Of a stretch of DNA of 64,000 nt, positions 1 to 64,000 are shown piece by piece. The DNA is from Phycisphaerales bacterium Planc_01 (GTDB lineage Bacteria; Planctomycetota; Phycisphaerae; Sedimentisphaerales; Anaerobacaceae): positions 17,506 through 81,505 of the forward strand of contig LVBB01000139.1 in the NCBI GenBank assembly GCA_001603075.1. The letters run 5' to 3'. Under the pieces are notes generated by a model. The model was not told the DNA's origin, made no database searches, and was given only the letters and a program-made list of their open reading frames with translations. How positions within the stretch are numbered: position 1 is the first letter of the stretch; every line of letters starts with the position of its first letter. The position numbers and the translations under genes are program-made.

Positions 1-1770
1 CCCGCCGTTCGGAAGCGGCTCGTCGCCGACGGACTCGGATGGATCGCCCGCGTCGATGCAGGGGCTCTGGCCGCTGTCGGAAACCCACGCGCGGCTCGTC
101 GGATTGTATCGACCATAGGATGATTTCAGATGGTAATCCTGACCCCATTCGTTGGCGAACAGCGGGTCCCGGTCGATGTTGCCTTCTCCCCAATAGCCGC
201 CCTGCACGTTCGAATAGGCGACCGGATTCCACGAGACCGGATCGACGATCGTCAGGGCCACCCCGCTGTTGCCCCACACGATGCTCGACCGGACCAGGAG
301 GTCGACGCCGCTGGACTGGATACCGCCGGCGGCCGACCCGGAAATACTCGAGAGCTGGTTGCCGGCGATCGTGCAATTGGCCACCGTGACGCTCGTGCGA
401 TAGAACGATGGTCCGAACGAGGATTTCCATTCGGCGAAGAGGCCGGCCCCGGCACTGGCGGTATTGCCGGCCAAGACGCAGTTGCGCAAGGTGACATCGG
501 CGCCGCTTCCGCCGCCGTAGGCGCCGCCGCCGGTCAGACTGCCCTGGGCGCCGTTGCCGGTGATGCGAGTCCCGGCGATGGTCACAACGCTCTCCCAGCA
601 ATAGAGCCCGCCACCGAGGCTGTCATAATAGGCGGAATTGTCCTCGATCGTGGAGCTGATGATCGTGGCGCCGGACTGCCCGATCAGGCCGATGCCGCCG
701 CCTCGACCGCCGGTGGCGGCGTTGCCGAACCCGCCGGCCACACAGTCACGAATCGTGCAGTTCGAGATCGTCGGCGCTCCACCGACGGAGCCGATGCCGC
801 CGCCGACTTCGGCGCCGCAGTCCGTAATGATGCAGTTGGCAATCGTGGGACTGCTGAATTCGCAGTAGATTCCGCCACCGACCGGATGGCTGGCGCTTCG
901 CGTCCAGCCCGACGCACTCGACGGAACCTGCGCGCCGAAAACGCGTCCGCCGCGGATGGTGAAACCCGACAACACCGAATCCGGGCCTTCTCCGGAGTGG
1001 AAATAGAAACCCCGGTGGCTGTTCTGGCCTGACGTCGCACCGCAGTCAATGATCGTACCGGCCGCACCATTCGTGCTGCGTACCGTGATGGCTTTGCCTC
1101 GGAAGTCGATGTCGCGGTTGCCCGTGCCCGAGTAGGTCCCGGGCGCTACTTCGATGACGTCGCCGCCCCTGGCGGCATCGATCGCCGCCTGGATCGTCGC
1201 GAAGTCGCCCGGAACGCGGATCGTTGCCTCTGGCGAATAGAGCGAGACCCTGAGGTTGTCGATCACCGCCCGCGCGCCCGAAAACGTGACGTAGCACATT
1301 CCACCGGCCGAGGAGACCGGCAGGCTGTGACGGCCGGAGCGCAGGGAGATCGGATCGGACCACATCGTTCCATCGCCCGAGACCCTGTAGAACAGGCTCC
1401 CAGGGTCCCATTGCGAGATGCTCGCCGTGCTCGGGAACGACACGTCGATCTCGATGGTCCCCCTGACCACTCGCTGGGTCTGGGTCACACCGGCGGGAAA
1501 ACAATACCCAATCTCGGCTGGTTGGCCGGCGTATTCGACGAACGCCAGGCCTCGACCCTCATCACCGTCGAGGTAGTACAGATAAGGCCCAGGCAAGGGC
1601 GTTGTGTCTTCCGATCCGAAGGCCGAATGAAGGCAACTGTCCGTCTGGGCTTTGCTCGTCTCGAAGTCGTCGGTGTATGTATACGTCCAATCGGCACGTG
1701 CGGCGCCCGTCGCGAAGGCCGCGATGAGAAGGCACAGAGTCCCGTAGTGTGCGCGTGCGTTCGGCTTCAT
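1..1770 (-). CDS. Secreted right-handed beta-helix surface protein (C-terminus cut by window edge)
   Basis: An uninterrupted reading frame runs from ATG at 1770 to the window edge, giving about 590 residues without a stop. Residues 1-26 form a signal peptide ending in a G-A-A-R-A cleavage region. A jelly-roll-like region follows (about 30-185), then a parallel beta-helix opening with a typical periplasmic-copper/Pel-like start, TIQAAIDAARGGDVIEVAPG, and many rungs of the form ISNCTIRDC, VTLRNCVLAGN and VTVANCTIAGN. The visible end reads SNVQGGYWGEGNID...SPCIDAGDP, the same module as in the proteins at 49737-51776 and 53296-55341, so a dockerin-like tail probably lies beyond the edge. The role is inferred to be a cell-surface or exported polysaccharide-binding or lyase-like protein; no catalytic residues can be assigned. 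Confidence 0.85.
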   Translation of the reverse strand, partial: MKPNARAHYGTLCLLIAAFATGAARADWTYTYTDDFETSKAQTDSCLHSAFGSEDTTPLPGPYLYYLDGDEGRGLAFVEYAGQPAEIGYCFPAGVTQTQRVVRGTIEIDVSFPSTASISQWDPGSLFYRVSGDGTMWSDPISLRSGRHSLPVSSAGGMCYVTFSGARAVIDNLRVSLYSPEATIRVPGDFATIQAAIDAARGGDVIEVAPGTYSGTGNRDIDFRGKAITVRSTNGAAGTIIDCGATSGQNSHRGFYFHSGEGPDSVLSGFTIRGGRVFGAQVPSSASGWTRSASHPVGGGIYCEFSSPTIANCIITDCGAEVGGGIGSVGGAPTISNCTIRDCVAGGFGNAATGGRGGGIGLIGQSGATIISSTIEDNSAYYDSLGGGLYCWESVVTIAGTRITGNGAQGSLTGGGAYGGGSGADVTLRNCVLAGNTASAGAGLFAEWKSSFGPSFYRTSVTVANCTIAGNQLSSISGSAAGGIQSSGVDLLVRSSIVWGNSGVALTIVDPVSWNPVAYSNVQGGYWGEGNIDRDPLFANEWGQDYHLKSSYGRYNPTSRAWVSDSGQSPCIDAGDPSESVGDEPLPNGG

Positions 1771-2460
1771 ACGAATCAGCGATTCCCGCATCCGTTCGAC
1801 ATCTCGAAAAGGACTCCGGGGCCCGTGAAGTCGGCCCCGGAGCCTCGTGGGATATCGTGCGTCCCTTCATCACCCATGGCCGGCGGTCGGCAAGGAACAC
1901 CTTCAGCCGAGTCCCTTGCCGTACCGCCGAATCCGTCTTCCACGAGGAAGACGTCCCCCCGGGAACCATTGGCCTCGTCGCCGGGCGCGTCCTTGCTTCG
2001 TTGACGTCCCTGACGTGGCTGTCGTTGTCCCGACGATCCATACGCACGATCAGAACATGCACCCTCGGTCATCGGATGCGGTATGAGAGCTACGCGTGGT
2101 TCGAGCCCGGCGCGGTCCGTACCCGTCGCACGCGGCAGTCTTCCGGTCGCCCCAATCCATGGACGGACATCCGAGCCATCCAGGGATGAGGCGGTGGTAA
2201 GATAAGACCTCGGCGAAGCCATTGCTGCAGAACACGGAACGGGAAACGGACGCCCGGAAGGGAGGCACCCGACCGGCTTCTGCCGGCCGACGACTTTCCG
2301 TCCAGCGGCATTCAATGCGGTGCGTCGTTTCCTCAACATGACAGAACCCCTTGTTATAAACGGTATTGCAATTCCGATAAGAGTATTCGCAATGTGCTTC
2401 GGTCTACCTCTATCGGAAAGAAACGTTTGCATCCTTAGCCCATCTCCGGTTCGTCCGGTT
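1771..2460. other. 690-bp intergenic region, no convincing gene
   Basis: The region lies between the start of the beta-helix gene (1770) and the stop of the sigma-factor gene (2461). Open frames exist on the minus strand, but their translations are rich in R, P and G with no recognisable domain. About 2340-2400 is distinctly AT-rich compared with its surroundings and is the likeliest promoter area for the minus-strand gene. Small hairpins occur (for example CCGGC-TTCT-GCCGG near 2275 and the stem at 1814-1842), so an untranslated leader is possible. Confidence 0.4.
1814..1842. other. GC-rich hairpin in the 5' region of the beta-helix gene
   Basis: A perfect 10-bp inverted repeat, CTCCGGGGCC and GGCCCCGGAG, is separated by 9 nt. 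On the minus strand it is followed by CCTTTTC, so it could be a weak intrinsic terminator or attenuator about 45 bp ahead of the ATG at 1770. A role is not proven. Confidence 0.45.
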
Positions 2461-4335
2461 TCAATCGTTGAAGGCCCCGTTGGCCAGTTGGATCAGCCAA
2501 AGCAGGCCTTGGGCCTGTTTCAGGGTGGTCCGCTCGGCGGTCCGGGCGGGGGCCTGGAACTCACTGAGGTCGCCGTCCAGGTCCTGGAGATACTCGAAGT
2601 CCAGGTGTCCGACGATTCTATCGGCATCCAGGAATTCGACCCTGCGAATCAGATCCGCGTCCAGATCGATCGTGTAAACCAGCTTGTTGCTCTCGTGCAC
2701 GACGGTGACCCGGACGTCACGTCCGTTGTCCAGCCGGTCGGTCGTGAAGGAGATGCGCTGCTCGGCGGCATCGCGGCGAACGGTGTCCATCACGTGCAGC
2801 CCCATCCAGGGCCGGTTCATGCCTCGGAGGAAACTGCCCTGAGGATATCGTGCCACGGCCGATCCGTTGGGGTCCTGGACGATGGCGCCGGCCGGTCCGT
2901 CGATGAACGTCGCTCCGTCGGCGACGGTTAATTTCAACCACGGGCTCTGCTCGCGGCTGGCCGCATAGGTGAACGGGACCCTTGCGGCACCGGCCACCTC
3001 CCTGCCGTTAATCCGACCACGAATCCGCGTGTACGTCCATCCCCGGGCGTGCATGGCGTCCCGGTGGTCTACCCTCGTTGCACCGGTCGCCCAGTCGCTC
3101 TGGAAGTAGTCTTCCTCCAGTACGTTGCTGTGACGCACCGTCATCGGGCCAGTGGTGCGGACCTGTCCATCCTCCTCCTGGCGTTCCACGATCACAAGCA
3201 GCCCCCGCCCTCTGGCCGAGACCGGCTGCGCATCGCTCGATTTGCCGTCGAACCGCGACAGGAAGCTTGTCACCGTGCGGCTGTCCGTCGGCAGCCTCAT
3301 CACGCTCATGTCGTCCGACCACATGCGGTGGTTGTTGACGGAGACGGAGCCACCCTGATAGCAGTAGTTAGCCCGATCGTCCTGCAAACGCTGCTGAGAC
3401 GACTGCCCGGCCTCACCCCGCAGTTCGGCGCGAAGCATCACCGGTCCATCGGGACCTTCCGGGAAGTAGTACCAGTACTTTTCGCGGGCCGCGTTCGGCG
3501 CGCCCAGAGGGGCGGCCACAAGGGTTTCGGCACGCGGCGCCATGGCCGGGACGCCGGCGTGGTGTCCGAGATACGAGGTCGTCGTGGCGGTCCCGACGGC
3601 CAGGGCCCCTACGGCCGTTGCAGTAATGATGCCTGTCTTGGTGGTTGCCAGGCCAGCCACACCGGCCAGAACGCCAACCTTGGTCATGGCGACCGGAACC
3701 GTGAGCTGGGCCGCGGCCGCCTCGCTCGGCGCCGTCATCTTGCCAAAAACCACCAGAGCCGCCAGAAAGGACCCTTTGCCGAAACCGTTGCGGGAAAGCT
3801 CCTTCTGCAACGCCTTCTTCGCACGAACGAAGAGCATCCGGGTGCTGAATTCGCTACAACCCATGGAATCGGCAATTTCCGCATACGACATACAATCGTA
3901 GCATCGCATGACCAGCACGGCTTTGTGGCGGGTCCGCAGCTTCTGCATGGCCCCCGAGACGATCTGTTTGAGTTCCTGGCTGACAAGGTTCTCCAGCCCA
4001 CCCTGACGCTCCCGCAGAGGTCCGCGACGCCGTTCCTCGGAGGCCGCGGCTTTCTTCAGCGCCTTCTCCGTTCGATGGTGGCGGTGCAGCTTGTTGGTGG
4101 CGATACCGTACAGCCAGGACCAGAACCGATCGGTCTGCTTGAGTTTGCCCAGTACTCTGCACATTTCTAACAAGCTCTCCTGAACTATTTCTTGCGTCAG
4201 ATCCTCTTTCAGGGTCAGGCGGTAGACGTACACACGCAGGCGTTCCCTCGCCACGGCCGCCAGTTGATTGAGGCTCTGTCTGTCGCCTCGGCGGGCCTTC
4301 TCGACCAGTTCAATGTAATTCGCCTGCATCTCCAT
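2461..4335 (-). CDS. ECF-type RNA polymerase sigma factor fused to a membrane-anchored C-terminal domain
   Basis: The 624-residue protein begins with a sigma-70 region 2 (about 1-90; LTQEIVQESLLEMCRVLGKL, then the WSWLYGIATNKLHRHHR core) and a region 4 helix-turn-helix (about 115-180; KAVLVMRCYDCMSYAEIADSMG). A hydrophobic Ala/Gly/Thr-rich stretch at about 215-255 looks like one or two membrane spans, followed by about 370 residues of predicted extracytoplasmic domain with no family I recognise. I chose ATG at 4335 (MEMQANYIELVEKARRGD) because the frame upstream opens only with TTG at 4377 and this opening matches Phycisphaerae sigma factors I recall. A classical anti-sigma gene is not adjacent. 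The tail may tether or sense and so regulate the sigma part; that is inference. Confidence 0.85.
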   Translation of the reverse strand: MEMQANYIELVEKARRGDRQSLNQLAAVARERLRVYVYRLTLKEDLTQEIVQESLLEMCRVLGKLKQTDRFWSWLYGIATNKLHRHHRTEKALKKAAASEERRRGPLRERQGGLENLVSQELKQIVSGAMQKLRTRHKAVLVMRCYDCMSYAEIADSMGCSEFSTRMLFVRAKKALQKELSRNGFGKGSFLAALVVFGKMTAPSEAAAAQLTVPVAMTKVGVLAGVAGLATTKTGIITATAVGALAVGTATTTSYLGHHAGVPAMAPRAETLVAAPLGAPNAAREKYWYYFPEGPDGPVMLRAELRGEAGQSSQQRLQDDRANYCYQGGSVSVNNHRMWSDDMSVMRLPTDSRTVTSFLSRFDGKSSDAQPVSARGRGLLVIVERQEEDGQVRTTGPMTVRHSNVLEEDYFQSDWATGATRVDHRDAMHARGWTYTRIRGRINGREVAGAARVPFTYAASREQSPWLKLTVADGATFIDGPAGAIVQDPNGSAVARYPQGSFLRGMNRPWMGLHVMDTVRRDAAEQRISFTTDRLDNGRDVRVTVVHESNKLVYTIDLDADLIRRVEFLDADRIVGHLDFEYLQDLDGDLSEFQAPARTAERTTLKQAQGLLWLIQLANGAFND

Positions 4336-4609
4336 GCGGGGGTACCCAACCCTGTCAGATTCGTTTTCCGTTATCAAGTGCCATTATAGCAAAGTCGCGT
4401 AACGCTTTTTTTCTTTCCGGGCCGCTTTTCCGCTCCGCAGGCTCCCGTGGCCCTCCCTATGTATACGGGGTTGCCTGGCCGAGGTTGTCGGCCAATGCCC
4501 CCGGCGGAACGGCCGAGATTCTGTTTGGCGGGCAAACCACAGGCTAAAGTGGCCCTGTCATCGGGCCGATACACCTGTCCTGAAGGGGGACAGGAACACG
4601 GAGCACAAT

Positions 4610-6868
4610 GTGAGCATGGACCGACCTTACAAGGGACCTGAAATGCCTGAATCCGGCGATCGTCCGGCCGCCATAGTCACCATCGGCCGCAATGACAGTA
4701 TCAAGCAGGCTGCCGCCAAGATGCTCGCCCACAAGGTCGGTTGCCTCATCGTCAACGATGAAAGCGGCAAGTATATCGGCCTTGTGACGGAGCGCGACAT
4801 CGCCCACTTCATCGCCGACTCGGCCGAACATCGCGATTGCGCCCGCGTCGATCAGATCATGACCGGCCAGATCATTTCCTGTGCCCCCAGGACCCCCGCC
4901 AGCGAGGTCCGAAAGATCATGGCCACCCATCGCATCCGCCATCTTCCCATCATCGAAAACGGCGTCGTCCTGGGCATCCTGTCCGCCAGGGACATCATGG
5001 ATCAGCAACTCATCGAGGACCGCGAGGCCGCCCAGGAGGTGGCCATGCTGTCGAACTGCCTTAAGAGCATCGATCTGGGCGAGGCCGTCGAGATCGCCGC
5101 GGTCGAGGTCCCCAAGCTGTTCGGCGCCGGCAACTGCATTCTCTGCCTCTATCAGAACGGCCAGGAAGCCGGCGCCCCCGAATTGCTCAGCACCAACCGT
5201 TGTCCTTGTCTGGGCGGTCACATGGATGGGACCGAGGCGGTTCTTCAGCAGTCCGAGGAGAACGGCTACTGCACGGATACCATCTCGCCCGAGTGCGAGA
5301 GCTGCGGAGGCAGAGGGCCGCGGGTCGTGATCCCGCTCGACGTGGTCGGACTCAAAGAGGCCGGCATCGCGAAGGAAAGGCGGCTGTCCGGCTATCTGTG
5401 CATGTGCGATCTGAACCCGGCGATCGCCTCGAATCGAGAACTCATCAGCTACAAGGCCAAGCTCACCCGGGAGATCCTGACCGCCCATCTGACCAACGCC
5501 ACGCGATATCAGCAGGCCCGCCTCAGCTCCCTGACCGATGCGCTGACGGGCGTCGGGTCGCGCAAGCTGCTGGAAGACAAACTGCAGGCCGAATGCGCCC
5601 GCGCCGAGCGGTACAAGCGTCCGTTCTCGGTGGCGATCATCGATTTCGACCATTTCAAGATGATCAACGACGTCCTGGGCCACGCCACCGGCGACGAGGC
5701 CATCCGCCGGCTGGCCGCCTGCATGAAGGCCGAGAAGCGCGTTCCCGACGTGCTGGCTCGCTACGGCGGCGACGAGTTCGTCATCCTCATGCCGGAAACG
5801 AAGGCCACGGACGCCAAGGTGCTCCTGGAGCGGATTCGGATCAAGGCCCAGGGGATTCGACTGCCCCAGGATACCTCCGTCTCGATCAGTTGCGGCGTGG
5901 CCGAGTGCGATCTGGAACACAACGACCCGCGTGACGTGATGCGGCGGGCGGACCTGGCGCTGTACGACGCCAAGAACTCCGGCCGCAACTGTGTCCGGAT
6001 CTGGGACGCGACGATGGCCCAGCTCCTGAACGCCAACGATATCGAGATCGACCGAATCAAGACCCTTCAACGACGGGTCGCCGGACTGTCGGAGAAGGCC
6101 GAGAAGATGTTCATGGAGAGCATCTGGGGGCTGGTTCAGGCCCTGGAGGCCAAGGATGCCTATGCCAAGAAGCACACGGAAAGCGTCATGCACTACGCGG
6201 TGGGCATTGCCCAGACGATGGGGCTCGGGCCCAAGCATGTGGACCTGATCCGCCGCGCCGCGATGATTCACGATATCGGCAAGATCGGGATCCCCGACGC
6301 CATTCTGTACAAACCCGACGAGCTGACGCCCCACGAGCGGGCGATGGTCGAGCAGCATCCGATGATCGCCGTCCGCATCCTGGAGAAGATGAGTTTCCTC
6401 GAGCGGGAGGTCATGATCGTCCGCCACCACCATGAGAAGTGGAACGGTCAGGGCTATCCTGACGGATTGGCCAAGACCGCTATCCCGCTGGGCGCCCGCG
6501 TCATCGGTGCCGCGGACATGTTCGACGCCCTGACCGCCACGCGAGCTTACCACGCGGCGAGGTCGGTCTCTGAGGCCCTGCGAATTCTAACCGATTCGGC
6601 TGGGTATGAGTTGGACCCCGATGTGGTCGCGGCAGCGGTAACCTGGTTTGAGAACATCGCCCGACAGTGCAATAAGTCTTTGTCAACAATCATCTTGGAA
6701 GACCTTCTCCAATGGCCTCGCCGCCCGGAGGCGATTCGGGCCTGCACAGACTTGCAGACCGATCCGGCAGCAACCCAGCCCATCCCGGCGCTGCACCGGC
6801 CCGTCATGGTCGCTCTGGGATGTGCTGAGGCGGAGCCCGACTCAGGGTCTGCGGACCCCTTGCACTGA
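4610..6868 (+). CDS. CBS-GGDEF-HD-GYP bifunctional c-di-GMP turnover protein
   Basis: This cytoplasmic protein of 752 residues carries, in order: two CBS motifs (about 20-135); a GAF-like region (about 140-290) containing a cysteine cluster (N-R-C-P-C-L-G-G and P-E-C-E-S-C-G-G); a GGDEF domain (about 300-465) with intact YGGDEF and an RVPD inhibitory I-site exactly five residues upstream; and an HD-GYP phosphodiesterase domain (about 495-690) with MIHDIGKIG, HHHEKWNGQGYP and DMFDALTATRAY. Both cyclase and hydrolase activities are therefore plausible. CBS domains usually bind adenine nucleotides, and the cysteines could hold a metal. The start is GTG 4610 (GGAG six bases upstream) or ATG 4616. 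It stands alone, divergent from the sigma-factor gene. Confidence 0.93.
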   Translation: MSMDRPYKGPEMPESGDRPAAIVTIGRNDSIKQAAAKMLAHKVGCLIVNDESGKYIGLVTERDIAHFIADSAEHRDCARVDQIMTGQIISCAPRTPASEVRKIMATHRIRHLPIIENGVVLGILSARDIMDQQLIEDREAAQEVAMLSNCLKSIDLGEAVEIAAVEVPKLFGAGNCILCLYQNGQEAGAPELLSTNRCPCLGGHMDGTEAVLQQSEENGYCTDTISPECESCGGRGPRVVIPLDVVGLKEAGIAKERRLSGYLCMCDLNPAIASNRELISYKAKLTREILTAHLTNATRYQQARLSSLTDALTGVGSRKLLEDKLQAECARAERYKRPFSVAIIDFDHFKMINDVLGHATGDEAIRRLAACMKAEKRVPDVLARYGGDEFVILMPETKATDAKVLLERIRIKAQGIRLPQDTSVSISCGVAECDLEHNDPRDVMRRADLALYDAKNSGRNCVRIWDATMAQLLNANDIEIDRIKTLQRRVAGLSEKAEKMFMESIWGLVQALEAKDAYAKKHTESVMHYAVGIAQTMGLGPKHVDLIRRAAMIHDIGKIGIPDAILYKPDELTPHERAMVEQHPMIAVRILEKMSFLEREVMIVRHHHEKWNGQGYPDGLAKTAIPLGARVIGAADMFDALTATRAYHAARSVSEALRILTDSAGYELDPDVVAAAVTWFENIARQCNKSLSTIILEDLLQWPRRPEAIRACTDLQTDPAATQPIPALHRPVMVALGCAEAEPDSGSADPLH

Positions 6869-7258
6869 GTCGCGATCGTCTCACAGCGACACGACCCCTT
6901 CGGCTGTGGCCATTCGCATGAAGTGCCCTCAACCCGCCACCAGCGACAGATAGTCTTTGCACGATTCCAAAGGCCACGGTAGGCTGATCTCCACTATGAC
7001 GCGGGGCGGATCTGTCCCGACCCGGTTCCCCCACACCGCTCGCCTCCGCCGGACAGCGGTTGGATCGTTCGAAAACGCGAAATATCCCGTCGGGCCCCTG
7101 CGTCTTCTGTAGCGACGGGACTGAGACGTCCGTGCCGAGGTTGTGGAAGACAGCGATTGCGTGTAACCAAGCCCGTCGGCCCGCCACTGGCCTGATGTAA
7201 CGTCAAGATGAAGTGTCTCAAGACGAGGCAATCCAAGTCCAACGAAAGGAGAACGAAA
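6869..7258. other. 390-bp leader region ahead of the type II secretion operon
   Basis: No gene is recognised here. A 7-bp stem (CCCGTCG 7086-7092 with CGACGGG 7113-7119) and a short GTCGC/GCGAC stem just after the preceding stop (about 6868-6890) are visible. The operon promoter must lie here or further upstream, but I cannot place convincing -35/-10 boxes. Confidence 0.4.
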
Positions 7259-7858
7259 ATGGTAAGAAAAGCGATCAGTATCGGAACCGTTGCCTGTCTC
7301 GTCGCTTTGGTTGTGGCAGGCCTGTCCATGGCACAGCCCCAGGGGCGGGAACGAGGTCAGGGCCAGGGCCCCGGGGGCGAGCGAGGGATGCGGGGCGACT
7401 TTGACCCCCAGCGCATGCAGCAAATGATGGAGCAGCGCATGCAGGAGCAACTGGGCGCGACCGCTGAGGAGTGGAAGGTGCTCGGCCCGCGCGTGATGAA
7501 GGTCATGAACCTGAGCCGCCAGACCACCGGCATGGGCGGGATGCGCATGGGCATGATGGCGCCGGGCGGCGCACGACGCGGCGGTCCGCAGGGCGATCAG
7601 GAAGGCCCCGGCGGGCGCGGCGCTCGCGGGCCCTTCGCTCAGGGCGAGCCGACAGCCGTAGACACGGCCGGCGAGGCCCTCCAGACCACACTGGAGAACA
7701 CCGCCGCCACCCCGGACGAAATCAAGACCAAGCTCACGGCGCTGCGTACGGCCAAAGAGAAGGCCAGGGCCGAACTGGCAACGGCGCAGCAGGAACTCAA
7801 GCAGGTCCTGACGCTGCGACAGGAAGCCCAAATGGTGTTGATGGGCATGTTGAACTAA
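7259..7858 (+). CDS. Small exported helical protein heading the type II secretion operon
   Basis: The protein is 199 residues. The start ATG at 7259 is fixed by AAAGGAGAA about six bases upstream; an upstream in-frame ATG at 7208 has no such site and would spoil the signal peptide. Residues 1-22 form a signal peptide (AISIGTVACLVALVVAG...SMAQP). The mature part is Gly/Gln/Arg-rich at first (about 25-45, 95-130), then a Lys/Glu/Ala/Gln-rich helical tail (about 145-199; LRTAKEKARAELATAQQELK) suggesting a coiled coil. The size and composition recall Spy/CpxP-like periplasmic proteins, but the defining LTxxQ motif is not seen. Only 7 bp separate it from gspE, so it belongs to the operon; its role in secretion is unknown. 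Confidence 0.8.
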   Translation: MVRKAISIGTVACLVALVVAGLSMAQPQGRERGQGQGPGGERGMRGDFDPQRMQQMMEQRMQEQLGATAEEWKVLGPRVMKVMNLSRQTTGMGGMRMGMMAPGGARRGGPQGDQEGPGGRGARGPFAQGEPTAVDTAGEALQTTLENTAATPDEIKTKLTALRTAKEKARAELATAQQELKQVLTLRQEAQMVLMGMLN

Positions 7859-7865
7859 AGACGGC

Positions 7866-9602
7866 ATGGTAAGCCCCATGAATGCACTTGTGGACAAGAT
7901 GGTCAAACAGGGGCTGATCGACGAAACCGCGGCCCGGGGAATCCTTGGGTTGCTCGCCGCCGGCGAGCCGCCCACCCGGGCCTTCGCGGCTTGTGGATTG
8001 GCCGAGGAGCCCTTGCTTCGCTTCTGGAGTGGTCAGTTCGACTGCCCCTACGTGGAGATGGACAAGTGCGTCTTCTCCAAGGAGTTCCTCTCGCGCTTTC
8101 CCGCACGGGTTCTCCTGGACAAGCACGTGATGCCCGTCGAGGACGGCGACGGCCGAGTGCTCGTGGTCACCAACAATCCGTTCGACACCTCCGCGATCGA
8201 CGAGCTGCGCCTGGCCACCGGGCAGGATTTTCAGGTCGCGCTGGCGCCGCTGGCGGAGATTGACCGATGCATCAAACAGCATCTCGGGGTCGGCGCCGAC
8301 ACGGTCCAATCGATGCTCTCGGAGGCCGGCGGCAACGGGCTTCAGGTGATCGATACCGATTCGGACGACGATATGGATCTGACGGACGCGGCAGAAGGCG
8401 CTTCGATCGTCCGTTTCGTCAACCAGATCCTCACCGAGGCCATCGAGCTGCGAGCCACCGACGTGCACATCGAGCCGTTTGAAGAAACGCTGCGCGTGCG
8501 GTACCGCATCGACGGTGTGCTTCAGGAAGCGTCGGTCGCGCCGGAGGTCAAGCAGTTCCAGGCGGCCATCGTCTCGCGTCTGAAGATTCTCAGCAAACTC
8601 GACATCGCCGAGAAGCGCATCCCCCAGGACGGGCGCATCAAGATACGCATCGCCGACCACGAGATCGACGTGCGCGTTTCCGTGATCCCGATGTTGTACG
8701 GCGAAGCGGTGGTGCTCCGGCTTCTGGATCGCTCCTCGGTGCTGCTCGGTCTCGACAAACTCGGCATGTCCGATCGCGACCTGAAGGTCACGAAGATGAT
8801 CCTCGAACGACCGCATGGCATCATCCTGGTGACCGGGCCGACCGGCAGCGGCAAGACGACGACGTTGTACGCCGGACTCTCGCAAATCAACGACATTCAG
8901 CGTAAGATCATCACGATCGAAGACCCGATCGAATACCAGCTTCACGGCATCAATCAGATCCAGGTCTCGCGCAAGGCCGGACTGACGTTTGCCAGCGGTC
9001 TGCGTTCGATCCTGCGACACGACCCCGATGTGGTGCTCGTCGGCGAGATTCGCGACGTCGAGACGGCCGAGATCGCCATCCAGGCCTCGCTGACCGGCCA
9101 CTTGGTGTTCTCGACGCTGCACACGAACGACGCCCCGACGGCCCTGACCCGTCTGGTGGACATGGGGATCGAGCCCTACCTGGTAGCCTCGTCGCTGGAG
9201 GCGGTGGTCGCCCAGCGCCTCGTGCGCGTGATCTGCCCCGAGTGCAGGGAGACGCTGCCGGACCACGAGATGGCGCCGCTTCGCCGGAGATTCGGCGACA
9301 GGCTGCCTGCCGTCCTCTATCGGGGACGCGGCTGCCGGAATTGCCAAGGCACAGGGTACCGCGGCCGGATGGGCATCTTCGAGATGATGGTGGTCACCGA
9401 TGAGGTTCGGTCTCTGATTCTCGACAACGCTTCGCCTCGCGATCTTCGCACCGCCTCGGCCAGGCAGGGGATGACCAGCCTGCGCGACGACGGTTTCCGC
9501 CATCTGCACGCGGGACGGACCACGGTAGAGGAAATCCTCAGAGTCACCAAGGACGATATGTTCGAGCCGATGGATGCGTCGGACGCGTCGCAAGAACGGT
9601 AA
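7866..9602 (+). CDS. gspE: Type II secretion / type IV pilus assembly ATPase (GspE/PilB family)
   Basis: This cytoplasmic hexameric ATPase powers pseudopilus assembly. Its 578 residues (574 if ATG 7878 is used) comprise an MshEN-type N-terminal domain (about 1-150), a linker domain (about 165-290, with ATDVHIEPFE) and the ATPase core. The core has Walker A GPTGSGKTT (about 324-332), the Asp box region HDPDVVLVGEIRD (about 385-397), the His box STLHTNDAP, and a tetracysteine zinc motif CPEC...CRNC (about 457-493), which is usual in GspE. All catalytic motifs are intact. It is the second gene of the operon and is followed directly by gspF. Confidence 0.97.
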   Translation: MVSPMNALVDKMVKQGLIDETAARGILGLLAAGEPPTRAFAACGLAEEPLLRFWSGQFDCPYVEMDKCVFSKEFLSRFPARVLLDKHVMPVEDGDGRVLVVTNNPFDTSAIDELRLATGQDFQVALAPLAEIDRCIKQHLGVGADTVQSMLSEAGGNGLQVIDTDSDDDMDLTDAAEGASIVRFVNQILTEAIELRATDVHIEPFEETLRVRYRIDGVLQEASVAPEVKQFQAAIVSRLKILSKLDIAEKRIPQDGRIKIRIADHEIDVRVSVIPMLYGEAVVLRLLDRSSVLLGLDKLGMSDRDLKVTKMILERPHGIILVTGPTGSGKTTTLYAGLSQINDIQRKIITIEDPIEYQLHGINQIQVSRKAGLTFASGLRSILRHDPDVVLVGEIRDVETAEIAIQASLTGHLVFSTLHTNDAPTALTRLVDMGIEPYLVASSLEAVVAQRLVRVICPECRETLPDHEMAPLRRRFGDRLPAVLYRGRGCRNCQGTGYRGRMGIFEMMVVTDEVRSLILDNASPRDLRTASARQGMTSLRDDGFRHLHAGRTTVEEILRVTKDDMFEPMDASDASQER

Positions 9603-9611
9603 GAGTGAACG

Positions 9612-10823
9612 ATGGCGACATTCACGTACAAAGCGATAGACTCCGCCGGCCGGGAAACGGTCGATAAGCTCGTTGCGGCCGACCGCGCCGCCGCCATCGA
9701 CATGATCTACGGTCGCCAGCTTTGTCCGGTCTCGGTGGAGAAGGCCGAAGAGGCCCGCTCGGGGGGGCTGTTTGCGCGGATCGGCGGGGTCTCCAAACGT
9801 GAGATCGACGCCTTCACCCGTCAACTGGGCAATCTTCTGGCCGCCGGCGTGCCCATGAGCCGGGCGCTGGGGATCCTCAGCCGCGAAGCCTCGCGAACCG
9901 CGTCCAAAAAACTCTGGGCCACCGTGCATGACCAGGTCGCCGGCGGTATGGCTCTGGCCGACGCGCTGAGCCTGCATCCGAATGCGTTTTCGCCGATCTA
10001 CGTGGCGATGGTGCGGGCCGGGGAGACCGGTGGGTTCCTCGATATCGTGCTCGACCAAATCGCCACGTTCCGGGCCCGTGAAGCGGAACTCAAGGGCCGC
10101 GTCAAAGGCGCACTGGTCTATCCGATCATTCTGGCCGTGCTGTCGGCGGGGATCATGGTCTTCCTTCTGACGTTCTTCATTCCACGGTTCTCGCAGATGT
10201 TCGAGGAGTTCGGCGGCTCGCTGCCGACCCTGACGCGATACATCGTGACGGCCAGCGACCTTCTCGTGAAGTACTGGTTCATGCTGGTCATCGGCATCGC
10301 CCTGATCGTCTTCGGCGTGCAACGCATGGTGACGAAGGAGGAGGGCCGTCGCACGATGGAGGGTCTGCTGCTTCGAGTCCCTCTGTTCGGCACGGGAGTC
10401 GCGCGGTTCGCGCTGGTGCGGTTCTGCCGGATGCTCGGGACGCTCGTCGGGGCCGGCGTGCCCCTGATCGCGTCGCTGCGGGTGGCCAAAGAGGCCATCG
10501 GAAACCAGGTGCTCGCCGATACGGTCGGCCACGCCACGGAAAACGTCCAGAAGGGCCACCCGCTGGCCCGCAGCCTGGAAGGCTGCCGAGTGCTGTTCCC
10601 GCCGGCCGTCATTGAAATGATCTCCGTCGCCGAAGAAAGCGGGCGCCTCGATCAGGAGCTCGTCCGCCTGGCCGGCGCTTACGAAGCGGAGCTGGACCGG
10701 TATCTGAAGATGATGGTGACCCTGATCGAGCCGGCGCTGCTGTTCCTCATGGCGGTTCTGGTCGGGACGGTGGTGATCGGAATGCTCCTGCCGATCTTCA
10801 ATCTCCAGGAGCTGATTCGCTGA
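9612..10823 (+). CDS. gspF: Type II secretion inner-membrane platform protein GspF
   Basis: The 403-residue polytopic inner-membrane protein couples the ATPase to pseudopilin assembly. Two tandem T2SSF domains are visible: about 65-190 (FTRQLGNLLAAGVPMSRALGIL, ending in the membrane span ALVYPIILAVLSAGIMVFLL) and about 265-390 (FCRMLGTLVGAGVPLIASL, ending in MVTLIEPALLFLMAVLVGTVVIGML), with another span at about 218-236. The length is normal for GspF/PilC. It starts 9 bp after gspE, and GspG follows. Confidence 0.96.
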   Translation: MATFTYKAIDSAGRETVDKLVAADRAAAIDMIYGRQLCPVSVEKAEEARSGGLFARIGGVSKREIDAFTRQLGNLLAAGVPMSRALGILSREASRTASKKLWATVHDQVAGGMALADALSLHPNAFSPIYVAMVRAGETGGFLDIVLDQIATFRAREAELKGRVKGALVYPIILAVLSAGIMVFLLTFFIPRFSQMFEEFGGSLPTLTRYIVTASDLLVKYWFMLVIGIALIVFGVQRMVTKEEGRRTMEGLLLRVPLFGTGVARFALVRFCRMLGTLVGAGVPLIASLRVAKEAIGNQVLADTVGHATENVQKGHPLARSLEGCRVLFPPAVIEMISVAEESGRLDQELVRLAGAYEAELDRYLKMMVTLIEPALLFLMAVLVGTVVIGMLLPIFNLQELIR

Positions 10824-10893
10824 GAGCGGATGCGTTGGACGCGATCCAAGTGATGTACGATTGAAGTGGCAACCTGTTGAGCTGGGAACGGAC

Positions 10894-11367
10894 ATGAAAT
10901 CACAACCTGACAACACAAACGAACGTGCGTCTCGTCGGCAACGAACTATGGGCCGTCGCGGTTTCACCCTGATCGAGCTGATGCTCGTGCTGGTCATTCT
11001 GGCGACCCTGTCGGCCATCGTGCTGCCCAAGCTGACCGGACGTTCCAGGGAGGCCAAGATCACGGCGGCCGGCACGCAGATCGCCCAGATCGAGGTGGCT
11101 CTGGACGCCTTCGAGATCGATCTCGGTCGCTATCCGACGACCAGCGAAGGTCTCCTGGCCCTGACAAAGAAGCCGACCTCGGATTCCGACGGCTGGACCC
11201 AACCCTATCTGCGGCGGGATGTCCCCAAGGATCCGTGGGGCAACGACTACCAGTACCGCTATCCGGGCACCTACAACCAGGAGGGATACGATCTGTACTC
11301 CTTCGGGCCGGACGGCAAGCTGGGCGGCGACGACGATATCACGAACTGGTCGAAAGACAGACGATAG
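10894..11367 (+). CDS. gspG: Major pseudopilin GspG
   Basis: The 157-residue type IV pilin-like protein forms the bulk of the pseudopilus. The cleavage motif RRG-FTLIELMLVLVILATLS sits at about residues 22-40, cut after Gly by a prepilin peptidase that is not encoded in this window. The C-terminal half has the GspG calcium-site hallmarks GRYPTTSEGLLAL, KDPWGNDYQYRYPG and SFGPDGKLGGDDDITNW. I chose ATG 10894, with GGGAA upstream, rather than the TTG at 10861; the resulting leader is long but acceptable. ATG 10948 lacks a ribosome-binding site. Confidence 0.96.
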   Translation: MKSQPDNTNERASRRQRTMGRRGFTLIELMLVLVILATLSAIVLPKLTGRSREAKITAAGTQIAQIEVALDAFEIDLGRYPTTSEGLLALTKKPTSDSDGWTQPYLRRDVPKDPWGNDYQYRYPGTYNQEGYDLYSFGPDGKLGGDDDITNWSKDRR

Positions 11368-11383
11368 CCGCGTGGATGAGAGC

Positions 11384-11908
11384 ATGAGCGCGAACAAAAC
11401 ACAACATGGCGGAGGTGCGGGTTTCACCCTGCTGGAACTGATCCTGGTGATGCTCATCCTCTCGACCGTCCTGGCGATGGCGGCCCCGTCGCTGCGCGGA
11501 TTCTTCGGCTCGCGTCAGTCGCAGGACGCCGCGGCGCAGATCCTCGCTCTGACCCAATTCGCCCGCTCGCAGGCGATCAGCGAAGGGGTGGTCTATCGGC
11601 TCAACTTCGACACGAAAGACCGCGTCTACTGGCTGACGGCCTGGAAGTCCGGCTCGTTCCGAGAGCTTCAAACGGAATTCGGCCAGGTCTTCACCCTTCC
11701 CAGAGACATGATCATGGAACTGGAAGACGCCGAAAAAGAGGATGGAAAACCGTATGTCGAGTTCACGCCTCAGGGCACCGTCACGGCGGCGACCATCCGT
11801 CTGATCGACCGTGGAGGACGCGCCCTCGAGGTGACGTGCCCGACGGTCACGGAGTCGTTCTCCATCGTCGAGAGCGAACGAACCTATGCGAACCAAGCGT
11901 CGCGATAA
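11384..11908 (+). CDS. gspH: Minor pseudopilin GspH
   Basis: The protein is 174 residues with the prepilin motif GAG-FTLLELILVMLILSTVLAM at about 10-30 and a C-terminal GspH/FimT-like region (ASQGVVYRLN-type segment, then FTPQGTVTAATIRLIDRGG). Minor pseudopilins sit at the pseudopilus tip with GspI, J and K. The start is ATG 11384, 16 bp after gspG. The stop overlaps the beginning of gspI by 23 bp, showing translational coupling. Confidence 0.9.
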   Translation: MSANKTQHGGGAGFTLLELILVMLILSTVLAMAAPSLRGFFGSRQSQDAAAQILALTQFARSQAISEGVVYRLNFDTKDRVYWLTAWKSGSFRELQTEFGQVFTLPRDMIMELEDAEKEDGKPYVEFTPQGTVTAATIRLIDRGGRALEVTCPTVTESFSIVESERTYANQASR

Positions 11909-12290
11909 CCTGGTTGGAGCGGGCGCTCGGCCCGGCGGCTTCACCTTCGTCGAGCTGCTGGCGACCGTGGTGCTGATCGGCGCCATCATGCCGGTGGCCA
12001 TGCAGACGATCTCTCTGTGCACCCGTCTGGCAGGCCAGTCGCGCAGGGAGATCGAGGCGGTCTCGCTGGCGAGCACCAAGCTGGCCGAACTGGTCGCATC
12101 GAAGAATTGGGAAACCGGCAGCAAAGCCGGCAATTTCGGCACGGACTGGCCCGGCTATGAGTGGAACGCCGAGGTCTCGGGCTGGACCGAATCGACGGTT
12201 CGCCAGCTCGACGTCGAGGTGGTCTGGACGTCTCAGGGACGGCAACGTCGCGTCACGCTCAGCACGTTGGTCTATCCGGAGGCGAATTGA
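11886..12290 (+). CDS. gspI: Minor pseudopilin GspI
   Basis: The 134-residue prepilin-like protein has the cleavage/helix motif PGG-FTFVELLATVVLIGAIM at about 17-36 and a GspI-like continuation (SRREIEAVSLASTKLAELVA, then VRQLDVEVVWTSQGRQRRVTLSTLVYP). The size matches GspI. It overlaps gspH by 23 bp and ends one base before the ATG of gspJ. Assignment to I rather than another minor pseudopilin rests on gene order and length. Confidence 0.88.
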   Translation: MRTKRRDNLVGAGARPGGFTFVELLATVVLIGAIMPVAMQTISLCTRLAGQSRREIEAVSLASTKLAELVASKNWETGSKAGNFGTDWPGYEWNAEVSGWTESTVRQLDVEVVWTSQGRQRRVTLSTLVYPEAN

Positions 12291-12291
12291 C

Positions 12292-13071
12292 ATGGCGGAC
12301 GGACGGACCAACACGAAGGGGTTCACGCTTCTCGAATTGCTCGTCGCCATGACGCTGATGGTGGTCACGGCGTCCTGCCTCTATACGGCCCTGTACACAG
12401 GCTTCAAATCGCGACGAAGCGCCCTGGCGGCGATCGAGCCTACCAGCCAGGCGATCAGCGCCATCGAACTGCTCAAGCAGGACATCTACGGCGTTCTCCC
12501 TCCGACGGGGGTGCTGGCCGGTGCGTTCGTCGGCAGCAATTCCCGCAGCAGCAAAGGCGCCGATGCCGATTCTTTGGAATTCCACACCACACAGGTCTAT
12601 GGAACCACCAGCCGACCGGCCGGCGGGATCGCCAAGGTCGCGCTGGCCCTCGAGGAAGATGACGACACCACCGGCACCCGCACCGGCTACCGCCTGGTGC
12701 GCCGGGTGACCACGAACCTGCTGTCCCCCAAATCGGCCGATCCGGACGAGCAGGTTCTCTGCCGCAACGTGACGTCGCTGAACCTTCGGTATTTCGACGG
12801 CGACCGGTGGCTGACCGAATGGGATTCGACAGCGGATGCGAACAGTCTTCCCAAGGCCGTGGAGATCGAGATCGAACTGGCCAACAGCATTCGCCACTCC
12901 AACGGCGACACAGAGAAACGTCGGCTCGTTCAGAGTCTCACAATTCCCTGCGGACTCTGGGCCCGGCCGGCCGAGGAAGAAACCGAATCCACCGGCGGTA
13001 CGACCGGTGGCGCAGGCGGCGGTGCGGCCGCAGCGGCCCCCCCACAGACCGGAGGTCAAGCAGGAAGATGA
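12292..13071 (+). CDS. gspJ: Minor pseudopilin GspJ
   Basis: The protein is 259 residues. The prepilin motif TKG-FTLLELLVAMTLMVVTASC is at about 8-28, and the body has the GspJ pattern (IEPTSQAISAIELLKQDIYG, LEFHTTQ, VTSLNLRYFDGDRWLTEWDS). The C-terminal 30 residues are a low-complexity Thr/Gly/Ala/Pro tail not typical of GspJ. The start is ATG 12292 with GGAGG ten bases upstream. The stop overlaps the gspK start in an ATGA junction. Confidence 0.9.
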   Translation: MADGRTNTKGFTLLELLVAMTLMVVTASCLYTALYTGFKSRRSALAAIEPTSQAISAIELLKQDIYGVLPPTGVLAGAFVGSNSRSSKGADADSLEFHTTQVYGTTSRPAGGIAKVALALEEDDDTTGTRTGYRLVRRVTTNLLSPKSADPDEQVLCRNVTSLNLRYFDGDRWLTEWDSTADANSLPKAVEIEIELANSIRHSNGDTEKRRLVQSLTIPCGLWARPAEEETESTGGTTGGAGGGAAAAAPPQTGGQAGR

Positions 13072-14432
13072 GAACGACGAACGGTCGACAATTCGTTGCT
13101 TCTCACCGCACGGGCGGGACAATCCTGATCGTCACGATCTGGGTGGTCCTGGTCCTGGCGGGTCTGGCCCTGGTCTTCGCCCGATCGATGCGGGTCGCGG
13201 CAATCGTCTCGGCAAACCAGGTGGCCTCGGTCGAGGCCGAGTGGATCGCCTCCGGCGTCTGTCAATACATCATCGCGCAACTGGCCGCCCATGCCGGCGA
13301 CGCCGAGGCCTTGAATGAGGACGTCCCCTGGGAAGCTCTGCCGGTCGGACAGGGTTACTTCTGGGTTCTGCGCTCGAACCTGGAAGACGACCGCGATTTC
13401 GATTACGGGCTGACCGACGAGGCAGGCAAGATCAATCTCAACTCGGCCTCACTCGAGATGCTGTTGAAGCTGCCGGGCATGACGTCGGAACTGGCTGCCT
13501 CGATCATCGACTGGCGGGACGAGGACGGCGACGTGACAACCGGAGGGGCGGAGGACGAGTACTACCTGCTGCTCTCGGAACCCTACAACTGCAAGAACGC
13601 GCCGTTCGAGACGGTCGATGAGATCCTTCTGGTCAAGGGCGCTTCGGAGGAACTGCTCTACGGAGAAGACACCAACCTGAACGGGGTCCTCGACGACAAC
13701 GAGAACGACGGGGACAACAGCGCCCCGTCCGACAATCGCAACGGACGGCTCGAAGGGGGCTTCTACGACTACGTCACGGTCTACAGCGTCGAAGCCAACA
13801 CCGACAGCGAAGGCAACGAACGCATCAACCTCAACGACGCCAGCGCCCGCACGACGCTGCAGAGCGCGTTGCAGGAAGTCGTCAAGGAAGAACGGGCGCT
13901 GGAGATCATGAACAACATCCCCATCAGCCCGTCGTACGCCAGCGTGATGGCTTTCTATTATGGATCGGGGCTGAAGATCGAGGAGTTCGAGCAGCTCGCC
14001 GACCGCCTGACGGTCAGCGACGAGCAGACGCTGCCGGGACTGGTCAACGTCAACACGGCGTCGAAGGAGGTCCTGCTGTGCCTGCCGGACCTGGAGGAGG
14101 CCGACGTCGACGCGATGCTGTCGTACCGACAATCCAACAGCAGTCTCGATTCCGTGGCCTGGGTCGCGAAGGTCCTCGACCGAGACAAGGCCACGGCGAT
14201 CGGCAATTACATCACGGTTCGCTCGTTTCAGTACTCCGCCGACATCATCTGTCTGTCGGGCAACGGGCGGGCGTACAAACGGTTCAAGGCGGTCTTCGAC
14301 ACGCAGGGGGGCACGCCGCAGATCGTGTACTGGAAGTCCCTGACACGGTTCGGCTGGCCCCTGGAATATGAGATTGTGGAGGCCCTGAGAAAGGGCAAGC
14401 CCATTACCGAAGCTATGATTGGCATGAGATGA
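13068..14432 (+). CDS. gspK: Minor pseudopilin GspK
   Basis: This 454-residue pseudopilin is of the large K type and caps the pseudopilus tip. The N-terminus has TGGTILIVTIWVVLVLAGLALVFARSM, a hydrophobic helix lacking the usual FTLIE pattern, as GspK commonly does. Two helix-hairpin-helix-like segments follow (KINLNSASLEMLLKLPGM, VNVNTASKEVLLCLPDL) with an acidic, Asn/Asp-rich insertion between them (about 205-235; TNLNGVLDDNENDGDN) that could bind calcium. The true start at ATG 13068 follows AGGAAG and overlaps gspJ. Confidence 0.9.
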   Translation: MRTTNGRQFVASHRTGGTILIVTIWVVLVLAGLALVFARSMRVAAIVSANQVASVEAEWIASGVCQYIIAQLAAHAGDAEALNEDVPWEALPVGQGYFWVLRSNLEDDRDFDYGLTDEAGKINLNSASLEMLLKLPGMTSELAASIIDWRDEDGDVTTGGAEDEYYLLLSEPYNCKNAPFETVDEILLVKGASEELLYGEDTNLNGVLDDNENDGDNSAPSDNRNGRLEGGFYDYVTVYSVEANTDSEGNERINLNDASARTTLQSALQEVVKEERALEIMNNIPISPSYASVMAFYYGSGLKIEEFEQLADRLTVSDEQTLPGLVNVNTASKEVLLCLPDLEEADVDAMLSYRQSNSSLDSVAWVAKVLDRDKATAIGNYITVRSFQYSADIICLSGNGRAYKRFKAVFDTQGGTPQIVYWKSLTRFGWPLEYEIVEALRKGKPITEAMIGMR

Positions 14433-14445
14433 TCGGACGAGAAGA

Positions 14446-15870
14446 ATGTTAGGGACTCGGACCATACTGGGACTTGCGATCGATGAGTGCGGCGCTGTCG
14501 TCGCCGAGGTCGGCGCCCGTTCGGGACGACCGGAGGTGCGGCGCGTCGGTCAGTGCGTCTTCGAAGAGAAGCTCGGCCCCGGCAACGGCAGGACTCTCGG
14601 ACACACCCTGCGGCAATTTCTCCGGGCGAACCACTTTTCGCTGAAGAACGCCGCCGTCGGAATTCCCACGAAATGGGTCGTGGCCAGGGAAGTGACCTCG
14701 CCGCCGGCCGGCGCCGACGCCGTGGCCGGCCTGCTCGCGATTCAGGCCGAGCGGACGTTCTCACTGAACGCGGGCGAACTGATCTTCGATTACTGCGGTC
14801 GCCCGAGCACCTCGCAGAGCAGCAAGGTCATGCTGCTGGCGGCCCGACGGCAGATGATCGAGCAGATCAAGGAACTAACCGCCGCCGCCGGCCTGCGCGT
14901 CCAGTCCGTCACCGTCTCGGCGCTGGCGCTCGGCAGTGTCCCGTCGTCCAACGCGCGGGAACAACGATACGGAATCTACACCCGCCCGACCTATTGCGAG
15001 TTCTGGAGCCATGCGGACGGCGCTCCCCGGTCGATCAAGCATGTGGCGATGCCGGCGACGAATGGCGAACCGGGCGATCAGGCCAAGCGGCTGATCTCAT
15101 CGCTTGAACAACTGATCCTCGTCTCGGGGTCGCAGGACCAGACCGGGCCGCATGAGGTGATCCTATACGATGACGCCCCTCTATCCGACGGGGTCGTCGA
15201 TCAGCTCCGCACGCAGATCGGCCCCCGCGTGACGGTGACCGACGGCAACACGGTGCTGGCCTCCTCTGGATTGCTGAACGGGGACCGCGCCGGGCCATCG
15301 GGGGGGATCGCGGCCGTGGCCGTGGCCGTGGCCGCCGCAGGGCCGCAGAAACCTGCTGTGGATTTCCTCAACCCGCGCATCGGGCGCAAGAAGACGTCGC
15401 CGCACAAGCGTGTGGCCACATGGGCCTTCCTCGCAGGCGTCGTTCTTCTCGGTGCGGCCGCCGTCGTGGTCGCCAACTGGCACGGCAAACGAACGGACAT
15501 CACCTTTTTTGGCGAGCAGTTGGAGCTGATCGCCGACGACGTCGCCGTCGCGCGGGACTTGAGGGATCGGCTCTCCTACGCAGGGAGTTGGACCAGCCGG
15601 GACCCACGATTTCTCGAATGCATTCTGCAACTGACGTTGGCCTTCCCCGAGTCGCCCCGCGTCTGGGCCACCAGTCTGGCCCTGAGCGAAACGTCGGAAG
15701 GATCGCTGATCGGACGGGCCACCGACGAACAGAGCTTCTACGAGGTGCTGAACAACATCAAGCAGAACGCGGCGTTCTCCGACGTGATGATGATGTATTT
15801 GCGGGATGCCGGGGGCAGCGCCCAAGAGAAAACATTCGCCGTAACGTTCAAATTCCAAGGCGTGAAATAA
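14446..15870 (+). CDS. GspL-like (PilM/PilN-type) secretion assembly protein
   Basis: The 474-residue protein has a cytoplasmic actin-like PilM/GspL half (about 5-290; TILGLAIDECGAVVAEV at the start), a single membrane span at about 325-345 (VATWAFLAGVVLLGAAAVVVAN), and a periplasmic PilN-like domain (about 350-474; LRDRLSYAGSWTSRDPRFLECI). This is the arrangement of GspL, which links the ATPase to the inner-membrane platform. An Ala/Val/Gly-rich run occurs at about 285-300. It lies between gspK and the GspM-like gene, one base from the latter. Confidence 0.82.
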   Translation: MLGTRTILGLAIDECGAVVAEVGARSGRPEVRRVGQCVFEEKLGPGNGRTLGHTLRQFLRANHFSLKNAAVGIPTKWVVAREVTSPPAGADAVAGLLAIQAERTFSLNAGELIFDYCGRPSTSQSSKVMLLAARRQMIEQIKELTAAAGLRVQSVTVSALALGSVPSSNAREQRYGIYTRPTYCEFWSHADGAPRSIKHVAMPATNGEPGDQAKRLISSLEQLILVSGSQDQTGPHEVILYDDAPLSDGVVDQLRTQIGPRVTVTDGNTVLASSGLLNGDRAGPSGGIAAVAVAVAAAGPQKPAVDFLNPRIGRKKTSPHKRVATWAFLAGVVLLGAAAVVVANWHGKRTDITFFGEQLELIADDVAVARDLRDRLSYAGSWTSRDPRFLECILQLTLAFPESPRVWATSLALSETSEGSLIGRATDEQSFYEVLNNIKQNAAFSDVMMMYLRDAGGSAQEKTFAVTFKFQGVK

Positions 15871-15871
15871 T

Positions 15872-16447
15872 ATGGTTCTTTCCAAACGAGAGCGAATCAT
15901 CCTCATCGTCACGCTGGCGTGCGTCGGACTGCTGGTCGTCAGCAAATTCGTCGTCGACCCGATCCAGGCGAGACTTGAGGAGATGGAAGCCGAGCGAAGC
16001 CGGCTCCATGAGGAGCTGGAAGAGGCCCGGTTCCTGCTGGCCAACCAGGGCGCGATGCAGCGAAAATGGAAGGCTTTGGTCTCCGACGGCCTGCGAAACG
16101 ATGCGGAGGCCGAGAGCAAGGTGCTCACCGCGCTTCGGGAATGGTCCAACGCCGCGGGCCTGGCGGTCAGCTCGATCAAGCCGGATCGCATCGCCAGCGA
16201 CAAGGGACTCCAGGAGATGATCTTCACCGTGGCCGGCAAGGGCACGCTCGAATCGGTCTCGCGTTTCCTCTGGCAAATCGAGACGGCCGCCCTTCCCGTC
16301 AAGGTCCGGGACATCCAACTGGGCACGGGCAGTGAATCCGAAGGCACCATGTCCCTGCAGCTTCATCTTTCGGCATTGTATCTGGGCACGCAGGAGAAGT
16401 CGTCCGACGCGCAGCGAACGGAGGTCAGTTATGAATACGATATATAG
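15872..16447 (+). CDS. GspM/PilO-like assembly protein
   Basis: The protein is 191 residues, with a membrane span at about 8-25 (RIILIVTLACVGLLVVSKFV), a coiled coil (about 30-60; RLEEMEAERSRLHEELEEA), and a PilO/GspM-like ferredoxin-fold domain (about 75-180; FTVAGKGTLESVSRFLWQIE...VRDIQLGTGSESEGTMSLQLHLSALYL). It is expected to pair with the L-type protein upstream. It overlaps the next gene by 17 bp. The family call rests on architecture and position. Confidence 0.82.
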   Translation: MVLSKRERIILIVTLACVGLLVVSKFVVDPIQARLEEMEAERSRLHEELEEARFLLANQGAMQRKWKALVSDGLRNDAEAESKVLTALREWSNAAGLAVSSIKPDRIASDKGLQEMIFTVAGKGTLESVSRFLWQIETAALPVKVRDIQLGTGSESEGTMSLQLHLSALYLGTQEKSSDAQRTEVSYEYDI

Positions 16448-17003
16448 CAGACTCGTCGCGTTTGCCGTGGGGCTTGCCGTCCTGTGGCCTGCCGTGGGGC
16501 GCGCCGCCGAATCGGCGGAAAAGCCCGACGTCTGGGCCACGTTCAAGATCATTGTGGAGCGGAACATGTTCTCCCGGCAGCGCGGAGCGGCCGAGCGCCG
16601 TCAACGCCGGACGGAGGAGCGCCCCGTCGCCGTCCCCGATCCCGAATCGTATTGCCGGCTGCGGGGGATTGCCCAGGAGAACGGCACGTTCGTCGCATTC
16701 GTGGAAGACACGCGGAGCGGTGAAACGCATAAGCTGCGCCAGGGCGACAGCGTCGCGCGCGGGTCGATCGAATCGCTCGACCTCGACTCGATCGTCTATC
16801 GGCTGGAGGATCGCACGATCGCCGTAGCCATCGGGCAGGACCTGCTGGGCGGCCGCGGCGCCGTGACGATGACCGAACTGATGGAATGGACCCCGCTGCC
16901 GTCAACCTCCGGGGGACAGACGACGCCGACCGCACCGAGCGGAGACGAAGCCGACATCCTCCGCCAGCTCATGGAGCGCCGAAAGCAGGAACTGGGGCAA
17001 TAG
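16431..17003 (+). CDS. GspC/PilP-like periplasmic linker protein
   Basis: This 190-residue protein has a signal or anchor segment (about 5-25) and a short conserved-looking IVERNMFSRQRG motif (about 42-53) followed by an HR/PilP-like beta domain (about 75-140; YCRLRGIAQENGTFVAFVEDTRSGETHKLRQGDSV). Such proteins connect the inner-membrane platform to the secretin, and its place directly before the secretin gene agrees. The start at ATG 16431 has GGAGG upstream; it overlaps the preceding gene. No PDZ domain is visible, so GspC identity is by analogy. Confidence 0.75.
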   Translation: MNTIYSRLVAFAVGLAVLWPAVGRAAESAEKPDVWATFKIIVERNMFSRQRGAAERRQRRTEERPVAVPDPESYCRLRGIAQENGTFVAFVEDTRSGETHKLRQGDSVARGSIESLDLDSIVYRLEDRTIAVAIGQDLLGGRGAVTMTELMEWTPLPSTSGGQTTPTAPSGDEADILRQLMERRKQELGQ

Positions 17004-17057
17004 GACGCCGATAGGCAACCCGTCGGAAACCATCCGAACTCGAAGGAGACCATAGCA

Positions 17058-19817
17058 ATGCAAACGTTCAGAGCGATTCTCGTTGGTGCGATGCTAGCCG
17101 GCGTTCTCTTGTTGACTGCCGGTCCGAGCGGGGCGCAGCCGGCCGCCGAGGCCCCCGGTGCGACCGAGCCGGTCGAGGTCGTCCAGAGCAATGGCGACGT
17201 GAAGCTCAAGCTCAACTTCCAGGACACGCCTCTGCAGGCCGTGCTCGAGTATCTGTCGGAGAAGGCCGGGCTGACCGTGATCTCCGATTCGCCCATCTCC
17301 GACGGGCGGATGACGGTGATCAGCCGCCAGCCGATCTCGCTGGATCACGCGGTGTCCCTGATCAATTCCATTCTCAAGGAAAGAGGATTGACCACCATCC
17401 TGGTCGGCAAGACGCTCAAGGTCGTTACGCTCGCCAGCGCCAAGCAGGAAACCATCCCCGTGCTGACCGGACGCGACCCGAAGGCCGTGGTGGCCAGCGA
17501 CAACATTGTGACTTACGTGGTGCCCGTCAGTCACGTCACCGCCGCGGCGTTGAAGCAGAACCTCTCGGTCCTCGTCCCGGCCTACGCCAGCATCGAGGCC
17601 AATGAAGACGGCAACGCGCTGATCATCACCGACACCGCCGCCAATATCAAACGTCTGATGGAGATCGTCCAGGCGCTCGACACCCACATGTCGAACGTCG
17701 CGGAGATCCGCGTCTTCCGCCTGGTCAATGCCGATGCCACCGGCGCCGCGACGCTGATCAACACGATCTTTCAGCAGCAGAGCAGCACGACCGGCACGCG
17801 GACCGGCGCCCGCAACCCGATCGAGATGATGATGCAGATGCGTGGCGGCCCCGGCGGTCCCGGCGGCTTCGGCGGGCGCACCGGCCGAGGGGCAGACCGC
17901 GACGGCGACGCATCCGCCTCTGGCGGAACGGTGAACGTGCAGGTCGTCGCCGCCGCCGATTCACGGACCAATGCCGTGGTGGTGCGCGGGCCCGCCGACG
18001 CCCTGGAGATCGTCAGTGGCATGATCTCGGCCCTCGACGATCGAACCGCCAAGATCGCCGGCGTCAAGGTCTTCCAACTGCGCTACGCCGACGCCATGAA
18101 CGTGGCCGACGTCATCAACAAGCTGTTCGGCGACAGCCAGAGTTCCACCCAGACCAACCAGGGCGGTCCCATGATGTTCCGGGGCCCCGGGGGTCGTGGC
18201 GGCATGCCGGAGACCCAGCAGGACAGCACCAGCAGCACGTCGCAGGTCGTCGCCGCCGCCGACAGCCAGACCAACACCGTCGTGGTCACCGGCCCCGACG
18301 CCATCCTCGAAGTCGTGGCCGATGTGGTCAAGAGTCTCGACGCCCAGGTGCCCAACGTCGCCGATGTCAAGGTGTTCCATCTCGAATACGCCGATGCCCA
18401 GGACACGGCCGACCTGATCAATGAGGTCTTCGGAGAAAGCGGCACCGCCTCGCGCCGCACGACATCGCGCACCCAGCAGAACCAGCAAGTCCAGTTCCAG
18501 CGAGGCGGATTCCCCGGCGCCCAGCAGCAGACCACCCAGAGCAGCGGCGCGTCCGACGTCGGCGTGGTGGCAGCGGCGGATTCCCGCACCAACGCCGTCG
18601 TCGTCAGCGGACCGCCCACGACCCTGGAGATCGTCAGCCAGATTCTCAAAGAGCTGGACCAGGACCCCAAACAGGAACGACGGATCTTCGTCTATCCGCT
18701 CAAGAACGCCAATGCGTCGAATCTGATGGAGGTCCTGAACAATCTCTTCGCCGAGATCCAGTCGCTGAACCAGGCCACCACCGGGACCGGCCAGCAGTTC
18801 CAGGGCACCGGTCGCCAGCAGACCGCAGCGCCCCAGGCCACCAGCGCGACGACCAGCAGCAGCGGCGCCAACGACCTGTCCGAAGAGACCTACTTCGAGG
18901 CCGAGACCGAGACCAATTCGCTGCTCGTGCTGACCTCGACGAAGAACTACGACAAAGTCCGGCCGATCATCGACGAGCTGGACAAGCCCGTCGGCCAGGT
19001 GCTCATCAAGTGCCTCTTCGCCGAAATCACCTATAGCAACAACCTGGACATGGGCACGGAATTCTCCATGCTGAACCTCCGCAGCGACGGCGGCAGCACC
19101 CGGACCAGCACGATCTTCGGAGAGCCGTTGCAGGGCTTGTTCGTGAACAACCTCTCCGGCGACCTCGACATCACGCTGCACGCCCTGCAGGAGGCCGGCA
19201 AGCTGAACATCCTCTCGCGACCCTACATCCTGGCCAGCAACAATCAGCTCGCCACGATCACCGTCGGCTCGCAGGTGCCCTTCGCCACGGGCGAGACCAC
19301 CAGCAACGTCGGAACGCAGACCACGACCGAGTACCGGGACATCGGCATCATCCTCGAGGTCACACCGTCGATCAATCCCGACGGCCTGGTCAATATGACG
19401 GTGCGTCCGGAGATCTCCTCACAAAGCGGAGACAGCGTGCAGATCTCCGAGAAGCTCGCCCTGCCGGTCTTCACGACCCGTTCGAGCGAGACCAAGGTCG
19501 CCGTGCGCGACGGCCAGACCATCGTCATCGGCGGCCTCATCCAGGACGAGATCCGCGACACGATCAAGAAGATCCCGCTGCTGGGCGACATCCCCATCGC
19601 CGGACATCTGTTCAAGCGGACCGAGAAGAGCAAGGCCAAGACCGAGCTGCTGATCTTCCTGACCCCGCACGTGGCGCCCGAGGCCCTGGCGCTGACGCCG
19701 ATCTCCGATCTGGTGCGGGCCCGCAGCAACCTCCAGAACGACAAGAGGTCGGCCGACCTGTTCCGCCAGCACATCGACGCCATGGAAGAAGGCCCCGCCA
19801 CGCCAGGCCAGCCGTAG
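17058..19817 (+). CDS. gspD: Type II secretion secretin GspD with extra N-domains
   Basis: The outer-membrane channel protein is 919 residues with a 26-residue signal peptide. N0/STN is at about 45-135, followed by five N1-type repeats, each opening with a VFxLxxADAxxxAxxIN pattern and closing with VVAAADSRTNAVVVxGP...LD. Four of them carry Gly/Gln/Ser/Thr-rich inserts. The secretin barrel is at about 650-890 (VLIKCLFAEITYSNNLDMGTEF, LSRPYILASNNQLATITVGSQVPF, VRDGQTIVIGGLIQDE, IPLLGDIPIAGHLFKR). Usual GspD proteins have N0-N3, so this one has two more repeats. A strong GAAGGAG precedes the ATG. One 15-bp palindrome sits inside an insert at about residues 286-290. Confidence 0.96.
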   Translation: MQTFRAILVGAMLAGVLLLTAGPSGAQPAAEAPGATEPVEVVQSNGDVKLKLNFQDTPLQAVLEYLSEKAGLTVISDSPISDGRMTVISRQPISLDHAVSLINSILKERGLTTILVGKTLKVVTLASAKQETIPVLTGRDPKAVVASDNIVTYVVPVSHVTAAALKQNLSVLVPAYASIEANEDGNALIITDTAANIKRLMEIVQALDTHMSNVAEIRVFRLVNADATGAATLINTIFQQQSSTTGTRTGARNPIEMMMQMRGGPGGPGGFGGRTGRGADRDGDASASGGTVNVQVVAAADSRTNAVVVRGPADALEIVSGMISALDDRTAKIAGVKVFQLRYADAMNVADVINKLFGDSQSSTQTNQGGPMMFRGPGGRGGMPETQQDSTSSTSQVVAAADSQTNTVVVTGPDAILEVVADVVKSLDAQVPNVADVKVFHLEYADAQDTADLINEVFGESGTASRRTTSRTQQNQQVQFQRGGFPGAQQQTTQSSGASDVGVVAAADSRTNAVVVSGPPTTLEIVSQILKELDQDPKQERRIFVYPLKNANASNLMEVLNNLFAEIQSLNQATTGTGQQFQGTGRQQTAAPQATSATTSSSGANDLSEETYFEAETETNSLLVLTSTKNYDKVRPIIDELDKPVGQVLIKCLFAEITYSNNLDMGTEFSMLNLRSDGGSTRTSTIFGEPLQGLFVNNLSGDLDITLHALQEAGKLNILSRPYILASNNQLATITVGSQVPFATGETTSNVGTQTTTEYRDIGIILEVTPSINPDGLVNMTVRPEISSQSGDSVQISEKLALPVFTTRSSETKVAVRDGQTIVIGGLIQDEIRDTIKKIPLLGDIPIAGHLFKRTEKSKAKTELLIFLTPHVAPEALALTPISDLVRARSNLQNDKRSADLFRQHIDAMEEGPATPGQP
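17913..17927. repeat. Palindrome A copy inside gspD
   Basis: TCCGCC-TCT-GGCGGA is read in frame as S-A-S-G-G within a low-complexity insert of the secretin. Confidence 0.75.
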
Positions 19818-19822
19818 GGCGA

Positions 19823-19837
19823 TCCGCCTGGGGCGGA
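19823..19837. repeat. Palindrome A copy after gspD
   Basis: TCCGCC-TGG-GGCGGA lies six bases after the gspD stop codon. It has an atypical loop, and could act as an mRNA 3' hairpin. Confidence 0.65.
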
Positions 19838-19878
19838 GCGGGAATCCGCGGACCAGATCAAAAGGCAAGAAGCAAGAA

Positions 19879-20589
19879 TCAATCCGCCTGCGGCGGACGA
19901 AACGAGCCGCAGGGCGGGCCACGCCCGTTGACAGAGCTTGTAGGATGGGCTCTGAGCCCATGCGGCTGATACTTCGCAGATGCCTCATGCTCTTCGCCTC
20001 CATCGTGGAGTTCCACGAGCTTCCAAAGGCCCTCGACGCGAACCAGGCGAGTGGTGAGCGTGATGATCTCGCCTGGCGACCGGCTCCGACCGTCGAGAGT
20101 GAATTCGGTGCGGACGGTCGCGTTCCAGACGACTGTCGCGGCATCGCCGTCTTCGACCACGTCGACCAGTTCGACGGGCGGGCCGAGACGGCGCGGGTAC
20201 AGGCCCTCGCTCGCGTCGGGGGCCGCGGCGGATAAGCACTGCGACAGGGCTTCCATTCTGCCCCGATCCACCAACGCCAGAGCGCTGTGGACCGCCTGCG
20301 CCGGGGTGCTCAGGTCCGGGGCCTCGTCGGCTTCGGGCCGGCCGACCATGAAGATGAGCGGAGGCGGCGCAGCCGTCCGGGCGTCATCGGCGCTGCGCAG
20401 CTCGCCGATGAGCGGCGCATCGCCAAGGGAGCGGGCCTGCTCGTCCGGCCGGGGTAAGGATGCCGTCTCCGGCAGCGTGGAGGGCGGCTCCGTGCGGTAC
20501 AGGCAGGCAATCGCCAACCCGACGCCTGCGACGCCCGCCGCGGCTAATACGACCATCATGGTTCTCGCGTTACACCGTTCCGACATCAT
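19879..20589 (-). CDS. Membrane-anchored small protein with NTF2-like C-terminal part, unknown function
   Basis: The protein is 236 residues. ATG 20589 follows GGAGAACGCCC, a good ribosome-binding site, so the longer upstream frame is not used. A hydrophobic segment (about 10-30) ends in L-A-I-A-C, a weak lipobox; it is either a lipoprotein or a single-pass membrane protein. Residues 105-200 (TPAQAVHSALALVDRGRMEALSQCL, then TTRLVRVEGLWKLVELHDG) look like an NTF2/SnoaL-type fold. The last about 30 residues are encoded by dispersed repeats: the AGGATGGGCT palindrome gives PHGLRAHPT and a 15-bp palindrome gives the terminal R-P-P-Q-A-D and stop. The original C-terminus was probably altered by these insertions. 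Confidence 0.65.
   Translation of the reverse strand: MMSERCNARTMMVVLAAAGVAGVGLAIACLYRTEPPSTLPETASLPRPDEQARSLGDAPLIGELRSADDARTAAPPPLIFMVGRPEADEAPDLSTPAQAVHSALALVDRGRMEALSQCLSAAAPDASEGLYPRRLGPPVELVDVVEDGDAATVVWNATVRTEFTLDGRSRSPGEIITLTTRLVRVEGLWKLVELHDGGEEHEASAKYQPHGLRAHPTSSVNGRGPPCGSFRPPQAD
19883..19897. repeat. Palindrome A copy forming a C-terminus
   Basis: TCCGCC-TGC-GGCGGA. On the minus strand it encodes the last residues (P-P-Q-A-D) of the protein at 19879-20589. Confidence 0.75.
19940..19963. repeat. Palindrome B copy (AGGATGGGCT family)
   Basis: TAGGATGGGCT-CTG-AGCCCATGC has 7-bp perfect arms. It lies inside the 3' end of the minus-strand gene at 19879-20589; related copies are at 20680 and 43715. 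Confidence 0.75.
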
Positions 20590-20679
20590 GGGCGTTCTCC
20601 AAAGCCCATCTATAAGTCGCTGCCGCCAGGCGAATGAAACAAAAAGAAACACTGCGAGGTCGCATTTCTCCAGATACAG

Positions 20680-20700
20680 CATGGGCTCAAGCCCATCCTA
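20680..20700. repeat. Palindrome B copy (AGGATGGGCT family)
   Basis: GCATGGGCT-CA-AGCCCATCCT lies between two minus-strand genes, immediately after the stop of the phosphoesterase gene. It is inverted relative to the copy at 19940, so the two copies bracket the gene at 19879-20589. Confidence 0.75.
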
Positions 20701-21126
20701 ACGGCTGCCTGCCAGAGGCGGCTCGCGGTGGAGACGCCATTCGGTTTCGCTGATGCGGGTCAGGGCAAAGGCGCCGTGGAGGACCGCGCCGTCGAAGACC
20801 AGGTGGATGGCCGATGGCCGATTCGAATCGAGGTCCCAATCCGCCATCTGAAATCCGCCCTCTCCGCCACCGGCGGACCAGGTGCCGCGGTCGACGATGC
20901 GGACCCGGCCGGTGCCGTTCTGCACGGGGCCTTCGTACCAGAGGAACCGCAGCGGGTGGTCGAAGATCCGCTCAGCGAGGACGACCGAACGATCACTCGC
21001 CCCTGCGGGCAGCCGGAATGTTGTCAGGGATCCGCCAGAGGCGGATTCCAGCATGAGGTCCCAGTGCACGCCTTCGGGTCCGCCGCAGGCGGAGTGTTCC
21101 TGGATGACGAATCGCTTGTCTTGCAT
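20698..21126 (-). CDS. LigD-type 3'-phosphoesterase-like (DNA polymerase ligase) domain protein
   Basis: The 142-residue stand-alone protein resembles the N-terminal phosphoesterase domain of LigD: FVIQEH, HWDLMLE, L-T-T-F-R-L-P, DHPLRFLWYEGPV and GTGRVRIVDRGTW occur in the expected order. Candidate metal/phosphate residues are H11, H21, D23 and H57. The family removes 3' phosphate/ribonucleotide ends in DNA repair. Three 15-bp palindromes are embedded in frame: residues 12-16 (S-A-C-G-G), residues 28-32 (S-A-S-G-G) and, with one change, the C-terminus (P-P-L-A-G). They lengthen loops between the conserved blocks. No ribosome-binding site is evident before the ATG. It is divergent from the thiamin operon. 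Confidence 0.82.
   Translation of the reverse strand: MQDKRFVIQEHSACGGPEGVHWDLMLESASGGSLTTFRLPAGASDRSVVLAERIFDHPLRFLWYEGPVQNGTGRVRIVDRGTWSAGGGEGGFQMADWDLDSNRPSAIHLVFDGAVLHGAFALTRISETEWRLHREPPLAGSR
20708..20722. repeat. Palindrome A degenerate copy at a gene end
   Basis: CTGCC-AGA-GGCGG with one mismatch in the arms. It encodes P-P-L-A-G close to the C-terminus of the LigD-type protein. Confidence 0.55.
21031..21045. repeat. Palindrome A copy inside the LigD-type gene
   Basis: TCCGCC-AGA-GGCGGA with extra flanking complementarity (GATCC...GGATTC). It is read on the minus strand as S-A-S-G-G. Confidence 0.8.
21079..21093. repeat. Palindrome A copy inside the LigD-type gene
   Basis: TCCGCC-GCA-GGCGGA, read on the minus strand as S-A-C-G-G between two conserved histidines. 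Confidence 0.8.
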
Positions 21127-21144
21127 GTCGGGCTATGCTACACT
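21116..21144 (+). promoter_or_regulatory. Candidate sigma-70 promoter of the thiamin operon
   Basis: TTGTCT (21116-21121), a 17-nt spacer and TACACT (21139-21144). Transcription would begin near 21151, about 35 nt before the riboswitch. The same TACACT -10 box occurs at 30373. The region also overlaps the first codons of the divergent gene. Confidence 0.5.
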
Positions 21145-21185
21145 ACCGGCTCGAACAAAGCCAGGGGAGCCGATGGATCCCGTTT

Positions 21186-21271
21186 GAGACGGGGTTGACA
21201 GGCTGAGAAATCCGCCAGAGGCGGATGACCCTTGGAACCTGATCAGGGTAACACCTGCGAAGGGAGGCTTG
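21186..21271 (+). ncRNA. TPP (thi-box) riboswitch
   Basis: Conserved aptamer blocks are present in order: ACGGGGTTGACAGG-CTGAGA (21190-21208), GACCCTTGGAACCTGATCA (21227-21245) and GGGTAACACCTGCGAAGGGA (21246-21264). These match the thi-box core CUGAGA / ACCCUUgGAACCUGAUC / GUAA-GCC-GCGnAGGGA. The optional P3a arm is replaced by the dispersed 15-bp palindrome (21211-21225). It sits just before an intrinsic terminator and thiS, so thiamin pyrophosphate binding is expected to shut off the operon. Confidence 0.95.
21211..21225. repeat. Palindrome A copy forming an arm of the TPP riboswitch
   Basis: TCCGCC-AGA-GGCGGA, extended to 7 bp by the flanking A/T pair, lies between CTGAGAA and GACCC of the aptamer, exactly where the variable P3a stem occurs. 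Confidence 0.9.
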
Positions 21272-21282
21272 TGGCCGTGCCC

Positions 21283-21311
21283 AAGCACCCCTCTCGTGGG
21301 GTGCTTTTTTT
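21283..21311 (+). terminator. Intrinsic terminator of the TPP riboswitch
   Basis: A 9-bp stem AAGCACCCC / GGGGTGCTT with a 6-nt loop is followed by seven T. It lies 12 nt after the aptamer and 18 nt before the thiS start, as expected for a transcription-attenuating expression platform. Confidence 0.93.
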
Positions 21312-21328
21312 GTTGGGGCCCAAGGCCG

Positions 21329-21541
21329 ATGAAATCACTGACAGTCAACGGGGTTCGGCGGCCGTTCGCTGCCGAGGCGATGCCCGCGACGCTGGCCGAG
21401 CTGCTCGACGCGCTGGGCGCCACGGCGGGCACGGTCGTAGCCGAGGTGGACGGCGCGATCGTCGGGCCCGAGCAATTCGCGACCACGCCGCTGGCGGACG
21501 GACAGAGGATCGAGCTGATCCAATTCATGGGAGGTGGCTGA
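21329..21541 (+). CDS. thiS: Sulfur carrier protein ThiS
   Basis: The 70-residue ubiquitin-fold protein starts MKSLTVNG and ends in the required Gly-Gly (QFMGGG). Its C-terminal carboxylate is adenylated by ThiF and converted to thiocarboxylate as the sulfur donor for thiazole synthesis. Starting at ATG 21329 just after the terminator avoids translating through the hairpin. The stop overlaps the thiG ATG by one base. Confidence 0.95.
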
Positions 21542-22338
21542 TGGGTCCCGACCAACTTACCATCGCCGGCAGACAATTCGCTTCGCGTCTGCTGGTGGGG
21601 ACGGGCAAGTTCGCCTCGCCGTCCGGCAGAGGCGGAATGGCGCAGGCGCTGGCCGCCTCGGGCGCCGAGATCGTGACGGTGGCGTTGCGGCGGGTGGACA
21701 TCGACAATCCCGAATCCGCCTCTGGCGGACTGGCCGCGATCGACCGCGATCGGTATCAGCTTCTGCCCAACACGTCCGGGGCGCGCACCGCGGAAGAGGC
21801 CGTCCGCCTGGCACGCTTGGCGCGGGCGGCTACGGGGATCGAGTGGGTCAAGCTGGAGGTGACGCCCGATCCGTACTATCTGCTGCCGGACCCGATTGAA
21901 ACGTTCAAGGCCGCCGAGACGCTGGTGGCCGAGGGCTTCGTGGTGCTTCCGTATATCAACGCCGATCCCGTCCTCGCCAAGCGGCTGGAGGACTGCGGCA
22001 CGGCGACGGTCATGCCGCTGGGCAGCCCGATCGGATCGAACCAGGGGATTCAGACGCGGGCGGCGCTGGAGATCATCATCGAGCAGAGCAACGTGCCGGT
22101 CGTGGTGGACGCCGGACTGGGCCTGCCCTCGCACGCGGCCGAGGCGATGGAGATGGGCGCCGATGCGGTCCTGGTCAATACGGCGATCGCCACCGCCGCC
22201 GACCCGATCGCGATGGCCACGGCGTTCAAGCTGGCGGTCGAGGCCGGACGCACGGCCTACAACGCCGGACCACGCGCCGCCACCCGGATCGCCCAGGCGT
22301 CGAGCCCCCTGACCGGATTCTTGGGTAGGGGCGAATAA
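21541..22338 (+). CDS. thiG: Thiazole synthase ThiG
   Basis: The 265-residue TIM-barrel enzyme builds the thiazole phosphate ring from deoxyxylulose phosphate, dehydroglycine and ThiS thiocarboxylate. Recognisable blocks are [49 protein letters not shown] (Schiff-base Lys near 103), [62 protein letters not shown]. Two 15-bp palindromes are embedded (S-G-R-G-G at about 28-32 and S-A-S-G-G at about 59-63), in loops of the barrel. The final G-F-L-G-R-G-E and stop come from the GTAGGGGCGAAT palindrome. Confidence 0.97.
21622..21636. repeat. Palindrome A variant inside thiG
   Basis: TCCGGC-AGA-GGCGGA has one arm mismatch and is read as S-G-R-G-G. Confidence 0.6.
21715..21729. repeat. Palindrome A copy inside thiG
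   Basis: TCCGCC-TCT-GGCGGA, read as S-A-S-G-G after ...VDIDNPE. Confidence 0.8.
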
Positions 22339-22352
22339 TCATTCGCCCCTAC
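22325..22352. repeat. Palindrome C copy (GTAGGGGCGAAT family)
   Basis: Perfect 12-bp arms GTAGGGGCGAAT / ATTCGCCCCTAC enclose AATC. It overlaps the last codons and stop of thiG and precedes thiH by ten bases. It is REP/BIME-like in form. Confidence 0.85.
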
Positions 22353-22362
22353 AGGTAGGTCG

Positions 22363-23532
22363 ATGGTTCAGACACACACAGGCAACTCGATCGGCGAGGC
22401 ACTCGCCAATCGGCATCTCGACGCGGACCGCGAGCGCTGGCGACAGCGCCTGCGCGACGTTGCCGCACGCGACGTGGAAGCGGCCCTGGCCACGCGTCCC
22501 GGCTCCTATCGGCCGGACAGACTGCTCGCGCTGGTCTCGCCGGCGGCCGAGGCGTACCTCGAAGAGATGGCGCGGCAGTCCCAGGCGCTGACGCGGCAAC
22601 GCTTCGGGCGGACGATGAAGCTCTACGCGCCGCTCTACCTGTCGAGCTTCTGCGTGAACCGCTGCCGCTACTGCGGGTTCAACGTCGAGAACCGCTTCGA
22701 ACGCACCCGCCTGACCATCGACGAGGCGCTGGCCGATGCCGAGCGGATCGCCCGGGAGGGGTTTCGTGACATCCTGCTGGTCAGCAGCGAGGACCGGACG
22801 TTCGTCACGGTCGAGTATCTTGCCGAGTTGGCGACGCGGCTGCGCGAGCGGTTCAGCTTCATCGGCATCGAGATTTATCAGATGTCGACCGACGAGTACC
22901 GTCGGCTCTTCGAGGCGGGCATCGAAGGCGTCACGCTGTATCAGGAGACCTACGACCGCGACGAGTACGCTCGCCAGCATCCGGGCGGCCCGAAGGCGGA
23001 CTACGACGTTCGTCTGCGGGGGCCCGACGACATGGCGCAGGCGGGCATGCGCGAGATCGGGCTGGGCGTGCTGCTGGGACTGGCCGACTGGCGGATCGAG
23101 ACGCTGGCGCTGGGCGAGCACGCATCGTATCTGATGCGGCGGCACTGGCGCTCGCACGTGTCGTTTTCGTTCCCCCGCTTGCGCCCTGCCTGCGGCGTGA
23201 CGCGCGACGCATTTCCCCACCTTCTGACGGATCGGAATCTCGTGCAGATGATGCTGGCGCTTCGGCTATGCTTTGCCGACGCAGGCCTGGTGCTCTCGAC
23301 GCGCGAAGCGGCGCGGTTTCGCGATCATGTGGTCGCCTTGGGCCCGACGCGGATCAGCGCCGGCAGCCGGACCAATCCGGGAGGCTATTCACAAGCCGAT
23401 CGCGGCCAGGGCCAGTTCGAAGTCAGCGACCGCCGTAGCCCGCACGAGGTCGCCGCCATGCTCGCCCGGCAGGGACTCGAACCCGTCTGGAAGGACTGGG
23501 ACCGCGCCTTTCTCGATACGGGTAGGCCGTAG
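22363..23532 (+). CDS. thiH: 2-iminoacetate synthase ThiH (radical SAM)
   Basis: The 389-residue radical SAM enzyme cleaves tyrosine to dehydroglycine for ThiG, oxygen-sensitively, in keeping with anaerobic life. The cluster motif C97-VNR-C101-RY-C104-GF is intact; other ThiH blocks are ILLVSSED, IEIYQMSTDEYRRLFEAGIEGVTLYQETY, SFPRLRPACG and RISAGSRTNPGGY. It follows thiG across a palindrome, with AGGTAGG before the ATG. It is the third gene of the riboswitch-controlled operon. Confidence 0.96.
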   Translation: MVQTHTGNSIGEALANRHLDADRERWRQRLRDVAARDVEAALATRPGSYRPDRLLALVSPAAEAYLEEMARQSQALTRQRFGRTMKLYAPLYLSSFCVNRCRYCGFNVENRFERTRLTIDEALADAERIAREGFRDILLVSSEDRTFVTVEYLAELATRLRERFSFIGIEIYQMSTDEYRRLFEAGIEGVTLYQETYDRDEYARQHPGGPKADYDVRLRGPDDMAQAGMREIGLGVLLGLADWRIETLALGEHASYLMRRHWRSHVSFSFPRLRPACGVTRDAFPHLLTDRNLVQMMLALRLCFADAGLVLSTREAARFRDHVVALGPTRISAGSRTNPGGYSQADRGQGQFEVSDRRSPHEVAAMLARQGLEPVWKDWDRAFLDTGRP

Positions 23533-23574
23533 GCTGCAGGCCGCAGGCATGCCTCGCCCTCACGGGGGATTGAT

Positions 23575-24345
23575 GTGTCACTGACCGAATCGCAACTGGA
23601 ACGCTACGCTCGGAACATCCGGCTCGAACCGATTGGGCGGGCGGGCCAGGAGAAGCTGCTCGCATCGAGCGTGCTGATCGTCGGGGTCGGCGGGCTCGGC
23701 TCGCCGGCGGCCCTCTACCTGGCAGCGGCCGGCGTCGGAACGATCGGCCTGCTCGACGGCGACGCGGTCGATCTGAGCAACCTCCAGAGACAGATTGCCC
23801 ACGGCACCGCCGACGTGAGCGCCAGAAAGGTCGTCTCCGCCCGCGAGGCGATTGCGGCGATCAACCCGGACGTGACCGTGCGGACCTACGACCGGTGGGC
23901 GACCGCCGAGAGCCTCGCCGAGATCATCGAGGGCTACGACTTCGCCATCGACGCGGTGGACAATCCCGCGACCAAATTCCTCATCAATGACGCCTGCTGC
24001 GCCCGGCTGGTGCCGTTCTGCCACGCGGGCATCCTCGAATTCGAAGGACAACTGATGACGGTCCTGCCCGGCAAGACGGCCTGCTGCCGCTGCGTCTTCG
24101 GCGGGCCGCCATCCGTACGGGCGAATGATCCCGCCAGAGGCGGATCGCCCCCGGGCGTCCTCGGCGTCGTGCCCGGCGTCATCGGAACGCTCCAGGCCAC
24201 CGAGGCCATCAAAACCCTCCTCGGCCTCGGCGATCTGCTGACCGATTGCCTGCTCGCATATGACGCCCTGACGCTGCACTTCCGCAAAGTCCCCGTCCCC
24301 CGCGACCCCCACTGCCCGGCGTGCAGTCCGCTCGTAGCGGATTGA
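23575..24345 (+). CDS. thiF: ThiF/MoeB-type adenylyltransferase for ThiS
   Basis: The 256-residue E1-like enzyme activates the ThiS C-terminus with ATP. The nucleotide loop VLIVGVGGLGSP (34-44), the DGDAVDLSNLQRQ motif, the D-A-V-D-N-P-A-T-K segment and the zinc cysteine pairs C170/C173 and C247/C250 are present. The crossover loop before GVLGVVPGVIGTLQA, where ThiF and MoeB usually carry a cysteine in C-A-E-A-G-V, here reads P-A-R-G-G-S-P-P-G-V and coincides with a 15-bp palindrome, so that cysteine is missing. The start is GTG 23575. It is the last gene of the operon. Confidence 0.92.
   Translation: MSLTESQLERYARNIRLEPIGRAGQEKLLASSVLIVGVGGLGSPAALYLAAAGVGTIGLLDGDAVDLSNLQRQIAHGTADVSARKVVSAREAIAAINPDVTVRTYDRWATAESLAEIIEGYDFAIDAVDNPATKFLINDACCARLVPFCHAGILEFEGQLMTVLPGKTACCRCVFGGPPSVRANDPARGGSPPGVLGVVPGVIGTLQATEAIKTLLGLGDLLTDCLLAYDALTLHFRKVPVPRDPHCPACSPLVAD
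24130..24144. repeat. Palindrome A copy inside thiF
   Basis: CCCGCC-AGA-GGCGGA (first base changed) is read as P-A-R-G-G in the crossover-loop region of the E1 enzyme. Confidence 0.75.
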
Positions 24346-24364
24346 GGCGTCCGGGGCGCGACGT

Positions 24365-25351
24365 TTACCGCTTCCTGGCTTTTTCGAGGACGGAGGCGAG
24401 GGTGACGGGGCAGCCGCCCTGGGCCTTGGATTCGTCGGCGGCGGTCATGAAGGCGAAGATCTCGATGGTCTCTTCGGCGGGCACGGGGATGTGGCCCGTC
24501 TCGAAGAACTTGACGATCTCGTTGACCAGGTGCCCATAGCCTTCGTATCCGCCGCTGCGAGCGATGCCCTTGGAGCCGAAGACCATCGCGCCGTAGTCCT
24601 GCCGGCCGCTCTTGAGGCCGCGATAGGTGCCGATCCGCCCATCCTTCCACTTGCCGACGACGAACTCGGTGCCATCGGTCTGGAGGCGCTGGACAGACTC
24701 ACAGCCGGGCCCCATGATCGTGAAGAGAATCTCGACGCCGTGGACGCCGTACCAGTAGAGGTCGGGGTGGTGCTCTTCGAGGCTGCACGGGCTGAACGCA
24801 TCGCAGCCACGGACCTCGCCGATCTGGTCGTTGTTCCGCATGCCGAGCACGCCGGGCCCGAACCGCAGCGAGGAGCTGGACCAGCACGGCACGTTGTTGG
24901 CCTTGGCCAAGCGGAAGATCTCGATCACGTCAGCCAGACTGCCGGCCATGGGCTTGTCGATGAAGAGGGGCTTCTTCGCAGCGATCACCGGCCTGGCCTG
25001 GGCTAAGTGCGGCCGGCCGTCCACGCTTTCCAGCAGCACGCCATCCACCTTGCGGCACAGCTCCTCGATGCTCTCGACGATCTCCACGCCGAATTCTTCC
25101 CGGAGCTGTTTTGTGTACCCATCGACGCGGTTGGCCGACGACGGGATGTCGGACGAGCCGCCCGGAAATCCGGCGACGACCCGGCAGCGCCAGTCGTTGG
25201 CCGGATCGTTCAGGATCTTCGTGAAGGCGGTGACGTGCGACGTGTCGAGCCCGATCAACCCAAGGCGAAACGTGCCACTCGCCTCCTGTGCAGGCGCCGA
25301 AAGAGCGAAACAAACCAGCAACAACAAGGCCACGATCGTCATGCGAATCAT
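24365..25351 (-). CDS. Secreted Gfo/Idh/MocA-family oxidoreductase
   Basis: The 328-residue protein has a Sec-type signal peptide (about 1-21, ending A-P-A-Q). The Rossmann start FRLGLIGLDTSHVTAF replaces the usual G-x-G-x-x-G, so NAD(P) binding is not certain; the family K motif appears as FIDKPMAG (usually E-K-P), with WYGVHGVEILFTIMG further on. Substrates in this family are usually sugars or cyclitols. The start at ATG 25351 follows GGGAGG; the TTG two codons earlier is unlikely. It converges on thiF with a 19-bp gap. Confidence 0.88.
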   Translation of the reverse strand: MIRMTIVALLLLVCFALSAPAQEASGTFRLGLIGLDTSHVTAFTKILNDPANDWRCRVVAGFPGGSSDIPSSANRVDGYTKQLREEFGVEIVESIEELCRKVDGVLLESVDGRPHLAQARPVIAAKKPLFIDKPMAGSLADVIEIFRLAKANNVPCWSSSSLRFGPGVLGMRNNDQIGEVRGCDAFSPCSLEEHHPDLYWYGVHGVEILFTIMGPGCESVQRLQTDGTEFVVGKWKDGRIGTYRGLKSGRQDYGAMVFGSKGIARSGGYEGYGHLVNEIVKFFETGHIPVPAEETIEIFAFMTAADESKAQGGCPVTLASVLEKARKR

Positions 25352-25462
25352 TATCAAACCTCCCGTTCTTACGTTAGTGTCTGCTTCATCCTTTGCCGCC
25401 CCAAGAGTCTGTCGGGACGAGCTCTACGAGGCGCTCGCGAGAAACAGATCGAGCTACGACCT

Positions 25463-25586
25463 TGTCATTCCGAGCGCAGTCGAGGAATCCGGCCGCGAGT
25501 TGGCAGCAGACCCGATCTCTGGCCAGATCCCTTCGGCAGGCTCAGGGCAAGCTCTTCGAGTGCGCTGCGCTCCGCTCAGGATGACA
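25463..25586. repeat. Imperfect long inverted repeat between two oxidoreductase genes
   Basis: The left end TGTCATTCCGAGCGCAG and right end CTCCGCTCAGGATGACA are imperfect inverted copies around about 90 bp. The interior includes CTTCGGCAGGCTCAGGGCAAG. This has the look of a dispersed intergenic repeat; no coding content is seen. Confidence 0.6.
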
Positions 25587-25611
25587 ATACGGATGCACAT
25601 TCTGACCGGCG

Positions 25612-27132
25612 TTATACTCTGTCGGGGGTCGGGCACACGAAGGGCGAGCGGTATTCGCGTCGCAGCATTGCATTGGCGGCGGCGTTGTTGGTGAAGACCT
25701 CCTTCTTCGGATCGAACTGGAGCAGCGGCCCCATCGAGATCGGATACTTGTCGAGATCGACGCCGTTGTCGGTCAGGTGACGCAGGGTCCGGTTGAGCGT
25801 GAGGACATTGTTGTCGCGGCTCTTGACCTTTTCCAGTACGGCCTTGGCCTCACCGGCCGAGACCCTGTTGCTCTCACCGAGATAATAGCTGATGTTGGCC
25901 AGATGCGCCAGCGCCGCCGAAAGATGCCCCTGGAAGGCGTCGGAGTTGAGATCACCCGCACGCCGGCTGCGGACGGCCCGGACGAAGTTGTCGAAATGAT
26001 CGCCGCCGCCTTTGAACTCCTTGACGACCTGGCCCTTGAGGTCGAAGACAACGCAATGCGAATAGGTCCGCTGGACGAGACAGCCGTCGGTCCCGTAGAA
26101 AATCACGCCGATCTTGTTGCCCTTGACGCTGTCGAACATGGTGTTGATTTCCATGTCGGCGGAGTTGTCCACGGACAGGCCGCGCGTCTCGAAGACCATG
26201 CACTTGTCACCATAGTCATAGATCGCGATCTCGGTGTTGGCGGTGTCGCCCGCATCGACGTAGGCGGGATCGTTGCGTTCGGCCTGGTAGCCGAGGCGGC
26301 CGCCGTAGGCGATCACGCTGTTGGGATGGCGGTTGATGCCGAGCCCCCAGCGGGCGATGTCGGTCTGGTGCGGGCCCTGGTTGCCCGAGTCGCCATTGCC
26401 GTAGAGGCGCTGCCAGTGCCAGTCATAGTGGAACTGCGGGCGGGTCAGCCTGGGCGAGCTGTACGGGGCCGGCCCGCTCCAGAGATTGAAGTCCACATTG
26501 TCGGGGATCTTGTAGTCCCCGAGCGCTCCGATCGAGCCCCGGCGTTTGTAGCACAGCCCCCGCGCGAAGTTGACCTCGCCGATGCCGCCGTCGGCGAGGA
26601 ACTTCATTGCGTTCTGGATCGCCGGATTCGAACGGCATTGCGTGCCCACCTGGCACATGCGTTGGTACTTCTTCGCCGCGGCGACGAGGGCGGCTCCCTC
26701 CGCAACGTCGTAGCTGATGGGTTTCTCGATGTAGACGTCCTTGCCCGCCTGCATCGCCCAGACGCCGCACAGCGCGTGCCAGTGGTTGGGCGTTGCCGTC
26801 GAGACGATGTCGAGCGACTTGTCGTCGAAGGCCTCACGCATGTCCTTGACCCACTTGGGACGCTTGCCGGTCTTCTTCTCCAGGGCGTTGCAGCAGTCCT
26901 GGCCGACCTTCTCATCGATATCGACGATGTAAGCGATCTCGCAGTCATTACGGCCGGAGAAGGCGCTGATATGGCTACCGCCCCGACCCTTGCAGCCGAC
27001 CACGGCGCACAGGAGCTTGTCGTTGGCTCCGGCGTTCTGCGCCCGGGCGGCGCCGATCATCGGTGCGGCCATCGCCGCCGCTGTGGTCCACATCGAGTCC
27101 CGCAGAAACTGTCGTCGCGTTCGCTCTGTCAT
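25612..27132 (-). CDS. Tat-exported Gfo/Idh/MocA-family oxidoreductase
   Basis: The 506-residue protein has a twin-arginine signal (TRRQFLRDSMWTTAAAMAAPM...ARA). The Rossmann domain LLCAVVGCKGRGGSHISAF and the catalytic VYIEKPISYDVAEG (Lys of the EKP motif) identify an NAD(P)-dependent dehydrogenase of the large planctomycete Gfo/Idh/MocA subfamily; GNQGPHQTDIARWGLG carries the usual His/Asp. It is probably periplasmic and folded with cofactor before export. The start is ATG 27132, preceded by AAGGAG, seven codons inside the longest frame. The substrate is unknown, likely a sugar derivative. Confidence 0.92.
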   Translation of the reverse strand: MTERTRRQFLRDSMWTTAAAMAAPMIGAARAQNAGANDKLLCAVVGCKGRGGSHISAFSGRNDCEIAYIVDIDEKVGQDCCNALEKKTGKRPKWVKDMREAFDDKSLDIVSTATPNHWHALCGVWAMQAGKDVYIEKPISYDVAEGAALVAAAKKYQRMCQVGTQCRSNPAIQNAMKFLADGGIGEVNFARGLCYKRRGSIGALGDYKIPDNVDFNLWSGPAPYSSPRLTRPQFHYDWHWQRLYGNGDSGNQGPHQTDIARWGLGINRHPNSVIAYGGRLGYQAERNDPAYVDAGDTANTEIAIYDYGDKCMVFETRGLSVDNSADMEINTMFDSVKGNKIGVIFYGTDGCLVQRTYSHCVVFDLKGQVVKEFKGGGDHFDNFVRAVRSRRAGDLNSDAFQGHLSAALAHLANISYYLGESNRVSAGEAKAVLEKVKSRDNNVLTLNRTLRHLTDNGVDLDKYPISMGPLLQFDPKKEVFTNNAAANAMLRREYRSPFVCPTPDRV

Positions 27133-27230
27133 GATCGCCGCTCCTTTACCCAATAGGTCTGCCGATGCTTCGAGTGCGTTTCTTCACCACACCCGTCCAT
27201 ACCCACAGTGTACCCCAGATGGCCGCCGTT

Positions 27231-28940
27231 TCAAGGCGCACGACGCCAATCGACCTTGCCCTTGTAGGCCATGGTCGTCTCGACGAGTTCGAACAGGCCG
27301 GGATCGTAGGCCTTCAGGGCCTCGCGCGTCGCGATCGGGGCGGCGGCATCGTTGGGACAGACGCCCTGGCCCACCGCGTCAAAATAGGCCAGCACGCCCT
27401 CGGTCCAGTATTCGGTGCGGTCGTGAACGGCGACGGTGCCCTTCCACAAACCCCGGCTCATGGCGTTGTCGTAGAGGGCTTTGAGCTGATCGTCGAATCG
27501 CACATCCATCCGCTGCACTCGCAATTCGTACTGCTGGACGTCCCGTCCCCGCTTGTCCCAGTTGGGGTCCACCGGGCGCGTGGCGGTGACGTGATAGAGC
27601 GCCTTGGCAAAGACGCGGATCACCTGACACTCGGTTGCAGAGGGATCGCGCGTCAGATCGCCCAGCACGTTGGCCTGATCGACAGCCAGGATGTTGACGC
27701 CGGGCGTGTATTCCAGATAGCGAGCCGTATGGTCTACGCCCTTCTCGGCCATCTGCGAGTACTCGGGCAGATCGGCCAGGCTCTCGCCCGGACCGAGGAC
27801 GACCAGCCTGAGGTCTTCGGCCATCAGCGCCTTGAGGATGTCGTGACGGTAGGCGAACATCTTGCGAATCGTGTCGTTGGCATTGAGCAGGGCCTCGTCG
27901 CTCGCCCGGCGTCCGAGCACGGTGAACTCGCGGGCCCAGGTGAATTTCGTGTACCATGGATCGACACGGAACCGGGCCGGCGGTGCGATCACGTTGGGCA
28001 GAGGTTGCAGCCACGTGTAACGCCAGTCCTGCTCGGGGCTGAGGTTGAACGTGCGGCGGACCAGTTCGTAGCCCTCGGGATCGTAGATTTTGAGCTGCTC
28101 GCGTTTGCCGATGGGACCGTGATTCCAATTGTTGACGCGGTTGCACTCGAAATAGGCCTGGGCGATCTCACACCAGTACTCGGCGGGGTTGCTGATCGCG
28201 TAGGTGTCTTTGTACAGGCCCTTTTCCACGGCGTTGCGATAGGCGGCCATCCGGCGATCGTTCCATTCGGGTTCGACGCGCCGCAGCGCACTGTCGATCG
28301 TGTGACAGAACTCGTGGACCGCGATGCTCTCATCATCGTAGCGGTCGATGGGCAGGCTCAGCAGGTTCTCCTCTCCGAAGCTGGTGGGGTGGCCGCCGGT
28401 ACCGCGCACGCGCTCGTTCAGGTAGTCCGGATTGGGCGCGTTGCGGTTCTCCGGCATGTCGGTATACACCTGGTCCTTGCCGATGATAATCAGATACATG
28501 CCCCGCTCGACCATGTCCGCAAGGATATCGGGCCGGCCGGCGAGCATGTGCGTGACGATCTCATAGGTCCGCTGCAGCGCTTCGTCCGCCACTTCCGCCG
28601 AGGCCAGCACGGGCATGCCCTTGACGTCGATGTGCTTCTTATAGAAATCGCGATAGCCCGTCACATCCATGGGCCCGCCCCCGCGCCGGCCGGGCCGACC
28701 GGCGGCGATCCTCTCAAAGAACGACTCCGGCGGCGCCGTGACCACAGGGCGATCCGCCGGAGGCGGACTCGCCTTGCCGTACGCGCAGCCGTCCGCAAAC
28801 GGACCCGTTTGTAGTGTGCCCGTAAGGGCATATATCCCCAAGGCCACTGTAAGGAGCTGAAGGCAGCCTGCCGCAGGCGGCCCCCTACGAACTCGCGTTG
28901 TCAATCGCACAAGCAATACCTTTCCACGCGCATGCGTCAT
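27231..28940 (-). CDS. Secreted two-domain metallopeptidase-like protein
   Basis: The 569-residue protein has an N-terminal export segment (about 24-45) and two tandem copies of a domain that begins YKKHIDVKGMPVLASAEVADEAL and FTVLGRRASDEALLNANDTI respectively. Copy 1 (about 95-330) has the zinc motif H209-EFC-H213; further conserved-looking points are NPAEYWCEIAQAYFECN, a likely third-ligand helix. Copy 2 has ATECQVIRVFAKALYHVTATR in place of HEFCH but keeps DRTEYWTEGVLAYFDA, so it is probably inactive. It recalls anthrax-lethal-factor-like (M34-type) fold proteins common in Planctomycetes. Two palindromes lie near the N-terminus. The start is ATG 28940 after GGCGGGGGA, with short spacing. 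Confidence 0.72.
   Translation of the reverse strand: MTHARGKVLLVRLTTRVRRGPPAAGCLQLLTVALGIYALTGTLQTGPFADGCAYGKASPPPADRPVVTAPPESFFERIAAGRPGRRGGGPMDVTGYRDFYKKHIDVKGMPVLASAEVADEALQRTYEIVTHMLAGRPDILADMVERGMYLIIIGKDQVYTDMPENRNAPNPDYLNERVRGTGGHPTSFGEENLLSLPIDRYDDESIAVHEFCHTIDSALRRVEPEWNDRRMAAYRNAVEKGLYKDTYAISNPAEYWCEIAQAYFECNRVNNWNHGPIGKREQLKIYDPEGYELVRRTFNLSPEQDWRYTWLQPLPNVIAPPARFRVDPWYTKFTWAREFTVLGRRASDEALLNANDTIRKMFAYRHDILKALMAEDLRLVVLGPGESLADLPEYSQMAEKGVDHTARYLEYTPGVNILAVDQANVLGDLTRDPSATECQVIRVFAKALYHVTATRPVDPNWDKRGRDVQQYELRVQRMDVRFDDQLKALYDNAMSRGLWKGTVAVHDRTEYWTEGVLAYFDAVGQGVCPNDAAAPIATREALKAYDPGLFELVETTMAYKGKVDWRRAP
28753..28767. repeat. Palindrome A copy inside the metallopeptidase-like gene
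   Basis: TCCGCC-GGA-GGCGGA is read on the minus strand as S-P-P-P-A-D, the second allowed frame for this element. Confidence 0.75.
28867..28881. repeat. Palindrome A variant inside the metallopeptidase-like gene
   Basis: CCTGCC-GCA-GGCGGC has one arm mismatch. It is read on the minus strand as G-P-P-A-A-G within the export segment. Confidence 0.55.
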
Positions 28941-28954
28941 TCCCCCGCCACAAA

Positions 28955-28982
28955 GCAGGGGCGAATAATTATCCGCCCCTAC
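28955..28982. repeat. Palindrome C copy supplying the ahbC stop codon
   Basis: AGGGGCGAAT-AATT-ATCCGCCCCT has one mismatch in the arms. On the minus strand the ahbC stop TAG is the first triplet of the element. It lies just upstream of the start of the metallopeptidase-like gene. Confidence 0.8.
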
Positions 28983-30229
28983 GAAGGCATCCTGAAGACC
29001 TCGCCCGCGTCGATCAGCTCCTGCCGGCCCGCCCGGCCGAGGCCGATTTCGTCGTCGCTGAGATAACAGGCCGGATCGGGCGCCCACGGATCGCCGAAAT
29101 GGGCGTCAGCCCGCACGCGGAGGCTCCCGCCGCAGGCGTCGAAGAACCGGCACAGCCGGCAGCGGCCCTTGATGCACGACCGCCGGTCCCGCAATCCCCT
29201 CAGCAGTGGCTCGTCCGGGTCCATCCAGATCGCGCTGAACGGCCGTTCGCGAACGCTGCCCAGGTCGTATCGCCACCAGAACTGGTCCGGGTGGACGCGG
29301 CCTTCGTAGTCGATGCATCCGATGCCAACCCCGCTGCTGTAGAGGCCGCCGCCGTTCCAGGTGAGCAGCTTCCAGACCTCCTCGGCCCGGCTGTCGCCTT
29401 CGGCCAGCAGCTTCCGATAGAGATAGACGCCATCGACATGGTTGTCCACCGTCAGAATGTCCGTCTTGCGGCCGGCCTGCCTGAAGAGACGGGCCTTGGC
29501 AAGAATGCGATCGATCGCGTCGCGACATTCGGCATGCGACAAGTCGTCTCCAATCATCGCGGCGCCGCGACCGCTGGGCACCAGATGATAGAAGCACACG
29601 CGCTCGATGCCCTCGGCCTCGAAGAAATCGAACAGCCCTTCGAGGTCTTGCACGTTTCTACGGGTCAGCGTCAGACGCAACCCGACACGCACGCCGGCCT
29701 CCATGCAATGCCGAATGCCCTCAACGGCGCGGTCGAACGCCCCGGCGACGCCACGGAACCGGTCGTTGACCGGCCCGATGCCGTCGAGGCTGACCCCCAC
29801 GTACGAGACGCCCAGCCGCTGGATCTTCCGCGCCACCTCGGACGAGATCAGCGTGCCGTTCGTGGAGATGACCGCCCGCAGCCCACGAGCGACGGTGTGC
29901 TCGATCAATTCGAACAGATCGGTACGCATGAGTGGTTCGCCGCCGGAAAAAAGGACTGAGGGCACTCCGAATTCGGCCAGATCATCGATCACTTTCTTGG
30001 CCTGGGCTGTGGACAGTTCGTCGCAAGACTTGTCGGGGCCGCTGTCGTTGTAGCAGTGGACGCATTTCAGGTTGCACATCCGGGTGATATTCCAAACGAC
30101 AATCGGACGGCGCTGCGAGGCCGCGGCCGGGACCGCCTCGCCCTGCCGTTCGCCCGAGCCCTTCTTGCCATAGCGGAGCCAGTCTCCCGGCGTGATCTGG
30201 CCGCAATAGAGCTTGCTGATGTTGATCAT
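28979..30229 (-). CDS. ahbC: Radical SAM/SPASM enzyme, AhbC-type (12,18-didecarboxysiroheme deacetylase)
   Basis: The 416-residue protein starts MINISKLYCGQITPGDWLRYG and has VVWNITRMCNLKCVHCY (cluster Cys 52, 56, 59), LFSGGEPLMR, VISTNGTLI, YVGVSLDGI, CFYHLVPSGRG, LTVDNHVDG, HPDQFWWRYDLGSVRERPF, and a C-terminal SPASM set (C-IKGR-C-RL-C-RFFDACGG, then DPACYLSDDEIG). These blocks agree along the full length with AhbC of the alternative haem pathway in sulfate reducers and archaea. NirJ1 is a close relative. Haem is thus probably made from sirohaem under anoxia. AhbD, AhbA and AhbB are not in this window. The start is ATG 30229. Confidence 0.87.
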   Translation of the reverse strand: MINISKLYCGQITPGDWLRYGKKGSGERQGEAVPAAASQRRPIVVWNITRMCNLKCVHCYNDSGPDKSCDELSTAQAKKVIDDLAEFGVPSVLFSGGEPLMRTDLFELIEHTVARGLRAVISTNGTLISSEVARKIQRLGVSYVGVSLDGIGPVNDRFRGVAGAFDRAVEGIRHCMEAGVRVGLRLTLTRRNVQDLEGLFDFFEAEGIERVCFYHLVPSGRGAAMIGDDLSHAECRDAIDRILAKARLFRQAGRKTDILTVDNHVDGVYLYRKLLAEGDSRAEEVWKLLTWNGGGLYSSGVGIGCIDYEGRVHPDQFWWRYDLGSVRERPFSAIWMDPDEPLLRGLRDRRSCIKGRCRLCRFFDACGGSLRVRADAHFGDPWAPDPACYLSDDEIGLGRAGRQELIDAGEVFRMPS

Positions 30230-30349
30230 GACGCAGATACCAAGGGTCCTATACTCCGTCCTCGTCCCCCACATGCGACGCGGACCATTGTACGCCTTCC
30301 GGGCCCGGGGGACAAGGCCCGAATATCGGAGCAGTGAGCCCGCTTTCCT

Positions 30350-30378
30350 TTGACGCCGGACGGTTCGAGCAGTACACT
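30350..30378 (+). promoter_or_regulatory. Sigma-70-type promoter
   Basis: TTGACG (30350-30355), exactly 17 nt, then TACACT (30373-30378), 33 bp before the ATG of the downstream gene. It is among the clearest promoter-like sequences in the window. Confidence 0.65.
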
Positions 30379-30410
30379 CTGACAGACATGGTTTTGGCGT
30401 AGAGGGGACA

Positions 30411-31157
30411 ATGAACTATCAGTTTTCGTTGGAAAACGTTTCGCAGCACATCGTCAAGTACGGCGTGGACATCCGCCCGGCCATCTCGCCTGAGCAGGAT
30501 CGCGCCAAGCTGCAGGACTACGGCAACTGGCTGGTCGAGCAGTTTCCCGACGTCTTCGAGACGCTGCTTTCCGGTCCGCGCGAGCTGCGGGTCCAGCGAA
30601 CGTTCATCCTGCCCAATGCCAAGCGGGTCGAGTTGCCCACGTTCGTGCTGACCCCTCGCGGGCCGGTCTTCACGTTGCCCGAGCGGCTGTTCATCGACCG
30701 GCCGCACGAGCTGAGCATTCCCGACAGGGACAAGATCTTCCGCAAGGCCTTCGACGAGCTGCGGACGCGCTTCGGCGAACGCACAGTGCCCCGCGTGGGC
30801 GTTGTTCACGAGTTCGTCTTCGATACGGGCTACGTCCCCTCGCTCGACGTGGTCGCCAGCAGCCTCAAGCACGACCTCTGGCGGCAGAAGGCCGCCAACC
30901 TTCGCCTCTTCATCGAGGCCCCCAGCGAGGGCAAGAACGTCAACATCGACATTCGCCCGACATACCTCCAGCGGGCCGTCCGGCGCAACGAGGTCGTCCC
31001 CGCCGAGGACATGAAATTCGGGATCATCGTCAACGTCGATATCAACAACCAGCAGCTCGCCGAAGATCTGACCAAGACGCAGGTCAACGACATCCTCGTC
31101 TTCGCCAGCGATTACGTCCCTGACGAACTGATCAAGTTCCTCAACAACGAATACTGA
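30411..31157 (+). CDS. Unrecognised soluble protein
   Basis: The 248-residue protein has no signal peptide or membrane segment. I do not recognise the family. Visible features are a tidy N-terminus (MNYQFSLENVSQHIVKYG), a central strand-rich part (RVQRTFILPNAKRVELPTFVLTPRGP) and a C-terminal VNVDINNQQLAEDLTKTQVNDILVFASDYVPDELIKFL. GAGGGG lies nine bases before the ATG and a good promoter lies upstream, so it is almost certainly expressed. It stands alone, divergent from ahbC and convergent with mcsB. Confidence 0.85.
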   Translation: MNYQFSLENVSQHIVKYGVDIRPAISPEQDRAKLQDYGNWLVEQFPDVFETLLSGPRELRVQRTFILPNAKRVELPTFVLTPRGPVFTLPERLFIDRPHELSIPDRDKIFRKAFDELRTRFGERTVPRVGVVHEFVFDTGYVPSLDVVASSLKHDLWRQKAANLRLFIEAPSEGKNVNIDIRPTYLQRAVRRNEVVPAEDMKFGIIVNVDINNQQLAEDLTKTQVNDILVFASDYVPDELIKFLNNEY

Positions 31158-31206
31158 GGCGAGGGCCGTGGTCGGCTCGGCGTTCCTTGCGTACGGACGA
31201 AGATTC

Positions 31207-32337
31207 TCAGGTCGGCTGGTGCAGGGCCTGTCGGATGATCTTGGCCCGCAGGGCGTCGCGGTGCACGGCATCGAGCGACTTGCCGTAGTTCAATTGCAGG
31301 TGCGCCGGCAACGTCAGCATGAACAGCCGGTTGATCGTTCGGATGGACAGGCCGCGATCGGGGTCAGCCGACTCGGTCCGGCCCTTCAGCGCGCAGAGCC
31401 GATCGATCGCCGGCGTCGATGCCTGCATGTGCTCGCGCATGTTCAATCCGAGCCGCAGATGGCTCAGAAGTGACAACGCCTCCTGCGAGCTGATCAGATG
31501 GGCGTTTTGCAGCAGGGCCGTCGCCCGTGAGATCTTGTCGTCGAGGATGTCCACCTGCTTGGCCAGCAGTTGCCGGCGGGCGATCTTCTCGTACTCGACC
31601 ATCTCCGGGATGATCGCGCCTTCGAAGTCGGACACGATCGACCGCTCGCTGATGCCGAGCGTCACCTGGTTCGAGATCTGGTACAGGTCGCTCGTCGCCT
31701 CGCTGCCCTCGCCGAACAGGCCGCGCACGGCCAGGTTCATGTCTTTGGCCGCCGCAAGGAACTTCTCGATCTGCCCGGTCATCTTCAGCGCGGGCATGTG
31801 CAGCATCACGGAGACGCGAATCCCCGTGCCGAGGTTCGTCGGGCAGGCGGTCAGGTACCCGAAACGCGGATTGAACGCGTAGTCCACTTGTTTTTCGATC
31901 TCATCGTCGATGCGGTCGATCTGATCGAGGCACGCCGAGAGCTGGCAGCCGGGCTTGAGCACCTGAAGCCGCAGGTGGTCTTCTTCGTTAATCATGGCCG
32001 TAAAGAACTCCCGTCGAGCGATAACCACGCCTCGCGGTCCCTTAGCCATCGCATGGTGCCGGCTGATCAGATGGCGCTCGACCAGGAAATTGCGGCTCAG
32101 CACCGGCGCCTGATCGACGCTGAAGTAGAAAATCTCATCACCGAGATCCAGCGAAACGACCACGGCCTTGAGACGTTCGAGGATCTCGGATTTCTCCTCG
32201 GCCGAGCAGCTATGCAGAAAGCGGTGCCCCGCCAGGTTCCGTGCCAGGCGGATGCGAGACGAAACGACGATGTCCGCCAGGGGGCCGGACCCGCTGAACC
32301 AATCATTGATGTCGTTGCTGATATCGCTGAGTTTCAT
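31207..32337 (-). CDS. mcsB: Protein arginine kinase McsB
   Basis: The 376-residue phosphagen-kinase-fold enzyme phosphorylates arginines on proteins; in Bacillus this marks them for ClpCP. Motifs are IVVSSRIRLARNLAGHRF, MINEEDHLRLQVLKPG, VDYAFNPRFGYLTACPTNLGTGIRVSVMLHMP and NQVTLGISE. Full length is present, including the C-terminal domain. The start is ATG 32337 (MKLSDISNDINDWFSG); a GTG at 32361 is possible because no strong ribosome-binding site precedes either. It lies downstream of mcsA as an operon, but clpC and ctsR are not adjacent here. Confidence 0.94.
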   Translation of the reverse strand: MKLSDISNDINDWFSGSGPLADIVVSSRIRLARNLAGHRFLHSCSAEEKSEILERLKAVVVSLDLGDEIFYFSVDQAPVLSRNFLVERHLISRHHAMAKGPRGVVIARREFFTAMINEEDHLRLQVLKPGCQLSACLDQIDRIDDEIEKQVDYAFNPRFGYLTACPTNLGTGIRVSVMLHMPALKMTGQIEKFLAAAKDMNLAVRGLFGEGSEATSDLYQISNQVTLGISERSIVSDFEGAIIPEMVEYEKIARRQLLAKQVDILDDKISRATALLQNAHLISSQEALSLLSHLRLGLNMREHMQASTPAIDRLCALKGRTESADPDRGLSIRTINRLFMLTLPAHLQLNYGKSLDAVHRDALRAKIIRQALHQPT

Positions 32338-32381
32338 CGGAATCACCCGTGGACCTCGCACCGCCAGGGTCGAGTCTCATG

Positions 32382-32876
32382 CTATTCCTGCTGCTTCATC
32401 CGGTCGCGCAACTCGGCCGCGCGCTCGTAGTCTTCATTGCGAACCGCCTGCTCCAGTTCTTGCCGAAGGCTCGATAGTTCCACGAGCTTCTTCATCTCAC
32501 AGGGCACCTTCGACGGCACCTTCCCGCAGTGGGTCGAACGGCCGTTATGGGCGTGCTGGATCAGCGGCAGCAGCGAATGCTGGAAGACCTCGTAGTCGTG
32601 CGGACAGCCGAGCGTTCCATCCTTGCGAAGACGGTCCAGCGTGAAGCCGCAATTGGGGCAGGCCGAGACCTCGTCGGCCCCAGCCAGCAGTTCCTCGTCC
32701 GAAGGCTGCGAGGCGAGCAGGTTGCTCAGCAGCTCGTTGATCGACATCTGGCTTTGGGCCGCAATCCCCTGCTCGGCCGCGCACTGCTCGCAGATGTGCA
32801 TCTCGTTGCGCACGCCTTCGCTGATCTCGGTCAGGTGGATGGTCGCTGTTCGCTTATTACAGATCTGGCACTGCAT
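32382..32876 (-). CDS. mcsA: McsA-like zinc-finger activator of McsB (UVR domain)
   Basis: The protein is 164 residues with CXXC pairs at C3/C6, C29/C32 and C73/C76 plus C91 (GCPHDYEVF), and a C-terminal UvrB/C-interaction motif (LRQELEQAVRNEDYERAAELRDRMK). This is the layout of McsA, the metal-binding adaptor that activates McsB and contacts ClpC. It begins 44 bp upstream of mcsB on the same strand, supporting the pairing. Confidence 0.93.
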   Translation of the reverse strand: MQCQICNKRTATIHLTEISEGVRNEMHICEQCAAEQGIAAQSQMSINELLSNLLASQPSDEELLAGADEVSACPNCGFTLDRLRKDGTLGCPHDYEVFQHSLLPLIQHAHNGRSTHCGKVPSKVPCEMKKLVELSSLRQELEQAVRNEDYERAAELRDRMKQQE

Positions 32877-33077
32877 AATTCATCACAAATCCATTTGCCG
32901 TCGTACAAGAAGCCCCTGCCGCTCGGCGCCTCGGCCGCAGAACAGAGCAGACTTCGCGCTCTATGATATACGAAAGCCGCCTGCAAGTGTATCGCCAATT
33001 TTCACCGCTTCATACGAACCTGTCGGCCCGCGCCCCCCTCTTTGCCCAGAAACCGCCGGTCGGGCTCCCACGGTCCA

Positions 33078-33578
33078 CTATCGCTTTCGCAGCTTGCTGA
33101 ACCGGCCCTCCAGGCGTCTGTGGACGCCGGCCGGGATGAGGTTCGAAAGGTCGCCGCCCAGCGAGGCGATCTCGCGGATCAGCGTCGAACTGGTGAATCC
33201 GTACTGCTCGCTGGTCATGATGAAGACCGTCTCAATGCCCGCCACGGCCCGGTTGGTCATCGCCAACTGGAACTCGTACTGCACGTCGGTGAGGCTGCGC
33301 AGGCCTCGGAGAATGACGGACGCCTGCCTTCGTGCGGCGTATTCCACCGTCAGGCCCTCAAAACTCTCGACCGACACGCCCGGCAGACCCTCGATCAGCT
33401 CGGCAATCATCTCGACCCGCTCGGCGGGCGCGAAAAGCTGGTTCTTGATCGGACTGCGACCGACCGCAATGATCAGCTCGTCGAACAACTTCATGCCGCG
33501 ACGGACCACGTCCATGTGCCCGTTGGTGATCGGATCGAACGAACCAGGGAAGATCGCCCTGACAAACTTATCGCCCAT
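33078..33578 (-). CDS. coaD: Phosphopantetheine adenylyltransferase CoaD
   Basis: The 166-residue nucleotidyltransferase makes dephospho-CoA from 4'-phosphopantetheine and ATP in coenzyme A synthesis. Hallmarks are IFPGSFDPITNGHMDVVRRG (T/HxGH motif), VGRSPIKNQLF, VILRGLRSLTDVQYEFQLAMTNR, and IMTSEQYGFTSSTLIREIASLGGD (SSTxxR motif). The length is normal. A 200-bp spacer (32877-33077) separates it from mcsA and holds nothing I recognise. Confidence 0.97.
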   Translation of the reverse strand: MGDKFVRAIFPGSFDPITNGHMDVVRRGMKLFDELIIAVGRSPIKNQLFAPAERVEMIAELIEGLPGVSVESFEGLTVEYAARRQASVILRGLRSLTDVQYEFQLAMTNRAVAGIETVFIMTSEQYGFTSSTLIREIASLGGDLSNLIPAGVHRRLEGRFSKLRKR

Positions 33579-33691
33579 AAATATCTTTCCTTAGGGGAAT
33601 GCAAATGGGCATTGTACCGCCGCCCACCGGGCAGAGCAAGCCCCTGCCAACAGGAATCGCCCCCGAAAGGCCCGGAATACCCAAGAAGCCG

Positions 33692-36600
33692 CTACGAACC
33701 CGGGGCCCAGCGGACGGCGACAACGTCGTCGAGGTCGGTGCGCAGATCGGCTGGGATGGCGATGGCAAGGCCGTCGCCCTGGCGCTCGTATGGGAGCGTC
33801 CGGCCGGTACGCATCAACAGGACCGCCTCCGGCTCGGGCACCTTGGAAAGCGTGACGGGGCCCTGGTGCGAAGGCAACACGTGCAGATACCAGGTATCGC
33901 TGCGCGTGGTGATCGGGACGTTGCTGCGGTCCTCGCCGGGGGCCAGCCCGGCGCCGATGACTGAATCGCGGCTGTGGGCCATCCACTGCGAGAGATCGTC
34001 GCAGCAATTGTAGAACACATCGGGCATGGTGCCATCGGGGCGCGGCCCGACATTGCACAGGAAGTTGCCTCCCCACGCGCGGCAGTTGGCCAGGCGGCCC
34101 AGGACCCACGAAAGGGGCTTGAACCGTTCGCTCGGGACGTAGCCCCAGTGGCCGGTGGGCCAGATGTCGCAGGCCTCCCACCACTGGCCGGGTTTCCAGT
34201 GCTCGGGCTTGCCCGGCGTGCACTCGGTGGTGGCGAAATCGCCGAACCCGCTCCAGCGCGGATTGATCACGATGCCCGGCTGGAGCGATCGCACCCAGGC
34301 CAGCGTCTGCTCGGCGCGCATGTCGCCGACGCCGCTCCAGCCCATGCCGTCGAACCAGAGCAGATCGATCCTGCCGTAGCGGGTCAGCAGCTCGTGGATC
34401 TGGCCGAGCGTGTAGGCGTAGAACGCCTTGAAGTTCTCGAAGTTCTCCTCAGCCGGCGGCAGCGGAAACTTCGCCCGGTACTCCATCGCCTGCGGATAGC
34501 CCGGATAATGCCAGTCGCGAGGCGAGAAGTAGAAACCGACCTTCAGGCCGTGCTTGCGGCAGGCGTCGACATAGGGTTTGAGCAGGTCCCGACCGCCCAT
34601 GTACTGCTTCGTGCTGAAGTCGCCGAAGTTGGTCGGCCACAGAGCATAGCCGTCGTGATGCTTCGTCGTCAGCACCGCGTAGGTGAAGCCCGCCTTCTTC
34701 GCCGACGCCATCCACTTGTCGGGATCGTACTGCGTCGGATGGAACTTCTCTGCCAGGCCATAGTATTGCGACTGGTCCTGATTGTACTTCTTGTAGGGGT
34801 CGGAGCTGCCATGCCAGGGACAGCCCTTCATCATCGACCACGATGGATCGATCCCGTCCACGCTGTGGATGCCCCAGTGAAGGAACAAGCCGAAGCTCGC
34901 CTGGGGGAACCATTGGGCGTCGGGGTGCTTGGTCGGCAATTCCAGCTTGGGCTTTGGCGCGTTGAAGACCTTCATCGCCTCGGCCATCCAGGCCTCGTCG
35001 ATGGCATAGCCGCCCAGCTTGTTGTCACTCTCCTGTGGGCCGATCTTCTCGAAGGGAATCCGTTTGAAGCCCGGGATCGAATACGCAGGCGAATCGTCGC
35101 GCAGCGCGAGATTCAGGTTCGCCTCATCGACGAACTTCGGGTCCTGGTCCTCGATGTTGTCCTGGAAGGTGTAGAAATCGAATCCGCCGCAGGCGCCGAG
35201 GCAGTTCTTCTCCAGCCAGCGTTCGTTCTTCCAGCCGAGATTGCGTGCGATGATGCAGCCTTCCGGCTCCTTGGCCATTTCCAGACCGTTGTCGAGGATG
35301 TGCGCCAGTCGCGGATAGCGTTCGCTCCACGGCGGCTGCGTGTAGTTGTACCGCTTAATCTTGTCGAGGAGCTTCCAACTGTTGTCCTTGTCCATCCAGG
35401 CCTTGCCGCGCCGGTCGGTGAAGTGGGCCGAGCCGCACCTGGCGATGACGTTGTTGTCGATGGTGTTGTCGCGTCCGCCCCCGCACATGATGGCCCGTCC
35501 GCTGATCCGGTAGAAGACGTTGCCGACCACCGTGATGCCGCTGGCGCAGTCGTCGAGATAGACCGCGTGGACGCCGTTGCTGCCCGTCAGATGGCTTTCG
35601 ATATCGTGGAAGAAATTGTTCTCGATCACGTTGCCGCGCAGGCCCCAGTCGCGTCCGGCGTACACCGAGCCGGCGTCGTCGACCTCGTAGCAGACGCCGT
35701 AGATTTCGTTGAGCTCGATCCGGTGCTCGTTGCCGTTGAAGAGAATCGCCGAGTGCGGAGCGTCGTAGAGCTTGTTGTTGGCCGCGATATTGCCCACACC
35801 GTTGAGGCGGATCGCGGGGGCATAGGTCCGTTGCCACCGGCCGAAATCGTGAATCGTACAATGGCGCACGAAGTTGTTGCCCGGCACGAGCGTGGCGCGG
35901 TCTCCGCCGGATACGGCTACACCCGTCTGCCCGATGCTGTGGATCGTGCAATGCACTACGCCGTGGTTTGTACCGGAGATCTCGATGCCGTTGCCGCGCA
36001 TGTTGCGGACCGTGCAACGCTCGATCCAAACGTCACTGCCGCCGGAGACCTCGATGCCGTTCCGGACGCCCATCTCGATCGTCAGCCCTTCGATCCGAAT
36101 GTGTGAGGCGTTCTTCATCACGATGATCGGCGCCTCCAGCGTGGAGATCAGAACATCGCCCTTGTCGAGATCCTCCGGCGGCCAGAAGTAAAGACTTCCG
36201 GCGGCCCGGTCGAAATACCACTCGCCCGGCTGGTCGATCTCCTCGAGGAGGTTGACGACATAGTATGGCTTCTTCGCCTGCATCCCATACGGCGGGACCT
36301 TGTCGGCGGTGATCGTCTTGGCCGTCGTGTCGATCTTCGCGATCTTCACGATCTGGTTCGACCACCCGTGACGCCAGTAGCCGACGGCGTGCGCCTCGGA
36401 CGCGGCGAGCCAGCGTTCGGGACGTGGATCGTCGTAGCCGAACGCAATATCGTCGGCAGCCGACGTCGTGCGAACGAACCCTTCGTTGGGCCAGCGGGCC
36501 AGTGGCATCAGCTTGCCGCCGAAGCTCAGCTCCATCAGCAGCGGCGTCTGCGGGATGGCCTTCAACCCGGAGATTCGAACGCACTGACCCCGGGCGCTCG

Positions 36601-36976
36601 GATCGAGGCGGCTCCAGACAGCATCTGCCGATGAGACCTTTGAGAAGTCCCCGGCTGCCAACTGGCGGCCGCCGATCAGACGAACGGTCTCGCCCGGATA
36701 GGCGCGGTAGACGACAGGCCTTCCGGGCCGGCCCGAGTCCTTCTCGGCCAGCGCGAACGACTCCGTGCGGAAGTAGTCGCCGCCGCGAATCACGACTGTG
36801 GCGTCTTCGGACTCGTCCTGTCGGACAGCATCGCGGGCCCTCTCCAGCGTGGCAAAGGGCTTTTCAATGGTTCCGGGATTCGCGTCGTCTCCGTCGGTCG
36901 CGACGTAGTAGTCGTGGGCGAAGGTGATGGAACCGAACAGGCAGATGCCCCAGGCGAGCAGCAGGGCCTTCTTCAT
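33692..36976 (-). CDS. Secreted GH141-like beta-helix fused to GH29 alpha-L-fucosidase
   Basis: The 1094-residue protein has a signal peptide (about 1-20, ending T-F-A). Part 1 (about 20-690) is a right-handed beta-helix glycosidase of the GH141 type: HDYYVATDGDDANPGTIEKP, LARWPNEGF, WYFDRAAGSLYFWP, many helix rungs, ARNLGWKNERW. Part 2 (about 715-1000) is a GH29 fucosidase: WFPQASFGLFLHWGIHSVDG, TTKHHDGYALW, LKVGFYFSPRDWHYPGYP, LLWFDGMGW with the nucleophile Asp near 876, and ANCRAWGGNFLCNVGPRPDG. Both families remove L-fucose, so the fusion probably strips fucose from algal or pectic polysaccharide (substrate inferred). The start is ATG 36976 after GAGGAG. Confidence 0.88.
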   Translation of the reverse strand: MKKALLLAWGICLFGSITFAHDYYVATDGDDANPGTIEKPFATLERARDAVRQDESEDATVVIRGGDYFRTESFALAEKDSGRPGRPVVYRAYPGETVRLIGGRQLAAGDFSKVSSADAVWSRLDPSARGQCVRISGLKAIPQTPLLMELSFGGKLMPLARWPNEGFVRTTSAADDIAFGYDDPRPERWLAASEAHAVGYWRHGWSNQIVKIAKIDTTAKTITADKVPPYGMQAKKPYYVVNLLEEIDQPGEWYFDRAAGSLYFWPPEDLDKGDVLISTLEAPIIVMKNASHIRIEGLTIEMGVRNGIEVSGGSDVWIERCTVRNMRGNGIEISGTNHGVVHCTIHSIGQTGVAVSGGDRATLVPGNNFVRHCTIHDFGRWQRTYAPAIRLNGVGNIAANNKLYDAPHSAILFNGNEHRIELNEIYGVCYEVDDAGSVYAGRDWGLRGNVIENNFFHDIESHLTGSNGVHAVYLDDCASGITVVGNVFYRISGRAIMCGGGRDNTIDNNVIARCGSAHFTDRRGKAWMDKDNSWKLLDKIKRYNYTQPPWSERYPRLAHILDNGLEMAKEPEGCIIARNLGWKNERWLEKNCLGACGGFDFYTFQDNIEDQDPKFVDEANLNLALRDDSPAYSIPGFKRIPFEKIGPQESDNKLGGYAIDEAWMAEAMKVFNAPKPKLELPTKHPDAQWFPQASFGLFLHWGIHSVDGIDPSWSMMKGCPWHGSSDPYKKYNQDQSQYYGLAEKFHPTQYDPDKWMASAKKAGFTYAVLTTKHHDGYALWPTNFGDFSTKQYMGGRDLLKPYVDACRKHGLKVGFYFSPRDWHYPGYPQAMEYRAKFPLPPAEENFENFKAFYAYTLGQIHELLTRYGRIDLLWFDGMGWSGVGDMRAEQTLAWVRSLQPGIVINPRWSGFGDFATTECTPGKPEHWKPGQWWEACDIWPTGHWGYVPSERFKPLSWVLGRLANCRAWGGNFLCNVGPRPDGTMPDVFYNCCDDLSQWMAHSRDSVIGAGLAPGEDRSNVPITTRSDTWYLHVLPSHQGPVTLSKVPEPEAVLLMRTGRTLPYERQGDGLAIAIPADLRTDLDDVVAVRWAPGS

Positions 36977-37006
36977 CGCAGGTCTCCTCAACCGGAATGA
37001 TGACTG

Positions 37007-37459
37007 CTATGCTGGAGAATCCGTGGAGGGACTCTCCGCCGGTACGGGCGCCGGGGCGGCCTTGGCCGGCTTGACACCGAGAAACAGCAGGAACAGGCCC
37101 AGCGCCCCAAGGACCAGACCGCCGACGGGCCCGGCATCCGGGCCTCCATTGACGGAAGGGGCCGCCGCAAGATAGCGAATCGGGACAGCAGAGCCCGCAG
37201 ACGGCAGAGTCGCCGTGTTGAAGACCTTCTTGCGGGTGAAGCTACCAGTATAGTCCTTGCCGTTGACGCTGAACCGATAGGAGATCTGGTAGTTGTGGTC
37301 CATCGGGCTGTCCTGTTGGGTGACGGCCTGCTCGACCTTGACGACGGTCGCCTGGGCCGTCTGCCCAATCAATCCAAGGGCCAGCCCGCGAACCCCAAGC
37401 AGGACCAACAGGATGCCCACACCCACGAGGATCAGACGGGTCCGATTCGACTTCTTCAT
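37007..37459 (-). CDS. DUF3592-type membrane protein
   Basis: The 150-residue protein has two membrane spans (about 8-30, LILVGVGILLVLLGVRGLALGL; about 110-130, GPVGGLVLGALGLFLLFLGV) around an extracytoplasmic beta-rich part with the DUF3592 pattern (ATVVKVEQ...YQISYRFSVNGKDYTGSF). The C-terminus is Ala/Pro/Ser-rich. The function is unknown. It lies 30 bp upstream of the fucosidase gene on the same strand. The start is ATG 37459; the upstream ATG or GTG starts have no better site. Confidence 0.78.
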   Translation of the reverse strand: MKKSNRTRLILVGVGILLVLLGVRGLALGLIGQTAQATVVKVEQAVTQQDSPMDHNYQISYRFSVNGKDYTGSFTRKKVFNTATLPSAGSAVPIRYLAAAPSVNGGPDAGPVGGLVLGALGLFLLFLGVKPAKAAPAPVPAESPSTDSPA

Positions 37460-37612
37460 ACACGCCCTCAATCGCAAACCATCGACATTTCTTCAGAGCC
37501 CAGCAGCGGCAGACGACGCCGGCGGCACGAGCCCATAGCCGGCAGTGTACTGTCTGAGCATAGCCAAAGGCAAGGTCTGAAGGTCGGCTCGATCCATGAA
37601 GATCGTGGTGGC

Positions 37613-37640
37613 TTGCTTTTGGCATGCGGCTCGATATCAT
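37613..37640 (+). promoter_or_regulatory. Candidate sigma-70 promoter of the cyclase-channel operon
   Basis: TTGCTT (37613-37618), a 16-nt spacer and TATCAT (37635-37640), 78 bp before the first ATG of the five-gene operon. Confidence 0.45.
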
Positions 37641-37718
37641 TGTGTGCGATGCTGTCCGATGCAGATCGTGATCCGAGACGGCGGGAATGGAGTGCGCTTT
37701 CACAGGAGATGAGTAGTC

Positions 37719-38195
37719 ATGAAGACGAAGGTTCTTGCGATGCTGGTCGCGATTACCGTCCCGATATGCGTCGGGATCGCATTCGCAGCGCCGATGAGCG
37801 TCCAGGTGCGCAACGGCAAGGTGCGCGCGACGCCATCGCAACTGGGAAAGACGGTAGCCACGGTGGACTACGGGGACGTTGTCGAAACCGGGGCGGTGCA
37901 AAGCGGCTGGTATCCGGTCACCATGCCCGACGGCACGAAGGGCTGGCTGCACGAGTCGGCTCTCTCGAAGAAGCCGGTCGCCATGCGAGCCGGGACATCC
38001 GACGTGGACACCGGCGTCTCATCCGACGAGGTCGCCCTGGCCGGCAAGGGATTCAACGAGCAGGTCGAGGCCAAGCTCCGGGCCGAAGGGACACTGGACT
38101 ACACGTGGGTGGATCGCATGGCGGCGTTTGAGGTCGGCGTCGAGCAGATCGTGGAATTCCGCAGGCAAGGCAATCTGCCGGGAGGTGCCCTATGA
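37719..38195 (+). CDS. Exported bacterial SH3-domain protein
   Basis: The 158-residue protein has a signal peptide (about 1-24, ending A-F-A-A) and a bacterial SH3 domain (about 27-85; VQVRNGKVRATPSQLGKTVATVDYG...GWYPVTMPDGTKGWLHESAL), which typically binds peptidoglycan peptides. AGGAGATGAG precedes the ATG. It is the first gene of the operon; its stop overlaps the M48 peptidase start (ATGA), so the two are translationally coupled and probably act together in the envelope. Confidence 0.9.
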   Translation: MKTKVLAMLVAITVPICVGIAFAAPMSVQVRNGKVRATPSQLGKTVATVDYGDVVETGAVQSGWYPVTMPDGTKGWLHESALSKKPVAMRAGTSDVDTGVSSDEVALAGKGFNEQVEAKLRAEGTLDYTWVDRMAAFEVGVEQIVEFRRQGNLPGGAL

Positions 38196-39118
38196 ACGCA
38201 AGGCACTGGCTGGCATTGAGCATCGGGGTGGGCCTGTTGGCCGCATTGTGGTTCTGCGGCTGCGAGGGCATGGGCGAGGTCGGCGCCGAGATCGGAAAGG
38301 CCACAGGCGTGCTGACCGACTCGGAGGCCGAATCGGTCAAACGCGGTGCCGCCGCCGTCGAGAAGAGCTGGCAGGATCTGACCCCGGAACAGGAGTACTA
38401 CATCGGCCGCGCCGTGGCGGCGCGCGTGTTCGAAACGTATCGGCCACTGGATCAGCCGCAGGCGAACGCCTATCTGAACGTGCTCGGCCAGTCGCTGGCG
38501 GTCTTTTCCGAGCGGCCCGAGACGTTTGGCGGCTACCGCTTCCTGCTGCTCGATTCCGATGAGGTCAACGCATTTGCCGCGCCGGGCGGATTGATCCTCG
38601 TGACGCGCGGCATGCTGCGCTGCTGCGAGAATGAGGACGAGTTGGCGGCCGTACTGGCCCATGAGATCTGTCATGTCCAGGCCAAACACGGGCTCCGCGC
38701 GATCAAGCAGAGCCGCCTGACCGAAGCGTTCACGATCGTCGCGGCCGAATCGGCCAAGCAGTTGGGCAGCGAAGAACTGGCGTCATTGACGCGCGAGTTC
38801 GAGTCGTCGGTGGGCGACGTGGTGATGACGCTGACGACGAGCGGCTATTCGCGGACGCAGGAGCGCGATGCGGACGCCGCAGCGGTGCGGCTGCTCAAAC
38901 GAGCCGGCTACCCTGAAGCGGCCATCATCACGATGCTGAACCGCATGAACGAGCGGCTCGCCGACGCGCGGGGCCTGGGCTTCGCCAAGACGCACCCATC
39001 GGCCACCAGCCGGATTGATGTGTTGAAGCCCGCAATCCCAACCGCGCAGGCCGCACCGGATGCCGTCCGGCAACAGCGTTTCGCCACGGCGATGCAGCCG
39101 GTTCTGGCCGGACAATAG
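38192..39118 (+). CDS. M48-family zinc metallopeptidase, probable lipoprotein
   Basis: The 308-residue BepA/Oma1-like peptidase has an export segment ending in L-W-F-C-G-C (possible lipid attachment), the M48 start region EQEYYIGRAVAARVFETY, NAFAAPGGLILVTRGML, the zinc motif H157-EIC-H161, and the third-ligand helix QERDADAAAVRLLKRAGY. THPSATSRID near the end is typical of the family. It is probably periplasmic and involved in envelope protein quality control. It is coupled to the SH3 gene upstream; the cyclase gene starts 43 bp downstream. Confidence 0.93.
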   Translation: MNARHWLALSIGVGLLAALWFCGCEGMGEVGAEIGKATGVLTDSEAESVKRGAAAVEKSWQDLTPEQEYYIGRAVAARVFETYRPLDQPQANAYLNVLGQSLAVFSERPETFGGYRFLLLDSDEVNAFAAPGGLILVTRGMLRCCENEDELAAVLAHEICHVQAKHGLRAIKQSRLTEAFTIVAAESAKQLGSEELASLTREFESSVGDVVMTLTTSGYSRTQERDADAAAVRLLKRAGYPEAAIITMLNRMNERLADARGLGFAKTHPSATSRIDVLKPAIPTAQAAPDAVRQQRFATAMQPVLAGQ

Positions 39119-39161
39119 ATCCTGTGCCGAACGCTTGCAGAGTTCAGGCGGGAAGGACAGC

Positions 39162-41252
39162 ATGCTCAAACGTGGCGGCAAGGTTCTGCGTGGAACGGCA
39201 ATCGGCCTGATCGCTGGGATCATGGCGCTGTTGCTCTGGCAACTCGGCGCCCTGGAATCCTGGGAAGCCCCCACGTGGGCGTGGCGCGCTCGCTCTTTCT
39301 CGGCGAGAGAAACCCTCTCGCCCGAGATCAAGTTGATCCTGCTGGATCAGGCCAGCCTCGACTGGGCCCAGCGGGAGAACGGATGGGGCTGGCCCTGGCC
39401 GCGCGAGGTCTACGGCGCGATCTCCGCGTTCTGCGAGCGAGGCGGGGCCCGGGCGGTGGCCTTGGATCTGTTGTTCACCGAGCCGTCGGTCTACGGCGTC
39501 TCGGACGACGAGGCGATGGGCGAAGCCCTGAAGGCCGGTCCGCCGGCGGTCCTGGCGCTGATGCCTGGCGGAAGCCTGGAGACATGGCCCGAGTCCATGC
39601 CGCGTCCGGCCCGTATGACGACCGTGGCGACGGCGATCGAGCCCAATCATCTGCTGTTTCCGGTTCCGGAAGTGGCGGCGGGCGCTATGGCCTTCGGACA
39701 CGTCGCGGGCCTGCCGGACGCCGATGGCGTGTTCCGGCGAATCTCGCCGTTCTGTCGATTCGATGGCATCGAGATCCCGGCGCTGGGGCTGGCAACTTAC
39801 CTGATTGCGCAGCCGGCAGAAGTGACCGCCGAAAACGGCCGCCTGCGGATCGGCGACAAGATCGTTCCTCTCGACGAGCGCGGCGACGCCGTCTTGCGCT
39901 TCCGGGGCCGCGATGGTTTGCCCGAAGCGGTCTCTGCCGCGGCGGTCATCCAGTCGGAACTGCGCTTGCGCGACGAGGAGACCCCGGTGCTGTCGCCCGA
40001 GACATTCAAGGACTCCTATGTTTTCGTCGGATGCAGCGCTCCGGCCCTGCTTGATCTGCGGCCGACGCCGGTCAACCCCAAGTGTCCTGGGGTCATATTG
40101 CACGCCACCTTCGTCGATAACCTCATCACTGACTCTTTCCTCGCCAAAGCAGGTGGCTCCGCCGTCGCGCTGGGCGTGCTGGCGACGGCCATAGGGGCCG
40201 CGCTGTCGCTGACGTATGGCGGCCGCTGGTGGCAAGCGGGACCGCTTGCGGTCGTCTGGTTGAGCATACCGATGCTGGTCGGTTTCGCCGCCTATGCCCA
40301 AGGATGGTGGTGGCCGGTCGTCACCCAGGCCGGGGCCTCCGGGCTGGCGATGGTTGGGGCGCTGGCCGCCAACTACTGGACGGAAGGCCGGCAGAAGGCG
40401 TTCATCAAACAGGCGTTCCGTCACTACCTCAGCGGCGACGTGATCGAGAAGATCATCCGCGACCCCAAGCATCTCCAACTCGGCGGGGAGAAACGCGAAT
40501 TGACGATCATGTTCACCGACCTGGCCGGCTTCTCCACCTTCTCCGAGAAGCTGGGACCGGTTGAGTTAACGACTCTTCTGAACGAGTACCTCACCGAGAT
40601 GACGGACATCATCATGGAAGAGGGCGGTACGCTCGACAAGTATGAGGGCGACGCCATCATCGCCTTCTGGAACGCGCCGCTGGCGCAGCCGGACCACGCG
40701 GTCCGCGCCTGCCGCGCGGCACTGCGCTGCCAGCGCCGACTGGCGGAGCTTCGCGACGGTTTCCAGCAGCGGACCGGGGCCGTGCTGCGGATGAGGGTGG
40801 GCCTGAACACCGGTGACGTCGTCGTGGGCAACATGGGCTCGCGCAAGCGATTCAACTACACGATCCTGGGCGACGCCGCGAACCTCGCCGCCCGCCTGGA
40901 GGGCGCCAACAAGGCCTTTGGCACAGAGACGATGGTCTCGGAGAGCACGTGGCGACTGGCATCCGCCGAGTTTACTGGTCGAGTGCTGGCCGACCTGCGG
41001 GTGGTAGGTCGCAGGAGCGCCGTCACCGTGTACGAGTTGACCGGATTCGCAAGCGACGCGACGCCGGCGGAGTGGAAGATGTTTGCGGCTGGCCTGACGT
41101 TCTTTCGCGAGGGGCAGTTCGCCAAGGCAGAGGAGACGTTTCGAGGATTGTCGGACGATCCAGCCGCCCAGCGGTACGCTCGGCGCTGTGCGGAATTGGC
41201 GGCGAACCGGCCGGAATCGTGGGACGGCGTGTGGGAGTTGACGCAGAAATGA
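39162..41252 (+). CDS. CHASE2-sensor class III adenylate cyclase
   Basis: The 696-residue membrane protein has a first span (about 9-28), an extracytoplasmic CHASE2 domain (about 30-330; SPEIKLILLDQASLDW, ARAVALDLLFTEPS, FKDSYVFVGCSAPALLDLRPTP), three spans (about 335-415) and a class III cyclase domain (about 440-615). Catalytic points are present: the metal Asp in FTDLAGFSTFSEKLG and in DKYEGDAIIAFW, and the Asn/Arg pair in LGDAANLAARLEG. The Lys of DKYEGD and the Thr-Ile-Leu-Gly-Asp context favour ATP over GTP. A short TPR-like tail follows (KAEETFRGL). The start is ATG 39162 after GGAAGGA. The stop overlaps the next start. Confidence 0.94.
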   Translation: MLKRGGKVLRGTAIGLIAGIMALLLWQLGALESWEAPTWAWRARSFSARETLSPEIKLILLDQASLDWAQRENGWGWPWPREVYGAISAFCERGGARAVALDLLFTEPSVYGVSDDEAMGEALKAGPPAVLALMPGGSLETWPESMPRPARMTTVATAIEPNHLLFPVPEVAAGAMAFGHVAGLPDADGVFRRISPFCRFDGIEIPALGLATYLIAQPAEVTAENGRLRIGDKIVPLDERGDAVLRFRGRDGLPEAVSAAAVIQSELRLRDEETPVLSPETFKDSYVFVGCSAPALLDLRPTPVNPKCPGVILHATFVDNLITDSFLAKAGGSAVALGVLATAIGAALSLTYGGRWWQAGPLAVVWLSIPMLVGFAAYAQGWWWPVVTQAGASGLAMVGALAANYWTEGRQKAFIKQAFRHYLSGDVIEKIIRDPKHLQLGGEKRELTIMFTDLAGFSTFSEKLGPVELTTLLNEYLTEMTDIIMEEGGTLDKYEGDAIIAFWNAPLAQPDHAVRACRAALRCQRRLAELRDGFQQRTGAVLRMRVGLNTGDVVVGNMGSRKRFNYTILGDAANLAARLEGANKAFGTETMVSESTWRLASAEFTGRVLADLRVVGRRSAVTVYELTGFASDATPAEWKMFAAGLTFFREGQFAKAEETFRGLSDDPAAQRYARRCAELAANRPESWDGVWELTQK

Positions 41253-42082
41253 CCATGCGGCTTTTCATCGGCGGAATGCGCGGCAGCCAGCCGGCTCTCG
41301 GGAGCCGTTTCGACGAGTTCGGCGGCGACACGACCTCGCTGCTGCTCGTCGGCTCCCACGGCGAACGGCTGGTGCTCGACGCGGGCACCGGGATGCGCGC
41401 CATCTCCGAGCAACTGGCCCAGACAGAATCCGGCAGGGTCACCGTGCTGTTCTCGCACTACCACCTCGATCACCTGATCGGACTGACGATGAACCCCTTG
41501 CTCTACAGCCCCAAGTGGTCGTTCAACTTCATCGGTCCGACATTCGCCGACGGAGGTGTTCACGACGCCGTGACAGGTCTGCTGGCCCAGCCGTACTGGC
41601 CGATCTCCTGGAAGCAGATGAGAGCGAAGATCGAGTTCACCGAATTCCCGGCCGAGGGAATCCAGGTCGGCGGCCTGCACGTGCAGGGCTGTCCCGTGCC
41701 CCATCCCGGCGGCTCTCTTGCCTATCGGGTGAGTGACACCGGCGGCGCTTCGCTGGTGTTCGCCACCGACATCGAGTGGCAGAAGCGCACACCCGCAGAC
41801 GAGACCGCGTTCAGAATGCTGTGCACCACCCCCGCGCCGGCGAACCTGCTCATCATCGATGCGCACTTCGGCCGCGAGCAGCAGGAGGCGTTTGTAGGCT
41901 GGGGACACACCTCGTGGCAAGACGGCCTGGAGATCGCCGCCTCGACAGGAATTCAACGAGTGCTTCTCGGGCACCACGCGCCGGGGGCCGACGACGCGGC
42001 GCTGCGCGCCTTGGAGCAGCAGGTGAAGAACGCATCGCCCGGCGCCGCGCTGGCGCGGGCCGGACAGTGGATCGTGATTTAG
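41249..42082 (+). CDS. MBL-fold metallo-hydrolase, possible cyclic-nucleotide phosphodiesterase
   Basis: The 277-residue protein is of the metallo-beta-lactamase fold. Its RNase Z/PhnP-like opening (GDTTSLLLVGSHGERLVLDAGTG) is followed by the dinuclear metal motif H70-Y-H72-L-D74-H75. Further ligands are probably the His in CPVPHPGGSLAYRV, the Asp in VFATDIEW and the His in LLGHHAP. Substrates are unknown; several MBL-fold enzymes hydrolyse cAMP, and its place between a cyclase and a cyclic-nucleotide-binding channel suggests that role (inference). The ATG at 41249 overlaps the cyclase stop. Confidence 0.87.
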   Translation: MTMRLFIGGMRGSQPALGSRFDEFGGDTTSLLLVGSHGERLVLDAGTGMRAISEQLAQTESGRVTVLFSHYHLDHLIGLTMNPLLYSPKWSFNFIGPTFADGGVHDAVTGLLAQPYWPISWKQMRAKIEFTEFPAEGIQVGGLHVQGCPVPHPGGSLAYRVSDTGGASLVFATDIEWQKRTPADETAFRMLCTTPAPANLLIIDAHFGREQQEAFVGWGHTSWQDGLEIAASTGIQRVLLGHHAPGADDAALRALEQQVKNASPGAALARAGQWIVI

Positions 42083-42095
42083 GAAGACAGCCCCC

Positions 42096-43709
42096 ATGTT
42101 GACATGGCTTGAACCTGTACTGCCCTACGTTCAGAACATCGCGCTGGCGATGGCGGCGCTTTTCGTCGCGTATCTGCTGACGCTTCCATTGCGGCGTCGT
42201 TACCTTCCCCCGGAAGGAACCGAGTTGCCCAAGCGTTCGAGGCGGCAATTCGTCGCCGCACTGGCAAGCTACATCGCATTCTCGGTGTGCGTGCTGGCGT
42301 TCTCCTTCCCACTGATCCACTGGATCGATCACACGGCGTTCTGGGCGCCGTATCATCAGGCGTGGCTGACGTTTTGGGCCATTCATGCGATGGTCCGGCT
42401 CATCGAGGGCCTGTTCGTCGAGCTGTTCGCGCAGATGGGCCGAGCCTGCCCTCTCAATCGCCTCACGCGAGGCCTGCTCCGCCTGGCCCTGATGCTGGGG
42501 GTGGCCTTCCTGCTGATCCGATACCAGTTGGACCTCCGAATCACCGTCTTGCTGACCTCGACCGCCATCGTCACCGGCGTCCTGGGTTTCGCCATGCAGG
42601 GGGTGTTGGGCAACCTGCTGGCGGGCATGTCGCTGCACGCCAGCCGCTCGTTGGCGGTCGGCGACTGGATCGAGGTCGATGGAACCATCGGCAAGGTCGT
42701 TCTGGTCAACTGGCGGGAGACGCGGCTGCGCACCACCGGCGGCCACATGGTCGTGATCCCGAACGGCAAGCTCGCCGACGCGACGATCCGCAACTTCTCG
42801 GCGCCCACGCCCCTGCGCCGTCACGAGGTGCCGGTCGCCGCCAGCTATGGCGACGCCCCGGGCGACGTGATCGCCGCTCTCGTCGAATCCGCCCAGAGTA
42901 TTCCGAGAGTCGAGAAGCACCCGGCGCCCGAGGCCTATGTGACCGGCTTCAAGGACTTCTGCATCGAGTACGTGCTGCGCTTCTGGTCGAAACAGTACGA
43001 GCAGCGCACGGCGATCGAAGGGCACGTGATGCGGATGATCTGGTACAAGTTCCAGCGGCGCGGGATCGAAATCCCGTTCCCGATGAGCGGCCGGCTGCTC
43101 GGCAACTTCCTCGAGGCGGTCCACGCCCAGCAGTTCGAGAAGCCGCTGGCCTCGGAGATCGAGCACATCGTCGATGACCTCGTCCGCAGCGACTTCGGAC
43201 GCAAGCTCATGGCCGATTCCGAGGGCGTCTGCCTGCTGAGCCGGGATGAGTTGAGAAGCGTCGCGCGGGACGTCAAACGCACGCGTTTCACGCATGGCGA
43301 AACCCTGATGCACCAGAACGACCAGGGAGAGTCCTTCTATGTCCTGGTCCAGGGGACCGTCAGGGGCAGCATCGCGAACACCGACACGGCCCGACCCATC
43401 GAGTTCGAACTGCAGCCCGGCGCGCTCTTCGGTGAGATGAGCCTGCTGACGGGCCTGCCGCGAAGCGCGACCATGACCGCCGTCACGGACTGCGAATTGC
43501 TCGAATTCGACGGGCGAGCCTTCGCCCACCTGCTGTCGCTGCGAGAGGAGATTCCCCACGTGCTCTCCGACCTGGCGGCCGCCCGCGCCGCCGAGAACGC
43601 CGAGTCGCTGGAGAAGCTGCGAGCTTCGGCCGTCGTCCCGCCCGAACTGGCGCGCGACGGCATCCTGCACCGCCTCAAACGCATGCTCGGCGAATGGCGA
43701 GGCCGATAG
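42096..43709 (+). CDS. MscS-family channel with cyclic-nucleotide-binding domain (bCNG type)
   Basis: The protein is 537 residues with four predicted membrane spans (about 8-30, 52-75, 88-110, 125-165). The MscS pore helix and beta domain (GVLGFAMQGVLGNLLAGMSL, VGDWIEVDGTIGKVV, TTGGHMVVIPNGKLADATIRNFS) and a C-terminal cyclic-nucleotide-binding domain (about 395-490) follow. The phosphate-binding cassette FGEMSLLTGLPRSATMTA has the Glu and Arg used to hold cNMP. It belongs to the bacterial cyclic-nucleotide-gated channel group. It lies 13 bp after the MBL gene and ends the operon. Confidence 0.95.
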   Translation: MLTWLEPVLPYVQNIALAMAALFVAYLLTLPLRRRYLPPEGTELPKRSRRQFVAALASYIAFSVCVLAFSFPLIHWIDHTAFWAPYHQAWLTFWAIHAMVRLIEGLFVELFAQMGRACPLNRLTRGLLRLALMLGVAFLLIRYQLDLRITVLLTSTAIVTGVLGFAMQGVLGNLLAGMSLHASRSLAVGDWIEVDGTIGKVVLVNWRETRLRTTGGHMVVIPNGKLADATIRNFSAPTPLRRHEVPVAASYGDAPGDVIAALVESAQSIPRVEKHPAPEAYVTGFKDFCIEYVLRFWSKQYEQRTAIEGHVMRMIWYKFQRRGIEIPFPMSGRLLGNFLEAVHAQQFEKPLASEIEHIVDDLVRSDFGRKLMADSEGVCLLSRDELRSVARDVKRTRFTHGETLMHQNDQGESFYVLVQGTVRGSIANTDTARPIEFELQPGALFGEMSLLTGLPRSATMTAVTDCELLEFDGRAFAHLLSLREEIPHVLSDLAAARAAENAESLEKLRASAVVPPELARDGILHRLKRMLGEWRGR

Positions 43710-43714
43710 CATCT

Positions 43715-43740
43715 GTAGGATGGGCTTTAGCCCATGCTGT
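43715..43740. repeat. Palindrome B copy (AGGATGGGCT family)
   Basis: TGTAGGATGGGCT-TT-AGCCCATGCTG lies in the 43-bp gap between the channel gene and the convergent galactanase gene; it may serve as a 3' hairpin for both. Confidence 0.8.
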
Positions 43741-43752
43741 TTCTCAACCCTG

Positions 43753-44814
43753 TCAGTGATGCGTGTACTTGTCGAACACGCCGATGACAGGCAAGGCGTT
43801 GCCGTCGTCGTCGAACATGCCGCGACGCCCCAGCGGACCTGCTACGGCGGGCTCCCACCAGAAGACGCCCTTGCCCCGATTGTGCGGTGTCGCCACTACG
43901 ATGCGGTGGACTTCGTCCAGGAATTGCCTCTGCCCTTCCGGCGTTTCCGGGAACGGCGCCGGCTTGTCACGGTATTCGGCGGGCCGCCAGTTGTAGGCCA
44001 CCTCCACGAGGATGATGTCCTTCTTGTACGTCTCGGCCATGAAGATCAGGTTCTCCCGCAGATTGAGCAGACTGCCGTGCCACCAGGGATAGTACGACTG
44101 GCCGATCACGTCGTAGGGCACGTCGTAGGAGTGCAGCTTGTCGAAGAATGCCTTGGTCGTCTTGACGTCACCGCCGCGGTCGATGTGGATCATGATGAGC
44201 GGTCGCGGCCCATCGCCTCGCCCGGCCTCAACGCCGTCGATGCCCGCCTTGAGCAGCTCGGCGAAGTTGCTCCAGTTGTCGGGCAGCTTGCCGTCGGGCC
44301 AGAGCATGCCGGGAGTGATCTCGTTGCCGATCTGAACCATGTCGGGCAGCGCGTTGGCGTCGCGAAAGGCGCTGATCGTATCGCGTGTATACTCGAACAC
44401 CGCCCGGACCAGCTCGGCGTGCGATTTGCCCTCCCACGCCTTGGGGATGAATTGCTTGCCCGGGTCGGCCCACGTGTCAGAATAGTGATAGTTGAGCAAG
44501 AACTTGTAGCCCAGTTTTTTGGCGTCCTGCGCCAGCGCGATCGTGTATGCAAGATCATTCGGCAGCCGCGTCGGCGTGTGGAACAGCCGCAGGCGAATCC
44601 AGTTGTACCCGTGGTCTTTGAAGATCTGAAGGCCCGGCTTGCCCTGCCCTTCGTCCTTGAACACCGTGCCCCGATCCTCCGCCTGCTTGAGAAACGAAAG
44701 GTCCGCCCCGATGGCATAGTCCAGAGCCTGTGACACACGAGGCAGCAATGTTCCCAGCGCAACAGACAGCAGAACAAGCAGGCACGTCGTGCAGAATCGG
44801 TTGTGCCCTCGCAT
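43753..44814 (-). CDS. Secreted arabinogalactan endo-beta-1,4-galactanase (GH53)
   Basis: The 353-residue protein has a signal peptide (about 1-30). GH53 blocks are AIGADLSFLKQAEDRG, GYNWIRLRLFHTP, FLLNYHYSDTWADPGKQ, QIGNEITPGMLWPDG with acid/base E165, and ILVEVAYNW with nucleophile E271. It cleaves beta-1,4-galactan side chains of pectin or arabinogalactan. The length is normal. The start is ATG 44814. It stands at the 3' edge of a run of minus-strand secreted-protein genes. Confidence 0.95.
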   Translation of the reverse strand: MRGHNRFCTTCLLVLLSVALGTLLPRVSQALDYAIGADLSFLKQAEDRGTVFKDEGQGKPGLQIFKDHGYNWIRLRLFHTPTRLPNDLAYTIALAQDAKKLGYKFLLNYHYSDTWADPGKQFIPKAWEGKSHAELVRAVFEYTRDTISAFRDANALPDMVQIGNEITPGMLWPDGKLPDNWSNFAELLKAGIDGVEAGRGDGPRPLIMIHIDRGGDVKTTKAFFDKLHSYDVPYDVIGQSYYPWWHGSLLNLRENLIFMAETYKKDIILVEVAYNWRPAEYRDKPAPFPETPEGQRQFLDEVHRIVVATPHNRGKGVFWWEPAVAGPLGRRGMFDDDGNALPVIGVFDKYTHH

Positions 44815-44979
44815 AAGGCCAGAACTCCTTTCTCCATTCCGATCGAAATGTCGAGAGAGATTCTAACCCACCCGTCGGTTTGCGTACAGCCTCCTTCCAC
44901 ACAATGGCTGCGGACGAACGTGCGCATCTCACGTACGCGGCTGAATCAGCGCTCTGTGATTGCTGCATCACACCCACAG

Positions 44980-47106
44980 TCAATCACAAATCATGCACGA
45001 CCCGTCCTGGGCCTGCCACCATAGACGCGGGTAGTCCCGGCTTTCGTCGATCCACCAGATATTGTCCGTGCCGTTGTCCGTCTCGTCCGCGAAATCCCAG
45101 CCAGCCTGGAGGAACGTTTCGGCCGTCTTCATTTCGGCGGTGCTCTGGCCTGTCCCCCCGCGGCTGGTGGTCTGGCCGGAGGTCTCGATATCCCAGAAGC
45201 TCGAATTGACGCTGCCTGGGCCACCACCGTCGCCCACGAGGCCGCCGACGTACCATAGAGTCCCGCTGACCGGGCCGGTGCTGTAGCTTGCATCGATGCT
45301 GCCGTAGTTGCTGCCCACAAGGCCGCCAACTTCACGATCGCCGATGACCGCGCCGCTGCTGCAACTTGTGGCGATGCTCCCGCTATTGTGGCCCACAAGC
45401 CCACCGATGGCGGTCATACCGCCCACGATCGGACCGGCCGGCTCGCCTTCATGGCTCACGCCGCTGCCCATGATCGAACCGGCGCTGGAGCTCGCAACGA
45501 TGCTCCCTGAGCTATAGCCCACGAGGCCGCCGACAGACTCCATGCCGTCGACCGGGCCACTGCTGTGACTTGTGTCAATGCAGCCCTCATTCTGGCCCAC
45601 AAGGCCGCCGACACCAGCGATGCCGGTGACCTCGGCGGTACTGCAACCCGTGGAGACTGTGCCCTCATTGCGGCCCACGAGACCGCCGACGGCGTGCTCC
45701 CCACGGACCAAGCCGCTGGTACGACTCGCGGCAATGCTGCCCTTGCTCTGGCCCACGAGACCTCCGATACAGTAGCCGGCTCCGCTGATCTCCACAGCTT
45801 CCAAGCCCAGATGGGAGATGCCCGCTGTGCAACTGACTCGCCCGAAGAGGCCCAAATCGCTGCCGCCCTGGATACGGAGATGATCGATCAGGCAGCCATT
45901 GCCGTCAAACGTCGCTCCAAACCAGGGGACAACCGCCATGGACCACGCGCTCTGCGACAGATCCACGGACTGAGCGAGGTACCAGTGAGCTCGTGGTGCC
46001 AGCCACACGGTCCCGAGGTCCCGTGCGTCATAGATCACGTAAGGCTGTTCGGCCGTCCCCAATCCCTCCGGCATCCGTGGTCGGGTGTCGCCATGGCAAT
46101 GCAGCCGAGGAGGCCCTTCGGACGGCATTTGCCAGTAGTCGCAGGTGCCGTTGAAGACCTCGTCGGCGAAATCCCAGCCGGCATCGAGGAAGGTCTCCAT
46201 GTCTCGCATCCGGGCCGTGGTCAGACCCGTGCCGGCAGCACTGCTTATCCGGCCCGAACTCTCGATGTCCCAGAAACAGGCTGTTACATGAAAGCTGTCG
46301 CCGGCGCCCACAAGGCCACCGATAGCGGAGTCGCCGCTGACCAAGCCGGCGCTGTAGCTCATCGTAATGGTTCCGCGACGGTTCTGGCCCACCAGACCGC
46401 CTACGGCAGCCCCACCGCTGACCGGGCCGCTGCTGTAGCTCGCGGCAACATAAGCATCGTTGAAACCGACGAGACCGCCAATATACCCGCTGCCGCTGAC
46501 CGCAGCGCTGCTATGGCTGGCAAGGATACTCCCAGAGTTGTGGCCCACAAGGCCGCCGGCACCGGAATTGCCGCTGACCGAGCCGCTGCTGCGACTGGTG
46601 ACAACACAGCCCTCGTTGTAGCCCACGAGTCCGCCAACCGCCCCGACAGTCGCGCCGAGCTCCACTGCCTCCATAACAAGATTGGAGACGATGCCCGCAG
46701 GGCCCAACTTCCCAAAGAGCCCCACATAGCTGTCCCCCGTGATCGTCAGATGCGAGATCGTATGACCGTTGCCGTCAAGGACACCGGCGAAGTGCATTCC
46801 CTGGAAACCCCTTTCAGCCACGTCGGCATCCGGCGCGATGACCGCCCCGTCAAAGACTCTGCCGCCGGGGAGGTTGGGGGCCAAGTCGATGTCTTCGACA
46901 AGGACAAAGTGCTTATCGTAGTCTTCAGGCATCTCGTTGAGAGCGATCAGATCCGCGGCTGTCGCGATCTGGTAGGGGTCCTCCGCCGTTCCCGTGCCCC
47001 CGCTGTAGGCGTGATGCTCATCTGCTCGCGAAGGGGTGTGAATGATGCCCGTCAAGCAAAGGCAGGCGACAGTCGTGCAGAACCGATACGACCAGTTTCC
47101 GGACAT
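44980..47106 (-). CDS. Secreted GLUG-repeat surface protein with internal duplication
   Basis: The 708-residue protein has a signal peptide (about 1-28). It consists of two similar halves. Each starts with a GTAEDPYQI/GTAEQPYVI lead, an FDGNG or LDGNG turn and a xxLGLFG segment, continues with many GLUG repeats of the type VGGLVGYNEGxxxSxSSGxVSG, and closes with FWDIE(S/T)SG...GWDFADE. GLUG proteins form beta-solenoids and are often adhesive surface proteins. The repeats are strongest at about 150-270 and 440-640. No dockerin-like or anchor domain is seen at the C-terminus. Confidence 0.9.
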   Translation of the reverse strand: MSGNWSYRFCTTVACLCLTGIIHTPSRADEHHAYSGGTGTAEDPYQIATAADLIALNEMPEDYDKHFVLVEDIDLAPNLPGGRVFDGAVIAPDADVAERGFQGMHFAGVLDGNGHTISHLTITGDSYVGLFGKLGPAGIVSNLVMEAVELGATVGAVGGLVGYNEGCVVTSRSSGSVSGNSGAGGLVGHNSGSILASHSSAAVSGSGYIGGLVGFNDAYVAASYSSGPVSGGAAVGGLVGQNRRGTITMSYSAGLVSGDSAIGGLVGAGDSFHVTACFWDIESSGRISSAAGTGLTTARMRDMETFLDAGWDFADEVFNGTCDYWQMPSEGPPRLHCHGDTRPRMPEGLGTAEQPYVIYDARDLGTVWLAPRAHWYLAQSVDLSQSAWSMAVVPWFGATFDGNGCLIDHLRIQGGSDLGLFGRVSCTAGISHLGLEAVEISGAGYCIGGLVGQSKGSIAASRTSGLVRGEHAVGGLVGRNEGTVSTGCSTAEVTGIAGVGGLVGQNEGCIDTSHSSGPVDGMESVGGLVGYSSGSIVASSSAGSIMGSGVSHEGEPAGPIVGGMTAIGGLVGHNSGSIATSCSSGAVIGDREVGGLVGSNYGSIDASYSTGPVSGTLWYVGGLVGDGGGPGSVNSSFWDIETSGQTTSRGGTGQSTAEMKTAETFLQAGWDFADETDNGTDNIWWIDESRDYPRLWWQAQDGSCMICD

Positions 47107-47351
47107 GGTGCCTTCTCCTAACTGTGTTGCGGGCAGAGCGGCAGCGATGCGCCGATTATCGCAATCCGGTCGCCTCTGCCGTCATTGAACCACCGCCACT
47201 GCTCTTCGTTCAACAAGGTCCAACCGGAGCCCCTGGCGTTACCGATTTTCTCAGCGAAATCTGCGATAGGTCGAGGGCGTGCAGAAATGGGCATCGGCGC
47301 CAATGCGCCGCGGCATGGCATGGCGGACACAAACGTGGCGATCGCAGAACC

Positions 47352-49610
47352 TCAGTTGCCGTCGATCCGCCGGACCTCCCACGCGAGAATGTTTCGGGGG
47401 GGCAGTTCCACTTCGGCGCGATCAATGGCCTGGATGGCAAGGGGACGGGCGATCCACCTCTGGTCCGCCAGAGGCGGATCGCCCCTACCGGCATTGGGCT
47501 GGATGGCAGTAACCGTTACCGGGGTGGCGGCCAAGCCATAGTCGGCTGGGTTCAAATCGAGACGGCCGGCATAGGGGTCATCGGAGACGTTGGCGAAGAG
47601 CAGCACGAGCTTGTTCTCCTGGGGAATCCGCCAGGCGCCGGTCAGGATCGCGTCGGTAGTGACGAGCCACTCGCCGCTCCACTGCCAGTCGGCGGTGACG
47701 GTCGAGACGGGTCCTGCCAGGCGCGGCGGGCGGGCCATATGGCCCCGGCAGAAGTACTCTCGCAGGCGCCAGCGCAGTTGGATACAATCGCGCAGGAATG
47801 GCCAACAATCGGCTCGCTCGATAACCTCGGGTCCGAACCAGCCGATCTGTTCGCCATAGACCAGTTGCTGAGCGGCCTTCATACGATTGGCCAGGTCCTG
47901 CGTCGGCCCGCCGCGATAGGCCCGTCCAAACATCTGGATGGTCCCGCCATAAACCGCCGAGAACGCCGGAACCATGTCCTGCTGCTGCCAGTGCCAGGTG
48001 AGGTAGCCGTCGAGCCATTTGATGTAGGGTTCGGCGTTGCACTCGGTGGTGAGCATGCGGTCGGCGGGCTTGGCGGCGCGGATGGCGTCGAGCATCTTCC
48101 AGTAGCCTTCGGTCCACCAGTGCCCTCCGCCAAGCTCGTGACCGTGCGAGGCATCGAAGCACAGTCGCGGCTGGGCGGCCGCGATCTGGTCGATGTACAC
48201 ACCGCTGACGCCGTACTCGCTGAACAGGCGAAGAACGATGTCACTGACCCGGTCCTGCCACAGAGGCGTTGTCGGACACATGACCGCCAGCGTTACGCTG
48301 TTGCCGTCAGTCTCTTTGCTACCGTAGCTTTCGGTGCATGGCTTGCCGTCTTCGTCCTTCGTCGCCGCGGGCAGAGCCGTCCGGCTGAATGCCCAGTCCT
48401 CGGCGCCCTTGTCGCGCGTGTCCCACAGGCGTCCGTTGATGTAGGGCATCGGATAGACGCCGGCGGTTTTCAGTTCCGCGACGCCCTCGGCAAAGCCATC
48501 CTTGACCGGGAAGTAGTGCGGATAGTCGTTGTCGAAGGGGATCTGGTGCCAGTTGTACCAGTGAAAACCCGTAGGCAGACCGATCGCCTCGGCAAACTTG
48601 CGGACTTGCGGAACGCAGTCGGATGCAGCGCCGCCCGTCATGACCCAGGCGGGCAGCTCTCGCATCCATTTCGGCGTGTCCTCGCGGCCAGCAGGCCCGA
48701 GCGCTGGCCACCATCGGGCTTCCTGCATCGCCCAGGCGCGGTAGATCTGCGCCGCGTCGAACCAGTCTCCTCGCAGCAGTTGCCAGCGGGCCTTACCGGG
48801 CAGATCGAAGCCGACGCCCGGCTTGCCCATGTCGGGCGCTGGATGGTCGAAGGTGAAAAGCACCGCCTCTTTGGCGGGTTGGCCTTCGGCGAAGATGTCT
48901 TTCGTGGAGCCGAACGGGTCGTGCATGCCCACGTAGAGTCCGGTCCGACGGGCCTTGTTGTAGGCGGCCATATACTGCATGCAGGTCCAGCCGCCGGGAT
49001 AGGGTCCGCCTCGCTTACCGGCCTTGGTCCACATGCCGGAAAGCTCCACGCCCGAGGTGACCTGCGCGAACACCTTGGCATCCTCGCCGAGGTCGCGCAC
49101 CGCCGCCTGCGGGAACACGATGCGCCACAGAGCCCATCGGGGATTGTCGTTCGCGATGCGCAGGTCCCACGTCAGTGCGCTGTCGCCGGCCTCGACCTCA
49201 AGCGTCACTTCCACGCGGATTCCTTCAAGTCGATCGTCCGTCGGGGCGGCGAAGGTCAGCGTATGTGTTCCCATGACGCCGCTGGATGCCACATCGACCT
49301 GCTTCCACCCGGTATCAGCGGTGATGGTCAGCAGGTCCTTCGTCTGCACGTCGCGCAGCACCACAGAGAACAGCGGCGCCGGCTCGGCAGGACACAGCTC
49401 CTGGCTCGTGACCAGATCGGTAAGGCCGGCAAGACGCAGGCCCTGGCCGGTGTTCTCCAGGACCATCCGCAGGTCCCCCGCTCGTATCGCGATCTCCATC
49501 GCGACCGGCGCCGAGACGACAGATTCGCCGGCAAAGGAGCCGTGCCACATTGCGAAGACGAGAAGAGCAGCCGACAACAGACGTGTGTGCGTGTTTCTCT
49601 GCGTTTGCAT
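47352..49610 (-). CDS. Secreted glycoside-hydrolase-like protein (DUF6259 type)
   Basis: The 752-residue protein has a signal peptide (about 1-27). An N-terminal beta-sandwich (about 30-230) is followed by a TIM-barrel part with FHWYNWHQIPFDNDYPHYFP, MPYINGRLWD, VSGVYIDQIAAAQPRLCFD (candidate catalytic Asp), TECNAEPYIKWLDGY and a C-terminal beta domain. The layout resembles alpha-galactosidase-clan enzymes; I recall the family as DUF6259, with no proven substrate. The start is ATG 49610 after AGGAGG. Near the C-terminus, residues G-R-G-D-P-P-L-A-D are encoded by a palindrome nested in another palindrome. Confidence 0.75.
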   Translation of the reverse strand: MQTQRNTHTRLLSAALLVFAMWHGSFAGESVVSAPVAMEIAIRAGDLRMVLENTGQGLRLAGLTDLVTSQELCPAEPAPLFSVVLRDVQTKDLLTITADTGWKQVDVASSGVMGTHTLTFAAPTDDRLEGIRVEVTLEVEAGDSALTWDLRIANDNPRWALWRIVFPQAAVRDLGEDAKVFAQVTSGVELSGMWTKAGKRGGPYPGGWTCMQYMAAYNKARRTGLYVGMHDPFGSTKDIFAEGQPAKEAVLFTFDHPAPDMGKPGVGFDLPGKARWQLLRGDWFDAAQIYRAWAMQEARWWPALGPAGREDTPKWMRELPAWVMTGGAASDCVPQVRKFAEAIGLPTGFHWYNWHQIPFDNDYPHYFPVKDGFAEGVAELKTAGVYPMPYINGRLWDTRDKGAEDWAFSRTALPAATKDEDGKPCTESYGSKETDGNSVTLAVMCPTTPLWQDRVSDIVLRLFSEYGVSGVYIDQIAAAQPRLCFDASHGHELGGGHWWTEGYWKMLDAIRAAKPADRMLTTECNAEPYIKWLDGYLTWHWQQQDMVPAFSAVYGGTIQMFGRAYRGGPTQDLANRMKAAQQLVYGEQIGWFGPEVIERADCWPFLRDCIQLRWRLREYFCRGHMARPPRLAGPVSTVTADWQWSGEWLVTTDAILTGAWRIPQENKLVLLFANVSDDPYAGRLDLNPADYGLAATPVTVTAIQPNAGRGDPPLADQRWIARPLAIQAIDRAEVELPPRNILAWEVRRIDGN
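47448..47489. repeat. Nested palindromes: family A within a family C-like element
   Basis: The 15-bp palindrome TCCGCC-AGA-GGCGGA is at 47464-47478. It is flanked by GGGCGAT on the left and ATCGCCCCTACC on the right, which resemble the arms of the GTAGGGGCGAAT family. The whole lies in frame inside the DUF6259-type gene, near its 3' end. Confidence 0.65.
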
Positions 49611-49736
49611 CCGAGTTCCTCCTGATCGTTGTTCCTCGGATTGTACCCGCACTGGCAATCCGCTCGCAAGACAAATCACATCGGGGCGGCGGCCTCCGCG
49701 CGCCGCCGCCCCAGTGCGAGGGTCCGTGGTGGGACG

Positions 49737-51776
49737 CTACGGATGCAGAGTCACGTGAATCGTGGACGAGTCGCTCGCGGCACCATCGTCGTCGACGGCC
49801 CGAGCGCGGATGGTATAGACACCATCGTACTGGATCTTCGACCAGTCCCTCTCCAGGCACCAGCCATCCGTCGGGTCCATGGAATACAGGCCGTGTATGA
49901 CACGCAATGTCTCACTACGATATTCGATGGTGTACTGCACCATCAGTACGGTTCCGTCCACATCCGATGCCTCCGCCCGGAGAATGATCGGCGCCGGGTA
50001 GGTAAGTTCGGCGCCATCCTCAGGACCGGTCAGGACGACGGTCGGCGGGACGTTGGGCTTTCCGATATCCGGCATCAGCCAGTGGGACATCAGGATGTCG
50101 AGATCGAGATCGTCGACCCGGCAGTCGCCGTTGATGTCGCCGGCGATCTGCGTCTCGCAGACAGGCTCTCCGAAGTACGACCGGCTCGCCTCGGCGGTGC
50201 CGCCGTAGGCGCCAAGGTTGACGTAGCCCCCATTCGGGAAGGGCTCGGCGCCCAGCGGCGCATTCGGATCGCCAGCATCGATGCACGGGCTGGTGACCTC
50301 GTCGAAGACCCACCTTTCGGTGGCGCGGTCCCAGTGGCCGGCCTGCGACTTCAGGTGATAATCGCCCCCAACATAGAAGTCATCGTCTGGATCGTCCGGC
50401 GTGCCGTTCGGGTCCCAGTAACCCGGATCGACAAAGAGCGGATCGACATCGATGTTGCCTTGCCCTGCATAGCCTCCCTGCACATTGCTGTGAGTCACGT
50501 CGATCTGCCAAGGAAACACAGCGGGTTCCGTGAACGGATCGGGACCGTCCCACACGATGCACTCGCTCATCTTGTACAAAGGACGAGGCAGAGGTGAAGA
50601 GGATCTGATGGTGTTGGGCCGCCCGCGGTTGCCCACGAAGGTGCAGTTGGTCAGTCGCACAACCGCGGGAAACGAAGCATTGATTGCGGTGAACTCAAAA
50701 GGGCTGGAATTGCCTGCGAAAAGACAACCCTGTGCTCTGAATACACGACCGCCGGCCATCACGACGGCTTGGCGTCCCACGTTGCCGATGAACTCGCAAC
50801 CAATCAGCGTGACCTGCGAGGCATTGACCGCTCCCGCTCCGTGGGACGTGTTGCCTGCAAAAACACAGTCGATAAGGGTAGCTTTGGTGTAACATTCTAT
50901 CGGAAGACGCCGATTCGATGTGAAAGAGCACTGCCGCGCCGTCAGATCGCCCAGGTTCCCGACAACCGGGCTGAAGGACGGGGGGCTGGCCGTGAAAGAG
51001 CACCGCAGCAGATCCAGCGCGCCGTTGTTATGGATGGCGGCGCCACGATTCCCCACGAACGTGCAGTCGATCATGGTCAGATCGCTGCGGGTGCCGCTAA
51101 CGCCGGTGGGGCCCACCTCATCGTACCCATTACCCATGAAAAGGCACTCGGTCAGAACGCTGTTGCAGTCCCGGGCATAGATCCCCAACCACCTGTTAGC
51201 GATAAACCGACAGCCGGTGATATCAGGGCTCCCGGGCCAGATCTCCATCCCCCACCCATTGGCGCCCGTAATGGTAAACCCGTCGATCACAGCCGTGTCG
51301 TCGGTCCCGCTTCCGGTGACGACTACGTGACAGTTGTCCATGCGCGCCGGTGAAAACGGATCCTCGCCCGGGGTGTCGTCGCCGGCCAGGTCGCCGCTGA
51401 GAATGGTCTGGTGGCGTTCTGTGTCGCGGGCGTCGGGATCGAGCCCCGCCACGCCGGCATACCCTCCTTCAAGCGCCACCTGGTTGTGCAACTGGAACGT
51501 CGCCATGCAGGAAAGCAGGGCGAGACCCATGGGCGGAGTGGGCCGATAGACTCCCTGGGCAACGCGAATCACGGCCGGCGGCGCTTCGTTTGCGTCGGCC
51601 AGCGCATCCTGGAGATCGCGGTACGCATCGGCCCACGATGAGCCGTCGCCGGCCCCTGTGGCCGCCGCATCCACATAGATCACACGTTCGGCCGACTGTG
51701 CGGCCCCGACGCATATCGGAACGAGCGCCGCGCACAAAACCACCACCACATCCGTCCGCCAATCTCCACGTCTCAT
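49737..51776 (-). CDS. Secreted beta-helix protein with dockerin-like motif and Ig-like tail
   Basis: The 679-residue protein has a signal peptide (about 1-29). The leader VIYVDAAATGAGDGSSWADA is the usual start of Planctomycete parallel beta-helix (polymorphic outer membrane-type) proteins, followed by helix rungs (LTMIDCTFVGNRG, ATLIDCVFAGNT, VTLIGCEFIGNVG) to about 420. Then come the SNVQGGYAGQGNIDVDPLFVDP module, SPCIDAGDPNAPLG, a single EF-hand/dockerin-like segment DINGDCRVDDLDLDILM and a bacterial Ig-like domain (about 580-679). The single dockerin-like repeat may bind calcium or a surface partner. It is paralogous to the protein at 53296-55341. Confidence 0.9.
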   Translation of the reverse strand: MRRGDWRTDVVVVLCAALVPICVGAAQSAERVIYVDAAATGAGDGSSWADAYRDLQDALADANEAPPAVIRVAQGVYRPTPPMGLALLSCMATFQLHNQVALEGGYAGVAGLDPDARDTERHQTILSGDLAGDDTPGEDPFSPARMDNCHVVVTGSGTDDTAVIDGFTITGANGWGMEIWPGSPDITGCRFIANRWLGIYARDCNSVLTECLFMGNGYDEVGPTGVSGTRSDLTMIDCTFVGNRGAAIHNNGALDLLRCSFTASPPSFSPVVGNLGDLTARQCSFTSNRRLPIECYTKATLIDCVFAGNTSHGAGAVNASQVTLIGCEFIGNVGRQAVVMAGGRVFRAQGCLFAGNSSPFEFTAINASFPAVVRLTNCTFVGNRGRPNTIRSSSPLPRPLYKMSECIVWDGPDPFTEPAVFPWQIDVTHSNVQGGYAGQGNIDVDPLFVDPGYWDPNGTPDDPDDDFYVGGDYHLKSQAGHWDRATERWVFDEVTSPCIDAGDPNAPLGAEPFPNGGYVNLGAYGGTAEASRSYFGEPVCETQIAGDINGDCRVDDLDLDILMSHWLMPDIGKPNVPPTVVLTGPEDGAELTYPAPIILRAEASDVDGTVLMVQYTIEYRSETLRVIHGLYSMDPTDGWCLERDWSKIQYDGVYTIRARAVDDDGAASDSSTIHVTLHP

Positions 51777-52040
51777 GGTTTTCCCTCCGAAAGAAGATCG
51801 CTCTGCACATATGCAGCAGGCGACGCCTGCCTTTGGTAAGTCCAGGAGCCACGGACGATGTTACACACTCTCTTGTGGGAAAACGGCGAAATCTGACGCC
51901 TTGCATCCGGGAGGCCCGGCCCGCGCGATTCGCATACCGATGCCGACCGTGCTGAGCCTCGCCCCAACGCACACAAGACCCAAGGGCGGCCGCCTCCGCT
52001 GGCCGTCCCCGGGATGATCGTTGTCGCTCGGACGAGTTTC

Positions 52041-53042
52041 TCAGAAGCCGGGCACAGGAACGTCTTCGAGCGTGAAATCAACCTTCTGCCGGTAGGGATC
52101 GCGAGCGACAACGTAGCGGATGAACGCCGCCGCACCGGCCCCGCGGCCGGTGCCCGTGAGCGTCTGGGTGATGATGGTCAGATCCTCCTCGGAGTCTGTC
52201 GCGATGCTAAACGTCACGGTTCGCGCATCCTGCGCGTAGTTCTGGATCGAAACGCCGTCGGCATCCAGAACGTCGATCTCCACGACAACCGTCTCCGGCA
52301 GGCCCGTCTTCGACCACAAGTATCCCCGCAGTAATCCGGTATCGTCCCCCCGGGGCTTGCTCAGCGGCATGTGTGTGCGCGGATAGGCGATCCGGGCCGA
52401 ATCGATGAGGATGGTGCTGTGGAATTGGTAACGGCTCTCCTCGATAGACGTCTGCTCGACGAACACCTCCAACCCGGGCGCCAATTCGATCCCCTCTTCG
52501 CTTGGGACGAACGGCAAATCGATCAGCTCCACCGTATCGCTCACCAGGGCATTCATCGACCATTCGATTCGGCTCAATCGCGATGGAAACTCGATGGGCG
52601 GGGGCATGACGATGTCAAAGGAGAAGTCGAAGGGCACGATCGTGTGGATCATCTCGCCGGTTGGAGTCCAGAATGTGCTGGTATACACGACCGGCTCGTA
52701 GAGAGGGGTGTACTGCGAAAGAGGCTCCGTCATCAGCGGCTCGCCGGCCTCATCCAGGACCAAGATCTCCATGACCGTGTCTGCGGCCAACCCGATCAGT
52801 CCGGCCGGATCGGTCACGGCGATCTGACCCGAGAACTGCATCTTGTTGGGGCCCCGCTGCCACGCCGGCTCGGCCCCCGCCCAATACTCAAACGTTGTGG
52901 TCATTCCCATCGATTTGGGATAGGCAACCAGATGTGCGTTCGGGTCCCAAGGCGTGTTGGCGTCCCCCTGGGCCCATAGCATGGCGGGAATTGCACAGAT
53001 GCAGACGACCACTGCGGATGCGTTACGCATTGCACTTGACAT
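52041..53042 (-). CDS. Unrecognised secreted protein between two beta-helix genes
   Basis: The 333-residue protein has a signal peptide (about 1-25, ending M-L-W-A-Q). The remainder is strand-rich, with no cysteines of note and no family I recognise. Segments include GQIAVTDPAGLIGLAADTVMEILVLDEAG, LELID-type strands and a C-terminal TGTGRGAGAAAFIRYVVARDPYRQ. It lies on the same strand as its beta-helix neighbours with gaps of about 250 bp on both sides, so it may be expressed separately. Its origin and role are unknown. Confidence 0.8.
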   Translation of the reverse strand: MSSAMRNASAVVVCICAIPAMLWAQGDANTPWDPNAHLVAYPKSMGMTTTFEYWAGAEPAWQRGPNKMQFSGQIAVTDPAGLIGLAADTVMEILVLDEAGEPLMTEPLSQYTPLYEPVVYTSTFWTPTGEMIHTIVPFDFSFDIVMPPPIEFPSRLSRIEWSMNALVSDTVELIDLPFVPSEEGIELAPGLEVFVEQTSIEESRYQFHSTILIDSARIAYPRTHMPLSKPRGDDTGLLRGYLWSKTGLPETVVVEIDVLDADGVSIQNYAQDARTVTFSIATDSEEDLTIITQTLTGTGRGAGAAAFIRYVVARDPYRQKVDFTLEDVPVPGF

Positions 53043-53295
53043 GGCGCTTCCTCCTAACTGATTTTCACAACACGGCTTACAGCCCTTCCGACCCTGGGAA
53101 TCCGGCCCTTCCCCGCCGAAGTCCCAGAGTCGCCGCGAGAGACTTCACACCTCGATAGACCATCTGCCGCCTGAAACGTTACGTTCTTTCTCAGAAGAAT
53201 CGAGGCGGCGACCTCCGCGCGCCGCCGCCTCGTCGTGGTTGGCCCGTCAGGCCCAGAGCAGGATTCCTGGGTCCGCATGTCGAACGGGCTGGCAT

Positions 53296-55341
53296 TTATG
53301 GCATCACCTTGATCTCGATTTCTGGCGTTTCGGTGATGGCGCCGTCGTCGTCGATGGCCTTGGCTTTGATCGTATACGTCCGGTCGGGGTATATCTTCAC
53401 GGTACGCCACCATTCCCACGCGACCGTCCAGTCGTCGTCCGGATCGCCCAGGCCGGGACCCGTGCTCAGGGTGCCGTACTCCCCTCGAGCCGTCAGGTGG
53501 TAGCTCACGCGGACCACGGCGCCGTCCGGGTCGAAGGCTTCGGCACGGAAGACCATCGGCGTTCCGGGGGCAAATTCATCGCCTTCGGCAGGGCTGATCA
53601 GCCGGATGGCCGGTGGGATGTTCGGCTTTCCGATATCGGGCATCAGCCAGTGCGACATCAGGATGTCCAGGTCGAGATCGTCGACCCGGCAATCGCCGTT
53701 GATGTCGCCGGCAATCTGCGTCTCGCAGACAGGCTCTCCGAAGTACGACCGGCTCGCCTCGGCGGTGCCGCCATAGGCGCCCAGGTTGACGTAGCCTCCA
53801 TTCGGGAAGGGTTCGGCGCCCAGCGGCGCATTCGGATCGCCCGCGTCGATGCATGGGCTGGTGACGTCGTCGAAGATCCACGTCTCGGTCGCCCGGTCCC
53901 AGTGGCCGGCCTGCGACTTCAGGTGATAATCGCCCACAACATAGACGTCGTCGTCCGGGTCGTCGGGCGTGCCGTTCGTGTCCCAGTAGCCCGGATCGAC
54001 GAAGAGCGGATCGACGTCGATGTTGCCTTCGCCGACGTAACCTCCCTGCACGTTGCTGTAGGTCACGATGACCTCCGGCTCAAACGCCTCGAACTTCGTG
54101 AACGGGTCCGGACCATCCCATACAACGCAGTTCGTCAGTGAAACCAGCGACTGTCGCACCGGCGGATACTCGATCGTGTTGGGCCGACCCCGATTGCCGA
54201 TAAACGTGCAGTGTGACAGACGCACCACGGGCGTCGAGCCAGCGGAGATCGCCCCGGGCCCATAACCCCCGGAGTTGCCCGCAAAGACACAGTTGCGCGC
54301 CTTCAACAGATCGCCGTGGATCGCTATGGCGCCGCCACTCACGCCACGGCCCGAGTTGCCGACGAACTCACAGCCTTCCAGGATCAGAGATCCCCAAGCC
54401 TCGACCACCCTGGCGGACCGGAACGAGTTTCCGGTAAATTCGCAGTCGATCAGCGTTGCGCTGCCCAGGCAATTGACCGCGCTGCCCTCGTTGGATACGA
54501 AGCGGCACTTCCGCGCCATCAGATCGCCCACATGGTCAATCCCGGCCGTTGAGAGAGCTCTGTGGGCTACGAAGGAGCACCGCCGCATATCGAGTGTGCC
54601 GCTGCTGTTGAGGCCGCCGCCCTGGTTGTCGACGAAGGCACAATCCGTCAGCGTCAGATCGCTGTCTGCAACCCAGAACCCACCCCAGGAAACCAGACGC
54701 CCGTTCCGCTCGAACGCACACTGGACCACGGCGCTGTTGCAGTCCCAGGCGTAGATCCCTGTGATGGCGTTTTCGACAAACCGGCAACGAAATACGCTCG
54801 GACTGCCCGGCTGCATCCACATTCCGTATTCGGCTGCGCCAGTGATGGTGAAACCGTCGATGACGGCGGTCGCATCCGTCCCGCTGGCTGTCACGATGCG
54901 TCGACAGTTGTCTTGCCGGGCGGGCGAACGCCAGTCTTCGTCGGGGCTGTCATTGCAGGCTAAGTCACCGCTCAGAACGGTCGGATAGCACTGCACGTCC
55001 CGGTCGTTCGGCTCAGCGGCCAGCAAACCGGCGTATCCGCCTTCGAGCGTGACGTGATTGTGCAACTGGAACGTCGCGTCACGGTCTGGCGGAATCACGC
55101 TTGTGGGCCGGTAGGTTCCCTGGGCGACGCGAATCACCGCCGGCGGCGCCCCCCTCGCCTCAGCCAGCGCATCCTGGAGGTCGCGGTACGCATCGGCCCA
55201 CGAGGAGCCATCGCCGGCCCCCGTCGCCGCCGCATCCACATAGATGATGCGTTCAGCCGACCACACGCTGCCGGCGGACATCGCGACGAAAACCGCACAA
55301 AGAACGACGCCAAGCAGTTGGTTGAGTCTCTCGCCTCGCAT
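53296..55341 (-). CDS. Secreted beta-helix protein with dockerin-like motif and Ig-like tail (paralogue)
   Basis: The 681-residue protein has the same build as that at 49737-51776: signal peptide (about 1-29), IIYVDAAATGAGDGSSWADA, beta-helix rungs (LTLTDCAFVDNQG, ATLIDCEFTGNSF, LILEGCEFVGNSG), SNVQGGYVGEGNIDVDPLF, SPCIDAGDPNAPLG, DINGDCRVDDLDLDILM and an Ig-like end (SPAEGDEFAPGTPMVFRAEAFD). The middle and dockerin-like parts are almost identical to the paralogue, while the helix rungs and the last about 90 residues differ. This points to duplication with later module exchange or gene conversion. Probably cell-surface. Confidence 0.9.
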   Translation of the reverse strand: MRGERLNQLLGVVLCAVFVAMSAGSVWSAERIIYVDAAATGAGDGSSWADAYRDLQDALAEARGAPPAVIRVAQGTYRPTSVIPPDRDATFQLHNHVTLEGGYAGLLAAEPNDRDVQCYPTVLSGDLACNDSPDEDWRSPARQDNCRRIVTASGTDATAVIDGFTITGAAEYGMWMQPGSPSVFRCRFVENAITGIYAWDCNSAVVQCAFERNGRLVSWGGFWVADSDLTLTDCAFVDNQGGGLNSSGTLDMRRCSFVAHRALSTAGIDHVGDLMARKCRFVSNEGSAVNCLGSATLIDCEFTGNSFRSARVVEAWGSLILEGCEFVGNSGRGVSGGAIAIHGDLLKARNCVFAGNSGGYGPGAISAGSTPVVRLSHCTFIGNRGRPNTIEYPPVRQSLVSLTNCVVWDGPDPFTKFEAFEPEVIVTYSNVQGGYVGEGNIDVDPLFVDPGYWDTNGTPDDPDDDVYVVGDYHLKSQAGHWDRATETWIFDDVTSPCIDAGDPNAPLGAEPFPNGGYVNLGAYGGTAEASRSYFGEPVCETQIAGDINGDCRVDDLDLDILMSHWLMPDIGKPNIPPAIRLISPAEGDEFAPGTPMVFRAEAFDPDGAVVRVSYHLTARGEYGTLSTGPGLGDPDDDWTVAWEWWRTVKIYPDRTYTIKAKAIDDDGAITETPEIEIKVMP

Positions 55342-56080
55342 GGCTTTCCCTCCTGAAAAAGGTCGCCTCGTAACAAGTATATCCCTATGCCCAGTCTACG
55401 CCGACTGTGCCTCTGTATCCATCAACCGAGGCCCATCCCGCACCTCGGCGCCGCCGCGAAATACCGCACTGTCACATTTAGGACGCATCGATTCATCGAG
55501 CGTTTCAAACTCCTCCGAAAAAGGCATGCGATCGCCGCCGCCGGGGCCGAAACTGCCGCCCCGGCAGCCGCTGCCGGCGATCCGAGCGTATGAGAGCTCT
55601 GCCGTGTTCGAGTCAACAGGGCAGCGATTATAAAGTCCATCCAACACACAGGTTCACAGCCCGTGACAATCAGCCAGCAGGTTTCTGGGAGAACCGCTGC
55701 AGGGCACGGCGCCGACATCAGATCCCGCAGAACTGTACAAGCCCGAAAAAACCTGCCACACAGGGCCCCAACGCCAGCCCGAGGCCCGGAGACCCAGGAA
55801 AATCCCAGTGCGATTCTTTCCATTCCCCCCTAAAGACGCCGTCCGCGCCTGCCGACATTAGGCCTGCTGACATCGCGACGGCAATGTTAACGCAAGTTAA
55901 TAGCATCCCTTGTGTCGCGAAGAGGCGGTACAGATCCGACGGATCTTCAACTCGGACTGCCGCCGGGCGAACGCTGCCTGCGTGCCGGTCTGAGATGTGG
56001 GGTGCCTACGGGCCGGGGGATTGCAGACCCGCGCTGTTCGGGCCTGGTTTGGAGTGCTGTGTCTTTTGGGAGGCTTGCTC
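55342..56080. other. About 740-bp intergenic region between divergent genes
   Basis: This region must hold the promoters for the minus-strand beta-helix gene and for cheW. A 43-codon minus-strand frame (55396-55527, MPFSEEFETLDES...) is open but has no strong ribosome-binding site. A small inverted repeat TTAAC-GCAA-GTTAA is at 55887-55900, in an otherwise GC-rich sequence, and could be an operator. Nothing else is recognised. Confidence 0.4.
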
Positions 56081-56602
56081 ATGACGAGAACCGAAACGAA
56101 AACCCGCGAAACGCCTGACACACCGCAAAGGAGGGAGGGCAAGTACCTCACGTTCGCCCTGGCTCAGGAAGAGTTCGGCCTGGAGATCCTCAAGGTCCGC
56201 GAGATCATCGGCTACATCGACGTGACTGCCGTCCCGCAAATGCCCCGTCACGTCAAGGGGGTGGTCAACCTTCGCGGGCAGGTCATCCCCGTGATCGACC
56301 TGCGGGCCAAGTTCGGCATGGAGACCACCGAAGTCACCTCGAAGACATGCATCATCGTCGTCGAGATCACCCAGGGTGGACGGACGTTCAGCACCGGCAT
56401 CACCGTCGATCGCGTGCAGGAGGTCCTTGACATCAGCGCCGACAACATCGAAGAGGCCCCGCAGTTCGGCTCGTCGGTGGATACCAGCTTCATCCTCGGC
56501 ATCGCCAAGATCGGCAGCACCGTCAAAATCCTGCTCGATATCGATCGGGTGCTCGGCGGCGAGAACGTCGATGGGTTTGGATGCAGTCCCGAACTTCCCT
56601 GA
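56081..56602 (+). CDS. cheW: Chemotaxis coupling protein CheW
   Basis: The 173-residue CheW couples chemoreceptors to CheA. The double-barrel fold shows in KYLTFALAQEEFGLEILKVREIIGY, VPQMPRHVKGVVNLRGQVIPVIDLRAKFG and VDRVQEVLDISADNIEEAP. GGGAGG lies eight bases before ATG 56081. The chemoreceptor gene follows after 113 bp on the same strand; no cheA is in the window. Confidence 0.96.
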   Translation: MTRTETKTRETPDTPQRREGKYLTFALAQEEFGLEILKVREIIGYIDVTAVPQMPRHVKGVVNLRGQVIPVIDLRAKFGMETTEVTSKTCIIVVEITQGGRTFSTGITVDRVQEVLDISADNIEEAPQFGSSVDTSFILGIAKIGSTVKILLDIDRVLGGENVDGFGCSPELP

Positions 56603-56715
56603 GCGCCGTCGGACGCGCCCGCGTTGTCGGCTTTGAGGCAGAGGCACCTGCGGCAGCGCGGAGAACAACATCATCGAAAGCCACCAACCAGGTACGAAAG
56701 TGAAAGGAAGACAGA

Positions 56716-58734
56716 ATGTTCAAGAACATGAGACTGAGCGTGAAACTGATCGGTGGATTTGTCACCGTCGCGATCATTGCCACGGTGATCGGCGTGGTCG
56801 GGCTATCGAGCCTGCGCGGTTCCCAACGGCACCTCCAGAACGTCGGGACACAGGCGCTTCCGAGTATCCAGAACCTCCTGACGATTTCGGAGAATCTGGA
56901 GAAACTCAAGGTCGCTCAGCGGACCCTGTTGAGTCCGCAGACATCCGGCGAAGACCGGGCCCGGCAGTATGAGAACATCACGAGCGCCCGGCAGACCTAC
57001 GGACAGGCCGTCACCGCCTATGAGACGCTGTCGCACACGGCACAAGAACAGCAGCTCTGGACGGACCTCCGTCAGGCGATGGATGACTGGCGAAAGGAAA
57101 ACGAGACCTTCTTCGACTTGTGTCACCAGTTGGAGGGCACCGACGTAACGGATCCATCGGCGTTGGGCATGCTGATCGAGAGGTTCGTGGGGGATCACTA
57201 TGCGCTGAAGGACCGTGTGGGCCAATTGGTCGAGAACGGGCACGAATTCGAAGGCGGCGATGACCACACCGCGTGCAACTTCGGCCGATGGGTCTCGCAG
57301 TTCCAGACCAAGAACCCGGTGATCGACGGCGCCCTCAAGGCGATGGCGGAGCCCCACCGACAATTCCACGCGTCCGTCAAACGGATCAAGGAACAAGTCA
57401 AAGCCGGCAATGGCGAAGAAGCCGCCACCGGCTACAAACAGATGTACGCTGCGTTGAGCAACACCTTCGCAGATTTCGACAAGATCCGTGCCGAGATCGG
57501 CCGAGCGTCGAATCTCTACCAGCAGATCAACAATCAGGCTTTCGGACCCTGTGCCGGCAAACAACGCGACGTGCAGCGCGCTCTGGAACAGATCGTCGCC
57601 ACGAAGACCGATGCGGCCGACCAAGCGGTGACGGATGCCACCCGCACATCGGCCAGAAGCGGCATGGTCATGCTCGTCTCTCTGGTGCTCGGCGTCGCAC
57701 TGGCACTGTTTCTCGGCTTGTTCCTCTCGCTCGGCATCACCCGGCCGATCAATCGGATCATCGCGGGACTGACCGAGGGCTCTGAGCAGGTGGCGGCGGC
57801 ATCCGGTCAGGTCTCGGCGGCGTCGCAGTCGCTGGCCGAAGGGGCCACCGAACAGGCCGCCGGACTCCAGGAGACCTCATCCAGCCTGGAGGAGATGTCC
57901 TCGATGACCAAGCAGAACGCCGACAACGCCCAGCAGGCCAACACGCTGGCAAGCGAAGCCCGAAAGGCCGCCGACACCGGCGCCGAGTCCATGACCCGGA
58001 TGAGCAAGGCCATCAACGATATCCAGAAGAGTTCGGATGAGACCGCCAAGATCATCAAGGTGATTGACGAGATCGCCTTCCAGACCAACCTGCTGGCCCT
58101 GAACGCCGCCGTCGAAGCGGCGCGGGCCGGTGAGGCGGGCAAGGGCTTCGCCGTGGTCGCCGAAGAGGTCCGCAATCTCGCCATGCGGTCGGCCGAGGCC
58201 GCCAAGAACACGGCGAACATGATCGAAGAATCGGTCAAGAACTCCAAGAACGGGGTCGACATCGCCACGGAGGTCGGCAAGGTCCTCGAACAGATCGTCC
58301 AGAGCGTTGGCAAGACCACCGATCTGGTCAGTGAGATCGCCGCCGCCTCGCAGGAGCAGGCCCAGGGCATCGACCAGGTCAATACAGCGGTGTCCCAAAT
58401 GGACAAGGTCACACAGCAGAACGCCGCCAACGCCGAAGAAAGCGCCAGTGCCTCGGAGGAACTCAGTTCGCAGGCCGAGTCCATGAATGCCATCGTCGGC
58501 GAACTGGTCGCCCTGGTCGGAGGGGCCTCGACAAGGACATCATCCACCCGGCAGGGGCCCAACAAGCCGAGCAGTACCCTCTCGCACTCGGACCATCTGT
58601 ACCATCACATTGCTTCGGCCAACCAAGTCAAGACGCGCAGGGCCGAATCCGCCGCCGGCGGACTCGCGCGACCGGCGGCCGGCAGAGCGATCCCGCTGGA
58701 TGACGACGACCAACTGAATCACTTCAACAGCTAA
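56716..58734 (+). CDS. Methyl-accepting chemotaxis protein with CZB-like periplasmic domain
   Basis: The 672-residue receptor has a first span (about 9-31), an extracytoplasmic helical domain (32-315), a second span (about 316-340) and a cytoplasmic signalling domain with the hairpin [21 protein letters not shown] (about 455-475). The outer domain contains a CZB-like zinc set: H161, C187 in [11 protein letters not shown]214 and H218. CZB domains are usually cytoplasmic, so a periplasmic one is unusual. No obvious HAMP is found beyond a short linker after ITRPINRI. The tail holds a palindrome (S-A-A-G-G). The start at ATG 56716 follows AAAGGAAG. Confidence 0.93.
58648..58662. repeat. Palindrome A copy near the 3' end of the chemoreceptor gene
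   Basis: TCCGCC-GCC-GGCGGA is read in frame as S-A-A-G-G in the disordered C-terminal tail. Confidence 0.7.
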
Positions 58735-58748
58735 CCCCTTCCCGTGGA

Positions 58749-58797
58749 CGACCTGCATTCCGGGTGCAGCAGGATGCCTCGCCGGGAATGCAGGTCG
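58749..58797. terminator. Hairpin after the chemoreceptor gene
   Basis: Perfect 13-bp arms CGACCTGCATTCC / GGAATGCAGGTCG enclose 23 nt, beginning 14 bp after the stop codon. There is no T-run, so this is a strong 3' mRNA hairpin or factor-assisted terminator rather than a classic one. Confidence 0.5.
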
Positions 58798-58971
58798 ATT
58801 CCATATGCCCATTCGCCTGTCCTGCGTTTGCCACTGTCGGACCTGGACCTGAACCGTTCGACATGGTATCCCCCCCCACGTGAGGGTGTCGCCTTCACAT
58901 GGTGCTCCGGACGCGGCTGCGGAACTCGTATCCGGCAGAGCGGAGCGGCGGCCCCCAAAGGATGGGCTTTC

Positions 58972-59349
58972 GTGGCACGACAGGGTCGGTTCACGCAGAT
59001 CGTCAACGGACTCGCCTTGGCAAGCGTGTTGTTTGCCTCGGTGGGAGCGCATCTGGTCCATCCGCTGTTCCACGAAGACCTGGACGCCCCGCCGCCTGTC
59101 GCCAGGGCGGAAATCGCTCACCCTGGAATTGCCCCAACAGGCGCTGCCGGCGGCCCTTCGGCCGCGCAGAGCAGCGAAGACGAATGTCCCATCTGCCGGT
59201 TCCTGAAGGTGTTTCGGTCGCCCACGTGCCCCACGGCAGCGACCGTCGTCGTCACGGACGCCTGCACAACCCGCTCCGTCGAACCGGGCAGTCAGCTCCT
59301 CCATCAGGACGTTCTGAAGGCCGTCTCTCCGCGCGGCCCGCCCGCCTGA
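58972..59349 (+). CDS. DUF2946-like small anchored protein of the metal-uptake operon
   Basis: The 125-residue protein has a single hydrophobic segment (about 10-25, VNGLALASVLFASVGAHL) followed by HPLFHED, a C-P-I-C pair (DECPICRFL) and the typical ending SPRGPPA of DUF2946-like proteins, which are often found beside metal transport genes. His and Cys residues suggest metal contact. I chose GTG 58972 (AAAGGA upstream) because the frame before it has no signal-like content. It is probably the first gene of the operon running to 63506. Confidence 0.6.
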   Translation: MARQGRFTQIVNGLALASVLFASVGAHLVHPLFHEDLDAPPPVARAEIAHPGIAPTGAAGGPSAAQSSEDECPICRFLKVFRSPTCPTAATVVVTDACTTRSVEPGSQLLHQDVLKAVSPRGPPA

Positions 59350-59481
59350 TCCCTCCACGGCCCGTCATTTGGCACCCGCTGGAAATCTCCGCCTTCTCTT
59401 GACAAGGGTGCGCCGAGATCCGGGCCCGTTCCGATGTGCGCCAAGCTACACCAAGACTTCGCAGATTCAGAGGGATCATCC

Positions 59482-60801
59482 ATGGCTACACGATATAAGA
59501 ATCTCACCGTCACCATTGTCGCCGCTGTCCTGAGCGGATCGGCGCCGCTGCTTGCGGGTGACGACCCTTTGCAGGCGATGCTCAATCAGATTCGCGAAGA
59601 AGAGCAGACGGCCGGCGTGGCCGCACCGTCCTCGGGGCTGGCCAGCGCGATTCAGAGTTTCAACCCGGACATCAGCGTTGTGATCGATTCGATGGTTCAC
59701 GGCGATGATGCGCGTCGCGGCATCGGCCGCATCCTCGAAGGAACGGACGGGTTCGGCCCCGTCCGCGAGCCGGGCGGCTTCGACGACGGCTTCAACCTGC
59801 GAGAGGCGGAACTGTTCATTTCAAGCGTGGTCGATCCTTACTTCCGGGCGTACACCAGCATCGTCGTCACAGAGGACGATGCCGCACTGGAGGAAGTCGT
59901 CGTCCAGACCACCGGACTGCCCTACGGCCTGCAACTCAAAGGCGGCAAGTTCCTCTCGGAATTCAGCCGAAGCAACTCCCAGCATCCACACGACTGGGAC
60001 TTCGTGGATCGGCCCCTTGTATCCGGGCTGATCTTCGGCGATGGTGGCCTGGTCGAAAAAGGCGTGCAGCTTTCCTGGCTGGCGCCCACGCCGTTTCACC
60101 TCCTGCTGGGCACTGAGGCCCTCCAAGGCGAGAACGAGAACATGTTCGGACACCTCGGCCGCGACGACAGCGGCGGGACCCTGACAGACCACAGCGGCCC
60201 GCGTCTTTGGCTTCAGTGGATCAAGATCGCCCCGCCCCTTTGGGGAGGCCACGAGGCACAGTTCGGCCTGTTCCACGGCTACGGTCGGCACCAGGACGAG
60301 TGGGACGATGGGATCAACGACGGCTGGTTCGACGGCCACAGCCGATTCCTCGGAACGGACTTCGTCTACAAGTACGATGCGCCGCACGCCTACGGCAAGG
60401 GCGACGTCACCGTCCAGGGCGAGTACATGTACAGAGGCAAGGACCTCACCCTCGAAGCATCGCAGAGCAGTCCGGGCCTCGTGGGCAACTCACGGGTGGA
60501 CCAGCAGGACGGCTTGTACTTGCAGGGCGCCTACGGCTTCGCACCCCGCTGGCGGGCCGGCCTGCGGTGGGATTACGTCGGCCTGACCAATCGCAGTCGG
60601 CTGCCCGACCGAACGACCCAGCGGTTCGACGAGACCCATCGCCTCTCGGCGATGATCGACTTCTCGCCGACGGAGTTCTCCCGTCTGCGATTGCAGGTCA
60701 ATCGAGGCGAGTATTTCGTGGACGGCGAGCGGGAAGAGGTCTACCAGGTCTTCTTCCAGGCGCTCTTCACGCTGGGCGCGCACGGAGCGCACAAGTTCTA
60801 A
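59482..60801 (+). CDS. Outer-membrane beta-barrel protein of a metal-uptake operon
   Basis: The 439-residue protein has a signal peptide (about 1-26, ending L-L-A-G). After a short helical part comes a barrel with the pattern NLREAELFISSVVDPYFRAYTSIVV, QTTGLPYGLQLKGGKFLSEFSRSNSQHPHDWDFVDRP and alternating strands to a C-terminal aromatic Phe. It resembles the proteins annotated elsewhere as zinc-regulated outer-membrane receptors, although there is no TonB plug. It is expected to pass metal or metallophore to the binding protein encoded next. The start is ATG 59482 after GAGGGAT. Confidence 0.8.
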   Translation: MATRYKNLTVTIVAAVLSGSAPLLAGDDPLQAMLNQIREEEQTAGVAAPSSGLASAIQSFNPDISVVIDSMVHGDDARRGIGRILEGTDGFGPVREPGGFDDGFNLREAELFISSVVDPYFRAYTSIVVTEDDAALEEVVVQTTGLPYGLQLKGGKFLSEFSRSNSQHPHDWDFVDRPLVSGLIFGDGGLVEKGVQLSWLAPTPFHLLLGTEALQGENENMFGHLGRDDSGGTLTDHSGPRLWLQWIKIAPPLWGGHEAQFGLFHGYGRHQDEWDDGINDGWFDGHSRFLGTDFVYKYDAPHAYGKGDVTVQGEYMYRGKDLTLEASQSSPGLVGNSRVDQQDGLYLQGAYGFAPRWRAGLRWDYVGLTNRSRLPDRTTQRFDETHRLSAMIDFSPTEFSRLRLQVNRGEYFVDGEREEVYQVFFQALFTLGAHGAHKF

Positions 60802-60847
60802 GATGTGACAACAGCCCCCTTGGGCACAAGAGCACAGGAGCATGCAT

Positions 60848-61867
60848 ATGAACATACGATCGACCACATCACTCATCTTGACCGCGGCGATGCTCTCGAC
60901 GGCGCAGGCCCTGGCCGGTCCACTGATAATCGTGACCACCACGAGCGATCTGAAGTCCATCACCGAATCGATCGCCGGGGATCGCGCAACGGTCTCGGCG
61001 ATCTGTGAAGGCACCCGCGACGCCCACTATCTACAGGCACGCCCAAGCTTCATCATGATGGCGCGCGACGCGGACCTGTGGATTCGCGCGGGGATGGAAC
61101 TGGAGATCGGCTGGGAGCCGATGATCCTCGACGGGGCCCGCAACCCGGACATTCGCGTGGGCGGCCCGCGTCACCTCGACGCCTCCGAGAAGGTGTTGAA
61201 ACTCGATGTACCGACACAGCGGCTCAGCCGGGCATTGGGCGACGTGCATCCCAGCGGCAATCCGCACTACTGGACGGATCCTCTCAACGGGCGCATCGTG
61301 GCCGAGACCATCGCCGAGCGGCTGATTCGCGTCGACGCGGCCGGCGCCGAGACCTATCGCGCGAACCTCGCCGCGTTCCAGAAGGCCCTCGACGAGCGGA
61401 TGTTCGGAGCTGACTTGGTGCAGCGTTTCGGCGGCAGCACTCTCTGGGCCCGGCAGTTGCAGGGCACCCTCGACAGCTTCCTTGGCGAAAACGGTGCGTC
61501 GGAGATGCTCGGCGGCTGGGTGGCGCGCATGCGCCCGCTCAAGGGCCGCCGCATCGTGACATACCACAAGAACTGGACCTACTTCGTCAACCGCTTCGGT
61601 CTGGAGGTAGCTATCGAACTTGAGCCCAAGCCCGGCATCCCGCCGAGCCCCGCCCATCTATCGCGTGTGGTCGATCTGATGAGAGAACAGGGCATCAACA
61701 CCATTCTGATCGCGCCGATCTATCCGCCTCGTGCCGCCAACCGGGTCGCAGCCGATGTCCGCGCAAAGGTGCTGGTGAGAGCCCATTCAGTGGGCGGGTT
61801 GCCTGCCGCTTCCGACTACCTGTCGCTTATTGATGAAATCGTCAACGACCTTGCGGAGACGCTATGA
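60848..61867 (+). CDS. Metal ABC transporter substrate-binding protein (ZnuA/TroA family)
   Basis: The 339-residue exported protein has a signal peptide of about 24 residues and the TroA-like fold: IVTTTSDLKSITESI, the DAHYLQARPS first ligand His, GNPHYWTDP second His, VTYHKNWTYFVNRFGL third His. The fourth ligand, Asp/Glu in the ZnuA pattern near I-x-x-E-P-x-x-x-P, is replaced here by LIAPIYPPRAANRVA, so coordination may be unusual. No His-rich loop is present. The start is ATG 60848 (GGAG seven bases upstream) rather than 60842. The stop overlaps the ATPase start. Confidence 0.93.
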   Translation: MNIRSTTSLILTAAMLSTAQALAGPLIIVTTTSDLKSITESIAGDRATVSAICEGTRDAHYLQARPSFIMMARDADLWIRAGMELEIGWEPMILDGARNPDIRVGGPRHLDASEKVLKLDVPTQRLSRALGDVHPSGNPHYWTDPLNGRIVAETIAERLIRVDAAGAETYRANLAAFQKALDERMFGADLVQRFGGSTLWARQLQGTLDSFLGENGASEMLGGWVARMRPLKGRRIVTYHKNWTYFVNRFGLEVAIELEPKPGIPPSPAHLSRVVDLMREQGINTILIAPIYPPRAANRVAADVRAKVLVRAHSVGGLPAASDYLSLIDEIVNDLAETL

Positions 61868-62643
61868 AGACACACGCCATCCAATCTGAGGAGTCTGAGG
61901 TCATGGCCGAAATCGCGACCGAGCGAAAGTCGGTAATCACCTGCGAGGACATCTTCGTAGGTTACGGCAGCGAGCTGGTGCTCAAGGGGGTGTCGCTACA
62001 GATCATGGCCGGGTCATTTGTATTGCTCATGGGGCCCAACGGGGCGGGCAAAACGACGCTGCTCAAGGCGCTGCTCGGCCTGCTCCAACCCCGGCGCGGG
62101 CAGATCACCACGCCGTTCCACAGGACGGCCCCCGGCTACGTACCCCAGCAGAAGTCCATCGATCCGCTGTATCCGGTCACGGTGCGGCAGATCGTCGGGA
62201 TGGGATTGTACCCGGAACTGGGGCCGTGGAGGCGAGTGACCGGTGACTTCCGTCGGCGCGTGGACGCGACGCTGGAACAATTCGACCTTCTGGCGCACGA
62301 CCGCAAGACCTTCAGCGAGCTATCGGGCGGCATGCGACAGAAGACGCTCATCGCCCGCGCCTTCGTCAGCGGAGCCGAAATCTTCATCCTCGATGAGCCC
62401 ACCAGCGAACTGGACGAACGCTCGGAACGCGAGGTGGTTCAGCACCTCCACCGCCTCGCCCGCCAGCAGAACAAGACGGTCCTGCTGGTTCACCACGGAT
62501 TGGGGCATGCCGTGGACCACGGCGATATGGTCTGTCTGGTCAACCACGGTAAGGCTGTCCTGCTGGAGCCCGATGAAAACCACTCGATGGAACACGTCGC
62601 CGACGCCGCCCGTCGAGGCATCGCGAAGGGGAAGGCATCATGA
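61864..62643 (+). CDS. Metal ABC transporter ATPase (ZnuC/MntB type)
   Basis: The 259-residue protein has the full set of ABC motifs: Walker A MGPNGAGKTT, Q-loop YVPQQKSID, signature LSGGMRQKTLIARAF, Walker B IFILDEPTSELD and the switch His in LLVHHGLGHAV. An N-terminal extension of about 20 residues precedes the domain, so the start could also be the Met at codon 14. It overlaps the substrate-binding-protein gene by 4 bp and the permease gene by 4 bp. Confidence 0.95.
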   Translation: MKTHAIQSEESEVMAEIATERKSVITCEDIFVGYGSELVLKGVSLQIMAGSFVLLMGPNGAGKTTLLKALLGLLQPRRGQITTPFHRTAPGYVPQQKSIDPLYPVTVRQIVGMGLYPELGPWRRVTGDFRRRVDATLEQFDLLAHDRKTFSELSGGMRQKTLIARAFVSGAEIFILDEPTSELDERSEREVVQHLHRLARQQNKTVLLVHHGLGHAVDHGDMVCLVNHGKAVLLEPDENHSMEHVADAARRGIAKGKAS

Positions 62644-63506
62644 TCGACAGCGTCCGAAGCTTGCTGACGGTGTTCCCTTACGCCATCGCCGCCGGGTCCC
62701 TCATCGCGACGGCCTGCTCGCTGCTGGGGGTCTTCGTGATCCTCAAACGCGTGGTGTTCATCGGCATCGCCCTGTCGGAGGCCGCGGCCCTGGGCGTGGC
62801 GGCCGCGATCATGTTCCACATCCATCCCTTCCTCGGCGCGACCGTCGTCACCCTGGCCACGGTGGCCATCCTGGCCTATCCCTTCGAGCGACAGCGACTG
62901 CCTCGCGATGCCGTCCTGGGCATCATCTTCGTTTTGGCATCGAGCCTAAGCGTTCTGCTGGTGGCCCGCAGCGGCTTCGGCCTCCACGAAGTGCAAAGCC
63001 TTCTCTACGGCGACCTGATTCTGACCGACCGAACCGATCTGGCGATCATCCTGGTGACCCTGCTGCCCGTCCTGGTCTATCTACTGGTGTTCATTCGCCC
63101 CAGTCTCTACACGTTCCTCGACCGTGAGGCGGCGCGGGTGATGGGTGTTCGGGTGATGATCTGGGAGCTTCTGTTCTTCTTCTCGCTGGGCGTAGCCGTC
63201 TCGGCGGCGTCGAAGGTCGCCGGCGCCCTGCTGGTGTTCTGCTATCTTGTGGTCACACCCTCGGCCGCCTTGCTGCTGAGCAAGCGCCTGTGGCTGGTCA
63301 TGCTCTCGGCGGTTCTCGTCTCGGTGGCCGCGACGATGATCGGCATGGTCTGGTCGTTCCGCAGCGATCTTCCGACCAATCACGCGGTGGCCGCCGTGGC
63401 CTGCGGCCTGTTCGCCGCCGTTCTCGTCCTCGTGGGCACCCGCCGGCTGCTCGTGCGGCGGGTGCCGGCCGAATCCATCCGCCTGGCGGGGACCGAGCAG
63501 GGCTGA
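62640..63506 (+). CDS. Metal ABC transporter permease (ZnuB/ABC-3 family)
   Basis: The 288-residue inner-membrane protein has about eight hydrophobic spans; LLGVFVILKRVVFIGIALSEAAALGVAAAIMF is the usual ABC-3 start, with FSLGVAVSAASKVAGALLVFCYLV and an LPTNHAVAAVACGLF end. It forms the channel through which zinc, manganese or iron passes. It is the last gene of the operon, coupled to the ATPase by an ATGA overlap. Confidence 0.94.
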   Translation: MIDSVRSLLTVFPYAIAAGSLIATACSLLGVFVILKRVVFIGIALSEAAALGVAAAIMFHIHPFLGATVVTLATVAILAYPFERQRLPRDAVLGIIFVLASSLSVLLVARSGFGLHEVQSLLYGDLILTDRTDLAIILVTLLPVLVYLLVFIRPSLYTFLDREAARVMGVRVMIWELLFFFSLGVAVSAASKVAGALLVFCYLVVTPSAALLLSKRLWLVMLSAVLVSVAATMIGMVWSFRSDLPTNHAVAAVACGLFAAVLVLVGTRRLLVRRVPAESIRLAGTEQG

Positions 63507-63563
63507 CGTTCGGGTGGCTTTCGGTTTGACTCGGTGCGACCAGCGCCTTACACTGACGGCATG

Positions 63564-63670
63564 GCTCGAAGAGCAAAGATCAAAATGCAGAGTGCAAAGT
63601 GAAGGAAGTCATCCGCCGCAGGCGGATGCCGCCATTTTGAATTTTGCTCTTTGATGTTCGCATTTGGCCG
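63564..63670. repeat. Imperfect AT-rich inverted repeat before the last gene
   Basis: The left end GAAGAGCAAAGATCAAAATGC and right end CATTTTGAATTTTGCTCTTT are roughly inverted copies, with palindrome A (63612-63626) in the middle. Low GC contrasts with the surroundings. This is probably a dispersed intergenic repeat. Confidence 0.5.
63612..63626. repeat. Palindrome A copy in the last intergenic region
   Basis: TCCGCC-GCA-GGCGGA, extended by an A/T flanking pair, lies 70 bp before the last ATG. Confidence 0.8.
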
Positions 63671-63695
63671 ATATCAAGTGTGTGAGGAGAACCGC

Positions 63696-64000
63696 ATGGT
63701 CCGCCACAGGAACATCTCACGACGGGGCTTCATCCAAAGCGCAACGGGGCTGACGCTGGGGGCCATTGGGTTTCCGTACTTTGTCCCCTCTGCGGCGCTG
63801 GGCCACGCCGGTGCGGTCCCGGCCAGCGAGCGCATCACACTCGGCTGCGTGGGCGTGGGCCCGCAGGGGACCTATGTCATGCGGAACTTCCTGTCGCAGA
63901 ACGACTGCCGCGTGGTGGCGATCTGCGACCTCAAGAAGCCCCGCCGCGACGAGGTCTCGGCTATCGTCAACACGCATTACGGCAACGACGACTGCGCCCT
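63696..64000 (+). CDS. Tat-exported Gfo/Idh/MocA-family oxidoreductase (3' end outside window)
   Basis: The first 101 residues are visible. A twin-arginine signal (SRRGFIQSATGLTLGAIGF...SAALG) is followed by the Rossmann start ERITLGCVGVGPQGTYVMRNFL and VVAICDLKKPRRDE. This is the same family as the proteins at 24365-25351 and 25612-27132; the catalytic EKP motif lies beyond the edge. GAGGAGAACCGC precedes the ATG. Confidence 0.88.
   Translation, partial: MVRHRNISRRGFIQSATGLTLGAIGFPYFVPSAALGHAGAVPASERITLGCVGVGPQGTYVMRNFLSQNDCRVVAICDLKKPRRDEVSAIVNTHYGNDDCA

Follow-up and report, generated by a model that had tools for sequence, protein, structure and literature searches.

The question raised by this locus is whether one transcript supplies a complete cyclic-nucleotide circuit, in which synthesis of the messenger, its breakdown and the response of a membrane channel are encoded side by side. 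The original prediction had placed five tightly packed genes with these domains in the window (the whole stretch of 64,000 nucleotides analyzed here), and this was confirmed by the open reading frames and by Pfam matches above the curated cut-off for all five proteins at 37719–43709 on the plus strand. The genes encode an SH3 domain protein (37719–38195, 158 amino acids, SH3_3), an M48 metallopeptidase (38192–39118, 308 amino acids, Peptidase_M48), a CHASE2 protein with a class III nucleotidyl cyclase domain (39162–41252, 696 amino acids, CHASE2 and Guanylate_cyc), an MBL-fold hydrolase (41249–42082, 277 amino acids, Lactamase_B_2) and a MscS-type channel of bCNG architecture with a cNMP-binding domain (42096–43709, 537 amino acids, MS_channel_2nd/3rd and cNMP_binding). 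They are flanked by a DUF3592 gene (37007–37477) and a GH53 gene (43753–44814), both on the minus strand. Three junctions had been expected to overlap or to be shorter than 15 bp, and they proved to be ATGA overlaps of 4 bp at SH3/M48 and cyclase/MBL, and a 13 bp gap at MBL/channel. The M48/cyclase junction is a 43 bp gap when the cyclase is read from its probable start at 39162, and a 59 bp overlap when it is read from the alternative start at 39060, the first in the list of open reading frames. Between 37300 and 44000, both strands together contained 8 terminator-like sites (3.9 expected from shuffles, sd 2.1), none of which lay in an intergenic gap among the five genes, and one of them (43720–43735) directly follows the channel gene.

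We then consider whether this arrangement is conserved. All five genes occurred in order in 8 of the 10 genomes bearing the channel at ≥70% identity, including its own, and the other two loci were cut by contig ends; within the genus, each of the six genomes examined carried the operon. The same order recurred much further away, at loci G343/L046, L112, L115, L116 and L143, which cover a distant family of the phylum, Ca. Aminicenantes and two unclassified MAGs. Compared with the closest relative, the five genes had dN/dS values of 0.08–0.23, and the pairwise distances of the five proteins were closely correlated over 13 full operons (r = 0.93–0.98). Since the order is shared with distant genomes and dN/dS is this low, the operon is more than a chance assembly. 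The profiles used in these surveys were made from close orthologs of the operon itself and miss distant forms, above all of SH3, and the locus counts rest on profile matches because the simple gene caller chose wrong frames at some GC-rich loci.

The cyclase bears all of the residues D453, K493, D497, T567, N574 and R578; in the alignment columns, from which residue conservation was read throughout, D, K, D and T were kept in 35/35 sequences, and N and R in all 34 that cover these columns. These correspond to the two metal-binding Asp, the Lys/Thr pair and the transition-state Asn and Arg of a class IIIb enzyme, where the Lys/Thr pair is the adenylate-type signature, and the product would be cAMP. 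The CHASE2 domain (PF05226, 149.5 bits) is situated between N-terminal and C-terminal transmembrane helices, which were modeled with moderate confidence at 2–28, 332–353, 356–379 and 386–419 (mean pLDDT 73, with a large share of the CHASE2 part at low confidence). The two proteins encoded upstream also appear to belong to the envelope: the SH3 protein, presumed to be periplasmic, has a signal-peptide-like N-terminus with a hydrophobic stretch at 5–23, and the M48 protein has a lipoprotein-like one, a lipobox-like tetrapeptide being found upstream of the M48 domain in 19 of 30 M48 proteins by a loose criterion that admits some chance matches. HExxH and the third ligand Glu of an M48 peptidase are both present, and HExxH was kept in 29/29 aligned sequences.

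The channel combines a MscS beta-domain (PF00924, 64.2 bits), a C-terminal cage domain (PF21082, 41.5 bits) and a cNMP-binding domain (PF00027, 73.7 bits), whose phosphate-binding cassette reads GEMSLLTGLPRSAT. G446, E447 and R456 were invariant across 20 aligned channels, and Arg456 was kept in 74/77 of a wider set. Among solved structures, the C-terminal domain was closest to Toxoplasma PCR12, followed by PKA regulatory subunits and the Mll3241 CNG channel domain. Having MscS domains and a cNMP-binding domain with the phosphate-binding Glu and Arg, the protein can be assigned by sequence to the bCNG channels, and it would probably be gated by cAMP. Each of the 10 operon genomes had a single PF00211 match and a single PF00027 match (E ≤ 0.001), both within the operon, and the search for cNMP-binding domains revealed no CRP-like receptor in any of them; of the family's 27 remaining genomes, 1 had PF00027 and 5 had PF00211 above cut-off. 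The search of the genome of the window, which covered class III cyclases and cNMP-binding domains, revealed no further one of either kind, and for this reason the reading as a complete circuit is stronger than originally proposed. The channel may be the sole target of the messenger, and with no second cNMP-binding domain detected, an ionic or osmotic output would be expected instead of a transcriptional one. The same evidence makes it improbable that the operon serves envelope stress through a tension-operated channel, with the cNMP domain structural or vestigial and the cyclase addressing an unrecognised receptor. Such an operon would agree with the fact that SH3, M48 and CHASE2 all face the envelope, and tension gating of a bCNG member is reported in the title of a 2012 paper, but a vestigial domain is difficult to reconcile with a pocket whose Glu447 and Arg456 are kept in every one of those 20 channels, with Arg retained in nearly all of the wider set, and which is part of the only PF00027 domain detected in each operon genome.

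The neighbourhood survey upheld the five-gene set as a conserved one, but not as the usual context of bCNG channels. A CHASE2-cyclase was found near 10 of 61 bCNG loci and was absent within 7 kb in the available sequence of the other 51; only 28 of the 61 had 6 kb on both sides, of which 5 had the CHASE2-cyclase. It was likewise missing from 12 of the 16 additional bCNG loci in the phylum sample. M48 was strongly associated with the cyclase, being located within 7 kb of bCNG at 8/10 loci with CHASE2-cyclase vs 0/51 without (Fisher p = 1.5e-8; three of the 51 have M48 at 7.0–8.0 kb). Related M48 proteins were present in 45/294 genomes of the phylum sample, and the cyclase adjoined M48 at 26 of the 30 such loci inspected, the remaining 4 being cut off by contig ends; cyclase and M48 also occurred together in one Nitrospira MAG and three acidobacterial MAGs. 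SH3-M48-CHASE2-cyclase is the wider and deeper core, to which MBL and channel are joined in some lineages.

Whether the circuit includes an eraser depends on the MBL protein. This protein has all metal ligands intact (four of them kept in 7/7 sequences and four more in 8/8). It matches PF12706, and its motif SHYHLDH fits [T/S]HXHXDH, which the accessible part of PMC9293780 gives for Rv1339, YhfI and C. glutamicum CpdA, phosphodiesterases of the atypical class II. The predicted fold is near that of YhfI, reaching a TM-score by target of 0.80 with 6kns, and YhfI prefers cAMP/cGMP in the accessible text of PMC9117128; by Z score, however, bacterial RNase Z (28.0–29.1) was as near as YhfI (28.1), with Apyc1 (7u2r) at 20.6 and rank 50. 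The match to NF041851, the equivalog model of cyclic nucleotide-degrading phosphodiesterase, was 40.5 bits and that to the RNase Z model TIGR02651 was 39.5 bits, both far below their cut-offs of 400 and 292.95, and RNase Z came first in the profile search. Predicted fold and sequence thus appear about equally near to phosphodiesterase and RNase Z, and the protein is best called a candidate member of the atypical class II phosphodiesterases acting on cNMP.

These equally weak scores, the first place of RNase Z and the lack of a visible MBL gene at four cyclase-M48-bCNG loci (L118, L130, L137 and L154) leave room for a circuit without eraser, with cyclase and channel paired through a cNMP and MBL acting as an RNase Z-like or other phosphoesterase on another substrate. 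We consider this somewhat unlikely, for the cyclase stop is overlapped by the MBL start, the MBL distances follow those of the other four proteins (r = 0.95–0.97), and MBL was found near bCNG mainly alongside the CHASE2-cyclase (6/10 loci vs 3/51 without it, the 6 including L124, where MBL is on the other strand). In addition, a six-frame search of the same genome placed a stronger RNase Z hit at another site (C14, 58.9 bits vs 20.4 bits for MBL), itself below the curated cut-off, and MBL as the cell's own RNase Z was rejected as the main reading. Profile matches to MBL were obtained in 74/392 genomes, and a CHASE2-plus-cyclase gene was seen in none of 20 fetched neighbourhoods of other relatives, mostly the best-scoring of these matches; the idea that MBL generally marks the circuit was rejected. 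One weak CHASE2 match (17 bits, L095) and one M48 match (55 bits, L106) were observed in those neighbourhoods.

A cyclase, a membrane effector with a cNMP-binding domain and an Apyc1-like MBL regulator could also compose a Pycsar-like antiphage system. PADLOC PycC models did match the protein within its cyclase domain only (best 112.5 bits), the effector models matched just the cNMP-binding part of the channel, and Apyc1 does appear in the fold lists of MBL, but SH3, M48 and MBL had no PADLOC match. With its presumably adenylate-type residues, its coupling of the cyclase to SH3, M48 and CHASE2 across the phylum and its occurrence throughout the examined genus, the operon makes an antiphage role very hard to credit.

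The best explanation, which we regard as reasonably probable from the sequences, is a self-contained, envelope-sensing cAMP circuit with a cAMP-gated channel. The wall-binding SH3 protein and the M48 lipoprotein would report the state of the envelope or wall to the extracytoplasmic CHASE2 domain, possibly via proteolysis; the CHASE2-cyclase would then produce cAMP, which would bind the C-terminal domain of the channel and alter its opening, and the MBL enzyme would clear cAMP to reset the system. Of the circuit as originally proposed, the intact cyclase, channel receptor and envelope partners in one conserved unit have stood, whereas the deeper core turned out to be SH3-M48-CHASE2-cyclase. A bolder reading, tentative but a real possibility, is that of a transcription-free circuit with one cAMP maker, one eraser and one receptor, the membrane channel, from one transcript, whose input is a widespread, undescribed SH3-M48-CHASE2-cyclase triad with a periplasmic M48 lipoprotein protease in the switch and whose attached output differs by lineage.

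How does this circuit compare with known systems? The bCNG channels of the MscS superfamily, reportedly described by Caldwell in 2010 and Malcolm in 2012, share with the present one the MscS pore and cage domains and the C-terminal cNMP-binding domain, but here the channel is bound into an operon that also encodes a cyclase of its own, the MBL hydrolase and the two envelope proteins, a setting that most bCNG loci lack. Eukaryotic CNG signalling consists of cyclase, phosphodiesterase and channel, and this three-part logic with channel output is alike, whereas the channel fold, here of MscS type, is unrelated. Where the channel is the sole cNMP-binding-domain protein found, beside the sole class III cyclase found, the in vivo role of bCNG channels and the signal that triggers them become directly testable, and a possible output can be assigned to SH3-M48-CHASE2-cyclase, a unit so far uncharacterised. 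Among the literature matches listed, with subscription journals mostly outside their scope, no description was found of the five-gene set or of CHASE2-cyclases with Planctomycetes or M48. Myxococcus xanthus CyaA and CyaB, receptor-type adenylyl cyclases in osmosensing (accessible part of PMC7643160), are likened by description alone, as membrane receptor cyclases linked to osmotic stress. Rv1339, YhfI and CpdA resemble MBL in PF12706, motif and predicted fold, as far as their accessible descriptions go, but MBL is only ~20% identical to YhfI and far under the curated model cut-off. Pycsar pairs with Apyc1, as described in the accessible part of PMC9117128, have the same parts list of cyclase, membrane protein with cNMP-binding domain and MBL nuclease, but differ from this operon with its envelope sensor partners, adenylate-type residues and conserved chromosomal setting.

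All five genes lie on the + strand of the window and gave Pfam matches over curated cut-offs: SH3 protein (37719-38195), M48 peptidase (38192-39118), CHASE2-cyclase (39162-41252), MBL hydrolase (41249-42082) and a channel bearing MscS and cNMP-binding domains (42096-43709). The junctions were, in order, a 4 bp overlap, a 43 bp gap, a 4 bp overlap and a 13 bp gap, bearing out the tight packing of the original prediction and its count of three junctions that overlap or span less than 15 bp. Since the genes on either side are both on the − strand, the operon is bounded. A 22-bp palindromic element (TAGGATGGGCTTTAGCCCATGC) sits directly 3′ of the channel stop (43716-43737) and recurs with one mismatch at 20679-20700 (chance expectation 0); it is repeat-element-like and might act as a terminator. 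On its − strand, at 33692-36991, the window also encodes a large protein predicted to join a right-handed beta-helix part, which matches GH141 weakly, to an alpha-L-fucosidase domain.

Within the scope of PF00211 (class III cyclase domain) and PF00027 (cNMP-binding domain) searches, the system is closed: the only class III cyclase and the only cNMP-binding domain found are both operon-encoded. The source genome (97.4% complete) gave a single match to each, and so did 10/10 operon genomes (four of them 75–87% complete), always in the operon. Because the sole PF00027 match was the operon channel, this search revealed no receptor of the CRP type in any of the 10 operon genomes; it did match positive controls that possess CRP-type proteins (E. 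coli and B. subtilis among them). Elsewhere in this family (27 genomes), one genome matched PF00027 and five matched PF00211 over cut-off; in 9 of 24 genomes from the order's other families, cNMP-binding domains occurred outside such operons (two below cut-off or partly so).

Among 61 close genomes (own, genus, family and order; threshold 1e-20), the channel was matched in 11, ten of them, own included, at ≥70% identity and the eleventh at 29%. All five genes stood in order in 8 of these ten; in the other two (L020 and L024) the contig begins within the cyclase and the rest of the operon is in place. Of the flanking genes, DUF3592 was seen again only in the closest relative, L019, and GH53 in none, some loci ending before the flanks. 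Against the closest relative, dN/dS of the operon genes was 0.08–0.23, and dS of cyclase and MBL (0.48 and 0.42; 39162-42082) was nearly double that of SH3, M48 and channel (0.22–0.27), a hint of recombination in mid-operon.

At greater distance, 17 of 392 phylum-sample genomes, own included, gave a channel match (threshold 1e-40, at most three candidates scored per genome). Besides own, 16 phylum loci were fetched, one of which (L046, channel 46% identity) had the complete ordered set. Channel and CHASE2-cyclase were both present at L051 and L054, with M48 seen in L051 and the L054 contig stopping just past the cyclase; in L055, CHASE2-cyclase, SH3 and M48 lay a few kb from the channel. No CHASE2-cyclase was found at the other 12 loci, several of them on short contigs, including L058, where the cNMP-binding part was not detected. 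A tandem pair of channel genes was observed at L050:7479-10900, on a 16-kb contig without cyclase match.

In named genomes, 61 of the best 80 loci among the matches encoded the MscS and the cNMP-binding domain within a single reading frame (bCNG); the closest named record among the matches listed was a Phycisphaerales MAG channel, 77% identical to own. A CHASE2-cyclase lay within 7 kb in 10/61; of the 28 loci flanked by 6 kb or more of sequence on each side, 5 had one. By MAG record labels, which are possibly wrong, the full set occurred in Phycisphaerales UBA2218 (L112), Ca. Aminicenantes (L116) and two unclassified bacteria (L115; L143, cyclase-MBL spacing about 0.8 kb), cyclase-MBL-channel in a Verrucomicrobia MAG (L114, contig starting within CHASE2), channel-cyclase-SH3-M48 in a Nitrospira MAG (L130), and cyclase-M48-channel in three Acidobacteria MAGs (L118, L137, L154; MBL not seen, SH3 not detected). 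L113 showed MBL-channel in a cut locus, and L124 had MBL and cyclase on the strand opposite to the channel's. The predicted neighbourhood held in close genomes; most bCNG loci of the named-genome set showed no CHASE2-cyclase within 7 kb. Three genomes of one genus (L109, L110, L111) carried tandem MBL hydrolase genes of the wider family, with bCNG on another contig in each.

Neighbourhoods were also counted from the other genes, loci of one genus or family being non-independent in these counts. Beside the cyclase in 20 phylum neighbourhoods picked for a long cyclase match (a few similar ones, e.g. genome G289, were left out), M48 occurred in 17, SH3 in 14, and MBL or channel in none; M48 was missing from L205 (contig stopping within the cyclase), L210 and L211. 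From the M48 side (30 loci among the matches, one per genome, own included), a CHASE2 or cyclase match lay within about 1.5 kb in 26 and SH3 was present in 23, the four loci without cyclase match (L217, L223, L227, L239) all being clipped by contig ends; for scale, M48 was matched 10 times (six times strongly) across the 5.65 Mb of the source genome. From the bCNG side, M48 (>40 bits, ≤7 kb) accompanied 8/10 loci with CHASE2-cyclase versus 0/51 without; the two exceptions (L114, L124) are on contigs that stop at the cyclase, and three of the 51 (L157, L163, L175) had M48 at 7.0–8.0 kb. These three sets of counts indicate that SH3-M48-CHASE2-cyclase is a widespread input unit, to which MBL and channel are joined as output in some lineages. 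Upstream of the cyclase at L195 and L196 are genes for SpoIIE-type phosphatases, one of which matches STAS weakly; they adjoin the CHASE2-cyclase-M48 set or stand one gene off, and could hint at a different output. In one genus, five genomes (L198, L201, L202, L203, L206) have a pair of M48 stretches after the cyclase. The segment C-terminal to the SH3 domain in the window (protein at 37719-38195), which has no Pfam match of its own, is included in the profile that detects distant SH3 relatives.

Cyclase residues D453, K493, D497 and T567 were kept in 35/35 aligned sequences, and N574 and R578 in 34/34 covering them. Class IIIb adenylate cyclases are marked by a Lys/Thr pair, and the top-scoring solved relatives were adenylate cyclases, guanylate cyclases ranking lower. 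The channel resembles E. coli MscS in pore and cage, and its C-terminal domain was most like Toxoplasma PCR12, followed by PKA regulatory subunits and Mll3241 (best 60 of 144 matches). Arg456 was kept in 74/77 channels, part of which were fetched by a pattern containing FGEM[SA]LLTG; R456 lies outside this pattern, which biases the invariance of G446 and E447 in the wider set. M48 retained HExxH in 29/29 sequences and the third ligand in 28/28 covering it, and the MBL metal ligands were all kept in covering sequences (7 or 8 of 8). In the predicted MBL model (mean pLDDT 90.4) the nearest solved folds were BA1088 (1zkp), RNase Z and YhfI, RNase Z scoring about the same as YhfI by Z. Given the near-YhfI fold, the preference of YhfI for cAMP/cGMP over cCMP/cUMP (in a passage of PMC9117128) and the [T/S]HXHXDH motif class of Rv1339, YhfI and CpdA (in a passage of PMC9293780), the MBL protein is a plausible candidate cNMP phosphodiesterase.

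Every part of the operon belongs to a known family; the limited collection of literature searched yielded no description of the five genes as a set, of the system's closed nature or of an SH3-M48-CHASE2-cyclase core. For each step of the circuit we infer the following as most likely: periplasmic SH3 and M48 proteins would determine which state CHASE2 adopts, the cyclase would raise the cAMP level, the channel would bind cAMP with altered conductance, and the MBL enzyme would reset the system. Receptor cyclases of M. xanthus have been linked to osmosensing (as cited in a passage of PMC7643160), and they are a precedent for the input of this circuit, not for its output.
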